A DNA stretch of 64,000 nt from Georgenia muralis (lineage in GTDB: Bacteria > Actinomycetota > Actinomycetes > Actinomycetales > Actinomycetaceae): NCBI RefSeq assembly GCF_003814705.1, contig NZ_RKRA01000001.1, positions 2,790,001 to 2,854,000 of the forward strand, read 5' to 3'. Below the pieces are notes generated by a model, which worked only from the letters and a program-made list of their open reading frames with translations, had not been told where the DNA came from and searched no databases. Made by a program: the position numbers and the translations under genes. This document shows positions 1-64,000 of the stretch, in pieces; positions within the stretch are counted from its first letter, which is position 1, and every line of letters starts with the position of its first letter.

Positions 1-1402
1 AGGCCGCGGGTCCGCCGTTGGTGACCCAGAAGAAAAGCAGCAGACCCGCGACCCAGCTGACGGTGCGCGCGGCGGGCCAGGCGTCGCCCCGGCGGGCCAG
101 GCGTCGCGCCCAGCGTAGATAGACGACCAGACCGGCCAGGGCGGCGAACGCGGTCAGCGGTTCTGGTCGCCACTGCGTGAGGTAGGTCAGCACGGTCGGC
201 GCCGGTGGCTCTGGGTATCCGGTGAGGACGAAGAGCGCTCCGGCGTTGCTGACCGGTTCCAGGGGGTCCGGTGGCGGTGAGGAGCCCAGGGCCACGGCGA
301 TGCCCACGACCGCGCCCATGACGAGGACCTCGACCCCGGCCAGACACCAGAACGCCCAGCCCGCCCTTGCGCCGGCCGCGTCGGCGTGGGCGCGGATCGC
401 TGGGATGGTCGCGGTGCGGTGCACCCAGCCGGCCAGTCCCAGCGCGAGGGTGAGCACCACCTTGATCAGCAGCAGCTGACCGTAGGGGTGGGTGAGTAGG
501 TCCAGCGGCGTGGTCAGCCGGACCCAGGCGTTCGCGGCGCCGGCCACCGTGGTGATCACGAAGGCCCACAGCGCGACGCGGGAGTACCGCTCCACCACGC
601 GCGGAAGATCGGCGCCGAGCCTGGGGGCGACGAGACACAACGCGGCCAGGCCTCCGACCCACACGGTGACGCCCCCCAGGTGTAACCACCACGAGGACAC
701 GGCCAGGTCGTGGGTTGCCGCCCCCGCGGCGTGGCCGGTCTGCGCGACCGGGTACAGCGAGATCAGGGCGAGCACGCCGGCCCACGCGACCGAGGCGTAC
801 CTCGTGGTGGCGACGGCCAGCATCGGGATCACCGCGACCAGCAGCGTGGCCAAGGCCAGGTAGCGGCCCATCTCGATCTCGGTGACGAAGTGGATGAGCT
901 GGACGTCGTAGCCCGGTCCGCCGATCGGCGTCCCGAGGACCGCCGCGTGCGTGAGCAGCAGGGCCGCCAGCTGGGCGAGTGCCCACACCACCGCGGCGAT
1001 CACGCCCACCGGTGCGAGGAGACACCATGCGCCGCCGCTGGCCGGCTCCCTGCCAGCTCGGTCCGCTCCGGGGCGAGGCAGCACCAGGGCACATAATGCG
1101 AACGCGCCGATGGTCAGGGTCGATCCGACCCATGTGAGCGCGGTGACGACGGGCAGGCCCCAGCGCACGAGCGGGCCGGGATCGAACAGCTCGGGTGGGC
1201 CCGCGGCACCGGTCAGGGCCAGTCCCGCCACCATGGCGACAAGCACCATGGGCAGCGCGCCTAGGGGGAACCACCACACCCTGTGCAGCGATGGTCGGTG
1301 ATCCTCGGGGGAGGGGGAGAGTGCACCGGGGCGTCGCTGCGTCCGCTCCGGCCTACTTCGGGCACCGTCCGCGCTGTCACTGGGGGACACGGTCGTCCTC
1401 AT
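1..1402 (-). CDS. CopD / CtaG fusion membrane protein (3' end outside window)
   Basis: About 467 codons are readable from an ATG at 1402 and the frame runs off the left edge without a stop. After a roughly 40-residue charged N-terminus come many hydrophobic helices in CopD order. They include a segment with the pattern QTGHAAGAATHDLAVSSWWLHL, whose histidines fit the copper-handling helices of CopD. The last readable residues are the entry to a second membrane domain, as in the actinobacterial fusion of CopD with the cytochrome c oxidase assembly factor CtaG. Family knowledge: CopD imports or hands on copper at the membrane, and CtaG delivers it to cytochrome oxidase. Downstream of a ctaD remnant and of CDF, ArsR and CopC genes on the same strand, it fits a copper-handling block. 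No clear ribosome binding site is seen, so the exact start is uncertain. Confidence 0.8.
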   Translation of the reverse strand, partial: MRTTVSPSDSADGARSRPERTQRRPGALSPSPEDHRPSLHRVWWFPLGALPMVLVAMVAGLALTGAAGPPELFDPGPLVRWGLPVVTALTWVGSTLTIGAFALCALVLPRPGADRAGREPASGGAWCLLAPVGVIAAVVWALAQLAALLLTHAAVLGTPIGGPGYDVQLIHFVTEIEMGRYLALATLLVAVIPMLAVATTRYASVAWAGVLALISLYPVAQTGHAAGAATHDLAVSSWWLHLGGVTVWVGGLAALCLVAPRLGADLPRVVERYSRVALWAFVITTVAGAANAWVRLTTPLDLLTHPYGQLLLIKVVLTLALGLAGWVHRTATIPAIRAHADAAGARAGWAFWCLAGVEVLVMGAVVGIAVALGSSPPPDPLEPVSNAGALFVLTGYPEPPAPTVLTYLTQWRPEPLTAFAALAGLVVYLRWARRLARRGDAWPAARTVSWVAGLLLFFWVTNGGPAA

Positions 1403-1588
1403 CGGATCACTCACGCAGGTGTAGGGGTGGTTCGCTGTGGTCGGCCGCGACCGGGCAGGCCGGGCGACCGCCGTCTCAGGCGATCAGAGAAGCTGGCAGG
1501 AACGCAGCCACCAGGATCGGAGGACCGTCGCCGTGGCCGCGAGCCTGCACCGGTCACCGCCGGCGCTTCGAGCCACCGCGGTGAGCGG

Positions 1589-2059
1589 TCATCGATCATG
1601 GTCAGTCCTGCCGGTGCGCTGGTCGATGAGTCGATCGCGCCCGTGGGTCTCCGGGCCCGCGTACAGCGAGTCCAGGAGATCCCGGTTGCGCTCCGGGGGG
1701 TCCATGGCGGCCACCTCGGGGTGGTGCAGGTCGAACGCGGGGCGCTCGGACCGGATGCGCGGCAGCGAGGTGAAATTGTGCCGCGGGAACGGGGAGGCGG
1801 TGGCCCACTCGAGGGAGTTGCCGAAGCCCCACGGATCGTCGACGAACACGGTGCGCGGGCCGCGCATGGTGACGTAGACGTTCCACAGAAACGGCAGGGT
1901 CGAGACGGCGACGAGCACCGACCCGACGGTGGAGATCTGGTTGTAGAGGGTGAAGCCGTCCTCGGGCATGTAGTTCGGGTACCGGCGGGGCATGCCCTGG
2001 GCGCCGAGCCAGTGCTGGTCGAGGAAGGTGGTGTGGAAGTCGATGAAGAGGATCCAAGG
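1589..2059 (-). pseudogene. 3' remnant of cytochrome c oxidase subunit I (ctaD)
   Basis: The readable frame encodes only the C-terminal end of a haem-copper oxidase subunit I. It begins at [20 protein letters not shown] and continues with the family's last helix ([11 protein letters not shown]). It ends with the very conserved tail [20 protein letters not shown] and the [17 protein letters not shown] stretch. A complete CtaD is about 550-580 residues; here only about 150 remain. Resemblance stops abruptly near 2059, upstream of which the frame reads unrelated sequence up to the CDF gene. None of the haem- or copper-binding histidines lie in this fragment, so it cannot be a working oxidase subunit. 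An internal ATG at 1993 could still start a 134-residue peptide. I read it as a relic left by a deletion or rearrangement next to the CopD/CtaG gene. Confidence 0.8.
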
Positions 2060-2233
2060 TGACGACGGTCCTGCCGAGGCTCTGCCGCTCGGGTCGGAGC
2101 CCGGGAACGATCTGCGGGCTGGTTCTTACCGGGCTTGCCACAGTCGTACTTCCTTCCGACGAACTGTTTTTCGTGCGTCCACGGGTCGACGCTGTCTTCT
2201 TGCACCGGGAGCAGACCTGTTGGTTTCTCTGGT

Positions 2234-3151
2234 TTACCAGGTCAGGTCGTTGCAGCCTCCGTGGTCGGCTGGCTCGACCTGCAAGGTGGCGTGCTCGATT
2301 CCGTACGTGTCGCGCAGGACGTCTCGCGAGGCGCCGAGCACGGCGTGCTGGTCCGCTCCGGGGGTTGCGACCAGATGGGCGGTGGCGACGTTCATCCCGG
2401 AGGTCAGCGTCCACAGGTGCAGGTCGTGGACATCGGCGACCCCGGGGACGTCACCGAGCAGGCTGGCCACCGCCTCGGGATCCATGCCGGCGGGGGCGTG
2501 CTGGCCGAGCACGCCGAGCACCTGCCGCCCGAGCGAGATAGCCCGGACGATGACGAAGACGGCGATCAGCGCCGCAACCACCACGTCCCACACCGGTTGC
2601 CCGGTGGCCATGATCAGCACGCCGGCGACCATGACGCCCACCGACCCGGCGGCGTCGGCGACCACCTCGAAGTAGGCGCCCTTGACGTTCAGGCTCTCCT
2701 TGGAACCGCCGCGCAGGAGCAGCATCGAGACGATGTTGATGACCAGCCCGATCAGCCCGACGACGAGCATCGTCCCCGAGGTCACCTCGGGAGCCTCATC
2801 GACCCGGCTGACCGCCTCGAGCAGGACGTAGGCGCCAACGCCCAGCATGATCAGCACCGTCAGTCCCGAGGCGAAGACCTCGGCCCGGTAGGACCCGTAG
2901 GTCCGGCGCCCGGTCGTGTCCGGGCGGGTCGCGATACGGGTGGCCACCAGGGCGGCGCCCAGGGCCACCACGTCGGCCGCCATGTGCCCGGCGTCGGAGA
3001 TCAGCGCCAGCGACCCGGACAGGAATCCCGCGACGAGCTCGACGAGGAAGAAGGTTGCGGTCAGGCCGAAGGCGCCGGCCAGGCGGGTGCGGTAGCGCCC
3101 GCCGGCGTGCCCGACCACGGGCGTGGGCCCGTGACTGTGCCCGGCGCCCAT
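2234..3151 (-). CDS. Cation diffusion facilitator (CDF, CzcD-like) metal exporter
   Basis: A 305-residue protein of the CDF family, which exchanges cytosolic divalent metal (usually Zn, Cd or Co) for protons. The start chosen is the ATG at 3151, giving MGAGHSHGPT; it overlaps the stop of the ArsR gene (TGATG), so the two are translationally coupled. Six membrane helices can be followed. TM2 carries LISDAGHMAAD, the H-x3-D metal site, and TM5 carries FEVVADAAGS with the second acidic site. The C-terminal cytosolic domain has DLHLWTLTSG, typical of CzcD. The frame stays open upstream of 3151, but that part reads as low-complexity Arg/Ala antisense to ArsR and was discarded. The coupled ArsR repressor implies metal-induced expression. 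Confidence 0.93.
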   Translation of the reverse strand: MGAGHSHGPTPVVGHAGGRYRTRLAGAFGLTATFFLVELVAGFLSGSLALISDAGHMAADVVALGAALVATRIATRPDTTGRRTYGSYRAEVFASGLTVLIMLGVGAYVLLEAVSRVDEAPEVTSGTMLVVGLIGLVINIVSMLLLRGGSKESLNVKGAYFEVVADAAGSVGVMVAGVLIMATGQPVWDVVVAALIAVFVIVRAISLGRQVLGVLGQHAPAGMDPEAVASLLGDVPGVADVHDLHLWTLTSGMNVATAHLVATPGADQHAVLGASRDVLRDTYGIEHATLQVEPADHGGCNDLTW

Positions 3152-3528
3152 CAGGGCCGCTCCTCGTGGCGGGTGTGCTCGCGGGAGAGGTCCAGCAGCA
3201 TCCGCACGTGAGCGTCGGCCAGCCGGTAGTACACCATCCGGCCGTCGCGGCGGTTGTCGACCACCCCAGCGGTTCGCAGCAGCCGCAGGGACTGGGAGAC
3301 CGCGGTCTCCGGCACCTCGACCGAGGCGGCCAGGTCGCACACGCACAGCTCCCCGGCCTCGAGCAGGGCGTACAGGATCCGTGCGCGGCGTGGATCGCCG
3401 AGGAGCTTGAACAGGGCGGCCAGCCGGGCCGTCTCGCTAAGGTCGGGGATGTTCTCCTGCGTCAGGGCCACCTTGTCGGGATGGACCGCGACGACCGCGC
3501 AGGCGTCGAGCGGCGTGACATGACCCAT
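3151..3528 (-). CDS. ArsR/SmtB-family metal-responsive repressor (CadC-like)
   Basis: A 125-residue winged-helix repressor. The core reads LFKLLGDPRRARILYALLEA, then ELCVCDLA with two cysteines on the recognition side, as in CadC/ArsR alpha3 metal sites. The recognition helix region is PETAVSQSLRLLRTAGVV and the wing is RRDGRMVYYRLAD. A further cysteine near the N-terminus (DACAVV) could complete a thiolate site. Start: ATG at 3528, because GGAGG lies 5 nt upstream; a GTG at 3540 in the same frame overlaps that SD and is less likely. It directly precedes and overlaps the CDF exporter, so it most likely represses this two-gene unit until Cd, Pb or Zn binds. The exact metal is inferred from the motif only. 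Confidence 0.9.
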   Translation of the reverse strand: MGHVTPLDACAVVAVHPDKVALTQENIPDLSETARLAALFKLLGDPRRARILYALLEAGELCVCDLAASVEVPETAVSQSLRLLRTAGVVDNRRDGRMVYYRLADAHVRMLLDLSREHTRHEERP

Positions 3529-3620
3529 TACATCCTCCACATCTGAGCAGTTCTGCAGACGTTACATCATCTTCTTTCGCGGACGGGTATGGAGGACCGC
3601 GGCCTTAGCGGGTCCAGCCG

Positions 3621-4334
3621 TCACTCGGGCAGCGGACCACCTCGGGCGTTGAGGAGGTTGTTCAGTACGGCGAGTTCTGCGGTTTGGGCGTTGACGATGG
3701 TCACCGCCAGGTCACTGACAACCTCTTCCGTCGCCTCGTTCGCGGCGTACTGAGCCATCTCGACACCGCCCTGGTGATGGGGAATCATCAGCTGGAGGTA
3801 CAGCCGCTCGGCGTCGCGCCCGCTCGCCGTCGCGAGCTTGTTGAGGTCGTCCTGACTGGCCATGCCCGGCATGGCTGCGGTGGTGCCTTCGTCGGGCTCC
3901 GACATGTTCGCGTGGTTGTCCTGCATCCAGGCCATGGGTGGCTTTTGGGAGGACTGGGGCAGGCCCCACAGCTCGAGCCAGCCGAACATCTGTCCGGCCT
4001 GCTGCTGCTGGGTGAGGATGATGTCGAGGGCGAGTGCGCGGACCTCGGGGTCCTCTGTGCGATCGCGGACGAGCACGGACATCTGCACGGCCTGGGAGTG
4101 GTGGGCGCCCATATCGCGGGCGAAACCGGCATCGACCGAACCGGTGCTCGGGACGGCCGCGCCTGTGCCTAGCCGTGACCCGGCGATAAGTCCGACAACG
4201 GCAGCGAGGGCGACCAGAAGGAGCGCGGCCCACGCGGTCACCGGGAGCGGCAGGGCCCGTGCAGCGGGCTGTCCGGTTACCTCGTCCGGTGGAGGGGTCG
4301 GCGTTCCGCTGTTGGTCGGGTCTGGGAGGGGCAT
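3621..4334 (-). CDS. DUF305 secreted/membrane-anchored protein
   Basis: A 237-residue protein with a proline-rich cytosolic N-terminus, one membrane anchor (about residues 40-62, VTAWAALLLVALAAVVGLIAG) and an exported DUF305 domain. DUF305 hallmarks are visible: FARDMGAHHSQAVQMSVLV near the start and MIPHHQGGVEMAQYA in the second half. These are paired H-H motifs on four-helix-bundle segments thought to bind metal. DUF305 proteins are often found with copper-resistance genes; their reaction is not established. The ATG at 4334 sits 2 nt after the stop of the DUF3105 gene (TGACCATG), so the two genes form an operon. Context (CopC upstream, CopD/CtaG downstream) supports a role in periplasmic metal handling, by inference. 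Confidence 0.88.
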   Translation of the reverse strand: MPLPDPTNSGTPTPPPDEVTGQPAARALPLPVTAWAALLLVALAAVVGLIAGSRLGTGAAVPSTGSVDAGFARDMGAHHSQAVQMSVLVRDRTEDPEVRALALDIILTQQQQAGQMFGWLELWGLPQSSQKPPMAWMQDNHANMSEPDEGTTAAMPGMASQDDLNKLATASGRDAERLYLQLMIPHHQGGVEMAQYAANEATEEVVSDLAVTIVNAQTAELAVLNNLLNARGGPLPE

Positions 4335-4336
4335 GG

Positions 4337-4978
4337 TCACACTGCCGGTGTTCCGACGCCGCTGAAGCACGCCGCGCCGGGCTCCGGGGTCTGCTCTCCC
4401 TGGAGGTGCCTGGCCAGGAACGTGTCGATGCGTGGGTCGTCGGCATCCTTGACGGCGAGCTGGAGGCCCCAGGCGCTCAGCACGATCGGGGAGTCGGTGT
4501 TCTCGTAGGGGCTGACCAGCACGTACGGCTGGTTCTCGGCCTTGCCGGTCAACGCATCGGCCTGGTCCGCCGGTAGGTCGGGTGAGTAGGCGATCCACAC
4601 CGCGCCGTGCTCAAGGGAGTGCACGGCGTTCTCGTCCGGCACCGGTTCGGTGTAGACGCCGCAGTTCTGCCACGCCTGGTCGTGGTCCCCGCCAGCGGCG
4701 GGTGCCATCGGGTAGTCCACGTTTCCGGTGACGTGGTTCGCGCTCAGGTCTGCGAACTCCTCGACCCCGTCGATCGGGGCGCTGGCTGCGGCTTCAACGG
4801 CAGCCCGCTGACGGGAGGCACCCGCGAGGGGGATCGCCACCGCGGCGATCAGCCCGACGCAGATCAGGGAGACGGCGGCGATGATCAGGTTTCGGTGGCG
4901 GCGGTCCTTGCGGGCCTGCTCGGCCCGCATCGCGGCGACCTGGGCGGCGCGAGCCTGCGCCTGCTTGTTCTTGGTCAC
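4337..4978 (-). CDS. DUF3105 membrane-anchored protein
   Basis: 213 residues. A Lys/Arg/Gln-rich cytosolic N-terminus (TKNKQAQARAAQ, then RKDRRHR) is followed by one transmembrane segment (about residues 29-52) and an exported domain. That domain matches DUF3105: NHVTGNVDYPMAPAAGGDHD, then WQNCGVYTEPVPDENAVHSLEHGAVWIAY, and a conserved C-terminal Cys in GAACF. The histidines in H-x-L-E-H-G and the two cysteines are the likely functional residues. No biochemical role is established for the family. It is coupled to the DUF305 gene downstream and lies after copC on the same strand, so a shared role with exported metal-handling proteins is likely. The start ATG is preceded only by a weak AGGTAGCAG. 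Confidence 0.87.
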   Translation of the reverse strand: MTKNKQAQARAAQVAAMRAEQARKDRRHRNLIIAAVSLICVGLIAAVAIPLAGASRQRAAVEAAASAPIDGVEEFADLSANHVTGNVDYPMAPAAGGDHDQAWQNCGVYTEPVPDENAVHSLEHGAVWIAYSPDLPADQADALTGKAENQPYVLVSPYENTDSPIVLSAWGLQLAVKDADDPRIDTFLARHLQGEQTPEPGAACFSGVGTPAV

Positions 4979-5112
4979 GGTCTGCTACCTGATCCTCGAG
5001 GTTGGACGTGGTGAGCGTGCCCTGCCTCGGCTAGCGCCGAGCCTGTAGGCCACCACCCGGTCACGATAACGCGTGCCGGACACCTGACGGGCAGGTCGCC
5101 GACTCGTGGGGG

Positions 5113-5772
5113 TCAGCGGCCAGTCCGCCAGCGCTTGTAGGCCAGGGCCGCCGCGATGGCGAGCACCACGATGCCGGCCTGCACGAGGAGGATGGTGGTC
5201 CAGGAAGGCATCCAGTCGTCGGCGGCGTCGTCCTGCGCAGCTGTATCGGCGTCCGTGTCCGGTGTCGGGTTCGCCTGGGATGTCTGTGCGGACGGTTGGG
5301 GGGCAGTCTTGGGGGTGCTCTCCGTGGCGGACTCCGACGGTGTCGCATCGTTGTCGGCTGCGAGTGTGAATGTGTACCTGTCCTCGGTGCGGTGCCCGTC
5401 GGAGGAGACGACGGACCAGGTGACGTCGTAGTCGCCGTTCGGCAGGTTCGGCGGCAGGGCGAGTCGGACCGCTTGGCCGTCGACCACGGGCGTGCCCTCG
5501 GCCACGACTGCGCCGCCGGCAGCGGTCACGACGATGGTGGTGGGCAGGTCGAGGATCTCGGCGCTGAAGGTCAGGGCCACCTCGGTGGGGGGTTCCTCGA
5601 CGACGGCGTCCTGGCAGGGGCTGGCCTCGATGAGCGTGTCGTGCGCACGCGCGCTCGGTGCGGTGACCAATCCTGCGACACCGAGCAGGGTCAGCAGGAA
5701 GAGCTGGGCGGCGCGGGTCGCGGCCGGCCGTGTCCGGGGCGAGACGGGGCTCGGGGTGGCGGTGGCGGGCAT
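5113..5772 (-). CDS. copC: CopC-domain copper resistance protein, membrane anchored
   Basis: 219 residues from the ATG at 5772, which has GGTGG 4 nt upstream; an in-frame ATG at 5784 and a TTG at 5832 are alternatives. A signal peptide ends in PSARA, leaving a mature protein that begins HDTLIEASPC. The N-terminal histidine followed by the CopC beta-barrel and the motif SSDGHRTEDRYTF supplies the His, Asp and His ligands of a Cu(II) site. A Ser/Thr/Pro/Ala-rich linker follows, then a C-terminal transmembrane helix (TILLVQAGIVVLAIAAALAY) and a short basic tail. It therefore acts outside the membrane, probably passing copper to the CopD/CtaG protein encoded downstream on the same strand. Confidence 0.92.
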   Translation of the reverse strand: MPATATPSPVSPRTRPAATRAAQLFLLTLLGVAGLVTAPSARAHDTLIEASPCQDAVVEEPPTEVALTFSAEILDLPTTIVVTAAGGAVVAEGTPVVDGQAVRLALPPNLPNGDYDVTWSVVSSDGHRTEDRYTFTLAADNDATPSESATESTPKTAPQPSAQTSQANPTPDTDADTAAQDDAADDWMPSWTTILLVQAGIVVLAIAAALAYKRWRTGR

Positions 5773-5877
5773 GCAGGCCACCATAGGCAAGCTGTGCCAG
5801 ACAGCCACATACGTGAGAGCGCGAGTGATCAAGATCCCAGGCGTAGCCGGTCGAGTGAGCCGGGCGTCCCTGTCTGT

Positions 5878-6951
5878 TCAGGGGAGCTCGCTGACGTCGA
5901 CCGCCCCCTGCTCGCGGAGCCAGGCCAGCGGGTCGGTCGTGGTCAGGTCGTCGTCGGTGTGGATCTCGAAGTGCAGGTGCGGCCCGGTGGACCGGCCGTT
6001 GTTGCCGACGCCGGCGATGACGTCGCCGGCCTGGACCTGCTGGCCCACCTCGACGTAGAGGCCGCTGGCGTACATGTGGTTGTACCAGCTGTAGACCACT
6101 TGGCCATCGATCTCGTGCTTGAGGACGATGATCATGCTCGAGCGGCCGGCCCTGCCCGGACCGACGTAGTCGACCACGCCGTCGGCGACGGCGTGGATGG
6201 GGGTGTCCAGCGGTGCCGCGAGGTCGATGCCGGTGTGCGCGGACGACCCGCCGGTGAACGGGTCCGCGCGCCCGCCGTAGGAGGAGGTCTTGCGGAACGC
6301 TCCCTGGGGGAGCGGCATGACGATCTCCTTCTCGGGCACCGCGGCGGCCATCGTTCCGTGTGCTCCCTCGACGTTCACGCCGTCGAGGGCGCCGCGCTCG
6401 GCCGCCCGAGATGCGGGCACCGACTCGGCCCGCGCCTGTGCCGTCGGGGTGGCCAGCAGGCTCTGCGGCGTGGGGCTGGAAGGCTGGGCTGTGGCGGCCC
6501 GGGAGTCGAGGAGGTCCAGCACGCTGGGCTGGGTCTGCACCGCGGGTGCGGCCGCCGAGGCCGGCACGTGCGCATGGGCGGAATGGTCAGTCCCGTCCAG
6601 TCCCAGGACCGGAGCGGCAACCGTCGTCAGCCCCAGCACGGTCAGCACGGCCGCGCGCGGGAGTAGGTGCCGAGGGCGACGGTCATCCTTCTTGCAAACG
6701 TCCGACTGGGAACGCAGCTCCCGGCGAGACCTTGCCGGCAGCTGGGCGACCTCTTCGGTCGGTGTGTCAGCGCCGTGGTCCGCGTGTCGCTTGCGCTGTC
6801 GGCTTCCCATATCGGTCCGGCTCGACTGCGGTGGTACACCTGAGGGCGCCGCATGGTCGCGCTGCGCAGCGCGGGAGCGCTCTGCCTGATGTCGGATGTG
6901 CCGTCGGGTCAGCGGTACCCGGACCTCCTCGGGCACAGCAGCGTCCGACAT
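5878..6951 (-). CDS. M23-family peptidoglycan endopeptidase
   Basis: 357 residues. The first about 90 are basic, Arg-rich and low complexity. A transmembrane or signal segment follows (AAVLTVLGLTTVAAPVLGL), then an Ala/Pro/Ser-rich linker and a C-terminal LytM/M23 domain. Zinc ligands and active-site motifs are plain: SSAHTGIDLAAP (first His and Asp), NHMYASG, and GPHLHFEIH (H-x-H). Members cut cross-links in peptidoglycan. The annotated ATG at 6951 gives MSDAAVPEEV; a shorter start such as the internal ATG giving MGSRQRKR (6810) cannot be excluded. The 151 bases upstream, up to the inverted repeat of the IS256 element at 7103, hold a CCAGG hairpin but no gene. The IS may have replaced the native promoter region. 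Confidence 0.9.
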   Translation of the reverse strand: MSDAAVPEEVRVPLTRRHIRHQAERSRAAQRDHAAPSGVPPQSSRTDMGSRQRKRHADHGADTPTEEVAQLPARSRRELRSQSDVCKKDDRRPRHLLPRAAVLTVLGLTTVAAPVLGLDGTDHSAHAHVPASAAAPAVQTQPSVLDLLDSRAATAQPSSPTPQSLLATPTAQARAESVPASRAAERGALDGVNVEGAHGTMAAAVPEKEIVMPLPQGAFRKTSSYGGRADPFTGGSSAHTGIDLAAPLDTPIHAVADGVVDYVGPGRAGRSSMIIVLKHEIDGQVVYSWYNHMYASGLYVEVGQQVQAGDVIAGVGNNGRSTGPHLHFEIHTDDDLTTTDPLAWLREQGAVDVSELP

Positions 6952-7102
6952 GGATCAAAGCCTCCGCGAAACAGACAGGGCCGGCCCGGGGTCGGGCCGC
7001 AGCAATGTGTCACGAAAGGGTAACGGCCAGGCGATGCCTGGAAAGACCGTCTCGTCGATCTCGTGACCTGTTCCACACGTCCACTGAGAGTCCCGCAGTT
7101 GC

Positions 7103-7125
7103 GTCCAGCAGAGTGGTGTACCGGT
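7103..7125 (+). repeat. Left terminal inverted repeat of the IS256-family element
   Basis: 23 bp beginning GTCCAGCAG and containing GTGGTGTACCGGT. It pairs with 8490-8512 read on the other strand (17/23 identical). Confidence 0.7.
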
Positions 7126-7217
7126 AGCTCGGTGAGCGTGTCGTCGTAGACGAGTGCGGTCACCGCGTGATCCTTCGAGTGAACCTTCCACAGCACTCTC
7201 GAAAAGGACCGACTGCG

Positions 7218-8465
7218 ATGACCGCTCCTTCCAGTATCGACCCTGCCCGGATTCTCCAGGACCACCTTGCCCAGGCGTCCCCGGACCTGCTGCGCCAGCT
7301 GCTCACCACGTTCATCAACGCCCTGCTCTCCGCCGACGCCGACGCCGTGTGTGGTGCAGCGTGGGGGCAGGTCTCGGACGAGCGCACCAACCGGCGCAAC
7401 GGCTACCGCCACCGCGACTTCGACACCCGCGCCGGGACCATCGACGTCGCGATCCCGAAGCTGCGCACCGGGTCCTACTTCCCCGACTGGCTCCTCGAGC
7501 GGCGCCGCCGCGCCGAGGCGGCCCTGACCAGCGTGGTGGCGACCTGCTACCTCCTGGGCGTCTCCACCCGGCGGATGGACAAGCTCGTCCAGACCCTGGG
7601 GATCACCGGGCTGAGCAGGTCCCAGGTCTCACAGATGGCCAAGGACCTCGACGCCCAGGTCGAGGACTTCCGCACCCGGCCGCTGGACGCCGGCCCGTAC
7701 ACGTTCCTCGCCGCGGACGCGCTCACGATGCGGGTCCGCGAGGGTGGCCGGGTGGTCAAGGTCGCCGTCCTGGTCGCCACCGGCGTCAACGCCGACGGCC
7801 ACCGCGAGGTCCTCGGTGTCCAGGTCGCCACGGCCGAGTCCGGGGCGGGGTGGCTGGCGTTCTTCCGTGACCTCGTCGCCCGGGGCCTGACCGGGGTCAA
7901 GCTCGTGACGTCCGACGCCCACGCCGGCCTGGTCGAGGCCATCGGGGCGACCCTGCCCGGGGCGGCGTGGCAGCGGTGCCGCACGCACTACGCGGCGAAC
8001 CTCATGGCCAAGTGCCCCAAGGCGTCCTGGCCGGCCGTGAAGGCCATGCTGCACTCGGTCTACGACCAGGTCGACGCCCCCGCCGTCCAGGCCCAGTTCG
8101 ACAAGCTCCTCGACGCCGTCGAGACCCAGCTGCCCGACGTCCACGCCCACCTCGACGACGCCCGCGGCGACATCCTGGCCTTCACCGGCTTCCCCAAGGC
8201 CCTGTGGCGCCAGATCTGGTCCAACAACCCCAACGAGCGCCTCAACCGCGAGATCCGCCGCCGCACCGACGTCGTCGGCATCTTCCCCGACCGCACCAGC
8301 ATCATCCGCCTCGTCGGGGCCGTGCTCGCCGAGCAGCACGACGAATGGGCCGAAGGCCGCCGCTACTTCGGCCTCGACGCCCTCGCCAAAGCCCGCCTGA
8401 GCCTCATCACCACCACCGAGACCGAACAGGAGGACCCCGCCATCGCCGGCGCCATCAGCGCCTAA
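7218..8465 (+). CDS. IS256-family transposase (DDE)
   Basis: 415 residues, full length for the family. The ATG at 7218 gives [12 protein letters not shown]; the frame stays open upstream but that part lies in the IS leader. Features in order: N-terminal helical region ([20 protein letters not shown]), the [15 protein letters not shown] block, the helix-turn-helix-like [13 protein letters not shown], and catalytic Asp in FLAADALTM. The second Asp is in [11 protein letters not shown], followed by the C-x2-H motif CRTHYAANL, and the catalytic Glu is in [14 protein letters not shown]. All three catalytic acids are present and the frame is intact, so the enzyme may be active. It cuts and pastes its own element through the flanking inverted repeats. 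Confidence 0.96.
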
Positions 8466-8489
8466 CACCCCACGAAGGAATCACGCCGA

Positions 8490-8512
8490 ACCCGTACACC
8501 ACCCCAGAGGAC
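8490..8512 (-). repeat. Right terminal inverted repeat of the IS256-family element
   Basis: 23 bp; read on the minus strand it begins GTCCTCTGG and contains GTGGTGTACGGGT, matching the left end at 7103-7125. It starts 24 bases after the transposase stop. Confidence 0.7.
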
Positions 8513-8649
8513 TTGACCAGTCCCGCTTTCGCGGAGGACAGAGCCCGAGGCGCGCAGCGTCGACGCGTCGACGCGTCGATGCCGCGCTGGCCGAGCGCCC
8601 GGCAGGTAAGGAGCAGCCTTCTCCCGAGCGCCCCGCCGAGGACTTGACC
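8507..8649 (+). repeat. Direct repeat pair and 8-bp tandem array next to the IS
   Basis: The 12-mer GAGGACTTGACC occurs at 8507-8518, straddling the IS right end, and again at 8638-8649. Similarity continues for a few bases as M-G-Y-CCCG. Between them, 8557-8580 is three tandem copies of GCGTCGAC (the last ends in T). The stretch from the IS end to the DsbA-like gene (8513-8799) holds no recognisable gene. Confidence 0.6.
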
Positions 8650-8799
8650 CGCCCCGATGCACGCCAAGCGCTGCCCCTGGGTGTGTCCCCGACAGGCCGT
8701 TGTGTGTTTCCCTAACCGTCGGTGCGGAACGCCTCCGCCCCACCACGATTCGTGATGTCTGGACGGCGGGATTCCGCCGGGGCAGGAGCCTGGTTCGCA

Positions 8800-9461
8800 G
8801 TGAGCAGGAATGTGAAGTTGTCGGCCGTGCTGGTCGCGGTCTTCGTCATCGCCGTCGCCCTGGCGGTGGTCCTGGTCGGTCGGTCGGGCAGTGATCAGAC
8901 GGCAGGCGGTAAGAGCGACGAGCTCGTCGCGGCCCCGGTGGTGCGAGAGAACAGTCACCGACTCTCCACCGCTTCTGATGGTCGGGTCACGCTCGTGGAG
9001 TTCCTCGACTTTGAGTGCGAGGCGTGCGGAGCGGCCTACCCCTTCGTCGAGCAGCTCCGCGAGGACTACGCCGGCCGGGTGACCTTCGTCGCCCGCTACT
9101 TCCCGATCGCCAGTCACGCCAACGCCGAGAACGCCGCGCTGGCCGTCGAGGCGGCGGCCCAGCAGGGAAAGTTCGAGGCGATGTACCAGCGGATGTATGA
9201 GACCCAGGCCGAGTGGGGGAGCAGCAGACCTCCAAGGCCGACCTGTTCCGCACCTTCGCCGAGGACCTCGGGCTCGACATGACGGCTTACGACAAGGCGG
9301 TGGCGGACCCGTCGACGCTGGAACGCGTCCAGCAGGACATGTCCGACGGCCTGACCCTGGGGGTGCAGGGCACCCCCACGTTCTTCCTCAACGGCGAGAT
9401 GATCTCACCGGCGTCCACCGACGAGTTCCGTGCGCTGATCGACGCCGCCCTTGAGGGCTGA
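8800..9461 (+). pseudogene. DsbA-like membrane-anchored thioredoxin with a -1 frameshift
   Basis: The first frame encodes a short cytosolic tail, a transmembrane anchor (LSAVLVAVFVIAVALAVVLV) and a thioredoxin-like domain. Its active site is FLDFECEACGAAYPFVEQL (C-E-A-C). It reads well to about 9215 (YQRMYETQAEW), where a run of five G breaks the frame. The rest of the domain continues in another frame from 9213, with KADLFRTFAEDLGLD and the cis-Pro region GTPTFFLNGEM, to the stop at 9461. One extra G in the run would restore a roughly 220-residue protein of normal length. It could be a real inactivating mutation or an assembly error. The start is uncertain: GTG at 8800 gives MSRNVKLSA; ATG at 8755 would add 15 residues. 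VKOR follows at once, the usual electron partner of such oxidases. Confidence 0.85.
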
Positions 9462-9465
9462 CCCG

Positions 9466-10110
9466 GTGGCCGCACCCGCTCCGCGCGCTGGCGCCACCGA
9501 CGACGTCGCGGCGCGCCCCGACGGTGGCGCACCTCGTCACCTGGCGGTGCTGCTGGCACTGGGCGGGCTGGTGGGTCTGGTCGCGGCCGTGGTGCTGCTC
9601 GTCGAGAAGCTTGCCCTGATCGCCGACCCCAGCTACGTGCCGAGCTGCAGCATCAACCCGGTGCTCAGCTGCGGCTCGGTCATGACGACCCCGCAGGCCG
9701 AGGCCTTCGGCGTGCCGAACCCGCTCATCGGCGTCGCAGGCTTCGCGGTCGTCACCACGGTGGGGGTGGGGCTCCTTGCCGGGGCCGGGTACCGGCGCTG
9801 GTTCTGGCTGGGCCTGCAGGTCGGCGTCACATTCGGCGTTGTGTTCGTGCACTGGCTGATCTTCCAGAGCCTGTACCGCATCGGGGCGCTATGCCCGTAC
9901 TGCATGGTGGTGTGGGTCGTGACCATCGCGGTGTTCTGGTACACCACCCTGCACAACATCGACGCCGCGCACGTGTCCCTCCCGCGGCCGTTGCGCCGAG
10001 TCGCTCAAGGCGTGGCCGGGTACCACGGGGTGCTCTTGACCGGCTGGTTCCTGGCCATCGCCACTCTCATCCTCGTCCAGTTCAGGACGTACTGGTTGGG
10101 CGTGCTGTAG
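9466..10110 (+). CDS. Vitamin K epoxide reductase (VKOR) family, DsbB-like
   Basis: 214 residues from GTG at 9466, with GAGGG about 9 nt upstream inside the end of the DsbA-like gene. A TTG at 9451 is also possible. Five hydrophobic helices are visible. The first cysteine pair is in SCSINPVLSCGSVM (about C61 and C69) and the quinone-proximal pair is in ALCPYCMVVW (about C143 and C146), the four catalytic cysteines of VKOR. In actinobacteria VKOR re-oxidises DsbA-like proteins and passes electrons to quinone. The close coupling to the DsbA-like gene fits that pairing, although that partner is frameshifted here. Confidence 0.93.
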   Translation: MAAPAPRAGATDDVAARPDGGAPRHLAVLLALGGLVGLVAAVVLLVEKLALIADPSYVPSCSINPVLSCGSVMTTPQAEAFGVPNPLIGVAGFAVVTTVGVGLLAGAGYRRWFWLGLQVGVTFGVVFVHWLIFQSLYRIGALCPYCMVVWVVTIAVFWYTTLHNIDAAHVSLPRPLRRVAQGVAGYHGVLLTGWFLAIATLILVQFRTYWLGVL

Positions 10111-10249
10111 CCGGTCGCCCTGTGGCGGGGGGGTGGTGCATGACCTCGTGCCCGTTCCTTCGTTGGCCGCTCCGCGGCCGCCCGGGCCGTGCGAGGCCGG
10201 GCGTGAGCCGTCGAGCGTGGGCGAGTACAGGGGAGCCACTTGGATGCGC

Positions 10250-10261
10250 TAACATCGCCCT
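10250..10261 (+). promoter_or_regulatory. -10 box for leaderless cmtR-like transcript
   Basis: TAACAT at 10250-10255 is followed by 6 nt and then the ATG at 10262. No Shine-Dalgarno sequence precedes the ATG. This spacing puts the transcript start on the start codon. Confidence 0.6.
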
Positions 10262-10687
10262 ATGACGATACCAACCGTGAGTGGCGATGAGCGCGGTGCG
10301 GTGGATGCCGCCACGTTGGCGCCGGCAGCCGCGCTGTTCCATGGCCTGTCCGACCCGGCCCGGCTGGCGATCCTGCAGCACCTGACGGTGGGCGAGCACA
10401 GGGTGCGGGACCTGACCGAGCACCTCGGCCTGGCGCAGTCGACCATCAGCGCACATCTGGCGTGTCTGAGGGACTGCGGCCTGGTGACTTCTCGTCCGGA
10501 GGGACGGGCGTCGATGTTCTCCCTGACCACGGCCCCGGAGCTGCTTGCGGTGCTGGCGGCGGCGGAGCAGCTGTTGGCCTCGACGGGATATGCCGTCGAG
10601 CTGTGCCCCAACTACGGCGTCGGGGCCACCACCACCCCGGGCGCCGAGCACCTGAAGCCTCACGAGCACCTGGAGACCGCCCGATGA
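10262..10687 (+). CDS. cmtR: CmtR-like ArsR/SmtB repressor (Cd/Pb sensor)
   Basis: 141 residues. Winged-helix core: LFHGLSDPARLAILQHLTVG, recognition helix LAQSTISAHLACLRDCGLV, wing RPEGRASMFSLTT. The distinguishing CmtR ligands are present: two cysteines four apart (C68 and C72, HLACLRDCGL) and a C-terminal cysteine in ELCPNYG (C115). These match Cys57, Cys61 and Cys102 of mycobacterial CmtR, which binds Cd and Pb. The C-terminus also carries several His/Glu residues. The gene overlaps the downstream P-type ATPase as ATGA, the same arrangement as cmtR with its cognate pump. It should release its promoter when Cd or Pb binds. Confidence 0.92.
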   Translation: MTIPTVSGDERGAVDAATLAPAAALFHGLSDPARLAILQHLTVGEHRVRDLTEHLGLAQSTISAHLACLRDCGLVTSRPEGRASMFSLTTAPELLAVLAAAEQLLASTGYAVELCPNYGVGATTTPGAEHLKPHEHLETAR

Positions 10688-12675
10688 GCGACGCCTGCTG
10701 CGCCCACGACGAGGACGAGCGCACCGACCACGACGACGAGCACGGTGAGGCCCAGGCCGAGCGGCTCTGGGACGTCGACGAGATCCGTGGGGCCGCGGTG
10801 TCTGGCGTGCTGCTGGCCGCCGGCTTCCTGCTCTCCTGGTCCGGGCAGGAGGGCTGGTCGCTCGGGCTGAACGTCGCCGCCCTGCTGGCGGGCGCGGTCA
10901 CCTTCGTGCCTGGCACGCTCCGGGCGTTGGTCAGGGGCCGGATCGGGGTCGGCACCCTGATGACCATCGCTGCCGTCGGCGCGGTGCTGCTCGGTGAGGT
11001 GCAGGAGGCCGCGATGCTGGCGTTCCTGTACTCCATCAGCGAGGGCCTAGAGGAGTACTCCCTGGCCAAGACCCGCGGCGGCCTGCGCGCTCTGCTCTCC
11101 CTCGTCCCTGAGCAGGCCACCGTGCGTCGCGACGGCATCGAGGTCGCCGTCGCCCCCAAGGACTTGCGCGTCGGCGAGGTCATGCTTGTCAAGCCCGGTG
11201 AGCGCCTCGCCACCGACGGGACCGTTCTTGCCGGGCGCACCGCGCTGGACGTCTCGGCCATCACCGGGGAGTCCATGCCCGTCGAGGCCGGCCCCGGAGC
11301 CGAGGTCTACGCCGGATCCATCAACGGCACCGGCGCCCTCGAGGTCGAGGTCACCACGACCGCGGAGAACAACTCCCTGGCGCGGATCGTCCACATCGTC
11401 GAGGCCGAGCAGTCCCGGAAGGGTGCGACCCAGCGGCTGGCCGACAAGGTCGCCAAGCCCCTGGTGCCCGGCATCATGGTCCTCGCCGCCCTCATCGCCG
11501 TCATCGGCTCGCTCGGGGGCGACCCCGAGTTGTGGATCGAGCGGGCGCTTGTGGTCCTCGTCGCCGCGTCCCCGTGCGCCCTGGCGATCTCCGTCCCGGT
11601 CGCGGTGGTCTCCGCGGTCGGGGCCGGCAGCCGGTTCGGTGTGCTCATCAAGGGTGGGGCCGCCCTGGAGACCCTGGGACGGGTCCGGAACATCGCCCTG
11701 GACAAGACCGGAACCCTGACAGAGAACCGACCGGTGGTCGTGGGGGTCGCCACGGCCGCGGGACGCTCCCGCGAGGAGGTGCTCTCGCTGGCCGCAGGGC
11801 TCGAGGCCCGCAGCGAGCACCCCCTCGCCAGGGCCATCCTCGCCGCGGCCCACGGCGTGCCGGCAGCGGCCGACGTCGAGGCCGTCACCGGTGCCGGACT
11901 GACCGGCACCATCGGCGCCCGCCGCGTTCGACTGGGGCGTCCTGGGTGGATCGACCCGGACGGCCTCGCCGCCGAGGTCACCGGCATGCAGCAGGCCGGC
12001 GCCACCGCGGTCGTCCTGGAGGTCGACGGGCAGGTGCTCGGCGCCATCGCCGTGCGCGACGAGCTCCGTCCCGAGGCCCCCGAGGTGGTCGCGCGACTGC
12101 GGCGCGAGGGCTACACCGTGACCATGCTGACCGGGGACAACGCGGCCACCGCCCAGGCGCTGGCCACAGAGGCCGGAATCACCAACGTGCACGCCGAGCT
12201 GCGTCCCGAGGACAAGTCTCGCCTCGTCGGGACGCTCCGCGCCCGGGGCGTCACGGCGATGGTCGGCGACGGCGTCAACGACGCACCCGCCTTGGCCACC
12301 GCCGACCTCGGCGTGGCGATGGGCGCCATGGGCAGTGACGTGGCGATCGAGACCGCCGACGTCGCCCTGATGGGCGACGACCTGCGGCTGCTGCCCCAGG
12401 CCCTCGCACACGCGCGTCGTTCGCGGCGGATCATGCTTCAGAACGTCGGCCTGTCCCTCGTCCTGATCGCCGCGCTCATCCCGCTCGCTCTCGCCGGCGT
12501 GCTCGGCCTGGCCGCGGTCGTCCTTGTCCACGAGCTCGCCGAGGTGGTCGTCATCGCCAACGGCGTACGTGCCGGCCGGTCCAAGGACCTGCACACAATC
12601 AACTCCTCCACAGCGCCGACCACGGCAGCGCCAGCCCCCGCCCGCAGATTAAGCCCTCCTCGCCTCTCTAACTGA
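10684..12675 (+). CDS. P1B-type heavy-metal-translocating ATPase
   Basis: 663 residues from the ATG overlapping the cmtR-like stop. The short N-terminus (SDACCAHDEDERTDHDDEHG) has a Cys pair and many acidic/His residues but no HMA domain. Core motifs: TGES (194-197, actuator), SPC at 296-298 in the metal-transport helix, DKTGT with the phosphorylated Asp at 340, a HP motif (SEHPLA), and GDGVND at 528-533. The last helices hold VLVHELAEVVVIANG. The SPC in place of CPC is typical of the Co/Fe-type P1B-4 group, while a CmtR partner points to Cd/Pb as in CtpG. I therefore assign soft divalent metal export without choosing one ion. Confidence 0.93.
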   Translation: MSDACCAHDEDERTDHDDEHGEAQAERLWDVDEIRGAAVSGVLLAAGFLLSWSGQEGWSLGLNVAALLAGAVTFVPGTLRALVRGRIGVGTLMTIAAVGAVLLGEVQEAAMLAFLYSISEGLEEYSLAKTRGGLRALLSLVPEQATVRRDGIEVAVAPKDLRVGEVMLVKPGERLATDGTVLAGRTALDVSAITGESMPVEAGPGAEVYAGSINGTGALEVEVTTTAENNSLARIVHIVEAEQSRKGATQRLADKVAKPLVPGIMVLAALIAVIGSLGGDPELWIERALVVLVAASPCALAISVPVAVVSAVGAGSRFGVLIKGGAALETLGRVRNIALDKTGTLTENRPVVVGVATAAGRSREEVLSLAAGLEARSEHPLARAILAAAHGVPAAADVEAVTGAGLTGTIGARRVRLGRPGWIDPDGLAAEVTGMQQAGATAVVLEVDGQVLGAIAVRDELRPEAPEVVARLRREGYTVTMLTGDNAATAQALATEAGITNVHAELRPEDKSRLVGTLRARGVTAMVGDGVNDAPALATADLGVAMGAMGSDVAIETADVALMGDDLRLLPQALAHARRSRRIMLQNVGLSLVLIAALIPLALAGVLGLAAVVLVHELAEVVVIANGVRAGRSKDLHTINSSTAPTTAAPAPARRLSPPRLSN

Positions 12676-12680
12676 AGCGA

Positions 12681-12708
12681 GCCGAGAGACACAAGCCGAG
12701 AGACACAA
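12681..12708 (+). repeat. 14-bp tandem duplication after the ATPase gene
   Basis: GCCGAGAGACACAA occurs twice in direct tandem, directly downstream of the ATPase stop. The remaining bases to 12872 hold no recognised gene. Confidence 0.8.
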
Positions 12709-12872
12709 GATCCCGACCCGCATGACGACTGTGGGCGGGAGTTCTCGTCCACGCCGGGCATGGTGACCGACCGCGCGCGCCAGTATGTCGACCACCGTCA
12801 TCAGCCACTCGGGCCAACGGGACTCCTCCCCTTCGATGCACAGACCCAACAGGGTCATGAGACGATGTACGA

Positions 12873-13232
12873 ATGCGCGAAGACTCGAAGACATGCGGGT
12901 TTGCGCTCGACTCGCCGTACGTGGACCTGGCCGTCGAGGTATTTGCAATGCTGGCCGACGCGACGCGGGTGCGGATCGTCCTCGCCCTGCGCGAGGGGGA
13001 GCTGGCAGTGAGCGACCTGGCCCAAGCCGTGGGGAAGTCACCCACGACCGTGTCTCAGCACTTGGCGAAGCTGCGACTGGCCCGCATGGTCAGCACGCGG
13101 CAAGAGGGGACCCGCGTGTTCTACAAGCTGACCGACGAGCATGTGCGTCAGCTCGTCGTGGACGCGATCTTCCAAGCCGAGCACGCCGTCGACGCCCAAC
13201 CCCGTCACCACCGGAAGGAGCACGACGCGTGA
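12873..13232 (+). CDS. ArsR/SmtB repressor of the CzrA/NmtR type
   Basis: 119 residues. Core VFAMLADATRVRIVLALREG, recognition helix SPTTVSQHLAKLRLARMV, wing RQEGTRVFYKLTD. The last helix carries DEHVRQLVVDAIFQAEHAVD. Its D-x-H and later H match the alpha5 D, H, H, H metal site of CzrA/NmtR, except that the third ligand position is Gln (IFQAEH) rather than His. The C-terminal tail QPRHHRKEH could supply extra histidines, as in KmtR. It overlaps the CDF gene (GTGA), so Zn-, Ni- or Co-induced export is the likely output. No SD precedes the ATG. Confidence 0.9.
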   Translation: MREDSKTCGFALDSPYVDLAVEVFAMLADATRVRIVLALREGELAVSDLAQAVGKSPTTVSQHLAKLRLARMVSTRQEGTRVFYKLTDEHVRQLVVDAIFQAEHAVDAQPRHHRKEHDA

Positions 13233-14314
13233 ACGCACACCCCACGGACTCACACCACCGCCGCGGCCACCCGGTGGAAACCAGCACGCAGGGTCACGTC
13301 GGCGCCGATCAGCATCACCACGATCACGATCACGATCACGACCACGAGCACCCCACCGGGTTCCGTGGCTGGCTGCACGAGGTGTTCGTCCCGCACAGTC
13401 ATGACGCTGCCGACTCCATCGATGATGCCCTCGAGGCCAGCTCTCAGGGCATCCGTGCTGTCAAGATCAGCCTCGTCGTCCTCGGCATCACGGCTGCCGC
13501 CCAGCTCGTCATCGTGGCGATCAGCGGTTCGGTCGCCCTCCTGGCCGACACGATCCACAACTTCTCCGACGCGCTGACGGCTGTCCCGCTCTGGATCGCC
13601 TTCGCACTCGGGAGACGGGCGCCGACCCGGCGCTACACGCACGGCTACGGACGGGCGGAAGACCTGGCCGGCCTGTTCATCGTTGCCATGATCGCGTTGT
13701 CGGCGGTCATCGCGGGGGTGGAGTCCATCCGCCGCCTCGCCGAGCCGCAGCCTCTGGAGAACCTCGGGTGGGTGTTTGCCGCGGGCATCGTCGGGTTCCT
13801 CGGCAACGAGGCGGTCGCGGTCTACCGCATCCGCACCGGTCGGCGCATCGGATCCGCAGCTCTCGTCGCTGATGGGCTCCATGCGCGCACCGACGGCTTC
13901 ACGTCCCTGGCCGTCGTGCTGGGTGTGATCGGAGTGTGGGTCGGAGTTCCCCAGGCTGACCCCATCGTCGGCCTGCTGATCACCGCAGCCATCCTCATTC
14001 TGCTCTGGGGCACCGCGCGGGATGTCGGGCGGCGCATCCTCGACGGTGTCGACCCCACCCTCACCGACCGGGCCGAGGAAGCCCTTCGGGGGGTCGCCGA
14101 CGTCGAGGGTGTCAGCGACCTCAGGCTTCGCTGGTCCGGGCACCGCCTGGCCGTTCAGGCCACCCTCACCACCCACCCAGCCACCCCACTGGTGCAGCTG
14201 GAGGAGATGACGACACGCGCGCGGCACGCGCTCGGTCAGGGGTTGCCCAGCGTCGGAGACGTCCTCCTCGCCACATCCAGCTCAAAGACCGACGAGACGA
14301 CCGAAGCCGTGTGA
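13229..14314 (+). CDS. CDF-family exporter with His-rich N-terminus
   Basis: 361 residues from GTG at 13229, with GGAAGGAG 9 nt upstream and overlap with the ArsR stop. The N-terminus has a run HHHDHDHDHDHEH, encoded by a CACGAT-type hexamer repeat, a probable metal-buffering sequence. Six membrane helices follow. Site residues are LLADTIHNFSDALTAV in TM2 and LVADGLHARTDGFTSLAVV in TM5, both H-x3-D as in Zn transporters. The C-terminal domain reads VEGVSDLRLRWSGHRLAVQATL. It differs clearly from the CDF protein at 2234-3151, so the two are not recent duplicates. It is controlled by the coupled ArsR repressor. Confidence 0.93.
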   Translation: MNAHPTDSHHRRGHPVETSTQGHVGADQHHHDHDHDHDHEHPTGFRGWLHEVFVPHSHDAADSIDDALEASSQGIRAVKISLVVLGITAAAQLVIVAISGSVALLADTIHNFSDALTAVPLWIAFALGRRAPTRRYTHGYGRAEDLAGLFIVAMIALSAVIAGVESIRRLAEPQPLENLGWVFAAGIVGFLGNEAVAVYRIRTGRRIGSAALVADGLHARTDGFTSLAVVLGVIGVWVGVPQADPIVGLLITAAILILLWGTARDVGRRILDGVDPTLTDRAEEALRGVADVEGVSDLRLRWSGHRLAVQATLTTHPATPLVQLEEMTTRARHALGQGLPSVGDVLLATSSSKTDETTEAV

Positions 14315-14391
14315 CGGAGCTCCACGATGGACGCTGGGTTGCGTGGGAGTGTCGATCTACCTTGCCGACCAGCTCACGGAAGGAGTAGCCG

Positions 14392-15132
14392 ATGCCCTCG
14401 TTCTGGTTGGTCCTAGGCCTGGCTGCCCTACCTGCGCTCGGCAACTGTGTCGGCGGCGTCCTGGCTGAGGTGCTTCGAGTCTCGGAACGCACCCTCAGCC
14501 TCGCGCTGCATCTGGCCGCCGGGATCGTCCTGGCCGTCGTGGGGCTGGAACTCATGCCCGAGGCGCTGGCTGCGGAGGTGCCATGGGTGCCCCTGCTTGC
14601 GTTCGTCGTCGGCGGGGTGGCGTTCATCGGCCTGGACCGCGCCGTTGGCGTCGTCCGCGCCCGACTCGGCGGGCGCACCGGCGACAAGGGGTCCAGAGCG
14701 CTGACGATCTTCTCCGGCGTGTCCCTCGACCTGTTCAGCGACGGGGTGATGATCGGCACGGGCACCCTCCTGAACCCCGCCCTCGGGCTGCTGCTGGCGA
14801 TCGGTCAGGTCCCGGCCGATCTGCCCGAAGGGTTCGCCGCCATCGCCACGATGCGTCGAGCAGGCATCCCACGCCGTCGACGCATCCTGGCCGCCGTAGC
14901 GTTCACGATCCCGATCATGCTGGGCGCCACCATCGGGTACTTCGCCCTGCGGGGCGCTCCGGAGATCGTCACCCTCTCGGTCCTGGCTCTGACCGGTGGG
15001 GCACTGACCGCCGTGGTCGTGGAGGAGATGCTTACTGAGGCCCACGAAGGCGACACCTCGCAGCTCGGCCCCATCTTCCTCACCGCCGGGTTCGCGATGT
15101 TCGCCGCGATCTCGGTTTACGTCGGCGCATGA
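14392..15132 (+). CDS. ZIP-family metal transporter
   Basis: 246 residues with about eight hydrophobic helices. An SD GGAAGGAG (14376-14383) precedes the ATG. TM4 reads SLDLFSDGVMIGTG and TM5 reads GQVPADLPEGFAAIATM. These are the binuclear metal-site helices of ZIP proteins, with D-x2-SDG in place of the usual HN-x2-EG and DLPEG in place of HEIPHE, so metal preference may be shifted. The C-terminal VVVEEMLTEAHE also fits. ZIP proteins usually bring metal into the cytosol. It stands 77 bases after the CDF gene without overlap and may be transcribed with it. Confidence 0.9.
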   Translation: MPSFWLVLGLAALPALGNCVGGVLAEVLRVSERTLSLALHLAAGIVLAVVGLELMPEALAAEVPWVPLLAFVVGGVAFIGLDRAVGVVRARLGGRTGDKGSRALTIFSGVSLDLFSDGVMIGTGTLLNPALGLLLAIGQVPADLPEGFAAIATMRRAGIPRRRRILAAVAFTIPIMLGATIGYFALRGAPEIVTLSVLALTGGALTAVVVEEMLTEAHEGDTSQLGPIFLTAGFAMFAAISVYVGA

Positions 15133-15500
15133 TGTGAAACCCGAGCTCACAACCGGACGCGGCAGTGCGGTCGCTCCTCGCCCAGTGAGCAGCCATCGCC
15201 CCCAACGGAAATGGGCGCCGGTGAGCAAGACTCGGCGTGGATGTCTCTATCCGTTCGGAGATTGTGAACTGGATCCGCCGTCAACGTCCGAAGTCGTTGC
15301 ACGGATGACCCTAAGGCTTTCAAGATCCTGTCGATAGGACTCTGTCGGCCCACCACCTCCGTACTTATTTGCACGGTCAACGCCGGCCCGTTCCTCGCCA
15401 GAGGTGCGGAGCGTCGCGTTTTGGGGCGCGGCGGCCGGAACACTGCCGCCGACACCGATCTGGTCGAGTTCGCGACGAGTACGCAGCGCTGCATGCCAGG
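15133..15500. other. Intergenic stretch, nothing recognised
   Basis: About 370 bases after the ZIP gene without a convincing gene on either strand. Short frames here have no family resemblance. Base composition is slightly lower in GC than the flanks, in line with decayed DNA. Confidence 0.6.
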
Positions 15501-15745
15501 GCGATCGAGGGCGCTGGCGGCGGCTGGCCTGACGCGGCACCTCGAGCGGGGGGGGGGGGCAAGGAGGTCGTTATCGAGCTCGACCGACCTGAACGCACCC
15601 AGCGTCGCCACGGCGCCAAGTCCGACACTCTCGACGCGATTTGCGCCGCACGGAAAGCGCTGTCAGTGCCCCGGCTCGGGAGCCCGCGCGGCGGCGGGGA
15701 CCGCCAAGCCCTGTCGGTGCTCCCGTCGCCCGCCCGGTCCGCGGA
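15501..15745 (+). pseudogene. Decayed IS110-family transposase fragment
   Basis: Conceptual translation across two frame changes resembles the N-terminal RuvC-like domain of IS110 transposases. It reads AIEGAGG, then GLTRHLER, then KEVVIELDRPERTQRRHGAK followed by SDTLDAICAARKALS. The block RPERTQRRHGAKSDTLDA matches the family's R-P-x-R-x2-R-R-x-G-K-S-D-x2-D-A signature. A frame change occurs at about 15520 and another at a run of 12 G (15548-15559). The C-terminal serine domain is absent and no end sequences are seen. It is a dead relic. Confidence 0.72.
15548..15559 (+). repeat. Homopolymer run of 12 G
   Basis: Twelve consecutive G within the IS110 relic, marking one of its frame breaks. 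Runs this long are prone to slippage and to sequencing error. Confidence 0.9.
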
Positions 15746-16237
15746 AGCGGTTCCGCGGCCAGAAGCTGCCGGCCATGATCAAGACCGCTATCGGCATGTG
15801 GGTCCACCCCAACTGGGACGTGGAAACCACCACCACGGTCGCCGTCCTGCGGTCCTTGGCGTGAAGGGAGAACCGGCTCTGCGCTCTGCATCGCCGGCCG
15901 CTTGCGGCCGAGCTCGCCGAACAGGTGAGAGGTCGGAAATCGCCACCGTGGTGCCGACGAGTGCCAAAGTCTCGACGAGCAACCCGCCTGGTCCTACGTG
16001 GACGTTTTCACAGATGCGCCGTTGGGCAGCCGGCTGGTGATCTCGGCGCGAGAGCCCGCCGACACCCGCTTCCTGAGCGCCGGCGAGCGTTCACGGTTTC
16101 GTGGGCAGTTTCCCGAGTGATGCGTCGGCCATCGGCCACTTTTTGCGGACGACTTTCATGAGTGTCGTGCTTGCTCTGGCATCGTTGCGCTTCGACGATG
16201 GTCTTGTCGTGGTCGACCGTCATCCCGTGGGGCGGCG
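15746..16237. other. Degenerate intergenic DNA with short gene-like scraps
   Basis: No intact gene. The plus frame 15977-16120 reads SYVDVFTDAPLGSRLVISAR and more before a stop. YVDVFTDAPLG recalls the N-terminus of PhzF-like proteins, but only about 11 residues agree. Another short frame near 15778 (MIKTAIGMWVHPNWDVET) matches nothing I know. I regard the stretch as debris between the IS110 relic and the response regulator. Confidence 0.4.
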
Positions 16238-16255
16238 TCTCAGGATGTTCTCAGG
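16238..16255 (+). promoter_or_regulatory. Direct repeats upstream of the response regulator
   Basis: TCTCAGG occurs at 16238-16244 and again at 16249-16255, an 11-bp period typical of OmpR/PhoB-family binding sites. A similar TCTCAG pair stands at 19877-19892 between the kinase and the PepSY gene. It is probably an autoregulatory site. Confidence 0.45.
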
Positions 16256-16289
16256 TCCGGTGCGAGAGGGTGGGGCCGAGGGGGTCTTG

Positions 16290-16967
16290 ATGCGCGTGTT
16301 GATGGTCGAGGATGAGGTGCGGCTCGCGGACACGGTTCGTCGTGGCCTGGCGGCCGAGGGGTTCAACGTCGAGGTCGTCCACGACGGCGTGGAGGGGCTG
16401 TGGCGAGCCCGGGAGAATGCTTACGACGTCATCGTCCTGGACATCATGCTGCCTGGGCTGAACGGCTACAAGGTGTGCGAGCAGCTGCGGGCCGCCGGGG
16501 TGTGGACGCCGGTGCTGATGCTCACGGCGAAGGACGGTGAGTATGACCAGGCCGACGCGTTCGATCTCGGCGCTGACGACTATCTGACCAAGCCGTTCTC
16601 GTTCATCGTGCTGGTCGCCCGGCTGCGGGCGCTGATCCGCCGCGGCGCTCCTGAGCGCCCGGCGGTCCTGGCCGCCGGTGACCTTTCCTTGGACCCGGCC
16701 CGGCGCCGGGTGGAGCGGGGCGGGCAGGAGCTGTCCCTCACGCCGCGGGAGTTCGGTCTGCTGGAGTTCCTGCTGCGCCACCGCGGTGACGTGGTGAGCA
16801 AGACCGAGATCCTCGAGGGCGTGTGGGACGCCCACTACGACGGTGACCCCAACGTGGTGGAGGTCTACATCGGCTACCTGCGCCGTAAGATCGACCTGCC
16901 CTTCGGTCGCCGGGCCATCGAGACCGTGCGCGGGGTGGGCTACCGCCTGGCTCACGACGGCGGCTGA
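16290..16967 (+). CDS. OmpR/PhoB-family response regulator
   Basis: 225 residues, normal length. Receiver domain: acidic pocket VEDE (7-10), phosphorylated Asp51 in IVLDIMLPG, Thr in MLTAKDG, and Lys101 in YLTKPF. The C-terminal winged-helix domain shows LTPREFGLLEFLLRHRGDVV, VVEVYIGYLRRKID and RGVGYRL. The frame stays open for 189 bases upstream of the ATG at 16290, but receiver homology begins exactly at MRVLMVEDE, so that ATG is preferred. It is followed 1 base later by the DedA-PAP2 gene. The matching kinase lies convergently after it (18381-19832), so the three probably form one signalling unit. Confidence 0.95.
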   Translation: MRVLMVEDEVRLADTVRRGLAAEGFNVEVVHDGVEGLWRARENAYDVIVLDIMLPGLNGYKVCEQLRAAGVWTPVLMLTAKDGEYDQADAFDLGADDYLTKPFSFIVLVARLRALIRRGAPERPAVLAAGDLSLDPARRRVERGGQELSLTPREFGLLEFLLRHRGDVVSKTEILEGVWDAHYDGDPNVVEVYIGYLRRKIDLPFGRRAIETVRGVGYRLAHDGG

Positions 16968-16968
16968 C

Positions 16969-18378
16969 ATGACGCACGTGCTCGACTCCCTCCTGTCGCT
17001 GTCCGGTGTCCCCGTCTACGCGGTCGTGGGGTCGTTGGCGTTCATGGAGGCGGCGCTGTTCGTCGGGCTGGTCCTGCCCGGGGAGACCGCCCTGTTCCTG
17101 GGCGGGGTGCTGGCCGGTCAGGGCAGGGTGAGCCTGGTGGTGCTGCTCGCGGTCGCCGTCCTCGCCGCTGTCGCGGGGGACTCGGTGGGGTACGAGGTCG
17201 GTCGCCGTGGTGGTCCGGCGCTCAAGGCGAGCCGGCTGGGCCGGATGGTCGGTGAGCAGCGGTGGGCCCGCGGGGAGGACCACCTCGCTCGCCGCGGCGG
17301 CTCGGCGGTGCTCCTGGGCCGGTGGGTGGGTGTGCTGCGTGCCCTGGTGCCGGCCGTCGCGGGCATGTCGCGGATGCCGTACCGGCGGTTCCTGGCCTAC
17401 AACGCGGCCGGGGGGACGTTGTGGCCGGTCACCGTGGTGCTGCTGGGGTACTTCGCCGGCGCCTCGTTCCGGAAGGTGGAGGCCTACCTGGGCCGGGCGA
17501 GCCTGCTGCTGCTCGTCGTGCTGGTCGCCGTCGCGACGGTGGTCGCGGTGGCTCGGTACCTGGCGCGGCACCCCGACCGGGTGGCGGCTGCGGGCCGGCG
17601 GGTCCGGTCGGCGGCGGCCGTGCGGTGGACCGAGGGCGTTGCCGCGTCGGTCCTGGCTCGTGTGTCGCGCCGTGCCGGCGCCGTTCCGGCGTTCAGTCTG
17701 GGCGTGGTGGCCGCCCTCGTCGCGGCGGCGGTCCTGGCGATGGGGTTCGCCGAGGTGCTCGACAACGTCCTGGACGGCAACGGCGTCGCGCTCCTCGACC
17801 GACCGGTCCTGGAGTGGCTCGCGGCCCACCGCGACGACGAGGTGACTGTCGCGATGCAGGCGCTCACCGCCGTCGGCGGGCCGGTGCTGCTGCCGCTGCT
17901 GGCGCTGGCCGGAGCGGGTGTGCTGAGGTGGCGCACGGGGAGCTGGGCCCCGGCGGGCCTGGTGGTCCTGACCGCCGCCGGCTCCGGGGCGATCACCCTG
18001 GCCGGCAAGCACCTCGTCGGCCGGGCCCGACCGGCGATGGAGCTGGCGGTCGCCGGGGAGGGCGGGTTCTCCTTCCCCTCGGGTCACTCGCTGAACTCGC
18101 TCGCGATCATCGGTGTCCTGGCGGTCCTGGCGGCCCGGGCGACCCTGAGCTGGTCGCGGCGGGTGTGGATCGGCGCCGGGACGGGGGTCCTCGTCGCCCT
18201 GATCGGGCTGAGCCGGCTGTACCTGGGTGTGCACTGGCTCACCGACGTGCTGGCCGCGTGGTTGGTCGGGGGCGTGTGGCTGATCGCCGTGCTGGGCCTG
18301 TGGCGCTACTCCGGGATGCGGGACCGCGTGCGCGGTGAGATGCCGGACCGCGTGCACGGTGAGATGCGGGAGGCCTGA
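16969..18378 (+). CDS. DedA-PAP2 fusion: phospholipid-phosphatase-type membrane protein
   Basis: 469 residues joining two membrane enzymes. Residues about 1-200 are a DedA/SNARE-associated domain, with FVGLVLPGETALFLGGVLAG and GRWVGVLRALVPAVAGMSRM including the conserved G-R-x4-R. Residues about 270-450 are a PAP2 phosphatase with KHLVGRARP, SFPSGHS and SRLYLGVHWLTDV, i.e. all three phosphatase motifs with both catalytic histidines. Such fusions are thought to act on lipid phosphates, perhaps recycling undecaprenyl phosphate; the substrate here is unknown. Sandwiched between regulator and kinase genes, it may be a target of that two-component system. The C-terminus ends in two near repeats, MPDRVHGEM / MRDRVRGEM. 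Confidence 0.9.
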   Translation: MTHVLDSLLSLSGVPVYAVVGSLAFMEAALFVGLVLPGETALFLGGVLAGQGRVSLVVLLAVAVLAAVAGDSVGYEVGRRGGPALKASRLGRMVGEQRWARGEDHLARRGGSAVLLGRWVGVLRALVPAVAGMSRMPYRRFLAYNAAGGTLWPVTVVLLGYFAGASFRKVEAYLGRASLLLLVVLVAVATVVAVARYLARHPDRVAAAGRRVRSAAAVRWTEGVAASVLARVSRRAGAVPAFSLGVVAALVAAAVLAMGFAEVLDNVLDGNGVALLDRPVLEWLAAHRDDEVTVAMQALTAVGGPVLLPLLALAGAGVLRWRTGSWAPAGLVVLTAAGSGAITLAGKHLVGRARPAMELAVAGEGGFSFPSGHSLNSLAIIGVLAVLAARATLSWSRRVWIGAGTGVLVALIGLSRLYLGVHWLTDVLAAWLVGGVWLIAVLGLWRYSGMRDRVRGEMPDRVHGEMREA

Positions 18379-18380
18379 CC

Positions 18381-19832
18381 TCACCGGTCCACGGGGTGGA
18401 CCGGCAGGGTCAGGCGGAGCGTGGCTCCGGCCGGGCCGTCCACCACCGCTACGGTGCCGCGGTGGGCGGTGGCGATTTCCCGGACGATGGCCAGGCCTAG
18501 TCCGCTGCCGCCGCGGGCGCGTTGGCGGCTGTCGTCCAGGCGCACGAACCGGTCGAAGACCCGTTCGCGGTCCGCCTGCGGGATGCCGGGTCCGTCGTCG
18601 CTGACCTCGATCACGGCGTGAGCGCCGTCACGGGTCAGGGTGAGACCGACCTCGGCGGTGGCGTGCCGACCGGCGTTGTCGACCAGGTTGCGCAGCGCCT
18701 GGGCGAGCTGGTGCGCGTCGCCCAGGACACGCACGGCGTGGATCCTGGAGGTGACGTGAAGGGCGGTGGTGGCGCGCAGGCGGGTCGCCTCGGCGGTGAG
18801 GAGGTCGTCGAGGTCGACCTCGTGGCGGTCCGGGTGGAGGCCGCGCTCGTCCGCGCGGGCCAGGAGCAGGAGGTCGTTGACGAGGCGTTCGAGCCGGCTG
18901 GTCTCGGCGAGGGTGCCGGCCGCGACCGAGGCGGGGTCGGCGTCGGCCTGGTCGGGATGAGCCAGGGCGATCTCGGCCGCGGCCTTGAGCGTGGCGATGG
19001 GGCTGCGCAGCTCGTGGCTGGCGTCGGCGACGAACTGCCGCTGAGAGCGTTGGGCGGCCTCGAGCCGGTCGAGCATCTGGTTCATGGTGACGGCGAGCCG
19101 GGCCACCTCGTCGCGTGCCGCGGGGACCGGGACGCGTTCGGTCAGCTCGCGTCCGCCGATGCCGGCGACCTTGGCGCGGATGGCCTCCACCGGACGCAGC
19201 GACCGGCCGACGAACCACGAGGTGGCCGCGCCGACCACCACCAGCAGGATCGGGTAGCCGACGGCCACCAATGCCGTCACGGCCTGCACGCTGTCCTCCA
19301 CCGCCCCCAGGGACTGCCCGACGACGACGGTGTACACGCCCGCGTCGGTGTCCGCGGCGGTCACGACAAGGCGGAAACGGTCGTCGTCGACCGGGGTGCG
19401 CCGGTCCTGCCGCACGAGCTCACCCGGCGCGGGGTGCGCCGGGCTCAGGGCGGCCTCACCGTCGATGTCCTCGCTCGAGGCCATGACCCGACCGTCCGGG
19501 GCCAGGACCTGCACCACCGAGTCCTGGGCCGACGCCGCGGCCACGGCTACGGTCAGGGCCTCGACGGCACCGGGGTCGGCGCGGTCCAGGCCCGCGGCGG
19601 GGACGAGGTCGGCGATCTCCTCCGCCCGGGTGGTGACGGCCGCGTCGATACCCGCGACCAGTGAGCGCTGCAGCAGCACCACCAGCGCCGCCGAGGCCGC
19701 CGCCAGGGCCAGCGCGACGACGAGCGTCGCCGCCAGGGTCGAGCGGGCCCGCACCCCGAGGTGCCGGTGCCACCACGGCACGGCACCTCGACGTGCCTCC
19801 CGGCTCGACGCCGGCGGTGCCTCGGGGGACAT
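18381..19832 (-). CDS. Sensor histidine kinase
   Basis: 483 residues from ATG at 19832. Topology: basic N-terminus, TM1 about 30-54, an extracytoplasmic domain of about 130 residues, TM2 about 188-208, HAMP (RSLRPVEAIRAKVAGI), then the kinase. The dimerisation helix has the phospho-accepting His273 in FVADASHELRSPIATLKAAA. The ATPase domain has the N box (LRNLVDNAGRHA), G1 (VSDDGPGIP), F box (RVFDRFVRLDD) and G2 (GGSGLGLAIV). It converges on the DedA-PAP2 gene and shares the cluster with the OmpR-type regulator, its probable partner. The sensory domain has no recognisable ligand motif. Expression looks leaderless. Confidence 0.94.
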   Translation of the reverse strand: MSPEAPPASSREARRGAVPWWHRHLGVRARSTLAATLVVALALAAASAALVVLLQRSLVAGIDAAVTTRAEEIADLVPAAGLDRADPGAVEALTVAVAAASAQDSVVQVLAPDGRVMASSEDIDGEAALSPAHPAPGELVRQDRRTPVDDDRFRLVVTAADTDAGVYTVVVGQSLGAVEDSVQAVTALVAVGYPILLVVVGAATSWFVGRSLRPVEAIRAKVAGIGGRELTERVPVPAARDEVARLAVTMNQMLDRLEAAQRSQRQFVADASHELRSPIATLKAAAEIALAHPDQADADPASVAAGTLAETSRLERLVNDLLLLARADERGLHPDRHEVDLDDLLTAEATRLRATTALHVTSRIHAVRVLGDAHQLAQALRNLVDNAGRHATAEVGLTLTRDGAHAVIEVSDDGPGIPQADRERVFDRFVRLDDSRQRARGGSGLGLAIVREIATAHRGTVAVVDGPAGATLRLTLPVHPVDR

Positions 19833-19892
19833 CTGGCCATCGTAGGAGCCGCCACCTGAGGAGCCGCTGAGGGGGCTCTCAGCGTCTCTCAG
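19833..19892. promoter_or_regulatory. Divergent control region: kinase -10 box and TCTCAG repeats
   Basis: On the minus strand TACGAT (19844-19839) lies 6 nt before the kinase ATG at 19832, without SD, suggesting a leaderless transcript. At 19877-19882 and 19887-19892 TCTCAG is repeated with a 10-bp period, resembling the TCTCAGG pair upstream of the response regulator. This suggests shared control of the kinase and the PepSY-like gene. Confidence 0.45.
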
Positions 19893-19981
19893 AGTGTCCA
19901 CAGCACGCCTCGGACAGTCTTGCTCGTATCGACGGATCCACCACCAGGGTGGACCGCGACACCAAGAAGGAGTCACCGATC

Positions 19982-20446
19982 ATGAACGTCACCACCAAGC
20001 GGACGGTCGCCGTCGGCGCACTTGTCACCGGGCTGGCCCTGGGTGGCACGGGGATCGCCATGGCAGCCAACGGCACGGCCCCCAGCGGCTCCGAGGCCAC
20101 CACGACCGAGGACCAGCAGCAGGAGCCGTCGTACACCGGCAGCGTCACCGCCCCGCAGGACACCGAGTCCGCGGACGGCACCGAGACCAAGGACGACGAG
20201 GCGGCCGAGGCCAAGGCCCTGGAGTCGCTCGCCACCGTCAGCCCGCAGGACGCCACGAGCGCGGCACTGGCCGCGGTGCCCGGGACCGCCGGGGCCGTCG
20301 AGCTCGACAACGAGAACGGCTACGTCGTCTACAGCGTGGAGGTCACCGGCGATGACGGCACCACTATCGAGGTCAAGGTCGACGCCGGCAACGCGACCGT
20401 CCTGGCCCAGGAGGCCGACAACGACCAGGAGACCAACGACGACTGA
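19982..20446 (+). CDS. Small exported PepSY-like acidic protein
   Basis: 154 residues; AAGGAG lies 9 nt before the ATG at 19982. A signal peptide (NVTTKRTVAVGALVTGLALG, cleavage near AMAANG) is followed by a Thr/Glu/Asp-rich linker. A C-terminal PepSY-like fold reads SPQDATSAALAAVPGTAGAVELDNENGYVVYSVEV and then TIEVKVDAGNATVL. The tail is very acidic. PepSY domains are often small extracytoplasmic regulators or inhibitors. Placed next to a kinase and sharing a possible regulator-binding site with it, it may act as a feedback element for the sensor; that is inference. A strong hairpin follows at 20484. Confidence 0.8.
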   Translation: MNVTTKRTVAVGALVTGLALGGTGIAMAANGTAPSGSEATTTEDQQQEPSYTGSVTAPQDTESADGTETKDDEAAEAKALESLATVSPQDATSAALAAVPGTAGAVELDNENGYVVYSVEVTGDDGTTIEVKVDAGNATVLAQEADNDQETNDD

Positions 20447-20483
20447 CAGCCACGACCGGGCCACGACCGGGGCCCGCCTCACC

Positions 20484-20519
20484 GGTGGCGAAGGCGCTCG
20501 ATCCGGCGCCTTCGCCACC
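20484..20519 (+). terminator. Hairpin terminator after the PepSY-like gene
   Basis: Perfect 14-bp stem (GGTGGCGAAGGCGC with its complement) around an 8-nt loop, 38 bases after the stop. No T tract follows, as is common in high-GC actinobacteria. Confidence 0.7.
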
Positions 20520-20659
20520 TCGGCGATCTCAACAGCGCCCCTCGACCGCCCACGGCCCGTGCTGCCCGACCGACGACCCGGAAAGGTCCCCGTGCCCACA
20601 CGTGAACGTGCCCGATCCCGCCACGCGGCGGCTCATCCGACCGCACCGGCGGGTACGCG

Positions 20660-21379
20660 GTGATCGCTACGGCGGCGACCCCTGGCGATCTGACCGGCAT
20701 TAGCGCGCTCTTCGTCGAGCTCATCGACAGGCTGGGCGAGGTGGGGGTGGCGGTCCTGACACTGGTCGAGACGGTGATCCCGCCGGTCCCCAGCGAGGTG
20801 GTCCTGCCTCTGTCCGGGTTCCTGGCCCAGCAGGGCCATCTGTCGGTCCTGTGGGTTCTTGTCGCCTCGACCGTGGGGTCGCTCGTGGGCGCCTGGATCT
20901 TCTACGGGCTCGGGGCGGCGCTCGGGCTCGAACGGTCCGCCGCGCTGGTGGCGAAGGTGCCGCTGGTGGACCGGGAGGATGTGGTGGGGGCATCCGACTG
21001 GTTCCACCGCCACGGCCGCGGGGCGGTCTTGTTCGGCCGGCTGGTCCCCGGCGTGCGGAGCCTGATCTCCCTACCCGCCGGTGCCCAACGCATGCCAATG
21101 GCCACTTTCAGCGTCGCCACCGCAATCGGCAGCGGCGTCTGGAACGCCATCCTGGTGGGCGCCGGGTATGCGCTTGGCACCCAGTGGGACACCGTCGGCG
21201 CTTACGCCAGCACGTTCAGCAACGTCGTCATCGTCGTTCTCGTCATCGCCCTCCTCGTCGCCCTGCGGCGGCGAGCCCGACGCCGACGCCGCACCACGGC
21301 ACCGCCGGCCGACCGCCTCGGTGCGGTTGGCGATAACCACAGGTCTCCATTACATCCGGGGAAGCTTCACTCAGCTTGA
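20660..21379 (+). CDS. DedA-family (SNARE-associated) membrane protein
   Basis: 239 residues from GTG at 20660. DedA hallmarks: VETVIPPVPSEVVLPLSGFL with the conserved Pro/Glu cluster, VGSLVGAWIFYGLGAALG, and FHRHGRGAVLFGRLVPGVRS with the G-R-x-x-P-x-x-R motif. About four to five membrane helices end in an Arg-rich tail (RRRARRRRRTT). DedA proteins are thought to flip or transport lipids such as undecaprenyl phosphate, or to support membrane potential. This is a second DedA domain within 4 kb of the DedA-PAP2 fusion, hinting at a lipid-carrier theme. No close SD is seen. Confidence 0.9.
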   Translation: MIATAATPGDLTGISALFVELIDRLGEVGVAVLTLVETVIPPVPSEVVLPLSGFLAQQGHLSVLWVLVASTVGSLVGAWIFYGLGAALGLERSAALVAKVPLVDREDVVGASDWFHRHGRGAVLFGRLVPGVRSLISLPAGAQRMPMATFSVATAIGSGVWNAILVGAGYALGTQWDTVGAYASTFSNVVIVVLVIALLVALRRRARRRRRTTAPPADRLGAVGDNHRSPLHPGKLHSA

Positions 21380-21435
21380 TTACGGTGTAACGTCGGTTCT
21401 GGGATGGAGCTCCCGGGAACCGCCCTGGTGGGCTG

Positions 21436-23058
21436 ATGGCTCCTCACGTCGTGGTGGAGGATGCCGTGAGAAGCCCAGAGTCGGTGCAGCGTCCAGTTCC
21501 CGGAGATGGCCCACTCGGTCCAGCGGACACGAGGCCGTTCCGTTCGATTCTGTTTCCGGGCGGGTCGCGAGCGATCCGGCCACCAAAGGATGCTGACTTC
21601 ATCCACGACCTGAATCTCGATCAGGTCATTGATTCGGTCGCCGCCGGGCGGCAGGAGTACCGGATCAGGCCGTTCTTCACTTTGCCGTTGCATGACGTGG
21701 CGACGGTGACGTACCGGCAGGAGATCTTCCGCGACCTGTCCGGGCGTGCGGTGGCCGGTGTGGTCGAGCTGTTCGAGGGGGAGATGCGCCGTGTGCGGTC
21801 TTGCCTGGAGGCGGCTCGCAGCGTGCACCACGAGCTGCAGCGGCAGTGGTGGTTCCTCGAGGCCGGGGCGGTGTACTGCGCTGCTGTTCCTGCATTGTGG
21901 CGCGACCTGGGCGGGGCCACCGTCCGTTCTCGTGGGCTGCGGTTGTTGCGGGCGTACCTGAGCGACTACGTCGCATCATCGGCCTTCACGGACCTGCGTG
22001 AGGACACGGATCGGGTCCGTGAGGGCCTCTCCCGAGTTCGGTACACGGTCCACATCAAGGGGGCCCACGTCACGGTCGACCATTGCCACGGCGAGGCCGA
22101 CTACGGGGCGGAGGTGCTGGCCACCTTCGAGAGGTTCCGGCAGGCAGAGCGAGCGCCACGGGAGGCGAACCCGTCCCGGGCCGGGGAGATGAGTCACGTC
22201 GAGGCCCGCGTCCTCGACCTGGTCGCCCAGCTCAACCCGGGGGCTTTCGGAGCACTGGCCCGCTACGGCACGGAGCATCGGGACTTCGTGGACGTCGTCG
22301 TGGGCGATTTCGATCGTGAGGTCCAGTTCTACCTCGCCTACCTCGACCATGTGGCTCCTCTCGAGGAGGCCGGGTTGGCGCTGTGCTACCCGCTGGTGGG
22401 CAGATCGAAGGCCGTGGAGGGACGGCAGGTCTTCGACCTGGCCCTGGCGGGCCGGCTCGTCGCCGAGGGGGGAACCGTGGTCTGCAACGACTTCCAGCTG
22501 GTAGGGCCGGAGCGAGTCGTGGTGGTCACGGGCCCGAACCAGGGCGGGAAGACGACGTTCGCCCGAACGGTCGGCCAGCTCTTTCACCTGGCCGCCCTGG
22601 GTTGCCCGGTCCCGGGCACGTGTGTCCGGCTGGCCCTGCCGGACCGCGTCTTGACGCACTTCGCGCGGAAGGAGAACCTCAGCGACCTCAGGGGGCAGCT
22701 CGAGGACGACCTGATCCGGGTCCATCAGATGCTGGAGCGGGCCAGTAGTGAGAGCGTGTTGATTCTCAACGAGATCTTCACCTCCACCACCCTGGAGGAC
22801 GCCCGTCTGCTCGGGGAGCGGGTCCTGAGGCGGATCATCGCGCTCGACTGCCTGGCCGTGTACGTCACCTTCGTCGACGAGCTCTCCGATCTCAGTCCCT
22901 CGACCGTGAGCATGGTCAGCGCGGTCCGTCCGGAGGACCCGACCGAGCGCACCTACAGGCTGGAGCGGCGGCGCGCGGACGGGCTTGCGTACGCCGCTGC
23001 CTTGGCGCAGAAGTACGGCCTCGGCTACGAGGCGTTGAGGGCACGGGTGGCGAGATGA
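21436..23058 (+). CDS. MutS-like ATPase A (no mismatch-recognition domain)
   Basis: 540 residues. The N-terminal about 340 are helical (FIHDLNLDQVIDSV, FFTLPLHDVATVTYRQEIFR) and resemble the MutS core/lever region without domains I-II. The C-terminal ATPase has a P-loop GPNQGGKTTF (366-375; MutS has GPNMGGKS). The Walker B reads VLILNEIFTSTTLEDA with N445-E446 instead of D-E. The switch region reads YVTFVDEL where MutS has a T-H, so the switch His is missing. The C-terminus lacks helix-turn-helix or Smr domains. It overlaps the next MutS-like gene by ATGA, implying stoichiometric partners. Substrate unknown; DNA-structure binding is inferred from the family. The start is chosen at the ATG after GGTGGG; a later start is possible since homology begins near residue 35. 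Confidence 0.85.
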   Translation: MAPHVVVEDAVRSPESVQRPVPGDGPLGPADTRPFRSILFPGGSRAIRPPKDADFIHDLNLDQVIDSVAAGRQEYRIRPFFTLPLHDVATVTYRQEIFRDLSGRAVAGVVELFEGEMRRVRSCLEAARSVHHELQRQWWFLEAGAVYCAAVPALWRDLGGATVRSRGLRLLRAYLSDYVASSAFTDLREDTDRVREGLSRVRYTVHIKGAHVTVDHCHGEADYGAEVLATFERFRQAERAPREANPSRAGEMSHVEARVLDLVAQLNPGAFGALARYGTEHRDFVDVVVGDFDREVQFYLAYLDHVAPLEEAGLALCYPLVGRSKAVEGRQVFDLALAGRLVAEGGTVVCNDFQLVGPERVVVVTGPNQGGKTTFARTVGQLFHLAALGCPVPGTCVRLALPDRVLTHFARKENLSDLRGQLEDDLIRVHQMLERASSESVLILNEIFTSTTLEDARLLGERVLRRIIALDCLAVYVTFVDELSDLSPSTVSMVSAVRPEDPTERTYRLERRRADGLAYAAALAQKYGLGYEALRARVAR

Positions 23059-24611
23059 AGACGCATCTGATGCACCCCGACCGTGGCTTCGATCCGCAGC
23101 AGCCGCTCCCCTGGAACGCGGGGGACCTCATCGACGACCTCGAGCTCGACACCCTGCTGGCGGTCATGGCCGACGGCGATCACGTCCTCTACGAGATCGG
23201 CCGCGTCGCCCTGCTGACACCCCTGCAGGACCCGGCCGAGATCAGGTATCGCCAGGCAGCGCTCGAGGACTGCCTCCGCCACCGGGAGATCGTCACGGAG
23301 ATCTACGCCGGCGCGGTGGCCGCCATCGCCCGGGAGAAGCGGATCTTCGGGTCGATCCTGCGCAGGCCGACCTCGGTGGTGAGCAGGTCGGTGGAGGTCC
23401 TGGAGATGTTCGTCGAGCACCTCACCCGGCTCAGGGTGATCGCGGACGAGCGGAGCTGGACCTTCCGTTCAGCCGCATTCACGACGTTCTTCGAGATGAT
23501 CGCCACCGAGCTCGACGACCAGTTCTTCGCGACGGCGGGTGCGCACCTGCGCCGTCTGAGGTTCCGCGACGGCGTCCTGATGAGCGCGGAGCTCGGCACG
23601 GGGAACACGGGTACCCGCTATACGCTGCGCCGCCCGCATCATGAGAGAGGGACCTGGCTCGAGCGCCTGACGGCGCCGCCACGGCAGGGCCTGACGTTCG
23701 TCATCCCTGACCGCGACGACGCCGGCTTCAGCGCGCTCTCCGAGCTGCGCGACCAGGGCCTGGACCACATCGCCCACGCCCTGTCCCGGTCCACCGATCA
23801 CATCCTGGCCTTCTTCAAGGCCCTGCGCACCGAGCTCGGCTTCTACATCGGGTGCCTCAACCTCCACGACCAGCTGGGAGCCGAGGCGACCGCCTGGTGC
23901 TTCCCCGAGCCGGTACAGGGCAGCGTCGCACTGAGCTGCCGCGATCTCCGCGACGCCGCGCTGGTGCTGACCACTGAGGAACCCGTCGTCGGCAACGACG
24001 TCGACGCCGACGGCAGGTCGCTGGTGATGATCACTGGCGCGAACCAAGGAGGGAAATCCACGTTCCTGCGTGCCGTGGGGCTGGCGCAGCTGATGATGCA
24101 GTCCGGGATGTTCGTCACGGCACAGCAGTACCGGGCCAACGTCTGTGAAGCGATCGCCACGCACTTCAGCCGCGAGGAAGATCCGACCATGACCAGCGGA
24201 AGGCTCGACGAAGAGCTCCGCCGGATGAGCGACATCGCGGACCACATCCGGCCCGGATCGCTGCTGTTGTGCAACGAGTCGTTCGCCTCGACCAACGAAC
24301 GGGAAGGGTCACAGATCTCACGAGACATCCTCCGGGCGCTGCAGGAGGAGGGCATCAAGGTCTTCTTCGTCACACACCTGTTCGACCTCGCCCACGGCAT
24401 CGCGCGGCAGGGACGGGGCGACACGTTGTGCCTCCGGGCCGAACGAGAGGCGGACGGGCACCGGACCTTCAAGCTGCCCGTCGGTGAGCCGCTCCCCACC
24501 AGCTATGGCACCGACCTCTACGCGCGCGTCTTCGGCACGGCAGCGGGGACCGAGACCCCACCGACGGGAGAGACCCGCTCCGGTGCTAGCTCGCGGCGTG
24601 ACACGCGGTGA
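23055..24611 (+). CDS. MutS-like ATPase B, partner of the preceding gene
   Basis: 518 residues. Helical N-terminal part (DDLELDTLLAVMADGDHVLY, IRYRQAALEDCLRHREIV) and a C-terminal ATPase with P-loop GANQGGKSTF (from residue 328). Walker B reads LLLCNESFASTNEREGSQIS with N407-E408, and the switch FVTHLFDLA keeps its His. A conserved signature-like stretch, EEDPTMTSGRLDEELRRMSD, precedes Walker B. It has neither mismatch-recognition nor connector domains and no nuclease domain. Sequence identity with protein A appears low apart from the ATPase, so this is an old pair rather than a fresh duplication. Probably forms a heterodimer in which the two ATP sites differ. The C-terminal tail is Ser/Thr/Arg-rich. 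Confidence 0.85.
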   Translation: MKTHLMHPDRGFDPQQPLPWNAGDLIDDLELDTLLAVMADGDHVLYEIGRVALLTPLQDPAEIRYRQAALEDCLRHREIVTEIYAGAVAAIAREKRIFGSILRRPTSVVSRSVEVLEMFVEHLTRLRVIADERSWTFRSAAFTTFFEMIATELDDQFFATAGAHLRRLRFRDGVLMSAELGTGNTGTRYTLRRPHHERGTWLERLTAPPRQGLTFVIPDRDDAGFSALSELRDQGLDHIAHALSRSTDHILAFFKALRTELGFYIGCLNLHDQLGAEATAWCFPEPVQGSVALSCRDLRDAALVLTTEEPVVGNDVDADGRSLVMITGANQGGKSTFLRAVGLAQLMMQSGMFVTAQQYRANVCEAIATHFSREEDPTMTSGRLDEELRRMSDIADHIRPGSLLLCNESFASTNEREGSQISRDILRALQEEGIKVFFVTHLFDLAHGIARQGRGDTLCLRAEREADGHRTFKLPVGEPLPTSYGTDLYARVFGTAAGTETPPTGETRSGASSRRDTR

Positions 24612-24726
24612 CGCCGTCCCGCGCGCCGCCGTGGGGCCAGGAGCTCTGGGCGCGGTGCGGCACCGGTTCCGGTCTAGCTTCGGCTCGACAAGATTGCGGC
24701 GACGCGGGCGATCGGAGGAGGGTGTG

Positions 24727-25427
24727 ATGCGGCGATCACATCCGGCCGAGGATGAAGCGCGGTGCCTGTCCACCATGGTGGCGTTGACGGCCCTGACTGT
24801 CGACGTCCTCGTGCATGGGCCCCTTACGCGGGTCGAGCGTGCGCTCGCGCAGAAGCCTTCGCCGGCGGCCAGGCCGTGGGGCTGGGTCACCCGGTTGGGT
24901 GAGGCTCCGGTGGTCGGGGCCTTGGCCGGGCGACAGTGCACGCCGCGTGGGGGAAGGAGTCGTGGTGGCGTCCCGCGGCCACCGTCTGCGGCGGTGCGCT
25001 GGTGAGGCGGCTTCTCAACGTCGCTGTGCGGCGAGAACGATCACCGTCCAGCTGGTGGCAAGGCGTGCCGAAGGGCCCCAGCTTTCCCTCTCGTCACGCG
25101 ACCTGGGCGGCACTGGCGCTGGGAACGGTCGCCGCACGGTGCCACGGTCGGGTCGCCGGAGGGCTCGTCCGCGTCGTGGGGGGCGCGGTGGTGACCGGGG
25201 TGGGGGCGAGCCGGGTGCGTCTGGGGATACACTGGCCAAGCGACGTCGTCGCCGGGGTGCTCCTGGCCCGGGTCTGGGCAGGATGGGTCGGGAGGCTGCC
25301 ACGGAGGGCGCCCTGTACTTCTCGGTGGCTGGGAAACCGTGCGGATACTCATCACCGTGAGCCCGCCACGGAACGCGGCCGCGCGGCCACCAGCGGGAAG
25401 ATGCGCCGTGTCCACGAGCTGGCATGA
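24727..25427 (+). pseudogene. PAP2-family membrane phosphatase with a frameshift
   Basis: A GGAGGAGG SD precedes the ATG at 24727. The first frame gives a membrane protein start (TMVALTALTVDVLVHGPLTR, WVTRLGEAPVVGALAG). Near 24930 the PAP2 reading moves to another frame: HAAWGKESWWRPAATVCGGA, LLNVAVRRERSP, then the motifs GPSFPSRHATWAALALG and GASRVRLGIHWPSDVVAG. Both catalytic histidine motifs lie in the second frame (PSRH and H-W-P-S-D). A shift of -1 or +2 would fuse them into one protein of about 230 residues. It may be a true mutation or a sequence error. It directly follows the MutS-like pair on the same strand. Confidence 0.75.
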
Positions 25428-25430
25428 GGT

Positions 25431-26243
25431 TCAGGTCGCGGTCCCCGCGCCCTCGTCGGACACGTGGACGGCGAGGGGGAACGCCCAACCGGCGAACCAG
25501 CCCAGCGCTGCGACCCAGGAAGCGTCCTCCTCGGTGGTGGCGGGCCGGCCGCGGTCGGTCATGGACTCGATGAGGGGGCCGAGAAGATCCGCCGTCTCGA
25601 GCAGACGTGCGCCGACCCGGTCGGCCGTGTGACGGGGAAGGTCCCTGGCGGCGAGGAGGTGCGGCCGGCACGTCCGGCCGGCGTCGTCCGCGGTGAGCTG
25701 GCGATCCCGCGGGACGCCTGCCTCTGCGGCGCAGACCGGGCAGACCCATGGGCGCCAGACCCGCTCGGTCTGGCGGAGCCATGCGGTGGTGAACGTGAGC
25801 CGGTTGGCCTCCTCGGTCAGGGCTGCGGTGTCCGACCCTGCGTAGCCGACCGGCGCTCCTGACGGTGCGGCGGCGCTCAGCTCCTCGCAGATGCGGCAGG
25901 CCGCTCCAGCAGTCAACACCGAGGCCAGGTTGGCGGCGAGGATCCGGCGCCTGGTCAGCTCCGTGGCCGCGTGCTCGAGGAGGTCCTTGTAGAGGATGGC
26001 CACGTCGAAGGGCTGGTGGCCCCCGCGTGCCCCCGGACCGTACGTCCACAGCTCGATCTCGACGACGGCGTAGGCCCAGCTGTGCCTCGGGCACAGGCCG
26101 TACGAGGCTCGCAGCTGCCGGCGCATCTCGGGATCCATGATGTCGCCGTGGACGAAGGACCACAGCTGGCGCACCTCCTCGGTGGTCAGCCGGAGGTCCT
26201 TCGTTCCCGCTGGCGCCGGCGGTGGGGGGTCGGGCGTTGCCAT
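25431..26243 (-). CDS. Cysteine-motif protein of unknown function
   Basis: 270 residues; GAGGAA lies 8 nt before the ATG at 26243. No family recognised with confidence. Four cysteine motifs are spaced through it: GLCPRHSWAY, GAACRICEE, WVCPVCAAE and RTCRPHLLA. Two are C-x2-C zinc-ribbon-like and two are C-x2-H, so two zinc sites are plausible. The N-terminal residues TEEVRQLWSFVHGDIMDPEM look like a short helical domain. No membrane segment or signal peptide. It is convergent with the PAP2 relic. It lies downstream of the MFS and enolase genes on their strand, separated by 159 bases, so it may be part of that riboswitch-controlled unit. Confidence 0.7.
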   Translation of the reverse strand: MATPDPPPPAPAGTKDLRLTTEEVRQLWSFVHGDIMDPEMRRQLRASYGLCPRHSWAYAVVEIELWTYGPGARGGHQPFDVAILYKDLLEHAATELTRRRILAANLASVLTAGAACRICEELSAAAPSGAPVGYAGSDTAALTEEANRLTFTTAWLRQTERVWRPWVCPVCAAEAGVPRDRQLTADDAGRTCRPHLLAARDLPRHTADRVGARLLETADLLGPLIESMTDRGRPATTEEDASWVAALGWFAGWAFPLAVHVSDEGAGTAT

Positions 26244-26402
26244 GGTCGGGTTCCTCTCGTCACCGGGAGGAACCATCAGCTGCCTGTGTGGCGGCGGTTG
26301 CGACGTCGTGTCCGGGCGGGATCCATCACCCAGATCCGACTTTACGCCCCGCCCCGTCGACCTCGCTCGGCGACGCCTGCCGGTGCCCTGATGGGGAGGG
26401 AG

Positions 26403-27641
26403 TCAGTCGCGCGCCCGTGCCGGCGCGGTGACGACCTTCGCGGCGATCAGCGAGCCGACCATCCACGTGGCCGCGTAGGCGAACGCGACGGTGGGCGAAA
26501 CCGCAGCCCAGAGCAGGCCGGCGACCAGGGAGGCGCCCAGGTCGCCGAGGGACTGGACCAGGCCGAGGACGCCGTAGCCGTTGCCGCGGAGGTGGTCGGG
26601 GAGGATGAGCGCGACGAGTGTCGTCTCGGCGGTCTCGGCCAGGCCGATGCCGATGCCGGCAAGGACGAACGCGGCCAGGACGAGCGGCCAGGCTTGCTGG
26701 TCGAGCGCGAAGAGGGCGTAGGCGCCGACGTAGCAGGCAGCACCGGCGGCGAAGACGCCACGGGGACCGCGCCGATCGGTGAGGTGCCCGCCACCGATGG
26801 AGGCGATCGTGGCGGCGCCGTTGTGGGCGGCGTACAGGACGATGGCCAGGCTGGTCGCGGCCACCAGGCTGCGTCCCTGGGCGTGCAGGAGGTCGGTGGC
26901 CCGCAGGATCAGCAGGGTGGTGGCAACGTTGCCCAGCTCGAACATCGCGACGGGAAGGAAGGCCCGGGCCAGGCCGGCCCGCCGGAGCTCCCCCAGGTTG
27001 AAGGAGAGCGTGCGCCTGCCCTGCTCGGCTCCGAGTACCCGGCGGGCCTCGCGGGCAGCCAGCGTGATGGCGACGGCGGCGAGCACGCCGGGGATGAAGG
27101 CGAGGAGGATGGTGTGGCGAACCCCGACGACGCCGACGAGGGCAGCGGCGAGAAGGGGGCCGAGGACGGCGCCGGCGTTGTCGCCGGCACGCTCGAGACC
27201 CGCGGCGCGCCCGTAGGCCTCGCGCGGGACCAGAGAGACGAGCAGGGTGTCGCGGGCGGGGGAGCGGATCCCGCGGGACATCCAGCCCAGGGCCCGAAGG
27301 ATCGCGACCTGCCACACGGCGGTGGCCACGCCGATCAACGAGGTCGCGACGGCGGTGAGCACGTACCCGCCACGGGCCAGGTTGGCCCGGCGCCCAGGGT
27401 CGCTCGACAGCGGACCACCGGCCAGCTTGCTCAGTCCGATGAGGGCGTCCGAGACCCCCTCGATGGCCCCGAGCGCCCCCGGCCCGGCGCCGAGAGTGGT
27501 CGTGAGCAAGGTAGGCAGGACACTGGTGGCCATCTCGTGGCCGGTGTCGGAGAAGAACGAGGCGGCTCCGATGCTCCCCACACCGGGTGTCAACCACCGC
27601 GGCGACGGGGCCGGATCGGTGCCGTGGCGGTCCGAGGCCAT
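26403..27641 (-). CDS. Major facilitator superfamily transporter
   Basis: 412 residues with about 12 hydrophobic helices. MFS signatures are present: GPLSSDPGRRANLARGGYVL in loop 2-3 position, and the motif-A-like GGHLTDRRGPRGVFAAG before TM8. The first helix has ASFFSDTGHEMATSVLP. The protein resembles the FsvF/YceJ-like MFS group with a F-S-D-x-G-x-E-M start, often called drug transporters; the substrate is unknown. The ATG at 27641 lies 3 bases after the enolase stop, so it is co-transcribed with enolase behind a fluoride riboswitch. That makes a role in fluoride or inhibitor tolerance worth testing. Confidence 0.85.
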   Translation of the reverse strand: MASDRHGTDPAPSPRWLTPGVGSIGAASFFSDTGHEMATSVLPTLLTTTLGAGPGALGAIEGVSDALIGLSKLAGGPLSSDPGRRANLARGGYVLTAVATSLIGVATAVWQVAILRALGWMSRGIRSPARDTLLVSLVPREAYGRAAGLERAGDNAGAVLGPLLAAALVGVVGVRHTILLAFIPGVLAAVAITLAAREARRVLGAEQGRRTLSFNLGELRRAGLARAFLPVAMFELGNVATTLLILRATDLLHAQGRSLVAATSLAIVLYAAHNGAATIASIGGGHLTDRRGPRGVFAAGAACYVGAYALFALDQQAWPLVLAAFVLAGIGIGLAETAETTLVALILPDHLRGNGYGVLGLVQSLGDLGASLVAGLLWAAVSPTVAFAYAATWMVGSLIAAKVVTAPARARD

Positions 27642-27644
27642 GGG

Positions 27645-28907
27645 TCAGGCGAGCCCGTACGGCAGGTCGGTGGTGGCGGCGATCTGCAGGAGCCGGTTGT
27701 ACTTTGCCACGCGCTCACCTCGGGCGGGGGCACCGGACTTCAGCTGACCGCACCCGGTACCGACGGTGAGGTCGGCGATGAAGCTGTCCTCGGTCTCACC
27801 GGAGCGGTGGGAGACCATCTGGGTGTAGCCGGCGTCGCGGCACAGGCGCATCGCCTCGAGGGTCTCGGACACCGAGCCGATCTGGTTGAGCTTGATGAGG
27901 GCGGAGCTGCCGAGCTTGCGCCCGATGGCCTCGGTGATGATCGCGGGGTTGGTGACGAAGATGTCGTCGCCCATGATCTGGGCCCGGCCGGCCAGGCGCT
28001 CGGTCAGGGCGACCCAGCCGTCCCAGTCACCCTCCGCGAGACCGTCCTCGATGGACCACACCGGGAAGTCGGCGACCATCTGGGCGTACCGCTCGATCAT
28101 CTCGGTGCTGGTCAGGCTCTCCCCGGCGACCCGGTAGGAGCCGTCGTCGTAGAACTCGCTCGCCGCCGGGTCCAGGGCGATCGCCACCCCGGCACGTCCG
28201 GCGGTGTACCCGGCACCCTCGATCGCCTCGACCAGCAGGGCCAGGACGTCCTCGGGCCGGGTGATGTCCGGGGCGAAACCGCCCTCATCCCCCAGGCCGG
28301 TGGCGAACCCGCGGTCCTGGAGCAACGAGCGGAGCCTGCCGTACACGGTCGCCCCGGCGCGGACCGCCTCGGGCAGCGACGGGGCGCCGATCGGGGCGAT
28401 CATGAACTCCTGGAAATCGAGGGAGTTCGGGGCGTGCGCGCCGCCGTTGAGCACGTTGAAGTGCGGGACCGGCAGCCGCGGGGAAGTACCGCCGAGGCGC
28501 AGGTACGTGTACAGCTCGTTGGTGCCGGCCAGGGCGCGGGCCAGGGCCATGGAGACGCCGATGATCGCGTTCGCCCCGAGGCGAGCCTTGTTCCCGGTGC
28601 CGTCGGCGTCGTTCATCGCCCGGTCCACCTCCGCCAGGGCCGACCAGGTCCGGGACCGCAGCAGCTCCGCGAGCTCGCCGTTGACGTTGCTGACCGCACG
28701 GGTGACACCCTTGCCGCCGTACCGGTCGGCGTCGCCGTCGCGCAGCTCGACCGCCTCCCGGCTGCCCGTCGAGGCACCCGAGGGCACACCCGCCGAAGCC
28801 CTCTGCCCGGTGGACAGCTCCACGGACACGCGCAGCGTGGGATTCCCCCGGGAGTCCAGGATCTCCAGCGCGTCCAGGTCAGTGATACCGAAGCTCTCTG
28901 CGCCCAT
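27645..28907 (-). CDS. eno: Enolase, in a fluoride-resistance context
   Basis: 420 residues, normal length. Converts 2-phosphoglycerate to phosphoenolpyruvate in glycolysis. Key blocks are intact: EILDSRGNPTLRVSV, VPSGASTGSREAVELRD, FNVLNGGAHAPNSLDFQEFM, GDEGGFAPD (catalytic Glu), MGDDIFVTNP (Mg ligand), LIKLNQIGSVSET (catalytic Lys) and MVSHRSGETEDSFIADL. The ATG at 28907 has GGAGAGGGGCG upstream; the frame stays open further upstream but runs into the leader RNA. It is preceded by a fluoride riboswitch-like leader at 29001-29051. Enolase is a classical target of fluoride-phosphate inhibition, so an inducible extra copy makes sense. Actinobacteria normally carry another enolase gene elsewhere near ftsB, so this is probably a second copy. 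Confidence 0.95.
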   Translation of the reverse strand: MGAESFGITDLDALEILDSRGNPTLRVSVELSTGQRASAGVPSGASTGSREAVELRDGDADRYGGKGVTRAVSNVNGELAELLRSRTWSALAEVDRAMNDADGTGNKARLGANAIIGVSMALARALAGTNELYTYLRLGGTSPRLPVPHFNVLNGGAHAPNSLDFQEFMIAPIGAPSLPEAVRAGATVYGRLRSLLQDRGFATGLGDEGGFAPDITRPEDVLALLVEAIEGAGYTAGRAGVAIALDPAASEFYDDGSYRVAGESLTSTEMIERYAQMVADFPVWSIEDGLAEGDWDGWVALTERLAGRAQIMGDDIFVTNPAIITEAIGRKLGSSALIKLNQIGSVSETLEAMRLCRDAGYTQMVSHRSGETEDSFIADLTVGTGCGQLKSGAPARGERVAKYNRLLQIAATTDLPYGLA

Positions 28908-29000
28908 CGTCGATCGCCCCTCTCCTCCACGCCGCCCGGCGCGGTCACCGGCGAGGAACCACGATGAAGGGTCACCGCAGCCCCCGCCCTCTCGGACAAG

Positions 29001-29051
29001 ACCAGGGACCGTTGGCGGCATCTGCCGCAGTTGAAGGCGAGCCCCACCGCC
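29001..29051 (-). ncRNA. Fluoride riboswitch (crcB motif) upstream of enolase
   Basis: Read on the minus strand from 29051: GGCG-GTGGGGCT-CGCC (P1 with the pseudoknot loop), then CAACTGCGGC, loop AGAT, GCCGC, then CAACGGTCCCTGG. This order (hairpin with a G-rich loop, AACnGC, second stem, and a C-rich 3' strand pairing with the first loop) fits the fluoride-responsive fold. The same blocks recur at 29153-29206 on the other strand, which supports a conserved RNA. It lies 94-144 bases before the enolase ATG. Confidence 0.78.
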
Positions 29052-29152
29052 GTGACAACCACGACGCTACTCCCACCCACGTGGCGCGGGGAGGACCAAA
29101 AGACGGACACGGCTGGCGCGCACCACAGGGGCTACTACGCTGCTGAGAATCC
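29052..29152. promoter_or_regulatory. Divergent promoters between the two fluoride riboswitches
   Basis: Minus strand: TAGCGT at 29069-29064. Plus strand: TACGCT at 29135-29140. Each TANNNT hexamer ends 12 nt before the first base of its own riboswitch stem, so the two promoters are symmetrical. No convincing -35 boxes are seen. Confidence 0.5.
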
Positions 29153-29206
29153 GGCGGTGGGGCTCGCCGGCCCCAACCGCGGTTCCTCCGCCAACGGTCC
29201 CTGCAG
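29153..29206 (+). ncRNA. Fluoride riboswitch (crcB motif) upstream of the Fluc genes
   Basis: Starts GGCG-GTGGGGCT-CGCC, identical over 16 bases to the enolase-side leader. AACCGCGG, loop TTCC and CCGC follow, and then CAACGGTCCCTG, again shared. The second stem differs in sequence but keeps pairing (GCGG with CCGC against GCGGC with GCCGC), a compensatory change supporting RNA structure. The CrcB ATG is 21 bases downstream, with the SD AGGAGG just outside the aptamer. Confidence 0.8.
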
Positions 29207-29226
29207 GCACACCAGGAGGAACACGC

Positions 29227-29736
29227 ATGCCCGAGCGCAGCAACCAGGTCGCCACGGACCCGGATCTCATTCCCGAGACCGCCAGGCGCGAGACCCCCGG
29301 CCGCCGGGCCCGGCCCAGGATCGTGCTCGACGTTCCCCTTGTCATCGCGGCCGGCGGGGCTGCTGGCGCCGTTGGCCGCTACGGGATCGCCCTCTGGCAA
29401 CCTCACGGTCCCGGTTCCTTCCCGTGGGCAACCTTCTGGACCAACGTGACCGGGTGCCTGGTGATCGGGGTGCTCATGGTGCTCCTGACCGAACTCGGCG
29501 GACGCCCGCACCGACTCATCCGCCCCTTCGTCGGGGTCGGCATCCTGGGCGGCTTCACCACCTTCTCTACCTACGCCGTCGACGTTCACGAGCTCCTAGG
29601 GGCGGGAGCGCCGAGCACCGCGCTGGTGTACATGTTCGCCACCGTCGCCGCTGCCCTCGTCGCGGTGGAGATCGGCATGGCCATCACCCGCTGGGCCACC
29701 CGCGCCCGGCCCGACAGGGAAGGACAGGAACCATGA
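29227..29736 (+). CDS. crcB: CrcB/Fluc fluoride channel subunit 1
   Basis: 169 residues, longer than the usual 120-130 because of a charged N-terminal extension of about 38 residues. Four membrane helices. Fluc signatures: [30 protein letters not shown] with the conserved Asn, and [18 protein letters not shown] (the Phe box and TM3 break). Fluc dimers export fluoride from the cytosol. SD AGGAGG 7 nt upstream; overlaps DUF190 by ATGA. With the second CrcB gene at 30080 it probably forms a heterodimer. Confidence 0.95.
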
Positions 29737-30083
29737 AAGAAGGAAGCAGACTGCTGCGGCTGACGGTCCTGGTCGGGGAGTCCGACCAGTGGCACCACCG
29801 CCCCGTCTACGCCGAGATCGTCCACCGCGCACATGACGCGGGGCTGGCCGGGGCGTCGGTCTTCCGTGGTCTTGAGGGCTTCGGCCGCTTCCACAAGATC
29901 CATACCAGCCGGATCCTGAGCCTCAGCGAGGACCTCCCGCTGAGCATCGTCATCATCGACGAGGAAGCGAAGATCCGCGCTTTCCTGCCCCGGCTCGACG
30001 AGGTGGTCACCGAGGGGGTCGCCGTCATCGACGAAGTCGAGGTGGTCCGTCACTTCGGCGACACCGCCGCAAAGCCGGCATGA
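29733..30083 (+). CDS. DUF190 protein, CrcB-associated
   Basis: 116 residues, a soluble PII-like fold family. Core: [61 protein letters not shown] and [22 protein letters not shown]190 genes are regularly next to crcB, and their trimeric PII-like shape suggests a regulatory or assembly role for the channel; that role is not proven. It overlaps both flanking crcB genes by ATGA, so all three are translated together at similar levels. Confidence 0.93.
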
Positions 30084-30454
30084 CGCTCCTCCTGGTCGCC
30101 GTCGGCGCCACGGTCGGAGCGCCGCTTCGCTACTACACCGACCGGGCCATCCAGTCCCGGCACGATTCCGTCTTCCCGTGGGGCACCCTCACCGTCAACG
30201 TCATCGGTTCCCTCATCTTGGGTGTCCTGGCGGGTGCTGCTTCAGCCGGAGGGGTGCCGCAGACCGTCCTCACCCTCGTCGGTGTGGGGTTCTGCGGGGC
30301 CCTGACCACGTACAGCACCTTCAGCTACGAGACCATGCGGCTGACCGAGAGCGGTTCCCGGCTCTACGCGCTGCTCAACATCCTGCTCAGCCTCACCGCC
30401 GGCCTCGGCGCCGCGTGGCTTGGCCTCACCATCGCCCTTGCACTCCGCGGGTAA
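30080..30454 (+). CDS. crcB: CrcB/Fluc fluoride channel subunit 2
   Basis: 124 residues, standard length, four helices. Signatures: [35 protein letters not shown] with the conserved Asn, and [17 protein letters not shown] (Phe box). It differs from the first CrcB by lacking the N-terminal extension and by sequence. Paired crcB genes often encode heterodimeric fluoride channels. The start overlaps the DUF190 stop (ATGA). It is the last gene of the riboswitch-controlled operon. Confidence 0.95.
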
Positions 30455-30701
30455 AGGACCAATCCCTCCGGCCAGTGCTCCACGGTCCGTCGCCGCGGAT
30501 GATCCGCGGCTCGCTAGAGTTGCCGATGGTGGGCGGGCTGCCCACCCGAGACCACGACGTAACCCGTCACGGTCTCGCCACCTCCGTCTCGGCGGGGGCA
30601 CGCGCACGGCCCGATTCCCCCAGGATTCCCCCACAGCCTCCCGGCTCACGGCGAACGTCCAGGTCAGGACGGGTTCGGACAGTTCAACGTCTGAGAGCCT
30701 C

Positions 30702-30752
30702 GGCGACGACCGGCCGCCGGCGACGACTGCCCGCCGGCGACGACCGGCCGCC
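30702..30752 (+). repeat. Three tandem copies of a 17-bp unit
   Basis: Unit GGCGACGACCGGCCGCC at 30702-30718, 30719-30735 (two changes) and 30736-30752 (exact). Confidence 0.9.
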
Positions 30753-30778
30753 GCTGCGTCGTCGCCGTCCGGCAGCCT

Positions 30779-30809
30779 CGGCCCGGCACCCCACGTGGGT
30801 GCCGGGCCG
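30779..30809 (+). terminator. Perfect 13-bp hairpin, possible terminator
   Basis: CGGCCCGGCACCC pairs with 30797-30809 around the 5-nt loop CACGT. It is about 325 bases after the crcB operon and 130 bases before the permease, so it may end read-through transcription. No T tract. Confidence 0.45.
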
Positions 30810-30941
30810 CCGTCGTCCCCGCTTCCAGGACGCGGAAAAAGATTCGTTATCTGGAAAAATCTGTCCAAATCTCCTTCCGTCCGGGCGGCCCGTGCCCTAG
30901 CGTGTGCCGAACGTCCAACGACGGACTCACCAGGAGGTCAC

Positions 30942-32387
30942 GTGTCACGCCCCGTCACGACAGGACCGACCAGGCACCCGGTCGACGAGATCCCCCGGCT
31001 CGACCGGCTGTTCCCCCTCGGGCTCCAGCACGTGCTGGCGATGTACGCGGGTGCCGTCGCGGTCCCCCTCATCGTCGGCGGGGCGCTCGGCTACTCCTCC
31101 GCCGACATCGCCTTCCTCATCAGCGCCGACCTCTTCGTCGCCGGCGTCGCCACGTTGGTCCAGTCGATCGGGTTCTGGCGTTTCGGCGTGCGGCTGCCCC
31201 TCATGCAGGGCGTGACGTTCGCCGCCGTCGGGCCGATGATCGCCATCGGCAACCAGTACGACATCACGGCGATCTTCGGGGCCACCATCGCGTGCGGGCT
31301 CTTCATGATCGCGCTGGCGCCCGTCTTCTCGTCGGTCCTGCGCTACTTCCCCCCGCTCGTGACCGGCACGGTCATCATGATCATCGGGCTCTCGCTCATG
31401 GGCGTGGCCGCGGGCTGGATCACCAACAACGAGGAGTCGGCGCAGCCGCGCGACCTCGCCTTCGCAGCTGCCACGCTGATCTTCATCATCATGCTCGAGA
31501 AGTTCGCGCCGCCCGCTCTCGCCCGCGTCTCGGTCCTCCTGGGGCTGGTGGTGGGCACGATCGTGGCGGTTCCGTTCGGCATGGTCGACTGGAGCGGCGT
31601 CAGCGAGGCCGGCTGGTTCGCCGTCATCACACCGCTGCACTTCGGGCTGCCGACCTTCCCGATCGCCGCCGTCATCTCGATGCTCGTGGTCGGTCTCGTC
31701 ATCATGACGGAGACGACCGGCGACATGCTCGCGGTCGGGGAGATCGTCGACCGACCGGTGACCAAGCAACAGCTCGGTGACGGCCTGCGCGCCGACGGCC
31801 TGTCCACGATGCTCGGCGGGTTCTTCAACACGTTCCCCTACACGGCCTTCGCCCAGAACGTCGGCCTGGTGAGCCTCACCCGGGTGAAGTCGCGATGGGT
31901 GACCGCCATGTCCGGCGTCATCCTCATCGCCCTGGGCCTGGTTCCCAAGGTCGCCGCCGTCGTCGAGGGCGTGCCGCGTGCCGTGCTCGGAGGAGCGGGC
32001 ATCGCCCTGTTCGGCATGGTCGTCGCGGCCGGTGTGCGGACGCTGGTCAAGGTCCACTTCACCAACACGAACATCCTCGTCGTGGCGATCGCGGTGGGCA
32101 TCGCGCTGCTGCCGACCGTCCAGCCCGAGATCTACGCGAACTTCCCCAGCTGGTTCCAGCTCATCTTCGACTCGGGCATCAGCGCCGGCGCCATCGCCGC
32201 GATCCTGCTGAACCTGCTGCTCAACCGCGACCAGCTGAACGACGACCACGTGGCGGCCGCGCACGGGGCCCGGTCGATCCCGAAGAACCTCTCCCGGCCC
32301 GACGAGGTGCGGCAGGCGGAGGCGGCCAGGGCCGCGAACCGGTCTGACGGCGACGCCGCCGACGACGGCGCGGACCCCCGCCGCTGA
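30942..32387 (+). CDS. NCS2-family purine/uracil permease
   Basis: 481 residues from GTG at 30942 with AGGAGG 4 nt upstream; the frame stays open far upstream but without homology. About 14 membrane helices. NCS2 signatures: LGLQHVLAMYAGAVAVPLIVG at the start, MTETTGDMLAVGEI in TM8 and GLSTMLGGFFNTFPYTAFAQ in TM10. The T-E-T-T-G-D form is that of the xanthine/urate branch rather than of uracil carriers. It probably takes up xanthine, urate or related purines with protons. The C-terminus is charged and rich in Ala/Asp. A hairpin terminator lies downstream. Confidence 0.9.
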   Translation: MSRPVTTGPTRHPVDEIPRLDRLFPLGLQHVLAMYAGAVAVPLIVGGALGYSSADIAFLISADLFVAGVATLVQSIGFWRFGVRLPLMQGVTFAAVGPMIAIGNQYDITAIFGATIACGLFMIALAPVFSSVLRYFPPLVTGTVIMIIGLSLMGVAAGWITNNEESAQPRDLAFAAATLIFIIMLEKFAPPALARVSVLLGLVVGTIVAVPFGMVDWSGVSEAGWFAVITPLHFGLPTFPIAAVISMLVVGLVIMTETTGDMLAVGEIVDRPVTKQQLGDGLRADGLSTMLGGFFNTFPYTAFAQNVGLVSLTRVKSRWVTAMSGVILIALGLVPKVAAVVEGVPRAVLGGAGIALFGMVVAAGVRTLVKVHFTNTNILVVAIAVGIALLPTVQPEIYANFPSWFQLIFDSGISAGAIAAILLNLLLNRDQLNDDHVAAAHGARSIPKNLSRPDEVRQAEAARAANRSDGDAADDGADPRR

Positions 32388-32458
32388 GCGAGGTCGTGGA
32401 GCTGCGCCGGGCGGACGAGCCGCATGACGGCGCCCCTCGCGGTGGTCGTGACCAGAGC

Positions 32459-32489
32459 GACGGCGTCACCCTGACGGGGTGGCGCCGTC
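32459..32489. terminator. Hairpin between convergent permease and metallopeptidase genes
   Basis: GACGGCGTCACCC pairs with 32477-32489 (12 of 13, one G-T pair) around a 5-nt loop. It lies between the two convergent stops and can serve both directions. Confidence 0.6.
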
Positions 32490-32493
32490 GTCG

Positions 32494-33375
32494 TCAGAGC
32501 GTCTCGGCGGCGAAGGTGTCGCAGGCCGCCATCGACGCCTGCTCGTAGCCGGTGACGAACCAGCGCTGGCGCTGCTCGGCCGAGCCGTGGGTCCACGTGT
32601 GCGGGTCGACCTCCTGCCCCGCGCCCTCCTGGATCCGGTCGTCGCCGACGGCGGCGGCGGCATCGAGCGCGTCGTTCACCTGTTCCCGCGTGGGTGGCTC
32701 GAGGAACGTCGCTCCGGAGTCGGGGTCGACGACCGTGGCCGCCTGGCCGACCCACATGCCTGCGTAGCAGTCCGCCTGCAGCTCCAGGCGCACCCCGTCG
32801 GACTCCGGGCCGGTGCCCTGCCGGTCGATCGTGGACATCGTGCCCTGCTGGTTCTGGATGTGGTGGCCCCACTCGTGGGCGACGATGTACATCTGGGCGA
32901 GCGGGGCGTTCTCGGCGCCGAGCTGGGACTCCAGCTGGTCGAAGAAGCCCATGTCGAGGAAGACCGAGGCGTCCGGCGGGCAGTAGAACGGTCCGACGGC
33001 GGACGTCGCGTTGCCGCACCCGGTGGAGACCGAGTTCTCGAACAGCTCGAAGCCGGGCATCTGGTACTCGATGTCCGCCTGCTCGGGGAGCGCGGCGACC
33101 CAGTACTGGTCGAGCGCGTCGGCGGTGTAGATCATGCGGCAGTCGGTGAACTCGTTGGCGTCCTCGCCGGTCTGGCAGTGCGAGAAGTCCTGCGTCCCCT
33201 CCTCCTGGGTCTGCTCGCCACCCCCGCCGCCGAGGACGCCGGAGAGGTCCACGCCGGTGAACATGTAGATGAGCAGCGCCACGAGACCGAGCCCGCCGCC
33301 CACGGCTGCGCCCTTGCCGCCACGGGAGCTGCGCACGCGTCCGGTGTCGGCCCGGACGTCCTTGTTGAAGGTCAT
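32494..33375 (-). CDS. Neutral zinc metallopeptidase (YpfJ family)
   Basis: 293 residues. Short basic N-terminus, one membrane helix (about 25-40), a Gly-rich and Gln/Glu-rich linker, then an exported catalytic domain. Zinc site HEWGHH at 167-172 in MYIVAHEWGHHIQNQQG, with the third ligand region in RLELQADCYAGMW. Conserved Cys pairs (DFSHCQ/FTDCR and STGC/FYCPPD) suggest disulfides. The family (putative neutral zinc metallopeptidase, PF04228) has no well-defined substrate. The ATG at 33375 is preceded by TAGTTT 6 nt upstream, so the transcript is probably leaderless. Confidence 0.92.
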   Translation of the reverse strand: MTFNKDVRADTGRVRSSRGGKGAAVGGGLGLVALLIYMFTGVDLSGVLGGGGGEQTQEEGTQDFSHCQTGEDANEFTDCRMIYTADALDQYWVAALPEQADIEYQMPGFELFENSVSTGCGNATSAVGPFYCPPDASVFLDMGFFDQLESQLGAENAPLAQMYIVAHEWGHHIQNQQGTMSTIDRQGTGPESDGVRLELQADCYAGMWVGQAATVVDPDSGATFLEPPTREQVNDALDAAAAVGDDRIQEGAGQEVDPHTWTHGSAEQRQRWFVTGYEQASMAACDTFAAETL

Positions 33376-33387
33376 GGGCACAAACTA
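33376..33387 (-). promoter_or_regulatory. -10 box for leaderless metallopeptidase transcript
   Basis: Minus strand TAGTTT (33387-33382) with 6 nt to the ATG and no SD. Confidence 0.6.
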
Positions 33388-33548
33388 GTTCCACCGTCGT
33401 CACGCGGCATGGCGAGGGATCGGCGCAGCCCCGTACCGCCCGTATCGTCCGGTTCGGCGGTGCCGAGCCGCCCGTGGTGGGCGGTCCGACGCGCGGGCGC
33501 CGCCCGTGCGTCGGACCGTGGAACGCGCCGGTGCGGGAGGATCGGACG

Positions 33549-34427
33549 ATGGCGCGCACACCCTCGGCCGAGCTCGACGTCGGTGCCGACGTGGTGCGCC
33601 GCCTCCTCGCGGACCAGCACCCCGACCTGGCGGAGCTACCCCTGGGTGCTGCCGCCAGCGGGTGGGACAACCTCGTGCACCGGCTCGGCGACCGGCTCGC
33701 GGTGCGCACCCCGCGGCGGCAGGCGGCCGCAGCGCTCGTGCGCCACGAGCAGCGCTGGCTGCCCGGGCTGGCGCCCGGCCTGCCCGTCCGGGTGCCCGTC
33801 CCGGTCCGGACGGGCACCCCCACCACCTACTACCCGTGGCACTGGTCGGTCGTGCCCTGGTTCCCCGGCGTCTCGGCTCTGACGCTCCCGCCGGAGCGGC
33901 GTGACGTCCTGGCCCCGGCGTTCGCGGACTTCCTCCTCGCCCTGCACCGGCCGGCGCCGCCCGGGGCGCCGCACAACCCCGTCCGAGGTGTCCCGCTCGG
34001 GAACCGTGATGACGTGGTGCGGGAACGGCTCGCCGGCGCCGACGCCCGGCTCGTCGCCGTGTGGGACCGGGCCCTGGCGGCCCCGGCCTGGGACGGGCCC
34101 GCGCTGTGGCTGCACGGCGACCCCCACCCCGCCAACCTCGTCGTCGACGGCGGCCGGCTCGCCGCCGTCGTCGACTTCGGCGACCTCACCGCCGGTGACC
34201 CGGCGACCGACCTCGCCGCCGCCTGGCTCGTGTTCGGCAAGGCCGGCCGTCAGGTGCTGCGCTCGCGGGTCGGCCCGTCGCCCGACACCTGGGTCCGCGC
34301 GGCAGGCTGGGCGCTGGCGATCGGCTCCGCCCTCGTCACCACCTCCGACGACGCCCCCGCGATGCGGGGGGTCGGGGACGCCGCGCTCGCAGCGCTGGCG
34401 CACGGCGACCGCGGAGCCGGAACGTGA
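33549..34427 (+). CDS. Aminoglycoside-phosphotransferase-fold kinase
   Basis: 292 residues. GGGAGG lies 8 nt before the ATG at 33549. Kinase-like fold: N-lobe GWDNLVHRLGDRLAVRTPRR (ATP-binding strand), catalytic loop LWLHGDPHPANLVVD with the H-G-D-x-H-x2-N Brenner motif, and metal site VVDFGDLTAGDPATDL. Members phosphorylate aminoglycosides, macrolides, sugars or other small molecules. Nothing in the sequence or context identifies the substrate, and chromosomal actinobacterial members are mostly not resistance genes. A GXW start (SGWDN) resembles the group annotated as fructosamine-kinase/APH. Confidence 0.88.
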   Translation: MARTPSAELDVGADVVRRLLADQHPDLAELPLGAAASGWDNLVHRLGDRLAVRTPRRQAAAALVRHEQRWLPGLAPGLPVRVPVPVRTGTPTTYYPWHWSVVPWFPGVSALTLPPERRDVLAPAFADFLLALHRPAPPGAPHNPVRGVPLGNRDDVVRERLAGADARLVAVWDRALAAPAWDGPALWLHGDPHPANLVVDGGRLAAVVDFGDLTAGDPATDLAAAWLVFGKAGRQVLRSRVGPSPDTWVRAAGWALAIGSALVTTSDDAPAMRGVGDAALAALAHGDRGAGT

Positions 34428-34643
34428 GCACCGGCTGCCTCCGAGACGCCGACTCTGACCGCCGGCTGCCTCCGGGGCGCCGACTCCTGACCGCCGGCAC
34501 CGACCCATGGGTGCTGCAGGGTGACGGATCTCCCCTCCGCAGCCCCGACGGCCCGCCGTACACTGGGAAGGCGCACGTCCGCGAGGGAGTCCCGCCCGCG
34601 GCCACGACACCCCCACCATCTGCAGCGACCGAGGTATGCCCCT

Positions 34644-36257
34644 GTGATCACCGCCCACGACCTGACGATGCGCATCGGCGCCCGTGAGCTCCTGCACGAG
34701 GCGAACTTCCGGATCGACTCCGGGATGCGGATCGGCCTCGTGGGCCGCAACGGCGCCGGCAAGACCACCCTGACCAAGCTCCTGGCCGGCGAGGCCGCCA
34801 CCTCCGGCGTCGTCCAGCACACCGGCCAGATCGTCCGCAGCGGTGACATCGGCTACCTCCCGCAGGACCCGCGCACCGGTGACATGGACGTCCTCGCCCG
34901 CGACCGGGTGCTCTCCGCCCGCGGGCTGGACGACCTGGTCCGGCGGATCCGCCGGGCCGAGCACGCGATGGCCACCTCCGAGGGCGAGGCCCAGACGAGG
35001 GCCATGGAGAAGTACGTCCGCCTCGACGCCGAGTTCGCCGCCCAGGGCGGCTGGGCCGCCGAGTCCGACGCCGCGCGCATCACCTCCAACCTCGGGCTGC
35101 CCACCCGCGTCCTCGAGCAGCCGCTGCACACCCTCTCCGGTGGCCAGCGGCGCCGCGTCGAGCTCGCCCGGATCCTGTTCTCCGGCGTCCAGACCCTGCT
35201 GCTCGACGAGCCCACGAACCACCTCGACCACGACTCGATCGTGTGGTTGCGCGAGTACCTGCGCACCTACTCGGGCGGGTTCGTCGTCATCAGCCACGAC
35301 GTCGAGCTGCTCCGCGAGACCGTCAACCACGTCTTCTACCTCGACGCCAACCGCGGCGTCCTCGACGTGTACAACATGGGCTGGGACGCCTACGTCAAGC
35401 AGCGCGAGGCGGACGAGCGCCGCCGGCACCGCGAGCGGGCCAACGCCGAGAAGAAGGCCGGCGCGCTCATGGCCCAGGCCGACAAGATGCGGGCCAAGGC
35501 CACCAAGACCGTCGCCGCCCAGAACATGGCCCGGCGCGCCGAGCGCCTGCTGTCCGGCCTGGAGGAGACCCGCCGCGCCGACAAGGTGGCGCACCTGCGC
35601 TTCCCCGACCCCGCCCCGTGCGGGAAGACCCCGCTGACCGCGGAGGGGCTGAGCAAGTCCTACGGCTCGCTCGAGGTCTTCACCGACGTCGACCTCGCCA
35701 TCGACCGGGGCTCCAAGGTCGTCGTCCTGGGCCTGAACGGGGCCGGCAAGACCACCCTGCTGCGCATCCTCGGCGGGGTCGAGGAGGCCGACACCGGTGA
35801 GGTTGTGCCCGGGCACGGTCTCAAGATCGGCTACTACGCCCAGGAGCACGAGACCCTCGACGTCGAGCGGACCGTCGTGGAGAACCTTCGCTCGGCGGCA
35901 CCCGACCTCGACGACACCGGGGTGCGGAGCGTGCTGGGCTCCTTCCTGTTCTCCGGCGACGACGCGGACAAGCCAGCGAAGGTCCTCAGCGGCGGCGAGA
36001 AGACCCGGCTGGCCCTGGCCGTCCTGGTCGTCTCCTCCGCGAACGTCCTCCTCCTGGACGAGCCGACGAACAACCTCGACCCCGCCAGCCGTGAGGAGAT
36101 CCTCGGGGCGCTGCGGGCCTTCACCGGCGCCGTCGTCCTCGTCACGCACGACGAGGGGGCGGTCCAGGCGCTCAACCCCGAGCGGGTGCTCCTGCTTCCC
36201 GACGCCGACGAGGACCTGTGGAGCGAGAGCTACCTGGAGCTCGTGACCCTGGCCTGA
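34644..36257 (+). CDS. ABC-F family ATPase
   Basis: 537 residues from GTG at 34644 with GAGG upstream. Two ABC domains in one chain and no membrane part. First: GRNGAGKTTLTKLLAG, LSGGQRRRVELARILF, LLLDEPTNHLDHDS. A linker of about 80 charged helical residues (KQREADERRRHRERANAEKK) is the P-site tRNA-interaction motif region. Second: GLNGAGKTTLLRILGG, LSGGEKTRLALAVLV, LLLDEPTNNLDPAS. All Walker and signature motifs are intact. ABC-F proteins act on the ribosome, relieving stalls or protecting from antibiotics. This one resembles the housekeeping actinobacterial type; the short C-terminal end argues against Uup. Confidence 0.93.
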   Translation: MITAHDLTMRIGARELLHEANFRIDSGMRIGLVGRNGAGKTTLTKLLAGEAATSGVVQHTGQIVRSGDIGYLPQDPRTGDMDVLARDRVLSARGLDDLVRRIRRAEHAMATSEGEAQTRAMEKYVRLDAEFAAQGGWAAESDAARITSNLGLPTRVLEQPLHTLSGGQRRRVELARILFSGVQTLLLDEPTNHLDHDSIVWLREYLRTYSGGFVVISHDVELLRETVNHVFYLDANRGVLDVYNMGWDAYVKQREADERRRHRERANAEKKAGALMAQADKMRAKATKTVAAQNMARRAERLLSGLEETRRADKVAHLRFPDPAPCGKTPLTAEGLSKSYGSLEVFTDVDLAIDRGSKVVVLGLNGAGKTTLLRILGGVEEADTGEVVPGHGLKIGYYAQEHETLDVERTVVENLRSAAPDLDDTGVRSVLGSFLFSGDDADKPAKVLSGGEKTRLALAVLVVSSANVLLLDEPTNNLDPASREEILGALRAFTGAVVLVTHDEGAVQALNPERVLLLPDADEDLWSESYLELVTLA

Positions 36258-36288
36258 CGGTCGCGACGTCGGGTCGACGGTCCGCCGG

Positions 36289-37272
36289 TCAGCCGCCGTG
36301 CCGGCCGGCGCGAGGAGCGGTCCGGCCGTCGGTGTCCGTGCCGGCCGGTGCGTCGATGGCTGCCGTCACCGGTGCGTCGACGGCTGTCGTCACCGGTGCG
36401 TCGATCACCCGCCCCGCCGGTCGACCGTCGGCCGGACGTCCGGGCGGGAGGGCGGCCTGCCGGCGCAGCCCCGCGAGGACCTCCAGGTCCTCCTCGTGCT
36501 CGGCCCGGCCGCCCGTGCGCACCGGTCCGTAGCCCGAGCGCTCGGCCGCCTCGCGCCTGGCGAGCACCACGGGCGCCGCGAGAGCCCCGAGAGCGAAGAG
36601 CCCCCACTGGATCGTGTACGACAGGTTCATGCCGTAGTTGAAGGTCGGGCGGGCGTAGCTCCCGAGGGTGACGTCGGCGGCGGGGCGCTCCTCGGCCGCG
36701 ACGACATACCCCTCGAGCGGCTCGGCACCGACGGCCTCGGGCGGCGAACCCGCGGCCGCGAGCACGGTCGGCGGGTCGAGGCTGTAGACCTGCCCGTCGG
36801 CGGCGACCCGGTCCTGCGGCGTCTCGGCCAGCCGCAGCCGCGCGACGAGCTCGACCGTCCCCTCCGGCGACGCAGGTGCGGACCCGGCCTCGGCGGTGGG
36901 GAGCCAGCCGCGGTCGACGACGACGAGCAGCCCCTCGCCGTCGACGTCGGCGAGGAAGGGGGCGACGACGTGCACGGCGGCGGTGCCCTCGACGGGGCGG
37001 TTGCGCAGGAGGACCGGCTCGCCGACGTACCGGCCGGTAAGGACCACCGGGCGCCACTGCGACCCGGCGTCGACGACGGGACGGCCCAGAGCCTGGCCGA
37101 GAGGTACCGGCTCGGCGTCGTGGACGGCGTCGACCTGCGCGGCCTGCGCCGAGCGGTCCTGGTAGCGACTCCACTGCCAGGCGCCCAGGAGGACGCACAC
37201 GAGCGAGACGAGCACCATCGTGGTGATCAGCCGCACCCACCGCGGGGCGGTGAGGAAGGCGTAGCGGCTCAC
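36289..37272 (-). CDS. SURF1-family cytochrome oxidase assembly protein
   Basis: 327 residues from GTG at 37272, overlapping the stop of the small upstream gene (GTGA). SURF1 layout: N-terminal helix (RWVRLITTMVLVSLVCVLLGAWQWSRY), a periplasmic domain (GRYVGEPVLLRNRPVEGTAA, LLVVVDRGWLPT), and a C-terminal helix after TFNYGMNLSYTIQWGLFALG. The N-Y-x-x-Q-W motif near the last helix is characteristic. The C-terminal about 90 residues are an extra Pro/Ala/Asp-rich cytosolic tail with IDAPVTTAVDAPVTAAIDAP repeats. SURF1 helps insert haem a into cytochrome oxidase. A downstream shorter start is unlikely. Confidence 0.9.
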   Translation of the reverse strand: MSRYAFLTAPRWVRLITTMVLVSLVCVLLGAWQWSRYQDRSAQAAQVDAVHDAEPVPLGQALGRPVVDAGSQWRPVVLTGRYVGEPVLLRNRPVEGTAAVHVVAPFLADVDGEGLLVVVDRGWLPTAEAGSAPASPEGTVELVARLRLAETPQDRVAADGQVYSLDPPTVLAAAGSPPEAVGAEPLEGYVVAAEERPAADVTLGSYARPTFNYGMNLSYTIQWGLFALGALAAPVVLARREAAERSGYGPVRTGGRAEHEEDLEVLAGLRRQAALPPGRPADGRPAGRVIDAPVTTAVDAPVTAAIDAPAGTDTDGRTAPRAGRHGG

Positions 37273-37511
37273 CCGTGGGTCTCGTCGAGGTCGGCGACGG
37301 CGATGACGTCGCGCAGGAAGCTGCGCTGATCGAGGAAGCCGCGCAGGCCCTCGAGGTGGTCCTCGCAGGCGAGCCAGACCTTGCGCCGGCCGGGCGTGTG
37401 CAGGCGCGGGTTGTTCCAGAGCAGCGCGTGCACCGCTTCGGCGCCGCAGCCCTTGGCGCTGCAGCGCAGCTCCTCGACCTCGACGTAGGGCAGGGCGGCG
37501 TCGGGGCTCAT
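37269..37511 (-). CDS. Small conserved zinc-finger-like protein
   Basis: 80 residues. Contains C-S-A-K-G-C (ELRCSAKGCGAEAV) and a later C-x2-H (WLACEDHLEGL), a plausible treble-clef or zinc-ribbon site. The remainder is HALLWNNPRLHTPGRRKVW and an amphipathic tail. It is conserved between surf1 and DUF3099 in many actinobacteria, to my knowledge without a proven function; some databases carry a misleading acetone-carboxylase label. It overlaps both neighbours (ATGA-type and GTGA), so the three form one operon. Confidence 0.8.
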   Translation of the reverse strand: MSPDAALPYVEVEELRCSAKGCGAEAVHALLWNNPRLHTPGRRKVWLACEDHLEGLRGFLDQRSFLRDVIAVADLDETHG

Positions 37512-37852
37512 CGCAGGTACTCCGTGAAGGGGTCGTAGGGGAGCGGACGGGCGGCCCCGATGCCCAGCTGTCCCGGGTCACCCGGCCCGCCGGGCAGCAG
37601 GTTCGCGGACGGCTCCGGCTTCTCCCGGCCGGCGTTGGCCACCAGCACGGCCAGCAGGGGCAGCAGGACCGCACCGACGAGGCACAGCCACTTCCACGGA
37701 CCGGGCACCACGAAGAGCAGGAGGATGCAGCCGGTCCGGATGCCCATGGAGACGAGGTAGCGGATGGTGCGGTCGTGGACGTCCTCGGCCAGGGCGCGGC
37801 GCACCGAGGTGATCGCCTGGACCTGCGACCCGGAGTCGCGCCGCCTCCTCAC
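37508..37852 (-). CDS. DUF3099 membrane protein
   Basis: 114 residues from GTG at 37852. Pattern of DUF3099: AITSVRRALAEDVHDRTIRYLVSMGIRT followed by two helices (GCILLLFVVPGPWKWLCLVG, AVLLPLLAVLVANAG) and a Pro/Gly-rich tail. Function unknown; usually located with surf1 in actinobacteria. TAACCT lies 6 nt before the GTG and there is no SD, so a leaderless start is likely. It is the first gene of the DUF3099-small protein-SURF1 operon. Confidence 0.87.
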   Translation of the reverse strand: MRRRRDSGSQVQAITSVRRALAEDVHDRTIRYLVSMGIRTGCILLLFVVPGPWKWLCLVGAVLLPLLAVLVANAGREKPEPSANLLPGGPGDPGQLGIGAARPLPYDPFTEYLR

Positions 37853-37917
37853 CCATACAGGTTACGCCGCCGTCCCACGGACGGCCTTCGCCGGTCCCGG
37901 CGGGCGTCGGCTACGGT
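37853..37917. promoter_or_regulatory. Divergent promoters for DUF3099 and fabG
   Basis: Minus strand TAACCT (37864-37859) lies 6 nt before the DUF3099 GTG. Plus strand TACGGT (37912-37917) lies 36 nt before the fabG GTG, which has its own SD (GGGAG). Confidence 0.5.
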
Positions 37918-37941
37918 TTCCTCGCAGCGACACAGCGATGA

Positions 37942-38670
<729 letters not shown>

Positions 38671-38728
38671 CCGCCCCTGCTCACCCGCGGCCCCCACGGG
38701 CCGCGCCCCGGACCAACCTAGGAGAGAC

Positions 38729-39496
38729 ATGGGACTGCTCGACGGCAAGACGATCCTCGTCACCGGCGTCCTCAAGGACAGCTCGATCGCCTTCCACGTG
38801 GCGCGGCTCGCCCAGGAGCAGGGCGCCACCGTCGTCCTGACCTCTTTCGGCCGGCAGTTCCGCCTCACCGAGGTCACCGCCCGCCGGCTCCCGGCCCCGG
38901 CGCCGGTGGTCCAGCTCGACGTGACGGACGAGGACGACCTCGCCGCCCTCGCGGACCGGGTGCGCGAGCACACCGACCACCTCGACGCCGTCGTGCACTC
39001 CATCGGCTTCGCCCCGCAGTCGGTCATGGGTGGGAGCTTCCTCGACGGCCGGTGGGAGGACGTCGCGACGGCGGTCCACGTCTCCGCGTACTCCCTCAAG
39101 GCGCTCGCCGTGGCCGCGAAGCCGCTCATGGGCCGCGGGTCCGCCGTCGTCGGGCTCACCTTCGACGCGAGCTTCGCCTGGCCCGTGTACGACTGGATGG
39201 GTGTGGCGAAGGCCGCCTTCGAGGCGACCTCCCGTTACCTGGCCCGTGACCTCGGCAAGGACGGCATCCGCTGCAACCTCGTCGCGGCCGGTCCGGTGAA
39301 GACGACGGCGGCGACCTCGATCCCCGGCTTCGAGCAGGTCGAGGGCGGCTGGGACGAGCGCGCGCCCCTGGGCTGGGACGTCGCGGACGCCGACCCCACC
39401 GCCCGCACCGTGCTGGCCCTGTGCTCGGACTGGCTGCCCGCCACCACCGGCGAGATCGTCCACGCCGACGGCGGCGTCCACGCCATGGGCGTGTGA
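38729..39496 (+). CDS. fabI: NADH-dependent enoyl-ACP reductase (FabI/InhA type)
   Basis: 255 residues, SD AGGAGA before the ATG. Completes each round of fatty acid elongation by reducing trans-2-enoyl-ACP. Shows the FabI cofactor pattern GLLDGKTILVTGVLKDSSIAF, SIGFAPQ at the nucleotide pocket, and the Y-x6-K active site in PVYDWMGVAKAAFEATSRYL. D-W-M-x-V-A-K is the InhA form. The C-terminus GEIVHADGGVHAMGV is usual. It is 58 bases after fabG and overlaps sixA by TGATG. Confidence 0.95.
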   Translation: MGLLDGKTILVTGVLKDSSIAFHVARLAQEQGATVVLTSFGRQFRLTEVTARRLPAPAPVVQLDVTDEDDLAALADRVREHTDHLDAVVHSIGFAPQSVMGGSFLDGRWEDVATAVHVSAYSLKALAVAAKPLMGRGSAVVGLTFDASFAWPVYDWMGVAKAAFEATSRYLARDLGKDGIRCNLVAAGPVKTTAATSIPGFEQVEGGWDERAPLGWDVADADPTARTVLALCSDWLPATTGEIVHADGGVHAMGV

Positions 39497-39996
39497 TGGC
39501 GCGGACCCTCGTCCTGCTCCGCCACGCCAAGGCCGAGCCCGAGCGCGACCTCGGGGACGCCCGGCGACCGCTGGCGGCGAAGGGACGACGCCAGGCGGCC
39601 GCGCTCGGCCCGGCACTGGCCGACGCCGTCGGCGCCGTGGACCTGGCGCTGGTCTCCTCGGCGCTGCGCACCACCGAGACGTTCAAGCTGCTCGCCGGCG
39701 GGGTGGCCGTGCGGGAGCAGACCGTGGTCGACGACCTCTACGTCGCCGGTCCGCGAGAGGTGCTGGCCCTGCTGCACGGGGTGCCGGAGTCGACCGGGAC
39801 CACCCTCGTCGTCGGGCACGAGCCGACCATCTCCCATCTCGCCTCGATGCTTCACGACGACGCCGACGACCTCGCCCTGCAGGTCTCCCTGGGCGTGCCC
39901 ACCGCGACGGCCTGCATCCTCACCCTGCGGACGGGGTGGCGCGAGCTCGACCGCTCGACCGCCCACCTCACGCGGCTGCTGCGCCCGGACCACTGA
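39496..39996 (+). CDS. sixA: SixA-like histidine phosphatase
   Basis: 166 residues of the histidine phosphatase superfamily. LVLLRHAKAEPE carries the phospho-accepting His of the R-H-G/A motif, SSALRTTETF has the Arg pocket, and VVGHEPTISHLASML has the second His. Small size and R-H-A-K match SixA, which removes phosphate from phosphohistidine on proteins. Translationally coupled to fabI (TGATG), though no functional link is known. Substrate unknown. Confidence 0.9.
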   Translation: MARTLVLLRHAKAEPERDLGDARRPLAAKGRRQAAALGPALADAVGAVDLALVSSALRTTETFKLLAGGVAVREQTVVDDLYVAGPREVLALLHGVPESTGTTLVVGHEPTISHLASMLHDDADDLALQVSLGVPTATACILTLRTGWRELDRSTAHLTRLLRPDH

Positions 39997-40020
39997 GGGC
40001 GCCGCGGGCGGCCGCGCTGG

Positions 40021-40110
40021 GTCGAGGCGGCTCCCGGCGTCGCCGCGCAGCGTCAATGCGCCCCCGGCGTTGCCGCGCAGCGTCAATGCGCCCCCGGCGT
40101 TGCCGCGCAG
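40021..40110 (+). repeat. 30-bp tandem repeat, two exact and one diverged copy
   Basis: The unit starting CGTCAATGCGCCCCCGGCGT is present exactly at 40051-40080 and 40081-40110. A diverged copy stands at 40021-40050, sharing CCCGGCGT and GCCGCGCAG. A further degenerate start follows at 40111. There are no spacers. Confidence 0.9.
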
Positions 40111-40190
40111 GGTTGAGGCACGCCCCGCGCGTTCCCGATGCACTGCCGCCACCGCACATCGGCGCTGGCCCCGCGGAACCGCGGGACCAG

Positions 40191-40322
40191 GTTGCCCACG
40201 TGGTCGTGATCAGCAGCCATCCGAGCGAACTCGTCGGGTCGCCGCGCAGCTTCGGCCGGTGGCCGTGAATCGGTTCTGCTCATGTGGTCGCGATCAGCAG
40301 CCATCTGAGCAGTTTCGTCAGG
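40191..40322 (+). repeat. Dispersed repeat, left pair
   Basis: Two copies of a dispersed element with core GATCAGCAGCCATC: 40191-40240 (GTTGCCCACG, then TGGTCGTGATCAGCAGCC) and 40279-40322 (CTCATGTGGTCGCGATCAGC). Matching copies stand at 45536-45574 and 45593-45643, all in the same orientation. A 7-bp palindrome CCCGCGGAACCGCGGG lies just before, at 40170-40185. Confidence 0.85.
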
Positions 40323-40360
40323 CGCTGGCGGCCCGGGATGAACACCAGGCGGACTTCGGC

Positions 40361-41404
40361 TCAGCAGGTGCCGGTCACCAGCACCGTGCCGTAGGGCACG
40401 ACGACGAGGGCGACCACGGTGACGACGGCCGCGAGGTAGGCGACGACGGCGGCCAGTCCCCAGCGTGACGGCGGCGACGGCGGTGTCACGAGCCGGGCGG
40501 TGCGCCACGGCACGGCCCGGCCGGCCACGTGGAGCGTCGGCACCCCGGCCGGGAGCTGCTGCAGGTCGGGGTGACCGCCCAGGGCCAGCAGCGCCCCGGC
40601 CAGGGCACGCGTGCCGGCCGCGCGGCGCGCCGCGTCGTCGGCAGCCATCTCGGCGTAGCGGGCCGCCGATCGGTGCGCGTGGGCGACGAGCGGGACCCGG
40701 CCCAGGACCCGGGCCAGCGCGGCCAGCAGGCCGAGGAGCGTGTGGTGGCGCTGGAGGACGTGGGCGCGCTCGTGGCCGAGCACGGCGTGGAGCTGCGGCG
40801 CGGTGAGGGCATCGAGCCCGCCGCTGGTCAGCACGACGCCGCGACGTCCGGGCAGTGCGTACGCGGCTGGTGCGTCGTCCTCGACGAGCCAGACGACGAC
40901 GTCGTCCCCGGCCTCGGGCGGTGGTGCGTTGGCGTGCAGGGTCGTGCCGTGCGGTGCGTTGCCGTGCAGAGCGTCGGCTCGCAGGGCTGTGCCGCCCAGG
41001 GCAGCGAGGTGGGCGTCGGCGGCACGGCCCGCGCGGGCCAGGTCGACCGCGGCGCGCCCCACCAGCGCGAGCGCCAGGACGGCGGGCACGAGGAGAAGGA
41101 CGAAGACGGGGACGTCGGTGGTCGCGGGCGTCGTCGCCGGGCCGAAAGGGTTGGTGGCCACGAGGCACCGGCGGCAGACGTCGCCCACGGCCCCGGGCAG
41201 CGCCGGCCCGGTGACAGCCCACGCCAGGAGCGGGCCGAGGACGAGGAGCCCCGCGGTCCAGGCGAGCGCGGCACCCGTCCACGCGGCCAGGCCCAGGCGC
41301 GGCCGCGCGCTGAAGGTCGGCGTCGGGCGCCGGCGCAGGCGCGGCGCGAGGGCGCCGACGCCGAGCAGCACGGCCAGGAGCACGGCGAGGACCGCGGCGG
41401 TCAT
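40361..41404 (-). CDS. M56-family membrane metallopeptidase (BlaR1-like protease domain)
   Basis: 347 residues; ATG overlaps the blaI stop (ATGA). Three to four membrane helices surround a cytosol-facing gluzincin-like site HERAH in LHAVLGHERAHVLQRHHTLL, with downstream RSAARYAEMAADDAARR where the third ligand Glu (E-M-A-A-D-D) is found. C-terminal helix RWGLAAVVAYLAAVVTVVAL. It lacks the penicillin-binding sensor domain of true BlaR1. Family knowledge: M56 proteases partner with BlaI-type repressors and trigger their inactivation. The paired arrangement here supports this, but the signal is unknown. Confidence 0.9.
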   Translation of the reverse strand: MTAAVLAVLLAVLLGVGALAPRLRRRPTPTFSARPRLGLAAWTGAALAWTAGLLVLGPLLAWAVTGPALPGAVGDVCRRCLVATNPFGPATTPATTDVPVFVLLLVPAVLALALVGRAAVDLARAGRAADAHLAALGGTALRADALHGNAPHGTTLHANAPPPEAGDDVVVWLVEDDAPAAYALPGRRGVVLTSGGLDALTAPQLHAVLGHERAHVLQRHHTLLGLLAALARVLGRVPLVAHAHRSAARYAEMAADDAARRAAGTRALAGALLALGGHPDLQQLPAGVPTLHVAGRAVPWRTARLVTPPSPPSRWGLAAVVAYLAAVVTVVALVVVPYGTVLVTGTC

Positions 41405-41793
41405 CGCCGCGGTGCCCGTGCGTCGTCGTCGTGCACGTCGCCGAGCAGGCTCCGGAGGAGGTCGACGTCCTCGGGTGACATCCGCTCGACGAAGTGGAGG
41501 AACGACGCGGCCCGGTCGGGGGTGGCGGAGAAGGTCTCCGCCATGAGCCCGCCGCAGTACTCGCTGCGGCTGGGGCCGTGACGGTAGGCCCAGGTGCGTC
41601 CTGCGGTCACCCGCTCGGCCATGCCCTTGCGCACGAGGTTGCCCAGGACCGTGGCCACGGTGGTGTACGCCAGGCCGGACGTGAGCCGGTCGAGCACCGC
41701 CCGGGTGGTCATGTCCGTACCGGCGTCCCACAGGACCTCCATGACCTCGCGCTCCAGGCTGCCGAGCCGGGGGAGGGGTGCGAGCTCAGGCAT
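41401..41793 (-). CDS. blaI: BlaI/MecI/CopY-family repressor
   Basis: 130 residues. Winged-helix BlaI fold: LGSLEREVMEVLWDAGTDMTTRAVLDRL, recognition helix LAYTTVATVLGNLVRKGMAE and the wing RTWAYRHGPSRSEY. The C-terminal dimerisation part reads LLRSLLGDVHDD. The Y-T-T-V-x-T-x-L-x-x-L motif is the family signature. It overlaps the M56 gene downstream and the membrane-protein gene upstream by 8 nt. A perfect BlaI-type palindrome at 42437 in the divergent promoter region is its likely operator. Confidence 0.93.
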   Translation of the reverse strand: MPELAPLPRLGSLEREVMEVLWDAGTDMTTRAVLDRLTSGLAYTTVATVLGNLVRKGMAERVTAGRTWAYRHGPSRSEYCGGLMAETFSATPDRAASFLHFVERMSPEDVDLLRSLLGDVHDDDARAPRR

Positions 41794-42412
41794 GCCCGGC
41801 GGAGGTCGGCTCGGCGGCGGTCGGCTCGGCGGCGGTCGGGCCCGCGGCGGTCGGCTCGGCGTCGCTCGGCGCAGCGGTCGCGGCCGTCGCGGCCGCCGGT
41901 ACCCGGCAGTAGACCTCGCCGCGCAGCCGGACCACCAGCGCGCCGGCCGTCAGGGCGAGCCCGGCCACTCCCAGCAGCGGCTGGAAGGGGGCGAACCACG
42001 TGAGTGCGCCGGTGTAGCCGAGGGCCAGCAGGGCGATCTTGTTGCACACGGGGCACCCCACGGCGAACCACATGAGCACGCCCCCGGCCATCCCCGCCCG
42101 GCTCGGGCCCTCGCCGGCGGGGTCGGGTGCCGGCTGCGCGCGCCGCGGGCGGACGTACGTCGCGACGAGCATCCCGGCGACGAGCGACGTGAGGATCCAC
42201 ACCGGGTAGTTCCACCACACGACCGGGATCTCCCGGCCGAACACGGGGTTGGGGATGAGGACCGTCGGGATCCCGATGGCGAGGGCGACCGCGACGGCGG
42301 CGACCGCCGAGACGGCCCACCGAGCCGGCGTCCACGCCCGCAGCGCCGTCGCCGCGGTGCTCAGCGTGCCGGAGCGGGCGGGAAGGAGCGGGGTGGAGGT
42401 TCCGGGAGGCAT
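41786..42412 (-). CDS. Membrane protein with GCPVCNK motif
   Basis: 208 residues, four predicted helices (WAVSAVAAVAVALAIGIPTV, VWILTSLVAGMLVATYV, GVLMWFAVGCPVCNKIALLA, PLLGVAGLALTAGALVV). The C-P-V-C inside a helix suggests a redox-active or metal-binding pair. The C-terminus is an Ala/Glu/Thr/Pro repeat (PTAAGPTAAEPTAAEPTSAG). I recognise it as a conserved actinobacterial protein without known function. It is the first gene of the membrane protein-blaI-M56 operon and faces the DsbA-CcdA operon, so it may take part in thiol chemistry. Confidence 0.75.
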   Translation of the reverse strand: MPPGTSTPLLPARSGTLSTAATALRAWTPARWAVSAVAAVAVALAIGIPTVLIPNPVFGREIPVVWWNYPVWILTSLVAGMLVATYVRPRRAQPAPDPAGEGPSRAGMAGGVLMWFAVGCPVCNKIALLALGYTGALTWFAPFQPLLGVAGLALTAGALVVRLRGEVYCRVPAAATAATAAPSDAEPTAAGPTAAEPTAAEPTSAGHA

Positions 42413-42436
42413 GCGTCTACTATGCCGGATAGAGGG

Positions 42437-42455
42437 CTACTACGTCACGTAGTAG
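42437..42455. promoter_or_regulatory. BlaI-type operator palindrome
   Basis: Perfect 9-bp inverted repeat CTACTACGT-C-ACGTAGTAG, 19 bp in all. The TACTAC/GTAGTA half sites are those bound by BlaI-family repressors. A third half-site-like TCTACTAT lies at 42416-42423. The operator sits between the two divergent operons, 25 bp before one start codon and 72 bp before the other, so one BlaI dimer could control both. Confidence 0.8.
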
Positions 42456-42526
42456 ACCGTCCGTCACCACCGGGACCGCCCCGGGCCACCCCCGGTACTC
42501 CCCAGTCATCTCCGAAGGAGACCCCC

Positions 42527-43261
42527 ATGCCCGCAGCGTCCGCCCGCCGGGTCCCGGCCTGGCTCGTCCCCGCCGCGATCGTCCTCGTCGCCCTCGTCCT
42601 GCTCGTCGTCTCCGTCGTCGGGGGCGACGACGAGGGCGCCGCCCAGCAGCCGGCCGCGACAGCACCCTCCGACGCTCCGGTGGCCGACGTCGTCGAGCCC
42701 GAGCAGCAGACCCTGGAGATGGCGCGCCGAGAGGAGGGCGACGCCCTGGCGTACGGACCGGTCGACGCCCCGGTGACGCTCGTCGTCTACAACGACTTCC
42801 AGTGCCCCTTCTGCGCCGTCTGGGCGAAGGACACCGAGCCGACGATGATGGAGTACGCCGACGCCGGCGACCTCCGGATCGAGTGGCGCGACATCAACGC
42901 CTTCGGTCCGGTCTCGGTCCGCGCGGCGCAGGCCGCCTACGCGGCGGGTGAGCAGGACGCCTACGTCGAGTACCACCACGCGCTCTTCGAGGGCGGGGAG
43001 AAGCGGCCCGCCGACGAGCTGACCGACGAGGCGCTCATCGCCCTCGCCGGCGAGCTCGGCCTCGACGTCGAGCGCTTCACCGCCGACCTGGACTCCCCGG
43101 AGGTCGCGGCCGGCGTGCAGGCGAACGTCGACGAGGCCGCCGCCATCGGCGTGTACTCCACCCCGGCCTTCCTCCTCGGTGGCACCCCGATCCTCGGCGC
43201 CCAGCCCACCGAGGTGTTCGTCCAGGCCCACGAAGAGGCGCTGGCGAAGGCGCAGGGCTGA
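42527..43261 (+). CDS. DsbA-like thioredoxin-fold protein, membrane anchored
   Basis: 244 residues; GAAGGAG 6 nt before the ATG. N-terminal membrane anchor (WLVPAAIVLVALVLLVVSVV), an Ala/Pro/Glu linker, then a thioredoxin domain. Its active site is YNDFQCPFCAVWAKD (C-P-F-C) and its cis-proline loop is VYSTPAFLLGGTPI. It would act in the cell wall space, making or shuffling disulfides. Followed 2 bases later by CcdA, the usual transmembrane electron donor or acceptor. Expression is probably under BlaI through the palindrome upstream. Confidence 0.93.
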   Translation: MPAASARRVPAWLVPAAIVLVALVLLVVSVVGGDDEGAAQQPAATAPSDAPVADVVEPEQQTLEMARREEGDALAYGPVDAPVTLVVYNDFQCPFCAVWAKDTEPTMMEYADAGDLRIEWRDINAFGPVSVRAAQAAYAAGEQDAYVEYHHALFEGGEKRPADELTDEALIALAGELGLDVERFTADLDSPEVAAGVQANVDEAAAIGVYSTPAFLLGGTPILGAQPTEVFVQAHEEALAKAQG

Positions 43262-43263
43262 CC

Positions 43264-44241
43264 GTGGAGATCAGCCTCCTCGCCGCGTTCCTCGGTGGTG
43301 TCCTCGCCCTCCTGAGCCCGTGCGGCGCGCTGCTGCTGCCGGCGTTCTTCGCCTCGACGCTCGGCGCGGGATCCCGCCTGCTCGCGCACGGCGCCGTCTT
43401 CTTCGTGGGCCTCTCGCTCACGCTCGTCCCGCTGGGGCTGGGTGCGTCGTTCGTGGGGTCGCTCGTGACCACCGAGCGTGACCTGCTCATCACGGTCGCC
43501 GGCTGGCTCATCGTCGCCTTCGGCATCGCCCAGATCCTCGGGTTCGGCTTCGACCTCTCCCGGGTTCTCCCTGGGGCGCGGAACATCCAGGCCACGGCGC
43601 CGCGGCGCACCGGGGTGACCCGGTCGTTCCTCCTCGGCACCGTCTCGGGGATCGCCGGCTTCTGCTCCGGTCCGATCCTCGGTGCCGTGCTCACCATGGC
43701 CGCCACCGAGGACAACCTCGTGGCCGCCGGGGGTCTGCTCGCGGTCTACGGCGCCGGGATGGTCGTGCCGCTGTTCCTCCTCGTTGCCGCGTGGGGGCGG
43801 CTCGGGACGGCCGGGCGGGCGCGGCTGCGCGGCCGGGAGCTGGCCGTGGGGCCGTTGCGCCTGCACACCACCTCGGTGATCACCGGCGTGCTGCTCGTCG
43901 CCGTCGGCGTCGTCTTCCTCAGGACCAACGGCATGGCCGCCCTGCCCGAGCTCCTGCCCGCGGCGCTGCTCGCGCAGCTCCAGCGGGCGGTCCTCACGGT
44001 CTCGGCCGCCGTCCCCGAGCAGGTGGTCATCGTCGTGGCGGCGCTCGCCGCGCTGGCGGTGTGGTTCGTCCTGCGCCGTCGCGCAGCGGAGGAGCCGGGC
44101 GACGACCCGGCCGGTGCGGCTGAGCCCGTTGCCGCAGGCGAGCGCGTTGCCGTTGCGGAGCCCGACGTCGCGGCGGAGCCCGTTGTCGCGGGCGAGCCCA
44201 TTGCGGTGGCGGAGCCCGACGCCGCCAGGAGGCAGTCATGA
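43264..44241 (+). CDS. ccdA: CcdA/DsbD-like thiol electron-transfer membrane protein
   Basis: 325 residues from GTG at 43264. Six-helix CcdA core with the two conserved cysteines, in LLSPCGALLLPAFF (TM1) and GIAGFCSGPILGAVL (TM4). An extra helix (VVIVVAALAALAVWFVLRRR) follows. The C-terminal tail of about 45 residues is a repeat of AEPVAAGE / AEPDVAAEPV type, which I have not seen as a functional domain. CcdA carries reducing equivalents across the membrane to periplasmic thioredoxins for cytochrome c maturation or disulfide reduction. Its partner here is the adjacent DsbA-like protein. Confidence 0.92.
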   Translation: MEISLLAAFLGGVLALLSPCGALLLPAFFASTLGAGSRLLAHGAVFFVGLSLTLVPLGLGASFVGSLVTTERDLLITVAGWLIVAFGIAQILGFGFDLSRVLPGARNIQATAPRRTGVTRSFLLGTVSGIAGFCSGPILGAVLTMAATEDNLVAAGGLLAVYGAGMVVPLFLLVAAWGRLGTAGRARLRGRELAVGPLRLHTTSVITGVLLVAVGVVFLRTNGMAALPELLPAALLAQLQRAVLTVSAAVPEQVVIVVAALAALAVWFVLRRRAAEEPGDDPAGAAEPVAAGERVAVAEPDVAAEPVVAGEPIAVAEPDAARRQS

Positions 44242-45512
44242 CGCGCGCCACCCGACGGGTCGCGCTGCGCCGGGGCGGCGCCGGGGCCGTCCTGGTCCTC
44301 GCGGCGCTGGCCGGGTGCGCGGACACCGGCGACGACGGCGCACCGGTGGACCCCACCCCTGTCGTCGTCGGGGAGACTGCCCCGACGGCGCCCACCGGCG
44401 CCTCCCTGCCCCTGCCGCTGGCACCGTTCCGCATGGTCGAGCCCGGTTGGGACCAGGTGCCGGAGGAGCTCGACGGGATCTTCCTCGGCCTGGCCGAGCC
44501 CACCGCGGACGGTGACACGTCTGACGGCGACATGTCGGACGGCGACATGTCGGACGGTGACGGGGCCGACGGCGACACGGTCGACGGCGCCGCGCTGAGG
44601 TTCGTGGCCGCGGACGAGCAGGGAACGGTGCTCTGGGAGGCCGCCCGTCCGCCGTCGTGCACCGGCTTCGCCCTCACCCGAGCCGGGGACCGGGCCCTCG
44701 CCGTCCTCACCGACCTCGCGCCGACGGACGACGCCGTGGCGGGCACCACCGCCACCGCCTACGACCTCACCACGGGGGAGCGGGTCTGGGGTCCGGTCGA
44801 GGTGCCCGGGCCCCACCACGGTCCGGGACTCGTGTTCTCGGCCGCGGCTCCGCGTGCGACTGTGGGCGAGACCGGTTCCCGGGTGGTCCTCGACCCGGCC
44901 ACCGGCGAGGTCCTCGCCGACGAGTCGGACGGCTCAGACACCGCGGTCGTCGGTGAGTACGACGGGACGGTGCTGACGGCCGTGGACGGCGAGCTCGTGG
45001 CGACCGACGCCGCCGGCGGTACGACGGCCTGGCGGGTGTCGCTCGCCTCGCTCGGCCTCGACGGGACGCCGACCGCTGTGGCCGGTGCCCGGCCGCCGCA
45101 CGGCACCGCCCTCCTGGGTGAGCCGGGCGACGCAACCGGCGCCCTGGTCGATCTCGCCGACGGTGCGGTCCTGGCGACCGACGTGGCCGACGCCCGCCGC
45201 GATCCCAGCTCCGGCACGGTGGTCGCGCTCGGTGAGGAGGGCGTGACAGGGCTTCCGGCCACCGGCGAGCCCTGGGAGGTGCCGGTGGCGGACACGCGCC
45301 TCGCCGCGGCGGGCGGAGCACTGGTCTACATGCGGGTCGGCGACGCCCTCCAGGTGCTCAACGCCACCGGCGCTGAGGCCCAGGCGTACGGCGAGGCGGG
45401 CTCGGCGGGTCTCGCCGTCCCCGTGCTGTTCTCGGCCGGCGGAGCCGCCGTGGTAACCACGGAGACGGGCTACGGCCTCGTCACCACCGCGCCGTCGGAG
45501 GCCGAGGACTGA
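44238..45512 (+). CDS. Predicted lipoprotein, beta-propeller-like, unknown function
   Basis: 424 residues, overlapping ccdA by ATGA. A lipobox LAALAGC ends the signal peptide (Cys about 27). A short acidic repeat SDGDMSDGDMSDGDGADGDT follows at about 95-115. The rest has recurring blocks such as AYDLTTGERVWGPVEV, VVLDPATGEVLADE and LVDLADGAVLATD, which look like PQQ/WD-type propeller blades. No catalytic motif is visible. It ends the BlaI-linked DsbA-CcdA operon, so it may be a substrate or accessory of that thiol system. It has few cysteines beyond the lipobox. Confidence 0.75.
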   Translation: MTRATRRVALRRGGAGAVLVLAALAGCADTGDDGAPVDPTPVVVGETAPTAPTGASLPLPLAPFRMVEPGWDQVPEELDGIFLGLAEPTADGDTSDGDMSDGDMSDGDGADGDTVDGAALRFVAADEQGTVLWEAARPPSCTGFALTRAGDRALAVLTDLAPTDDAVAGTTATAYDLTTGERVWGPVEVPGPHHGPGLVFSAAAPRATVGETGSRVVLDPATGEVLADESDGSDTAVVGEYDGTVLTAVDGELVATDAAGGTTAWRVSLASLGLDGTPTAVAGARPPHGTALLGEPGDATGALVDLADGAVLATDVADARRDPSSGTVVALGEEGVTGLPATGEPWEVPVADTRLAAAGGALVYMRVGDALQVLNATGAEAQAYGEAGSAGLAVPVLFSAGGAAVVTTETGYGLVTTAPSEAED

Positions 45513-45535
45513 TCAGGCCGTCGGTGACGAGTCTG

Positions 45536-45643
45536 CTGATCTGGTCGTGATGAGCAGCCATCCGAGCAGGTTCACCGGCTGACCCGTCGCGCGGTTGCCC
45601 ACATGGTCGTGATCAGCAGCCATCGGAGCGACTTCGTCCGGGT
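45536..45643 (+). repeat. Dispersed repeat, right pair
   Basis: Copies at 45536-45574 (CTGGTCGTGATGAGCAGCCA) and 45593-45643 (GTTGCCCACA, then TGGTCGTGATCAGCAGCC). The second is about 90% identical over roughly 48 bases to the copy at 40191-40240. Same orientation as the left pair. Confidence 0.85.
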
Positions 45644-45753
45644 CGGCGTGGCAAGTCCGGGCGGCGCCTGCGCGACCTCGTCCGGGTCGGCGTGGCAAGT
45701 CCGGGCGGCGCCTGCGCGACCTCGTCCGGGTCGGCGTGGCAAGTCCGGGTCGG
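45630..45753 (+). repeat. 44-bp tandem repeat, 2.8 copies
   Basis: Units at 45630-45673, 45674-45717 and 45718-45753 (partial), each beginning GACYTCGTCCGGGTCGGCGT. They differ at one position in the first copy and at the 3' end of the last. 44 is not a multiple of three, so it is not a protein repeat. It directly abuts the dispersed repeat. Confidence 0.9.
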
Positions 45754-45781
45754 CACGGTGAGTCCGGCCCGCGGCGGGAGG

Positions 45782-46702
45782 TCAGCGACCGAGCAGGCCC
45801 CACACGGCGTCGAGCCGGGGGAACGTGACGGCGGCGTCGGCCTCCTCCTGCACCACGGGCTTGGCCCGGAAGGCGACCCCGAACCCGGCCGCACCGAGCA
45901 TGTCCAGGTCGTTCGCGCCGTCGCCGACCGCGACGACGCGCTCGAGCGGGACGTCGTCGGCCGCGGCCCACCGGCGCAGCTGCGCCTCCTTCGCGGCCCG
46001 GTCGACGACCGGACCGAGGGTGCGCCCGGTGAGGCGGCCGTCGCGGACCTCGAGCGCGTTCGCCACCGCGTGGTCGATGCCCAGGCCGGCCCGCAGGGGC
46101 TCGACCACCTCGACGAACCCGCCCGAGACCACGCCGACCCGGCCGCCCCCGGCGTGCACCGCCTCGACGAGCTCACGGGCGCCGGGGGTGAGCTCGACGG
46201 CGGCGCGCACGTCGGCGAGGACGGCCACGTCGAGCCCGGCGAGGGTGGCGACCCGCGCGCGCAGGCTGTCGGCGAAGTCGATCTCACCACGCATGGCCCT
46301 CTCGGTGACCGCGGCGACCTCCGCGCGGGTGCCCGCGTGCTCGGCGAGCAGCTCGATCACCTCGGCGGTGATGAGGGTGGAGTCGACGTCCATGACGAGC
46401 AGGCCCGGGCCGTCCTGGGCGAGCGCGCCCGTCGTCACGCCGACGTCGACGCCCAGCGCCGCCGCCGGGCCGCCGAGCTCGGTCCGCAGGTGCCGGGCGT
46501 CGACGGCGCCGGCACCACCGCCGTCGCGGAGCGAGGCCGTGACCGCGACGGCGAACCACCCGCCGCGCGAGGTCGTCACGAGCGCGGCGTCGTCGGCCAC
46601 GGCGGCGACCAGCTCGCGCGCGTGCTCCACGAGCGAGACCGGCAGCGGCCGTGGCGAGACGAGGCCGACGCGCAGGGTGGGGCGGTCCGGGGAGGCGTTC
46701 AC
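45782..46702 (-). CDS. serB: Phosphoserine phosphatase
   Basis: 306 residues. HAD-family enzyme making serine from phosphoserine. N-terminal about 95 residues form the regulatory-type domain. The catalytic part has LLVMDVDSTLI (nucleophile and acid Asp), a cap (RAMRGEIDFADSLRARVATL), RVGVVSGGFVEVVEPL and VVAVGDGANDLDMLGAAGFG. C-terminal FRAKPVVQEEADAAV is standard. GTG start at 46702 with TAGGCT 7 nt upstream, so probably leaderless. The gene stands downstream of glgC on the same strand with its own promoter. Confidence 0.95.
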   Translation of the reverse strand: MNASPDRPTLRVGLVSPRPLPVSLVEHARELVAAVADDAALVTTSRGGWFAVAVTASLRDGGGAGAVDARHLRTELGGPAAALGVDVGVTTGALAQDGPGLLVMDVDSTLITAEVIELLAEHAGTRAEVAAVTERAMRGEIDFADSLRARVATLAGLDVAVLADVRAAVELTPGARELVEAVHAGGGRVGVVSGGFVEVVEPLRAGLGIDHAVANALEVRDGRLTGRTLGPVVDRAAKEAQLRRWAAADDVPLERVVAVGDGANDLDMLGAAGFGVAFRAKPVVQEEADAAVTFPRLDAVWGLLGR

Positions 46703-46715
46703 GCCCGGCAGCCTA
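46703..46715 (-). promoter_or_regulatory. -10 box for leaderless serB
   Basis: Minus strand TAGGCT (46715-46710) followed by 7 nt and the GTG at 46702; no SD. Confidence 0.55.
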
Positions 46716-46745
46716 CGGTCCGGCGTCGGTGACGCGCGGGGGTGC

Positions 46746-47987
46746 TCAGCGCTTGACGACCATGCCCTTGGGCACGACGGTGATGCCCGACTCGGTGATG
46801 GTGAAGCCCCGCTCGCGGTCCTGGTCGTGGTCCAGCCCGACCTGGGCGCCCTCCTCCACGACGACGTACTTGTCGAGGATGGCTCGCGAGACCGTGGAGT
46901 TGCGGCCCACCTGGACGCCGTCGAAGAGGACGGAGTCGCGCACCGAGGACCAGGAGTTCACCCGGGTGCCGGGGGAGAGCACGGACCCGACCACCTCCCC
47001 GCCGGAGACGATGACGCCGGGGGAGACGAGGGAGTCCAGGGCGTGGCCGAGGCGCTCGCGGTGGCCGTAGACGAACTTCGCCGGCGGGAGGCCGGTGTAC
47101 CCGGTGAACAGCGGCCAGTCGTCGTTGTAGAGGTTGAAGACCGGGAACACGGAGATGAGGTCCTGGTTCGCCTCGTAGAAGGCGTCCACGGAGCCGACGT
47201 CGCGCCAGTAGCTGCGGTCGCGGTCGGTCGCTCCCGGCACGTCGTTGAAGGTGAAGTCGTAGAGGCCCGCCGCGCCGTCGCTGACGAACGCCGGGACGAT
47301 CGAGCCGCCCATGTCGTGCTTGGAGGAGTCGTCCTTCGCGTCGGCGGTGACGGCCTCGACCAGGGCGTCGGCGTCGAAGACGTAGTTGCCCATCGAGGCC
47401 AGCACCTCGTTGGGGGAGTCCACCAGCCCCTGCGCGTCCTTGGGCTTCTCCAGGAACTCCGCGATCTTGTGCGGGTTGTCCTTGTCGGCCTGGATGACGC
47501 CGAACTGGTCGGCCAGCGCCAGCGGCTGCCGGATGCCCGCGACCGTGAGGGGGAACCCCGAGTCGATGTGCTGGGACACCATCTGGGAGAAGTCCATGCG
47601 GTAGATGTTGTCCGCGCCCACGATGACGACGATGTCGGGCCGCTCGTCGTCGATGAGGTTGAGGGACTGGTAGACGGCGTCGGCGCTGCCGAGGAACCAG
47701 TGCTTGCCGACCCGCTGCTGCGCGGGCACGGGGGCGACGTAGTTGCCCAGGAGGTTCGACATGCGCCACGTCTTGGCGATGTGCCGGTCGAGGCTGTGCG
47801 ACTTGTACTGCGTGAGCACGACGATCTTGAGGTACCCCGAGTTGACGATGTTCGACAGCGCGAAGTCGATCAGCCGGTAGATGCCCCCGAACGGCACCGC
47901 GGGCTTGGCCCGGTCCATGGTCAGCGGCATCAGCCGCTTCCCCTCGCCGCCGGCCAGGACGATCGCAAGTACTCGTGGGGATGCCAT
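46746..47987 (-). CDS. glgC: Glucose-1-phosphate adenylyltransferase
   Basis: 413 residues. Makes ADP-glucose from glucose-1-phosphate and ATP for glycogen or maltosyl-phosphate synthesis. N-terminal nucleotidyltransferase with [69 protein letters not shown] and [11 protein letters not shown]. The left-handed beta-helix follows, with [20 protein letters not shown]. The ATG at 47987 is chosen over an in-frame ATG at 47999, because TATGGT lies 7 nt upstream of it in leaderless fashion and the protein begins [14 protein letters not shown]. Divergent from glgA. Confidence 0.96.
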
Positions 47988-48000
47988 GCCCGAAACCATA
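47988..48000 (-). promoter_or_regulatory. -10 box for leaderless glgC
   Basis: Minus strand TATGGT (48000-47995) with 7 nt to the ATG at 47987. Confidence 0.5.
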
Positions 48001-48146
48001 TTGCCGTCACGCGATCGGCGCGCCCGGATGGCAACTCGTGGCCTGGTGTTGCGCGGATCACCGCCCCAGGGGGCATGCTTGCCACGACCGCCGGTCACCG
48101 GCCCGCCCGGGCCGTCCCGCCGCCCGGAAGAACAGGACGTTCAACG

Positions 48147-49373
48147 ATGAGGGTCGATCTCCTCACCCGTGAGTACCCGCCGCACGTCTACGGCGGTGCC
48201 GGGGTGCACGTCACCGAGCTGGCCCGGGTGCTGCGCCGCAGCATCGACGTGCGGGTCCACGCGTTCGACGGTCCGCGTCCGGCGGGCGACACCGACCACG
48301 ACGTCGAGGTCCCCGTGACCGGCTACGACGACCTGCCCGAGCTCAGCTCGGCCAACGCCGCCCTGCGCACCTTCGGCGTGGACCTGACGATGGCCGCGAA
48401 CCTCGCCGGGACCGACCTCGTCCACAGCCACACCTGGTACGCCAACCTCGCCGGCACGCTCGGCGGGCTGCTCAACGGCGTCCCCCACGTGCTCTCCGCG
48501 CACTCCCTCGAGCCGCTCCGGCCGTGGAAGGCCGAGCAGCTCGGCGGCGGGTACGCCCTCTCGAGCTGGGCCGAGCGCACCGCCTACGAGAGCGCCGCGG
48601 CCGTCATCGCCGTCTCCGGCGGCATGCGCGAGGACATCCTGCGCTCCTACCCCCAGGTCGACCCCGCCAAGGTGCACGTCGTCCACAACGGGATCGACCT
48701 CGACGGGTGGCGCCGCCCCACCGGCGCAGCGCAGGAGGAGGCCGCCAGGGCCACGCTCGCCCGCCTGGCCATCGACCCCGCGCGGCCCACGGTGGTCTTC
48801 GTCGGGCGCATCACGCGCCAGAAGGGCCTGCCCCACCTCCTGCGCGCGGTCGAGCAGCTGCCCCCCGAGGTCCAGCTCGTGCTGTGCGCCGGCGCCCCCG
48901 ACACCCCCGAGATCGCCGCCGAGGTCACCTCCCTCGTCGAGGGCCTGCAGGACCGCCGTGACGGCGTGGTGTGGATCGAGGAGATGCTGCCGCGAGAGGA
49001 GCTCGTCGCGGTGCTCGCCGCTGGCACGGCGTTCGTGTGCCCCTCGGTCTACGAGCCGCTGGGCATCGTCAACCTCGAGGCCATGGCCGTGGGTCTGCCC
49101 GTCGTCGGCTCGGCGACCGGCGGGATCCCGGAGGTCATCGACGACGGCGTCACCGGCACCCTCGTCCCCATCGAGCAGGTGCAGGACGGCACCGGCACCC
49201 CGGTGGACCCGCAGGCGTTCGAGCACGACCTCGCCGAGGCCCTGACGGCGATGGTCTCCGACCCGGCCCGCGCGGCCGAGATGGGGGTCGCCGCCCGCCG
49301 CCGGGTGGAGGAGCACTTCGCGTGGGAGGCGATCGCCGAGCGCACGCTGGAGGTCTACCGCAGCGTGCTCTGA
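48147..49373 (+). CDS. glgA: Glycogen synthase / maltose-1-phosphate synthase, GT4 type
   Basis: 408 residues, actinobacterial GlgA/GlgM type. Start MRVDLLTREYPPHVYGGAGVHV; nucleotide-sugar domain with VVFVGRITRQKGLPHLLRAV and the E-x7-E region in CPSVYEPLGIVNLEAMAVGL. VVGSATGGIPEVI follows. In actinobacteria this GT4 enzyme uses ADP-glucose and glucose-1-phosphate to make maltose-1-phosphate, or extends glycogen; sequence alone does not separate the two. ADP-glucose is provided by the divergent glgC. The ATG is preceded by AGGAC; the frame stays open far upstream, antisense to glgC, which is a shadow. Confidence 0.94.
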   Translation: MRVDLLTREYPPHVYGGAGVHVTELARVLRRSIDVRVHAFDGPRPAGDTDHDVEVPVTGYDDLPELSSANAALRTFGVDLTMAANLAGTDLVHSHTWYANLAGTLGGLLNGVPHVLSAHSLEPLRPWKAEQLGGGYALSSWAERTAYESAAAVIAVSGGMREDILRSYPQVDPAKVHVVHNGIDLDGWRRPTGAAQEEAARATLARLAIDPARPTVVFVGRITRQKGLPHLLRAVEQLPPEVQLVLCAGAPDTPEIAAEVTSLVEGLQDRRDGVVWIEEMLPREELVAVLAAGTAFVCPSVYEPLGIVNLEAMAVGLPVVGSATGGIPEVIDDGVTGTLVPIEQVQDGTGTPVDPQAFEHDLAEALTAMVSDPARAAEMGVAARRRVEEHFAWEAIAERTLEVYRSVL

Positions 49374-49383
49374 CGGTCCCCGG

Positions 49384-49418
49384 CCCGGGCCCCCGCAGCG
49401 GTCAGTGCGGGGCCCGGG
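49384..49418. terminator. Hairpin between convergent glgA and the next minus-strand gene
   Basis: CCCGGGCCCC(C)GCA pairs with TGCGGGGCCCGGG (49406-49418) with one bulged C and an 8-nt loop. It overlaps the last codons of the minus-strand gene. Confidence 0.6.
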
Positions 49419-50202
49419 TGGCGGAGGCCGCGCTGAGCGCGTGCCGGGCCGCCCGGTCGACGGCGCGCAGCGCCGCCCGGCGCTCCTGCACCTGGGCGGC
49501 GGTCCGGGCCCCGCCGTCGTCGGAGGTGGCCAGCTCGACGATGGCGAGCAGCCGCGCCGCTCGCTCCAGGACGTCGAGCCGCCGCGGGTCGATCGGCGGC
49601 AGCGGCTCGGCGAGGCCGGCGACGGAGATGTCGAGGAGCCGGTCGGCGAGGTCCGGGCGCTCGCGGGCGACCTCGAGGTCCTCGAGGGTCTCCACGGCCT
49701 CGGTCAGGGCGAGCTGGATGTCCCGGCGCGCCTGGGAGAGGGAGTCCACGCCGGCGAGGAACAGGCTCGGTGCCGGGACGTGCTCGGTGACGTCGTGGTG
49801 CACCGACCAGGTGACCATCTCGCCCTCCTCGAAGACGCTGCCGAACCGCTCCCGCTCGGGCACCAGCACCGCGCAGGTCTCGCGCCCGCCCCGGGTGCGG
49901 CGCAGCAGCACGCCCTCCCCGGCGTCGACGAGCTCGGCCGAGCGCACCGCGGGCGCGCCCATGGGGTCACCCGGACGGGGCAGGATCGCGGCAGTCTCGA
50001 CGACGGGCCCGAGCCGCGGGATCAGCTCCGCCAGCGACCGGGCGGGTTGGTCGTCGCCGCCGTGCTCGAGGACCCGGTGCGGCTCGTCGGTGCCCGTGAC
50101 GGCCCGGGCGGCCCGCCGGGCCGAGGGGGCGCCGTCGACGTGGGGGAGCCAGATCGCCAGCATCACCGAGACGGGCAGCGTGAGGATCGCGGGGCCGGGC
50201 AT
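49402..50202 (-). CDS. Conserved hypothetical protein
   Basis: 266 residues from ATG at 50202. I do not recognise a named family. The start (MPGPAILTLPVSVMLAIWLP) is hydrophobic but short. The middle is mixed alpha/beta (GEGVLLRRTRGGRETCAVLVPE, EMVTWSVHHDVTEHV) and the C-terminal half is helical and Arg/Ala-rich (LEDLEVARERPDLADRLLDI, RRLDVLERAARLLAIVELAT). One Cys, no signal peptide, no catalytic motif seen. It is divergent from an ABC ATPase gene. TATCGT lies 6 nt before the ATG, a leaderless arrangement. Confidence 0.7.
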   Translation of the reverse strand: MPGPAILTLPVSVMLAIWLPHVDGAPSARRAARAVTGTDEPHRVLEHGGDDQPARSLAELIPRLGPVVETAAILPRPGDPMGAPAVRSAELVDAGEGVLLRRTRGGRETCAVLVPERERFGSVFEEGEMVTWSVHHDVTEHVPAPSLFLAGVDSLSQARRDIQLALTEAVETLEDLEVARERPDLADRLLDISVAGLAEPLPPIDPRRLDVLERAARLLAIVELATSDDGGARTAAQVQERRAALRAVDRAARHALSAASATRAPH

Positions 50203-50294
50203 GGAGCAACGATACGAGCCCGGCACGGCGGCGTCCCACCGGCCCGGCGCGCCCGCGCGGGGGCCACCGGTGCGGTCCCGTTAGGGTCGGTGCC
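50203..50294. promoter_or_regulatory. Two divergent leaderless promoters
   Basis: Minus strand TATCGT (50214-50209) has 6 nt to the ATG at 50202. Plus strand TAGGGT (50282-50287) has 7 nt to the ATG at 50295. No SD before either. Confidence 0.55.
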
Positions 50295-51146
50295 ATGGGT
50301 GATGTGCTGGAGCTGAACGACGTCTCCGTCCGGCGCGGGGCGAAGCTGATCCTCGACCGCGTGAGCTGGTCCGTCGACGAGGGCGAGCGCTGGGTGGTCC
50401 TCGGGCCCAACGGCGCCGGCAAGACGACGGTCATCCAGCTGGTCGCGGGCCGCCTGCACCCGACCTCGGGCACGGTGGACATCATCGGCGAGCGACTGGG
50501 CCAGGTGGACGTCGCCGAGCTCCGCCCGCTCGTCGGCCTCGCCTCCGCGGCGCTGGACCAGCGCCTGCCCGCGGGCGAGCGGGTGCTCGACGTCGTCCTC
50601 ACCGCCTCCTACGGCATGACCGGGCGCTGGCGCGAGCAGTACGAGGACGTCGACACCGCCCGTGCCGCGGCGCTCCTGGACGCCTTCGGCGTGGGGGACC
50701 TCGCCGAGCGGACCTACGGCACCCTCAGCTCCGGGGAGCGCAAGCGGGTCCAGATCGCCCGGGCGCTCATGCCCGACCCCGAGGTGCTCCTCCTCGACGA
50801 GCCCGCCGCCGGCCTCGACCTCGGCGGTCGCGAGGAGCTCATGGGTGCCCTGGCCGAGCTCGCCGGGGACCGGCGATCGCCGGTGCTCGTCCTCGTCACC
50901 CACCACGTCGAGGAGATCCCGCCCGGATTCACCCACGCCCTGCTCCTGCGCGAGGGCACGGTCGAGGCCGCAGGTCCCCTCGAGGAGGTGCTCACCCCGC
51001 AGCACCTCTCGCGGGCGTTCGGCCTCGAGCTCGAGGTCGAGCGGCACCGGGACCGCTACAGCGCTCGCGCCTCGCGCGCGCACGCCGACGACCACGGCGC
51101 CCACAGCGCACCCGACGCCCGCGACGCCCGCGACGCGCTCGGCTAG
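50295..51146 (+). CDS. ABC transporter ATP-binding protein (single domain)
   Basis: 283 residues. Walker A LGPNGAGKTTVIQLVAG, Q-loop region, signature LSSGERKRVQIARALM (S-S-G-E), Walker B VLLLDEPAAGLD and switch His in VTHHVEEIPPGF. Proteins of this shape (VTHHVEEIPPGFTHALLLR) are common in actinobacteria without a permease beside them, as here. The C-terminal tail is a low-complexity Ala/Asp/His/Arg run. It may act on the ribosome or with a distant permease; substrate unknown. Confidence 0.88.
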   Translation: MGDVLELNDVSVRRGAKLILDRVSWSVDEGERWVVLGPNGAGKTTVIQLVAGRLHPTSGTVDIIGERLGQVDVAELRPLVGLASAALDQRLPAGERVLDVVLTASYGMTGRWREQYEDVDTARAAALLDAFGVGDLAERTYGTLSSGERKRVQIARALMPDPEVLLLDEPAAGLDLGGREELMGALAELAGDRRSPVLVLVTHHVEEIPPGFTHALLLREGTVEAAGPLEEVLTPQHLSRAFGLELEVERHRDRYSARASRAHADDHGAHSAPDARDARDALG

Positions 51147-51178
51147 ACGAATCCGGCAGATCGGCGTGGGCCGCTCGC

Positions 51179-51184
51179 TAGGAT
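51179..51184 (+). promoter_or_regulatory. -10 box for nfeD operon
   Basis: TAGGAT 28 nt before the NfeD-like ATG, which has its own SD (GAGGGGAG). Confidence 0.45.
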
Positions 51185-51211
51185 CGTGACGACATCGAGG
51201 GGAGTGTGACC

Positions 51212-51658
51212 ATGGCCTGGCTCTGGTGGCTCGGCGGCGCGCTCGTCCTCGGTGTGGTCGAGATGCTCACGGTGGACCTCATCTTCCTCATGTTCGCCGG
51301 CGGGGCCCTCGCCGCGATGCTCCTGGCGGTCCTCGGCGCGCCGGTGTGGGCGCAGATCCTCGTGTTCTCCGTCGTCTCGATCGTCCTCCTCTTCGGCGTG
51401 CGGCCCTGGGCCAAGAGGGCGCTGGACCGCAGCACGCCCGACTCCCTCACCAACGTGGCCGCCCACGTCGGCCGCGAGGCCACCGTCCTCATCGACGTCA
51501 CCGACCGGGCCGGGCGCGTGAAGCTGCTCGGCGAGGTCTGGACCGCGCGCGCCGCGGGCCACGGCACCGTCCTGCCCGCCGGCACCACGGTGCGGGTCGT
51601 GCGGATCGACGGCGCGATCGCCGTCGTCGAGCCCGTGCCCACCACCCCCTACGGCTGA
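51212..51658 (+). CDS. NfeD-like membrane protein
   Basis: 148 residues, short NfeD type. Three helices (WLWWLGGALVLGVVEMLTVD, LIFLMFAGGALAAMLLAVLG, WAQILVFSVVSIVLLFGVRP) then a C-terminal OB-fold domain (GREATVLIDVTDRAGRVKLL, GEVWTARAAGHGTVLPAGTT). NfeD1b-type proteins work with SPFH/stomatin proteins at membrane microdomains. The SPFH gene follows 31 bases downstream. A GTG two codons earlier (51206) is also possible. Confidence 0.92.
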   Translation: MAWLWWLGGALVLGVVEMLTVDLIFLMFAGGALAAMLLAVLGAPVWAQILVFSVVSIVLLFGVRPWAKRALDRSTPDSLTNVAAHVGREATVLIDVTDRAGRVKLLGEVWTARAAGHGTVLPAGTTVRVVRIDGAIAVVEPVPTTPYG

Positions 51659-51689
51659 GCCGACCCCGGCCGGCCATCGAAGGAGAATC

Positions 51690-53060
51690 GTGCTCGAGTC
51701 CCTCGGCGGCACCGTCGCCCTCGTCGTCCTGCTGCTCGTGGCGCTGTTCGTCGTCGTGGCGATCAGCCGCGCCGTGCGGATCGTGCCGCAGGCGGTGGCG
51801 CTCATCGTCGAACGTCTGGGCAAGTACCAGACGACCATGTACGCCGGCCTGCACTTCCTCATCCCGTTCGTCGACCGGGTCCGCGCCAGCGTGGACCTGC
51901 GCGAGCAGGTCGTGTCCTTCCCGCCGCAGCCGGTGATCACCTCCGACAACCTCGTGGTGAGCATCGACACGGTGCTGTACTTCCAGGTCACCGACCCCAA
52001 GTCCGCGACGTACGAGATCGCCAACTTCATCACCGGTATCGAGCAGCTCACGGTGACCACGCTGCGTAACGTCATCGGCTCGATGGACCTCGAGCAGACC
52101 CTCACCAGCCGTGACCAGATCAACGGCCAGCTGCGCGGGGTGCTGGACGAGGCCACCGGCCGGTGGGGCATCCGCGTCAACCGTGTCGAGCTGAAGTCGA
52201 TCGACCCGCCGCAGAGCATCCAGGGCGCGATGGAGCAGCAGATGCGTGCCGAGCGTGACCGCCGCGCCGCCATCCTCACCGCCGAGGGTGTCAAGCAGTC
52301 GCAGATCCTCACCGCCGAGGGCGAGAAGCAGTCGGCGATCCTGCGCGCCGAGGGGCAGGCGCAGTCCGCGATCCTGCGGGCCCAGGGCGAGTCCCGCGCG
52401 ATCCTCCAGGTCTTCGACGCGATCCACCGCGGCAAGCCCGACAGCAAGCTCCTCGCCTACCAGTACCTGCAGATGCTGCCCGAGATCGCCAACGGCTCCG
52501 CGTCCAAGCTGTGGGTGATCCCCACCGAGCTGACCGCCGCGCTCAACGGCATCACCAAGGGCTTCGGGGGCGTCGGCACCGGCGGGCCGGGCGGGGACGA
52601 CGGCGACCTCGACGACGGCGCGCACCCCACCGTCGACTTCGGCACCTACGGGTCGGGGATGGCCAAGGAGCTCGGCGAGACCACCCTGCAGGACCCGGAC
52701 GAGGCGCTCGCGCAGGCCCGGGGCGAGGCGGCCCGGGCGACGTCGGAGGCCACCACCGCCGGCGAGCGGTCCGGCTCGCCGTTCTCCCGCTCGGCCGAGC
52801 GCGGGCAGGCCCCCGCCGAGAGCGAGCAGACCCGGTCCGAGCGGCGGGCTGCCGCCCAGGCCCGTGAGGACGCCCTCGAGGCCGGCAGCGAGCGTGCCCG
52901 GCTGCAGGCGCAGCGTCAGGCCGAGGAGCTCAGCGAGCGCACCCGCACCTCCCCGGGCGGTCCCGGCCCGCAGGAGGGGGGCGCCGAGCAGGAGGACACC
53001 ACCCGCTTCGCCCCGCCGCAGCCCACCGACGAGGGCAGCGAGCGGCCCGACCAGCGCTAG
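51690..53060 (+). CDS. SPFH/band 7 (stomatin-like) protein
   Basis: 456 residues from GTG at 51690. N-terminal membrane helix (VALVVLLLVALFVVVAISRA), then the SPFH domain (IVPQAVALIVERLGKYQTTM, FVDRVRASVDLREQVVSFPP, TSDNLVVSIDTVLYFQV). A coiled coil follows, containing the near repeat A-I-L-T-A-E-G-x-K-Q-S / A-I-L-R-A-E-G-Q-A-Q-S. The last about 150 residues are a charged low-complexity Glu/Arg/Ala/Gln extension beyond the usual stomatin length. Stomatin-NfeD pairs organise membrane domains and may regulate proteolysis. A strong terminator follows. Confidence 0.93.
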   Translation: MLESLGGTVALVVLLLVALFVVVAISRAVRIVPQAVALIVERLGKYQTTMYAGLHFLIPFVDRVRASVDLREQVVSFPPQPVITSDNLVVSIDTVLYFQVTDPKSATYEIANFITGIEQLTVTTLRNVIGSMDLEQTLTSRDQINGQLRGVLDEATGRWGIRVNRVELKSIDPPQSIQGAMEQQMRAERDRRAAILTAEGVKQSQILTAEGEKQSAILRAEGQAQSAILRAQGESRAILQVFDAIHRGKPDSKLLAYQYLQMLPEIANGSASKLWVIPTELTAALNGITKGFGGVGTGGPGGDDGDLDDGAHPTVDFGTYGSGMAKELGETTLQDPDEALAQARGEAARATSEATTAGERSGSPFSRSAERGQAPAESEQTRSERRAAAQAREDALEAGSERARLQAQRQAEELSERTRTSPGGPGPQEGGAEQEDTTRFAPPQPTDEGSERPDQR

Positions 53061-53073
53061 GAGCGGTCCGGCC

Positions 53074-53113
53074 GACGACGGGCCGGGAGGCACCTGCCTC
53101 CCGGCCCGTCGTC
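53074..53113 (+). terminator. Strong hairpin terminator after the SPFH gene
   Basis: Perfect 19-bp inverted repeat (GACGACGGGCCGGGAGGCA and complement) separated by only 2 bases, 14 bases after the stop codon. No T tract. Confidence 0.8.
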
Positions 53114-53181
53114 ACCCACGCGGCGTAGGGTTTGTCCTGGTCACCCGCTGCCGGGTCCGCCCCTGCCGTCGAAGAGGTCCG

Positions 53182-54930
53182 ATGCTCCTGCGTGTCCTGC
53201 GCCGTTTCCTGCGCCCCTACGGGCGGGACGTCGCGATCGTCGTCGTGCTGCAGGTCGTCCAGACCCTTGCCGCGCTGTCCCTGCCGAGCCTCAACGCCGA
53301 CATCATCGACAACGGCGTCCTCACCGGGGACACCGGCTACATCTGGCGCACCGGCGCCCTCATGCTGGCCATCACCGCCGTGCAGGTGTCCTGCGCGATC
53401 GGCGCGGTCTACCTCGGCGCGCGCACCGCGATGGCCGCGGGTCGCGACCTGCGCGCCGCCGTCTTCGGCCGGGTCCAGCGCTTCAGCGTGGCGGAGATGG
53501 GCCGGTTCGGGGCGCCGTCCCTCATCACCCGCACCACCAACGACGTCCAGCAGGTCCAGATGGTCACGGTCCTGACCTTCACGATCATGGTCATGGCGCC
53601 GATCATGATGGTCGGCGGCGTCGTCATGGCCCTGCGCCAGGACGTGGCCCTGTCCGGCCTGCTCGTGGTCGTGGTGCCCCTGCTGCTGGGCGTCATGGGC
53701 TTCATGCTCGTGCGGATGCGGCCGCTCTTCCGGCAGATGCAGGAGCGGCTCGACCGCATCAACCTCGTCATGCGCGAGCAGATCTCGGGCGTGCGCGTCA
53801 TCCGGTCGTTCAACCGTCAGGGCACCGAGCGGGTCCGGTTCGCCGAGGCGAACACCGCCCTCATGGAGACGGCCCTGGGCGTCGGCCGGCTCCTGGCGCT
53901 GCTGTTCCCCGCGGTGATGCTCATCATCAACGTCTCCTCCGTCGCCGTCATCTGGTTCGGCGCGGGGCGGATCGACACCGGCGAGATGCAGGTCGGCTCG
54001 CTGGTGGCGTTCCTCAACTACCTCATGCAGATCCTCATGTCCGTCCTCATGGCGGTGATGATGTTCATGATGGTGCCGCGCGCGGAGGTCAGCGCCGAGC
54101 GCATCGACGAGGTTCTCTCCACCGACCCCGAGATCACCGCCCCGCCCGAGCCGCGCCGGCTGCCCGCCCGTGACGGCACCGGGCGCGGGCTCGTCGTCGA
54201 GCTCGAAGGCGCCACCTTCGGCTACCCCGGCGCCAACGAGCCGGTCCTCACCGGCGTCGACCTCCGGCTCGAGCCGGGCCGCACGACGGCGGTCATCGGC
54301 TCCACCGGTGCGGGCAAGACCACCCTGCTCAACCTCGTCCCCCGCCTGCTGGACGTCACCGGTGGCTCGGTGCGCGTGGGTGGGACCGACGTGCGCGACC
54401 TCGACCCCGGTGAGCTGCGGGACCGGATCGCCCTGGTGCCGCAGCGGGCCTACCTCTTCTCCGGGACCATCGCCTCGACCCTGCGCCACGGCAGCCCCGG
54501 CGCGAGCGAGGAGCAGATCTGGGCCGCCCTCGAGGCAGCACAGGCGCGGGACTTCGTCGAGGCGCTGCCCGAGGGGCTGGCGGCTCCCGTGGAGCAGGGC
54601 GGGACGAACTTCTCCGGCGGGCAGCGCCAGCGCCTGGCGATCGCCCGGGCCCTGCTGCGCCCCGCGGACGTCTACCTCTTCGACGACTCCTTCTCCGCCC
54701 TGGACTACGCCACCGACGCCCGCCTGCGGGCGGCCCTGCCCGCGGCGACGGCCGGGGCGACCGTCCTGGTCGTCGGCCAGCGGGTGGCCACCATCCGCGA
54801 CGCCGCCCAGATCGTGGTCCTCGACGCGGGCCGGGTGGTCGGCCTGGGCACCCACGCCGAGCTCATGGCCGGCAACGAGACCTACCGGGAGATCGTCCTG
54901 TCCCAGATCACCGCGGAGGAGGCAGCGTGA
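53182..54930 (+). CDS. ABC exporter half-transporter A, degenerate ATP site
   Basis: 582 residues: six-helix exporter domain and one nucleotide-binding domain. Walker A GSTGAGKTTLLNLVPRLL, signature FSGGQRQRLAIARALL, Walker B DVYLFDDSFSALDYATDARL. The catalytic Glu after Walker B is replaced by Asp (F-D-D), and the switch His is Gln (VVGQRVATIRDA). This is the degenerate half of a heterodimeric type IV exporter of the TM287/288 or BmrCD kind. The start ATG at 53182 has GAAGAGG upstream. A -10 TAGGGT lies at 53126. It overlaps the partner gene by GTGA. The substrate may be a drug, lipid or peptide. Confidence 0.93.
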   Translation: MLLRVLRRFLRPYGRDVAIVVVLQVVQTLAALSLPSLNADIIDNGVLTGDTGYIWRTGALMLAITAVQVSCAIGAVYLGARTAMAAGRDLRAAVFGRVQRFSVAEMGRFGAPSLITRTTNDVQQVQMVTVLTFTIMVMAPIMMVGGVVMALRQDVALSGLLVVVVPLLLGVMGFMLVRMRPLFRQMQERLDRINLVMREQISGVRVIRSFNRQGTERVRFAEANTALMETALGVGRLLALLFPAVMLIINVSSVAVIWFGAGRIDTGEMQVGSLVAFLNYLMQILMSVLMAVMMFMMVPRAEVSAERIDEVLSTDPEITAPPEPRRLPARDGTGRGLVVELEGATFGYPGANEPVLTGVDLRLEPGRTTAVIGSTGAGKTTLLNLVPRLLDVTGGSVRVGGTDVRDLDPGELRDRIALVPQRAYLFSGTIASTLRHGSPGASEEQIWAALEAAQARDFVEALPEGLAAPVEQGGTNFSGGQRQRLAIARALLRPADVYLFDDSFSALDYATDARLRAALPAATAGATVLVVGQRVATIRDAAQIVVLDAGRVVGLGTHAELMAGNETYREIVLSQITAEEAA

Positions 54931-56864
54931 GCGGCCGGGGCCCCATGGGGGGCGGACCGCACGGCGGCCTGGGCGCGGCCCCGCCGGCCAAGGTCGCCGA
55001 CTTCCGCGGCTCGCTGCGCCGGCTGCTCGCCGCGCTGCGCCCCGAGCGGGCGTGGCTCGGCGCCGTCGTCGTCCTCGGCGCCGTCTCGGTGGCGCTGGCC
55101 GTGATGGGCCCCAAGCTCCTCGGCGACGCCACGAACATCGTCTTCGACGGTGTCGTGGGCCGGATGCTGCCCGCGGGCAGCACCAAGGACGAGGCCGTCG
55201 AGGCGCTGCGCGCGGCGGGAGAGGACCGCATGGCGGACCTCGTCTCGGGCACCGGGGTGGTGCCCGGGCAGGGAATCGACTTCGACGCCCTGGGCGGTCA
55301 GATCGTCGTCGTCCTGGCGGTCTACGTGCTCTCGGCGGTGTTCCTGTGGGCGCAGGGTCTCATCCTGGCCCACGTCGTCCAGCGCACCGGGTTCCGCCTG
55401 CGTGAGGACGTCCAGGCCAAGATCGACCGGCTCTCCCTGGGCCACCTCGACAGCCGGCCCCGCGGTGACGTCCTCTCGCGGGTGACCAACGACATCGACA
55501 ACGTCACCCAGTCGCTCCAGCAGACGCTCTCCCAGCTCGTGACGTCGCTGCTGACGGTCGTGGGCGTGCTCGTGATGATGTTCGTCCTGTCCTGGCAGCT
55601 TGCCCTCATCGCGCTGGTGACCGTGCCCGTCTCGGCGGTCATGACGATGCTCATCGCCCGGCGCGCCCAGCCGCACTTCGTCGCGCAGTGGAAGTCCACC
55701 GGCGACCTCGGCGGGCAGGTCGAGCAGGCCTTCACCGGGCACGAGGTCGTCACGGCCTTCAACGCCGGCGACTCCTTCGCCCGGACGTTCGAGGCCGAGA
55801 ACGACCGGCTCTACCGCGCCAGCTTCCGCGCGCAGTTCATCTCCGGCACGATCATGCCGGCGATGGGGTTCGTGTCGAACCTCAACTACGTCCTCGTCGC
55901 GGTCGTCGGCGGCCTGCGTGTGGCGTCCGGGGCGATCACGCTGGGCGAGGTCCAGGCGTTCATCCAGTACTCCCGCCAGTTCACCCAGCCGCTCGCCCAG
56001 CTGGCCTCGATGGCCAACCTCGTCCAGTCCGGGGTCGCCTCCGCCGAGCGGATCTTCGAGCTGCTCGACGCCCCCGAGGAGAGCGCCGACCCCGCCGCCC
56101 CCCGCACGCCCGAGCAGGTGCGCGGCCGGGTCCTCTTCGACGACGTCAGCTTCCGCTACGAGGCCGACACCCCGCTCATCGAGCACCTGGACCTCGTCGT
56201 TGAGCCGGGCCAGACCGTCGCGATCGTCGGGCCCACCGGGGCCGGCAAGACCACCCTGGTCAACCTCGTCATGCGCTTCTACGACATCGACGCCGGCCGC
56301 ATCCTCCTCGACGGCGTCGACACCCGGCAGATGAGCCGGCACGACGTGCGCAAGCAGGTGGGCATGGTGCTCCAGGACACCTGGCTCTTCAACGGCACCA
56401 TCGCCGAGAACATCGCCTACGGGCGCTCCGGCGCCAGCGACGAGGAGGTCCGCGACGCGGCGCGGGCCACCGGCGTCGAGCGGTTCGTCCACTCCCTCGC
56501 CGAGGGCTACGACACCGTCGTCGACGACGAGGGCGGCGCGATCTCCGCCGGTGAGAAGCAGCTCATCACCATCGCCCGGGCGTTCCTCTCCGACCCGCAG
56601 ATCCTCATCCTCGACGAGGCGACCTCCTCGGTCGACACCCGCACCGAGGTGCTCGTCCAGCACGCCATGGGGGAGCTGCGCAAGGGCCGGACGAGCTTCG
56701 TCATCGCCCACCGGCTCTCCACCATCCGCGACGCCGACCGGATCCTCGTCATGGAGCACGGCTCGATCGTCGAGCAGGGCACCCACGACGAGCTCCTCGC
56801 CGCCGGCGGGGCGTACGCCGACCTGTACTCCTCGCAGTTCGCCGCCGCCGTGGTCGAGGAGTAG
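54927..56864 (+). CDS. ABC exporter half-transporter B, catalytic ATP site
   Basis: 645 residues from GTG at 54927. A Gly/Pro-rich N-terminus precedes the exporter domain. An insert of about 50 residues between TM1 and TM2 (STKDEAVEALRAAGEDRMAD, GTGVVPGQGIDFDALGG) forms an extracellular loop typical of the B subunit. NBD: Walker A GPTGAGKTTLVNLVMRFY, Q loop, signature ISAGEKQLITIARAFL (S-A-G-E), Walker B LILDEATSSVD with the catalytic Glu, and switch His in VIAHRLSTIRDAD. Here the catalytic residues are intact, complementing those missing in half A. Confidence 0.94.
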   Translation: MSGRGPMGGGPHGGLGAAPPAKVADFRGSLRRLLAALRPERAWLGAVVVLGAVSVALAVMGPKLLGDATNIVFDGVVGRMLPAGSTKDEAVEALRAAGEDRMADLVSGTGVVPGQGIDFDALGGQIVVVLAVYVLSAVFLWAQGLILAHVVQRTGFRLREDVQAKIDRLSLGHLDSRPRGDVLSRVTNDIDNVTQSLQQTLSQLVTSLLTVVGVLVMMFVLSWQLALIALVTVPVSAVMTMLIARRAQPHFVAQWKSTGDLGGQVEQAFTGHEVVTAFNAGDSFARTFEAENDRLYRASFRAQFISGTIMPAMGFVSNLNYVLVAVVGGLRVASGAITLGEVQAFIQYSRQFTQPLAQLASMANLVQSGVASAERIFELLDAPEESADPAAPRTPEQVRGRVLFDDVSFRYEADTPLIEHLDLVVEPGQTVAIVGPTGAGKTTLVNLVMRFYDIDAGRILLDGVDTRQMSRHDVRKQVGMVLQDTWLFNGTIAENIAYGRSGASDEEVRDAARATGVERFVHSLAEGYDTVVDDEGGAISAGEKQLITIARAFLSDPQILILDEATSSVDTRTEVLVQHAMGELRKGRTSFVIAHRLSTIRDADRILVMEHGSIVEQGTHDELLAAGGAYADLYSSQFAAAVVEE

Positions 56865-56871
56865 CCGCCCC

Positions 56872-57798
56872 GTGCCCCTCATCCGCATCACCGACCCCGC
56901 CGACCCGCGCCTGGGCGACTACACCGGCCTGACCGACGTCGCCCTGCGCTCGAAGCACGAGCCCGCCAAGGGCCTGTACATCGCCGAGAGCTCCAACGTC
57001 ATCCGCCGGGCCGTCGAGGCCGGGCACCGGCCGCGCTCGTTCCTCATGGCGGAGAAGTGGCTCGAGTCGATGGCGCCGGTCGTCGCGGCCGCGACGGGCT
57101 CCGACCAGCCGTACGCCGACGCGGGTGCCGATGACGCCGACGGCACCACCGGCGACGCTTCCGACGGCACCACCGACGACGGCTACGTCGCGCCCGTGTT
57201 CGTCGCGGAGGAGCCGGTGCTGCGGGCGATCACCGGCTTCCACCTCCACCGAGGGGCGCTCGCCGCGATGCACCGGCCGCCGCTGGCGTCGGTCGCCGAG
57301 GTCCTCGCCGGGGCGCGCGGCGGTGCCGGTGCGCGGCGGGTGGCGGTCCTGGAGGACATCGTCGACCACACCAACGTCGGCGCCATGTTCCGCTCGGCCG
57401 CCGCGCTGGGCGTCGACGCCGTCCTCGTCACCCCCCGCTGCGCCGACCCGCTCTACCGCCGGTCGGTGAGGGTGTCGATGGGCACCGTCTTCCAGGTCCC
57501 GTGGACGCGGCTGGACGCGTGGCCGGGCGGGGTCGCGGACCTCCGGGGCGCCGGGTTCACCGTCGCCGCGCTGGCGCTCTCCGACGACTCGATGAGCCTC
57601 GACGACTTCGCCGCCTCGCCGGCCGTGACCGCAGCGAGCGCGAAGGTGGCCCTCGTGCTCGGCACCGAGGGCGACGGGCTCGCCCGCGGCACCGTCGAGG
57701 CCGCCGACGTCGTCGTGCGGATCCCCATGGCGGGCGGGGTCGACTCGCTCAACGTCGCCGCAGCCTCGGCCGTGGCGTTCTGGGCCACCCGCGTCTGA
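56872..57798 (+). CDS. SpoU/TrmH-family RNA 2'-O-methyltransferase
   Basis: 308 residues from GTG at 56872, 7 bases after the exporter gene. N-terminal substrate-binding part (SKHEPAKGLYIAESSNVIRR) then a SPOUT knot: VAVLEDIVDHTNVGAMFRSA (motif 1 with the conserved N and R), VALVLGTEGDGL (motif 2), IPMAGGVDSLNVAAASAV (motif 3). An Asp/Gly/Thr-rich insert of about 25 residues (ADDADGTTGDASDGTTDDGY) interrupts the N-terminal half. Probably methylates rRNA or tRNA ribose; the exact site is not deducible. Confidence 0.92.
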   Translation: MPLIRITDPADPRLGDYTGLTDVALRSKHEPAKGLYIAESSNVIRRAVEAGHRPRSFLMAEKWLESMAPVVAAATGSDQPYADAGADDADGTTGDASDGTTDDGYVAPVFVAEEPVLRAITGFHLHRGALAAMHRPPLASVAEVLAGARGGAGARRVAVLEDIVDHTNVGAMFRSAAALGVDAVLVTPRCADPLYRRSVRVSMGTVFQVPWTRLDAWPGGVADLRGAGFTVAALALSDDSMSLDDFAASPAVTAASAKVALVLGTEGDGLARGTVEAADVVVRIPMAGGVDSLNVAAASAVAFWATRV

Positions 57799-57846
57799 TC
57801 CACCGCCCGCGGCCGCGGCCGCAGCCGCAGCCGCACACGGAGCCGC

Positions 57847-57878
57847 AGCCGCCTGCGGCCCCAGCCGCCTGCGGCCCC
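57847..57878 (+). repeat. 16-bp tandem repeat
   Basis: AGCCGCCTGCGGCCCC twice in direct tandem, each unit itself partly palindromic (GCCGC...GCGGC). Confidence 0.9.
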
Positions 57879-57985
57879 AGCCGCAGCTGCCTGGTCTGGG
57901 CCGCTGTCGTGAGAACGCACGGCTGGTCCGAACACGCCGCGGATGCGTGCCGGTGTCCCGCGCCCGGCATGCCAGAGGCTGCATG

Positions 57986-58048
57986 CGTCGAGTTGGACGT
58001 TGCTGTCGTCCCGACGCCATCCGCACTGCAACAACCTCCAACTCGACG
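57986..58048. repeat. Imperfect inverted repeat, 20-bp arms
   Basis: CGTCGAGTTGGACGTTGCTG at 57986-58005 pairs with 58029-58048, whose complement reads CGTCGAGTTGGAGGTTGTTG; 18 of 20 positions match, around a 23-nt spacer. It could be a palindromic dispersed element, a terminator or a structured RNA. Confidence 0.75.
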
Positions 58049-58193
58049 ACGGCGCGGGTGCCACTCGGCGCCGCTGCTCCCACTCCGGGCCGAACCGCTC
58101 CGGACGGGCAGCCGCGCGGCCGGCAGCGCACGGTCCGCCGACGGCGTGGACGCCCACATGCGACGTTCGGCATCCGCAGTGCCGGTCCGGACC

Positions 58194-58580
58194 TCAGCGC
58201 TTCTCCTCCAGCACCAGGCAGTCGGGCACGTCGACGACCCCGAGGAGCACCCGCACGAGCGGCGGGGCCCACGCCCGGTCCGGGTCGTGCTCGAGCCGCG
58301 GGCGCACGAGGGTGGCCCGCCGTCCCCGCACGCTGACCGTGCACCCGCCGGCGGCGAGGACGTTGCGGACCCACTGGGCCCCGCGGCCGTAGGTGAGGGC
58401 GAAGCGGTAGGCGCCGTCGTCGTCGCGGAAGACGTTCACCGGGATGGTGTACGCGCGCCCGGACGTCCGGCCCACGTGGGTGAGCAGGGCGAAGCCCGGC
58501 AGGTGCGGGGCCAGGCGGGACATCACCTTGTTGAGCACGTGGCGGTTCGCGCGGGCCAGGGCACGGGGGAGCGGGCTCAC
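58194..58580 (-). CDS. Deazaflavin-dependent nitroreductase-family protein
   Basis: 128 residues from GTG at 58580 with GGGAGG upstream. A Ddn/DUF385 split beta-barrel: LLTHVGRTSGRAYTIPVNVF is the family's core (H-x-G-R-x-S-G-x-x-x-x-x-P), followed by YGRGAQWVRNVLAAGGCTVS and a C-terminal strand with VVDVPDCLVLE. Members use F420 or heme/FMN in actinobacteria for reductions or detoxification. The substrate is unknown. It stands divergent from the proline iminopeptidase gene. Confidence 0.88.
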   Translation of the reverse strand: MSPLPRALARANRHVLNKVMSRLAPHLPGFALLTHVGRTSGRAYTIPVNVFRDDDGAYRFALTYGRGAQWVRNVLAAGGCTVSVRGRRATLVRPRLEHDPDRAWAPPLVRVLLGVVDVPDCLVLEEKR

Positions 58581-58657
58581 CGGGCCTCCCTCCCGCCGGC
58601 GCACGGCCGGCACGTCCACCGTAGCGACCCGCGCTCCCGCCCGGGCAGGATGACGGC

Positions 58658-59611
58658 ATGTACCCCCCGATCGAGCCCGATGACGCGGGCATGCTCGCCG
58701 TCGGCGACGGCCACGAGATCTCCTGGGAGACGTGCGGCAACCCCGCGGGCCGGCCCGTCGTCATGCTCCACGGCGGCCCGGGGTCCGGCTGCACGCCCGG
58801 CCTGCGTCGCTGGTTCGACCCACAGGCGTACCGGATCGTCCTGCTCGACCAGCGTGGTGCGGGCCGCTCCACCCCCAGCGCGGCCGACGACGTCGCCGAC
58901 CTCTCCGCCAACACCACCGCCCACCTCGTCGCCGACCTCGAGCGGCTCCGCGAGCACCTCGGCATCGGTACGTGGGTGGTCACCGGTGTCTCGTGGGGGA
59001 CCACGCTGGCGCTCGCGTACGCGCAGGACCACCCGGACCGGGTCGACGCCCTCGTCCTCGTCTCCCCGGTGATGACCACCCACCGGGAGGTCGAGTGGCT
59101 CACCCGTGACATGGGCCGGATCTTCCCCGAGGAGTGGCAGACCTTCCGCGACGGTGCCGGGCCCGACGTTGCGCCCGACGGCTCAGGCCTCGCGGCCGCC
59201 TACAGCAAGCTGCTGCACGACCCCGACCCGGTCGTGCGCGAGCGCGCCGCCCGGCAGTGGTGCGACTGGGAGGAGACCCACCCCGCGACCCACCCGGCCC
59301 ACCGTCCCAACCTGCGCTTCGCCGACCCGCGGTTCCGGCTCGGGTTCGCCCGGCTCGTCACCCACTACTTCGCTCACGCCGCCTTCCTCGACGACGGCGC
59401 GCTGGTGCGCGGCATGACGCGGCTCGCCGGGACTCCCGGCGTGATCGTGGCCGGCCGCCTGGACATCTCCAGCCCGCCGGACGTCGCCTGGGCTCTGCAC
59501 CGTGCCTGGCCCGGCAGCGAGCTCGTGCTCGTCGAGGGGGCCGGGCACGGGACGACCGCGGAGGCGATCGTCGCCGCGACGGACCGGTTCGCCGGACCGG
59601 CCGTGGGGTGA
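58658..59611 (+). CDS. pip: Proline iminopeptidase (alpha/beta hydrolase)
   Basis: 317 residues, full length for peptidase family S33. Releases N-terminal proline from peptides. Oxyanion HGGPGSGCTPGLRRWFDP, LLDQRGAGRSTPS, nucleophile Ser in VVTGVSWGTTLALAYAQ, Asp in VAGRLDISSP (usually G-R-Y-D) and His in VEGAGHGTTAEA. The cap shows DWEETHPATHP in the E-E-T position. The initiator ATG at 58658 lacks an obvious SD. Confidence 0.93.
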   Translation: MYPPIEPDDAGMLAVGDGHEISWETCGNPAGRPVVMLHGGPGSGCTPGLRRWFDPQAYRIVLLDQRGAGRSTPSAADDVADLSANTTAHLVADLERLREHLGIGTWVVTGVSWGTTLALAYAQDHPDRVDALVLVSPVMTTHREVEWLTRDMGRIFPEEWQTFRDGAGPDVAPDGSGLAAAYSKLLHDPDPVVRERAARQWCDWEETHPATHPAHRPNLRFADPRFRLGFARLVTHYFAHAAFLDDGALVRGMTRLAGTPGVIVAGRLDISSPPDVAWALHRAWPGSELVLVEGAGHGTTAEAIVAATDRFAGPAVG

Positions 59612-59726
59612 GCGACCCGGCGCTGCAGGCGCGGCGCTCGTCGGCGTCCCGCTCGTCAGCGCGCGCCCCCCGTCGGCCGCGCTCCAGGTCTTCTCTCCGG
59701 CTCCGGCCGGTGGCACGCTGGAGCTC

Positions 59727-60002
59727 ATGTGCCGCAACATCCACACCCTCCACAACTTCGCGCCGCCGGCCACCGAGGACGAGGTCCACGCCGCCGCCCT
59801 GCAGTACGTGCGCAAGGTCGCCGGCATGAACAAGCCCTCGCAGGCCAACGCGGCCGCGTTCGACCTGGCGGTGGAGCGAGTCGTCGCCGCGACACGTGAG
59901 CTCCTCGGCGACCTCGTCACCACCGCCCCGCCCAAGGACCGCGAGGTCGAGGCCGAGAAGGCGCGCGAGCGCAGCCGCCGCCGGTTCGCCGAGGTCGGCT
60001 GA
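59727..60002 (+). CDS. DUF2277 protein
   Basis: 91 residues. The sequence MCRNIHTLHNFAPPATEDEV followed by ALQYVRKVAGMNKPSQANAA and APPKDREVEAEKARERSRRR is diagnostic of DUF2277, a small helical family with a conserved N-terminal M-C-R-N-I. Function unknown. Start ATG at 59727 is fixed by the family's invariant first residues; upstream frame is unrelated. It stands 115 bases after the iminopeptidase stop and converges on trmL. Confidence 0.9.
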   Translation: MCRNIHTLHNFAPPATEDEVHAAALQYVRKVAGMNKPSQANAAAFDLAVERVVAATRELLGDLVTTAPPKDREVEAEKARERSRRRFAEVG

Positions 60003-60023
60003 GCGGGCGGAGGGCCCAGGACC

Positions 60024-60497
60024 TCAGACTCCGCCGGGATACCCGTGCTGGCGCCACGCCTCGTAGACGGCGATGGCCGCGGAGTTGGACAGGTTGAGCG
60101 ACCGCACGCCCGGCAGCATCGGGATGCGCAGCCGGTCGCTCACGCGCGGGTCGGCCAGCACCTCCGGCGGCAGGCCGGTCGGCTCGGGGCCGAAGAGGAG
60201 GACGTCGCCCGGCTCGTAGGCGACGTCGGCGAAGCTGCGCGTCGCCGAGCCCGTGAAGGCGAGCACCCGCCCCGGGGCGACCGCCGCCAGCGCGGCGTCG
60301 AGGCCCGGGTGGACGACGACGCGGGCCAGGTCGTGGTAGTCCAGGCCGGCGCGGCGGAGCTGGGCGTCGGAGAGGTCGAAGCCGAGCGGCTCGACGAGGT
60401 GGAGGGTTGCGCCCGTGCAGGCGACCATCCGGATCGCGTTGCCGGTGTTGGGCGGGATGCGGGGCTCGTAGAAGACGACGTGGAACACGCGCGTCAT
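60024..60497 (-). CDS. trmL: tRNA (cytidine/uridine-34 2'-O)-methyltransferase TrmL
   Basis: 157 residues, the length of TrmL. SPOUT knot motifs: PRIPPNTGNAIRMVACTGA (motif 1 with N-T-G-N), LLFGPEPTGLP (motif 2) and RIPMLPGVRSLNLSNSAAIA (motif 3). Methylates the wobble ribose of tRNA-Leu isoacceptors. ATG at 60497; the in-frame extension upstream is read-through of a 17-bp tandem repeat. Converges with DUF2277. Confidence 0.93.
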   Translation of the reverse strand: MTRVFHVVFYEPRIPPNTGNAIRMVACTGATLHLVEPLGFDLSDAQLRRAGLDYHDLARVVVHPGLDAALAAVAPGRVLAFTGSATRSFADVAYEPGDVLLFGPEPTGLPPEVLADPRVSDRLRIPMLPGVRSLNLSNSAAIAVYEAWRQHGYPGGV

Positions 60498-60514
60498 CGT
60501 CCCACCGCGACCGC

Positions 60515-60599
60515 ACCGCTCAGGTCGACGCACCGCTGAGGTCGACGCACCGCTCAGGTCGACGCACGGCTCCCGTCGCCCCACCGCTCACGTCGCCGC
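60515..60599 (+). repeat. Five tandem copies of a 17-bp unit
   Basis: Unit ACCGCTCAGGTCGACGC at 60515-60531, 60532-60548 (one change), 60549-60565 (exact), then degenerate copies 60566-60582 and 60583-60599. It lies between the trmL start and the end of the AAA ATPase gene, so it separates two genes on the same strand. Confidence 0.92.
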
Positions 60600-60606
60600 G
60601 CCGCCC

Positions 60607-61743
60607 TCAGGGCCAGCGCCAGGCGGGTCGGTCCAGCGGGCCGTCCCGGCCGACGACGACCGTCTCGCCCGCCGTCTTCGCCAGCTCCACGGTGAGCGGC
60701 TCCTCGCCCTCCGCCGCCACCGCGCCGGCCAGGTCGGCGGAGTGGGTGACCACCACCACCTGGGTCGACCGGGCGGCCCGGGCGATGGTCCGCGCCAGCG
60801 CCGGCAGCAGCGACGGGTGCATCGACTGCTCCGGCTCGTTGAGCACGACGAGCTGTGGCGGGCGTGGGGTGAGCAGGGCCGCCGTCACCATGAGGAAGCG
60901 CAGGGTGCCGTCCGAGAGCTCGGCGGCTCGCAGCGGGCGAAGGAGGCCCGGCTGGTGCAGGAGCACCTCGAAGGTGCCCTCCCGGACGGCGATCTCGAGC
61001 CGGGACCCGAAGGCGTCGTCGAGCGCGGCGGTGAGGTCCCGACGCCCGCCCATCTCGTCGATCGTTGCCAGGGCCGCGGCGAGGTCGGCGCCGTCGGGCG
61101 CGAGCGCGGAGGTCCGTGAGCCCGGCTGCGGCATCCGGGCCGGGGCGCCGGCGTCGGTCCGGAGGTGGTCATAGAGACGCCAGGAGCGCAGCTCCTCGCG
61201 CAGCGTCACCAGCTCGGGGGAGCGGCGCGGGTCCGCGACGACGTCGAGCATCGACTCGTGCGGACGCGCGGTGGTCGTGAGCGTGGCCCAGCCGGTCTCG
61301 TCCCGGGTGCGCACCAGCGGCCCGCGACGCTCGGTGAGCACCGTGGCGGGCCGGGCGATCGAGCCGCCCCACACCGTCTCCTCCTTGACCTCCGGGTCGC
61401 GGGCGAACGCGCTGCGCTGGTCGGTCTGCGGCAGGCCGAGCTCGACGGCGTAGCCCGTCTCGTCCCCGGCGACGCCGAGCGCCACCCGCACCGGTCCGCG
61501 CCGGACGGTCCCCTCGGTACCCCCACCCTGCTCCGGACCCGCCCACAGCGCGGAGGCGAGACCACCCTCGCGGGCCAGGGCCGCCGGCGCTCCTTCCCGC
61601 GCGGTGGCCGCCAGGAGGTGCAGCGCGCGGTAGAGGTTGGACTTGCCCGAGCCGTTCGCGCCGGTGACCACCGTGAGGGGCCCCAGCGGCAGCACCACGT
61701 CGCGCAGGGACCGGTACCCCCGCACCGCGACGGTGGTCAGCAT
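60607..61743 (-). CDS. AAA-family (RecF/SMC-like) ATPase
   Basis: 378 residues. VRGYRSLRDVVLPLGPLTVV opens the RecF-like N-terminus; Walker A TGANGSGKSNLYRALHLL follows. The middle insert (LVTLREELRSWRLYDHLRTD) carries the family's W-x-x-Y-D-x-L motif. Signature AELSDGTLRFLMVTAALL, Walker B LVVLNEPEQSMHPSLLP (N-E in place of D-E) and a His-containing VTHSADLAGAV complete the site. This AAA_21 family is related to OLD/AbiEii-type ATPases but with no nuclease domain here. Function unknown. Start overlaps the YbaK-like stop by TGATG. Confidence 0.88.
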   Translation of the reverse strand: MLTTVAVRGYRSLRDVVLPLGPLTVVTGANGSGKSNLYRALHLLAATAREGAPAALAREGGLASALWAGPEQGGGTEGTVRRGPVRVALGVAGDETGYAVELGLPQTDQRSAFARDPEVKEETVWGGSIARPATVLTERRGPLVRTRDETGWATLTTTARPHESMLDVVADPRRSPELVTLREELRSWRLYDHLRTDAGAPARMPQPGSRTSALAPDGADLAAALATIDEMGGRRDLTAALDDAFGSRLEIAVREGTFEVLLHQPGLLRPLRAAELSDGTLRFLMVTAALLTPRPPQLVVLNEPEQSMHPSLLPALARTIARAARSTQVVVVTHSADLAGAVAAEGEEPLTVELAKTAGETVVVGRDGPLDRPAWRWP

Positions 61744-62429
61744 CAGGCCGTGGGGACCCCGAGGCCCTCGACCACCTCGACGCCGGGGAAGCCCACGAGG
61801 ACCTCACCGGGCAGGAGGAGCTTCGAGCCGCGGACGCCCGAGCCCACGATCGCCGGGCCGACGGCGACTCGCGCGTCCACGAGCAGACGCCACGAGGCCG
61901 GCACCCCGATCGGGGTGATCGCCCCGTACTCCATCCCCGAGGCCTCGACGGCGCGCTCGGTCGGCCAGAACGAGGCCTTGCGCACGTCGAGCATGCGGCG
62001 GACGGTGGAGTTGACGTCGGCGCGCGTGCTCGCCCGCACGACGCACGCCGCGACCCGCTCCTCGCCGTCGCGTCGGCCCGCGACGAGCACGCAGTTGGCC
62101 GAGGCGCCGAGCGGGAGGCGGTACGCCTCGGTCATCGCCAGGGTGTCGGCGAGGTCGGGGTCGATCTCCGCGACGCGGACCTCGGCGACGGCGTCGGGCT
62201 CGGTCGCCGCCCGGGCGGCCAGCGCCGCGCGGACCGGCTCGGCGAGGAGATCGGGTCGGTCGAGGGCGGGGACCCACAGGAGGGTGCCGAAGGCGACCGA
62301 CTCCTCCCCGAGGACAGCCGTGGGCTCGGGCGCGTGCCCGGGCGAGAGCGCCTCGCCCGCGGCGAGGGAGGTCTCCGAGGAGGTGCCGCTCGCCGTGCTC
62401 TCACCCGGAGCCGGGACGTCCGTGCTCAC
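61743..62429 (-). CDS. YbaK/aminoacyl-tRNA deacylase-like protein
   Basis: 228 residues from GTG at 62429. An N-terminal Ser/Glu/Ala-rich segment of about 45 residues precedes a YbaK/EbsC fold: SANCVLVAGRRDGEERVAAC, RADVNSTVRRMLDVRKASFW, GMEYGAITPIGVPASWRLLV and VGSGVRGSKLLLPG. The conserved Lys (RKAS) and G-x-x-P-I-G are the family's active-site region. YbaK proteins hydrolyse mischarged aminoacyl-tRNA such as Cys-tRNA(Pro). It overlaps the PEBP gene upstream (GTGA) and the AAA gene downstream (TGATG). Confidence 0.87.
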   Translation of the reverse strand: MSTDVPAPGESTASGTSSETSLAAGEALSPGHAPEPTAVLGEESVAFGTLLWVPALDRPDLLAEPVRAALAARAATEPDAVAEVRVAEIDPDLADTLAMTEAYRLPLGASANCVLVAGRRDGEERVAACVVRASTRADVNSTVRRMLDVRKASFWPTERAVEASGMEYGAITPIGVPASWRLLVDARVAVGPAIVGSGVRGSKLLLPGEVLVGFPGVEVVEGLGVPTA

Positions 62430-62953
62430 CGCTGGTAGGTCGCCACGAGGATGCCCCGGGCGAGGGTGTGGAAGACGGTCCGGACCGCGACCTTCGTGGG
62501 CGAGTCGTCCTCCTCCAGCTCCATGGTCTCGGTGTCGAGGGCGTGGACGACGAAGTAGTAGCGGTGCTCGCGGTCCCCGGCGGGCGGCGCGGCGCCCGTG
62601 TACGTGTGGTCGCCGTCGTCGTTGCGGACGTGGAAGGCGGCCCCGGGCAGCATGAGGTCGGACTCGCCGGCGCCCTGCTCGAGCTCGGTGGTGTCGGTGC
62701 CGAGGTCGAGGACGGTCCAGTGCCAGTAGCCCGACGGCGTGGGGGCGTCGGGGTCGAAGCAGGTGACGACGAAGCCGCGGGTCTCCGCCGGGAAGCCGGA
62801 CCACGCCAGCTGGGGGGAGACGTTGCCGCCGCCGGCGGCGTGGAGGTCCGCCATCCGCTCGCCGTGCACGAGGTCGGTGGAGGTGACCGTGAAGGACGGC
62901 ACGGCGGGCAGCTTGTCGTAGGGGTCCTGGGCGAGGGGGCGGTCGAGGTCCAC
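62426..62953 (-). CDS. PEBP / YbhB-YbcL family protein
   Basis: 175 residues from GTG at 62953, which has GGAGG 5 nt upstream. Phosphatidylethanolamine-binding-protein fold: GGGNVSPQLAWSGFPAETRG, FDPDAPTPSGYWHWTVLDLG with the D-P-D-x-P motif, AGDREHRYYFVVHALDTETM and a C-terminal GILVATYQR. Bacterial members may bind small ligands or inhibit kinases/peptidases; role unknown. First gene of the PEBP-YbaK-AAA operon. Confidence 0.92.
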   Translation of the reverse strand: MDLDRPLAQDPYDKLPAVPSFTVTSTDLVHGERMADLHAAGGGNVSPQLAWSGFPAETRGFVVTCFDPDAPTPSGYWHWTVLDLGTDTTELEQGAGESDLMLPGAAFHVRNDDGDHTYTGAAPPAGDREHRYYFVVHALDTETMELEEDDSPTKVAVRTVFHTLARGILVATYQR

Positions 62954-63111
62954 TTCATCCTCCGGGAGTCGGCGACGGCGTCGCTCACAACCTACGGCCT
63001 GCACGGGCCGGTCCGCTCGACGTGGCGCGATCGGTGCGGCAGGCACCGGACGGCGGGCGTGTCCAGGCAGTAGCGTGTGGCCCGACACCCCTGGGACGTG
63101 GGAGGACAACG

Positions 63112-64000
63112 GTGGCTGAGGTCGATCACGGAGCCGCGCCGGCCGGCTGGTACCCCGACCCCGAGGACGCCGCCTTCCTGCGACGGTGGGACGGGTTCTC
63201 GTGGACCGACGAGCGCCTGCCCGCGACCCGTGCGGCGCGCCGGTCCCTCCGCACCGGTGGCGCCGCCGCGGCGGCGTCGTCGGCCGCCCACGCCCCTGCC
63301 GCCCTCGCTCCGGCCGGTCCGGACCTCGAGCGGCTGCGTGAGGAGGCGCGGGCTGATGCGGAGAGGATCCGGTCGGAGGCGCGGGCCGAGGCCGAGCGGG
63401 TCCGGGCCGAGCTCGCCGAGGCCGAGGAGGAGCTGTCGGCGGTGCGGACCCGGCTCGAGCAGGGCCGGGACCAGCTCGCGGCGAGCAAGGGTGAGCTCGA
63501 GACCCGGCAGGCCCGGCTCGCGTCGCAGCAGGAGGACATCGCGGCCGGGCGCGCCGAGCTCGAACGCCAGCGCGCCGAGCTCGACGCCGGCCGCGCCGAG
63601 ATGGCCGCGATGGAGTCCGAGGCCGCACGCGCGGCCGACCTCTCCCGGACCGAGCTCGCCCGCGAGCTCGACGCGCGGCGGGCGGCCCTGGCGCAGGAGG
63701 AGCAGCGCAGCCGGGCCGAGCTGGCCCGCGAGATCGAGACGGGCCGGGCCGAGCTCGACCGGCAGATCCAGAGCGGCCGGGCCGCGCTGGCCGAGGAGGA
63801 GCGGAGCCGGCTCTCGGCGCTCGGCGAGGAGGAGGAGCGCCGTCGTGCGGGCCTCGAGGAGGAGACGCGTGCGCACCTGACCGAGCTCGCCGACCGGGAT
63901 GCGGCCGCCGCGGCTGCCGTCGCCGCGCGGGAGTCGGAGCTCGCCGCGCGCGAGACCGCCGCGGCGGAGGAGATCGCGGCCGGACGTGCGGACCTCGACG
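63112..64000 (+). CDS. DUF2510 coiled-coil protein (3' end outside window)
   Basis: About 296 codons from GTG at 63112 with GGAGG 6 nt upstream; the frame is open to the right edge. The first about 45 residues carry a DUF2510 domain (APAGWYPDPEDAAFLRRWDG, FSWTDERLP), the W-Y-x-D-P...W-D-G-x-x-W-T pattern common in actinobacterial membrane-associated proteins. The remaining roughly 230 residues are one long coiled coil of Glu/Arg/Ala heptads with repeated A-E-L-x-R and G-R-A-E-L motifs. Probable structural or scaffold role at the membrane or division site. A -10 TAGCGT lies at 63071. Confidence 0.87.
   Translation, partial: MAEVDHGAAPAGWYPDPEDAAFLRRWDGFSWTDERLPATRAARRSLRTGGAAAAASSAAHAPAALAPAGPDLERLREEARADAERIRSEARAEAERVRAELAEAEEELSAVRTRLEQGRDQLAASKGELETRQARLASQQEDIAAGRAELERQRAELDAGRAEMAAMESEAARAADLSRTELARELDARRAALAQEEQRSRAELAREIETGRAELDRQIQSGRAALAEEERSRLSALGEEEERRRAGLEEETRAHLTELADRDAAAAAAVAARESELAARETAAAEEIAAGRADLD

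Follow-up and report, generated by a model that had tools for sequence, protein, structure and literature searches.

The two divergent leaders that precede an enolase-MFS operon and a Fluc-DUF190-Fluc operon in the 64,000-nt stretch of Georgenia muralis DNA analysed here (the window) are very probably ON riboswitches for fluoride that belong to a variant subclass of the crcB/fluoride family in actinobacteria, with a predicted masking mechanism in the Fluc leader and roles in a gene island. An earlier note on this DNA had taken both for fluoride riboswitches, a reading supported by the fit of the aptamer's paired elements, the fluoride genes downstream, and two canonical-type sites in the island. 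The variant aptamer (G6-C38, A39, C41) of the Fluc operon lies at 29153..29202 on the forward strand (RF01734, 26.0 bits), and that of the enolase-MFS operon at 29004..29051 on the reverse strand (18.3 bits). Both are also found by a structural detector and by a dedicated model, R1, whose training set includes both leaders and which scores them at 68 and 65.9 bits, respectively. The forward strand encodes Fluc/CrcB subunit 1 (29227..29736; Pfam CRCB, 2.9e-26), a DUF190 protein (29733..30083; Pfam DUF190, 1.4e-35 on a slightly longer frame) and Fluc/CrcB subunit 2 (30080..30454; CRCB, 1.6e-28). The reverse strand encodes an enolase of a second type (27645..28907; Pfam Enolase_C, 2.5e-105; NCBIfam eno, 3e-159) and, 3' of it, an MFS transporter (26403..27641; Pfam MFS_1, 1.2e-39). 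The Pfam matches (Enolase_N/C, MFS_1, CRCB, DUF190, CRCB) agree with the genes that the note had named.

The leaders share the block GGCGGTGGGGCTCGCC, at 29153-29168 (+) and 29051-29036 (-), followed in both by CCGCCAACGGTCCCTG, as had been described. The helix between the blocks differs and keeps its pairing (GCGG/CCGC forward, GCGGC/GCCGC reverse). This part of the earlier description holds, but two leaders with identical blocks cannot alone show covariation, and the evidence for it must therefore come from relatives.

RF01734 has a gathering score of 34 bits, and the whole window gives no Rfam match at gathering scores. When 28850-29300 is scanned alone, RF01734 matches at 29144-29210 (+; 26.0 bits, E=3.5e-5) and 28996-29060 (-; 18.3 bits, E=0.012); the both-strand scan proposed as a check thus returns sub-threshold matches on each strand and none at the gathering threshold. 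Two more sites come up when 18-36 kb is scanned, 21400-21444 (+; 31.2 bits) and 26260-26339 (-; 26.8 bits), so that four aptamer sites, all below the cut-off, lie within 8 kb. Across the 4.14-Mb genome, three RF01734 matches have E<=0.001, each of them one of these four. In the 12 loci examined, no variant site attains the gathering score. Taken alone, the gathering scan would speak against the finding, and E-value scans and the dedicated model were used in its place. Weak matches to other Rfam families in 28850-29300, and a Pxr match at 30779 (a palindrome), are attributed to chance or to a terminator-like hairpin.

The sub-threshold scores have their reason in a variant core, which had gone unnoticed in the earlier note. 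In T. petrophila numbering, based on what we take to be the letters of that aptamer at the core positions, both leaders read G6, C38, A39, A40, C41 and U48. They score low because G6, C38, A39 and C41 replace the RF01734 core letters A6, U38, G39 and U41, all four of which are carried by the sites at 21400-21444 and 26268-26330. In the known fluoride riboswitch structure, the bases at 6 and 38 make up its reversed Watson-Crick pair. Pairs A6-U38 and A40-U48 are given for this structure in an excerpt of PMC11586693. By the structural detector, both leaders have 4/4 P1 pairs, P3 and at least 5/6 pseudoknot pairs, and keep A40 and U48. The variant shares with the fluoride riboswitch (crcB motif, RF01734; T. 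petrophila 4ENC) P1, P3, the six-pair pseudoknot, AAC(Y)G, U7-G8, A40 and U48, and its place before Fluc, enolase, MutS-like, USP, pyrophosphatase and formate hydrogenlyase genes; it differs in G6-C38 for A6-U38, A39 for G39, C41 for U41, and a score under gathering. Lacking two RF01734 features, the score and the core letters, it is classed here as a variant that would work like a fluoride riboswitch. In B. cereus, U41A leaves the fluoride switch unresponsive to fluoride (excerpt of PMC11077080). The U-to-C change at 41 in the variant is putatively milder, and the variant raises the question of how C41 can work where U41A fails.

In relatives, the evidence lies in pair 6-38. The structural detector requires 4/4 P1 pairs, U7-G8, AACYG, two P3 closing pairs, A40, U48 and at least 5/6 pseudoknot pairs, and against circularity it is blind to the letters at 6, 38, 39 and 41. 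Run on all DNA gathered by then, it finds 152 sites, 125 of them unique, and no site in reversed or complement-only control sequence. Pair 6-38 is G-C in 98 of the unique sites, A-U in 24, G-U in 2 and A-C in 1, that is, G-C or A-U in 122/125 (Fisher p 2.5e-22, relatedness ignored). With loci from the G6 search pattern excluded, 74 sites are left (G-C 54, A-U 18, G-U 1, A-C 1; p 4.9e-15, relatedness again ignored), with a soft bias remaining because models of both types had supplied the detector loci. Mixed forms occur on both sides: A6-U38 with C41 (3) or A39 (2) and A6-C38 (1), and G6-C38 with U41 (2) or G39 (5) and G6-U38 (2). Several pair types are also seen in P1 and the pseudoknot, where the variety is selected for because the detector demands pairing; only 6-38 is unforced. 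Covariation of pair 6-38 is shown by these sequences. In the pattern-based alignment, P1, pair 6-38 and 5/6 pseudoknot pairs are invariant, which is partly forced, and two P3 pairs show changes in both partners (15 cells vs a shuffled mean of 2.8). The detector did not keep L024 (+), L026, L037, L030 and L053, and it missed 16/41 R1 matches in loci fetched by place; most of these 16 have G6 and C38 by eye, and L132, L152 and L155 have A7. The A6-U38 site L034-3665 is doubtful.

The Levitt pair 15-48 of tRNA, a reversed Watson-Crick pair, occurs as A-U too. It also exists as G-C, and reversed Watson-Crick G-C pairs are described as weak alone and stabilised by metal on the guanine or by further contacts (excerpt of PMC3902895). 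This is a comparison of working principle only, since pair 6-38 of the variant is not homologous to the Levitt pair and would share its geometry by inference. A G-C swap appears chemically plausible because the Mg2+ cluster occupies the same core. A swapped pair beside the ion site, with intermediates, makes it testable whether 6-38 must keep geometry rather than letters.

The variant is widespread in the class. A search pattern with G6 fixed, and with Y, R and Y allowed at 38, 39 and 41, found 49 genome stretches holding 52 sites, 47/49 stretches being actinobacterial; the two others, L041 and L058, are short metagenome-bin contigs assigned to other phyla, possibly by mistake. Letters 38-41 are CAAC in 48 sites, CGAC in 2, CGAT in 1 and TGAC in 1. 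Alignment A1 leaves out five of the 52 sites (L030 and L053, judged coding; L048, with tail TGAC; and the duplicates L055 and L065), and 49/50 A1 sequences have CAAC, the letters of 41 columns being partly forced by the pattern. Model R1, built from 50 sequences, finds 77 sites in 68 of 394 Actinomycetes genomes at E<=0.001, with about four genomes doubtful (G340, G437, G284 and G114, where the matches L160, L162, L164 and L165 look decayed or due to chance). RF01734 finds 49 of the same 394 at E<=0.01, 11 of them above cut-off; 62 of the 68 R1 genomes lie outside these 11, and the shared six are G062, G068, G080, G167, G183 and G216. Some R1 matches are A6 rather than G6-C38 (G062 contig 181, G216 contigs 6 and 12). 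A Fluc gene is present in 362/394 genomes. Of 246 genomes drawn from the phylum, 17 match R1, 12 of them outside the class at 28-38 bits and known by score alone, and 4 of 59 near relatives match. Eight congeners give no R1 match, and one of them, G002, has a canonical RF01734 site above cut-off. Viral contigs give no match, and plasmids one partial match without annotation. The variant is the dominant form in the sampled Actinomycetes, a class in which earlier counts of fluoride control were probably too low.

Fluoride riboswitches and their usual genes are already known. The literature search found no description of the variant in the titles or abstract starts retrieved, and as far as that search shows, the G6-C38/A39/C41 subclass and its share in Actinomycetes are new, as are PPE, NarK-like and sulfate-activation genes downstream. 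Streptomyces cattleya is described as using extensive riboswitch regulation (excerpt of PMC11139923), which may be an earlier sighting of the variant.

The genes that follow the sites point to fluoride. For each site, the first gene to start within 700 nt and to be recognised by tblastn, with proteins of these loci as reference, was recorded. After the 98 G6-C38 sites it is Fluc in 65, enolase in 10, NarK-like in 5, PPE in 3, MFS in 2, and Sat, USP and GTPase in 1 each, with none recognised in 7 and 3 cut. After the 24 A6-U38 sites it is MutS-like in 5, USP in 4 (each then Fluc-Fluc), Fluc in 3, a Cys/His-rich small protein in 3, formate-hydrogenlyase-like in 2, PPE, pyrophosphatase, GTPase and DUF190 in 1 each, and the 270-aa ORF in 1 (the window itself), with none in 2. 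The two types differ in how often Fluc is first (65/98 vs 3/24; Fisher p 1.7e-6) and MutS-like is first (0/98 vs 5/24; p 2e-4), both tests being uncorrected for relatedness. Canonical and variant sites stand together in the window, L022 (4681-/4741+), L045 (218+/1851+), L061 (1947+/1819-), L063 (7138-/7265+), L138 and G068 contig 38 (395-456-/558-613+), suggesting that the two types serve one regulon. With Fluc, enolase and MFS genes downstream of the variant, and canonical fluoride switches often close by, its ligand has very likely remained fluoride.

A changed ligand, in which case the G6-C38 subclass would sense a different small anion, or a complex of metal and anion, to which its genes respond, is improbable. 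It would account for the concerted change of four letters where the core is most conserved, in a switch whose canonical form loses its response by U41A (excerpt of PMC11077080), and for the mycobacterial sites before NarK-like MFS, CysQ, CysC and Sat. Against it stand Fluc after 65/98 sites and enolase after 10, and canonical switches that adjoin the variant in at least seven loci. The mycobacterial variants precede PPE genes and NarK-like MFS, the latter followed in L028 and L042 by CysQ (and CysC), with Sat and pyrophosphatase also downstream in L042. PPE also follows a canonical switch of about 48 bits: the G291 canonical sites (47.8 and 48.0 bits) precede Fluc-DUF190-Fluc and PPE-PPE. In Mycolicibacter L032 the variant lies before enolase. 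A sulfate- or nitrate-related ligand, considered for the NarK/Sat/CysC/CysQ neighbours, is made less likely by these two loci, and their context supports fluoride as the putative ligand in mycobacteria as well. NarK-like, PPE and Sat genes are not among the known fluoride genes; together with the other sulfate-activation genes and genes for a dynamin-like GTPase and a phosphoglycerate-mutase-like protein, they are new candidates for fluoride regulation.

It is possible, though less likely than not, that actinobacteria have two natural forms of the fluoride aptamer, the second with a G-C reversed Watson-Crick pair and C41 at the Mg2+-fluoride site. Its set-point would differ in affinity, Mg2+ dependence or speed, so that both types, present in the same genome, could stage export and enolase supply against MutS-like and other functions, and in mycobacteria its regulon would reach PPE proteins, a NarK-like carrier and genes of sulfate activation.

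Between the 5' ends of the two aptamers lie 101 bp (29052..29152), in agreement with the divergent promoter of about 100 bp proposed earlier, and the position of its hexamers is conserved in relatives. The TANNNT hexamers are at 29136-29141 (+; TACGCT) and 29064-29069 (-; TAGCGT); the distance of 12 nt that had been given for both leaders is correct on the enolase side and is 11 nt on the Fluc side. A TANNNT with a gap of 8-14 nt precedes 45/124 sites, with 4-10 sites per gap in this range vs 0.24 on average at each offset from 40 to 113 nt upstream; transcription driven from there would begin at P1 or slightly ahead of it. The conserved blocks could also be read as a protein-binding DNA or RNA element of the divergent promoter, as near-identical blocks flank one promoter and sequence variation within the subclass is very low. 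This is very unlikely, given that the blocks lie downstream of the -10 hexamers and are always oriented with the gene, that the joining helix varies yet keeps its pairing, that pair 6-38 covaries, and that the element occurs singly too.

In the riboswitch reading, P1, P3 and the six-pair pseudoknot would fold around a Mg2+-fluoride site, with the reversed Watson-Crick pair beside the site being G6-C38 in place of A6-U38, and A39 and C41 in place of G39 and U41. Within P3 of the Fluc leader, GTTCCTCC (29182..29189, +) is the complement of GGAGGAAC (29215..29222, +), the Shine-Dalgarno stretch of Fluc subunit 1. An 8-bp complement is reached by 28/5000 shuffles of P3 and 84/5000 of the spacer, and the pair corresponds to GGTCCTCC/GGAGGACC in Georgenia L064, the partner strands changing together. 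P3 is predicted by folding to mask the Shine-Dalgarno in this leader: without fluoride GTTCCTCC would pair with GGAGGAAC and hide the ribosome-binding site, and with fluoride P3 and the pseudoknot would close and free it, consistent with an ON switch. The modelled unpaired probability of the Shine-Dalgarno rises from 0.17 free to 0.77 with the aptamer imposed in the window Fluc leader, from 0.17 to 0.82 in the MutS leader and from 0.00 to 0.52 in L064. Over 91 leaders with a plausible start, one of which is worthless (the 270-aa ORF, with a wrong start), the mean is 0.25 free and 0.47 imposed, vs 0.35 and 0.47 with shuffled linkers (paired test of differences, p=3.9e-6), and accessibility rises by more than 0.2 in 47/91. 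The free value is 0.24 vs 0.36 shuffled in 70 G6-C38 leaders and 0.25 vs 0.29 in 18 A6-U38 leaders. A reading of the leaders as functionless remnants of fluoride riboswitches, retained through common descent, would fit scores under the Rfam cut-off and is the least likely one, given variant letters nearly fixed across many genera (49/50 CAAC in A1, partly forced) that recur unforced in model-found sites, and masking in excess of the shuffles.

The enolase leader of the window presumably switches as well. Its Shine-Dalgarno is hidden in both modelled states (0.01 free, 0.05 imposed), and the masking model used for the Fluc leader fails to account for it. For the L005 enolase leader the values are 0.21 free and 0.41 imposed. 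When six enolase leaders are aligned with one USP leader, they share no platform outside the aptamer.

The genome has three enolases: L004, the window copy and L005. The housekeeping enolase L004 has no such leader in its 1.5-kb flanks and is the second, leaderless enolase for which the earlier note had suggested a search; L005, which the note did not foresee, is 91% identical to the window copy and has its own variant leader. Among the matches listed from 394 genomes, eight enolases have at least 61% identity to the window copy (two in G000, one each in G216, G167, G062, G129, G068 and G080), and the next have 57% or less. Six of the eight (window, L005, G216, G167, G068, G080) have an R1 or RF01734 site upstream on the same contig and strand, at up to about 3 kb. 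The G062 enolase follows a gene that reads like DUF190, and for that of G129 no site was found. The window enolase keeps the catalytic motifs, with the roles we assume for them, and its only peculiar step is D-P after one Mg2+ ligand. Fluoride tolerance from the EDG and DFQEFM residues was dropped as proof, as ordinary PDB enolases share both; the sequence differences are at most suggestive of a fluoride-tolerant enzyme. An extra enolase under a fluoride riboswitch has been described, with more enzyme as the answer to inhibition (excerpt of PMC11139923). The window copy is likewise an extra enolase under a putative fluoride switch and differs from those in that excerpt in being of a separate type, with D-P after one Mg2+ ligand. 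One signal would raise export through Fluc-DUF190-Fluc and supply the extra enolase together with an MFS carrier; the earlier note had proposed joint induction of export and target replacement, the latter of which would call for a fluoride-tolerant enolase.

Two further aptamer sites of the window, absent from the earlier note, precede a MutS-like pair and a 270-aa ORF. Both are canonical-type (A6-U38) and found by the detector, at 21400..21444 (+; RF01734, 31.2 bits) and 26268..26330 (-; 26.8 bits, also supported by its fold). They would drive, respectively, MutS domain V protein 1 (21466..23058, +; Pfam MutS_V, 5.5e-15 on a longer frame; NCBIfam MutS models below cut-off) with MutS domain V protein 2 (23055..24611, +; MutS_V, 2.5e-18), and an orphan 270-aa protein (25431..26243, -) with no Pfam or NCBIfam match. 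A tRNA search of the window gave none. The whole is probably a gene island with four RNA switches turning on fluoride defences, in which the MFS, MutS-like and orphan proteins may have a part. The start of MutS protein 1 is taken as GTG, the ATG at 21436 falling within the aptamer. When the leader of the 270-aa ORF is refolded, the 3' end of the aptamer can pair with the Shine-Dalgarno stretch.

The fluoride island (four putative fluoride riboswitches within 8 kb, with their genes) is flanked by a metal-resistance cluster at window positions 10262-15132, which encodes an ArsR-type regulator, an E1-E2 ATPase, a second ArsR-type regulator, a cation efflux protein and a ZIP transporter. Upstream of the island lies a Mutator-family transposase gene (7218-8465; Pfam 4.8e-139). 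The G+C content of the island is 70%, versus 72% for the window, and its variant switches (G6-C38, A39, C41) were found in none of the eight congeners searched. Together with the upstream transposase, these sequence features hint at horizontal gain of the island.

A near-perfect 31-nt palindrome (30779-30809), which gave a sub-cut-off Pxr match, lies between Fluc 2, the last gene of the Fluc-DUF190-Fluc operon, and a xanthine/uracil permease gene. It is probably a terminator that sets the permease apart from the fluoride operon. A canonical-type switch (A6-U38) precedes the gene for a 270-aa orphan protein (25431-26243, minus strand), which has no match in Pfam or NCBIfam.

In Mycobacterium and Mycolicibacter, variant switches at three loci (L024, L028 and L042, taken together) precede PPE-PPE genes and a NarK-like MFS gene with CysQ, CysC, Sat and a pyrophosphatase. 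Sulfate activation depends on pyrophosphatase. Fluoride stress may be linked to sulfate activation in these genera.

At L150:1-2289 (minus strand), an intermediate switch (A6-U38 with C41) leads an operon encoding a pyrophosphatase, a histidine-phosphatase (phosphoglycerate-mutase-like) and enolase. Dynamin-like GTPase genes lie immediately 3' of switches of canonical-intermediate and variant types at L022:2955-4616 (minus strand) and L110. Three canonical sites (L061, L063 and L150) precede a small Cys/His-rich protein, presumably DUF2180.
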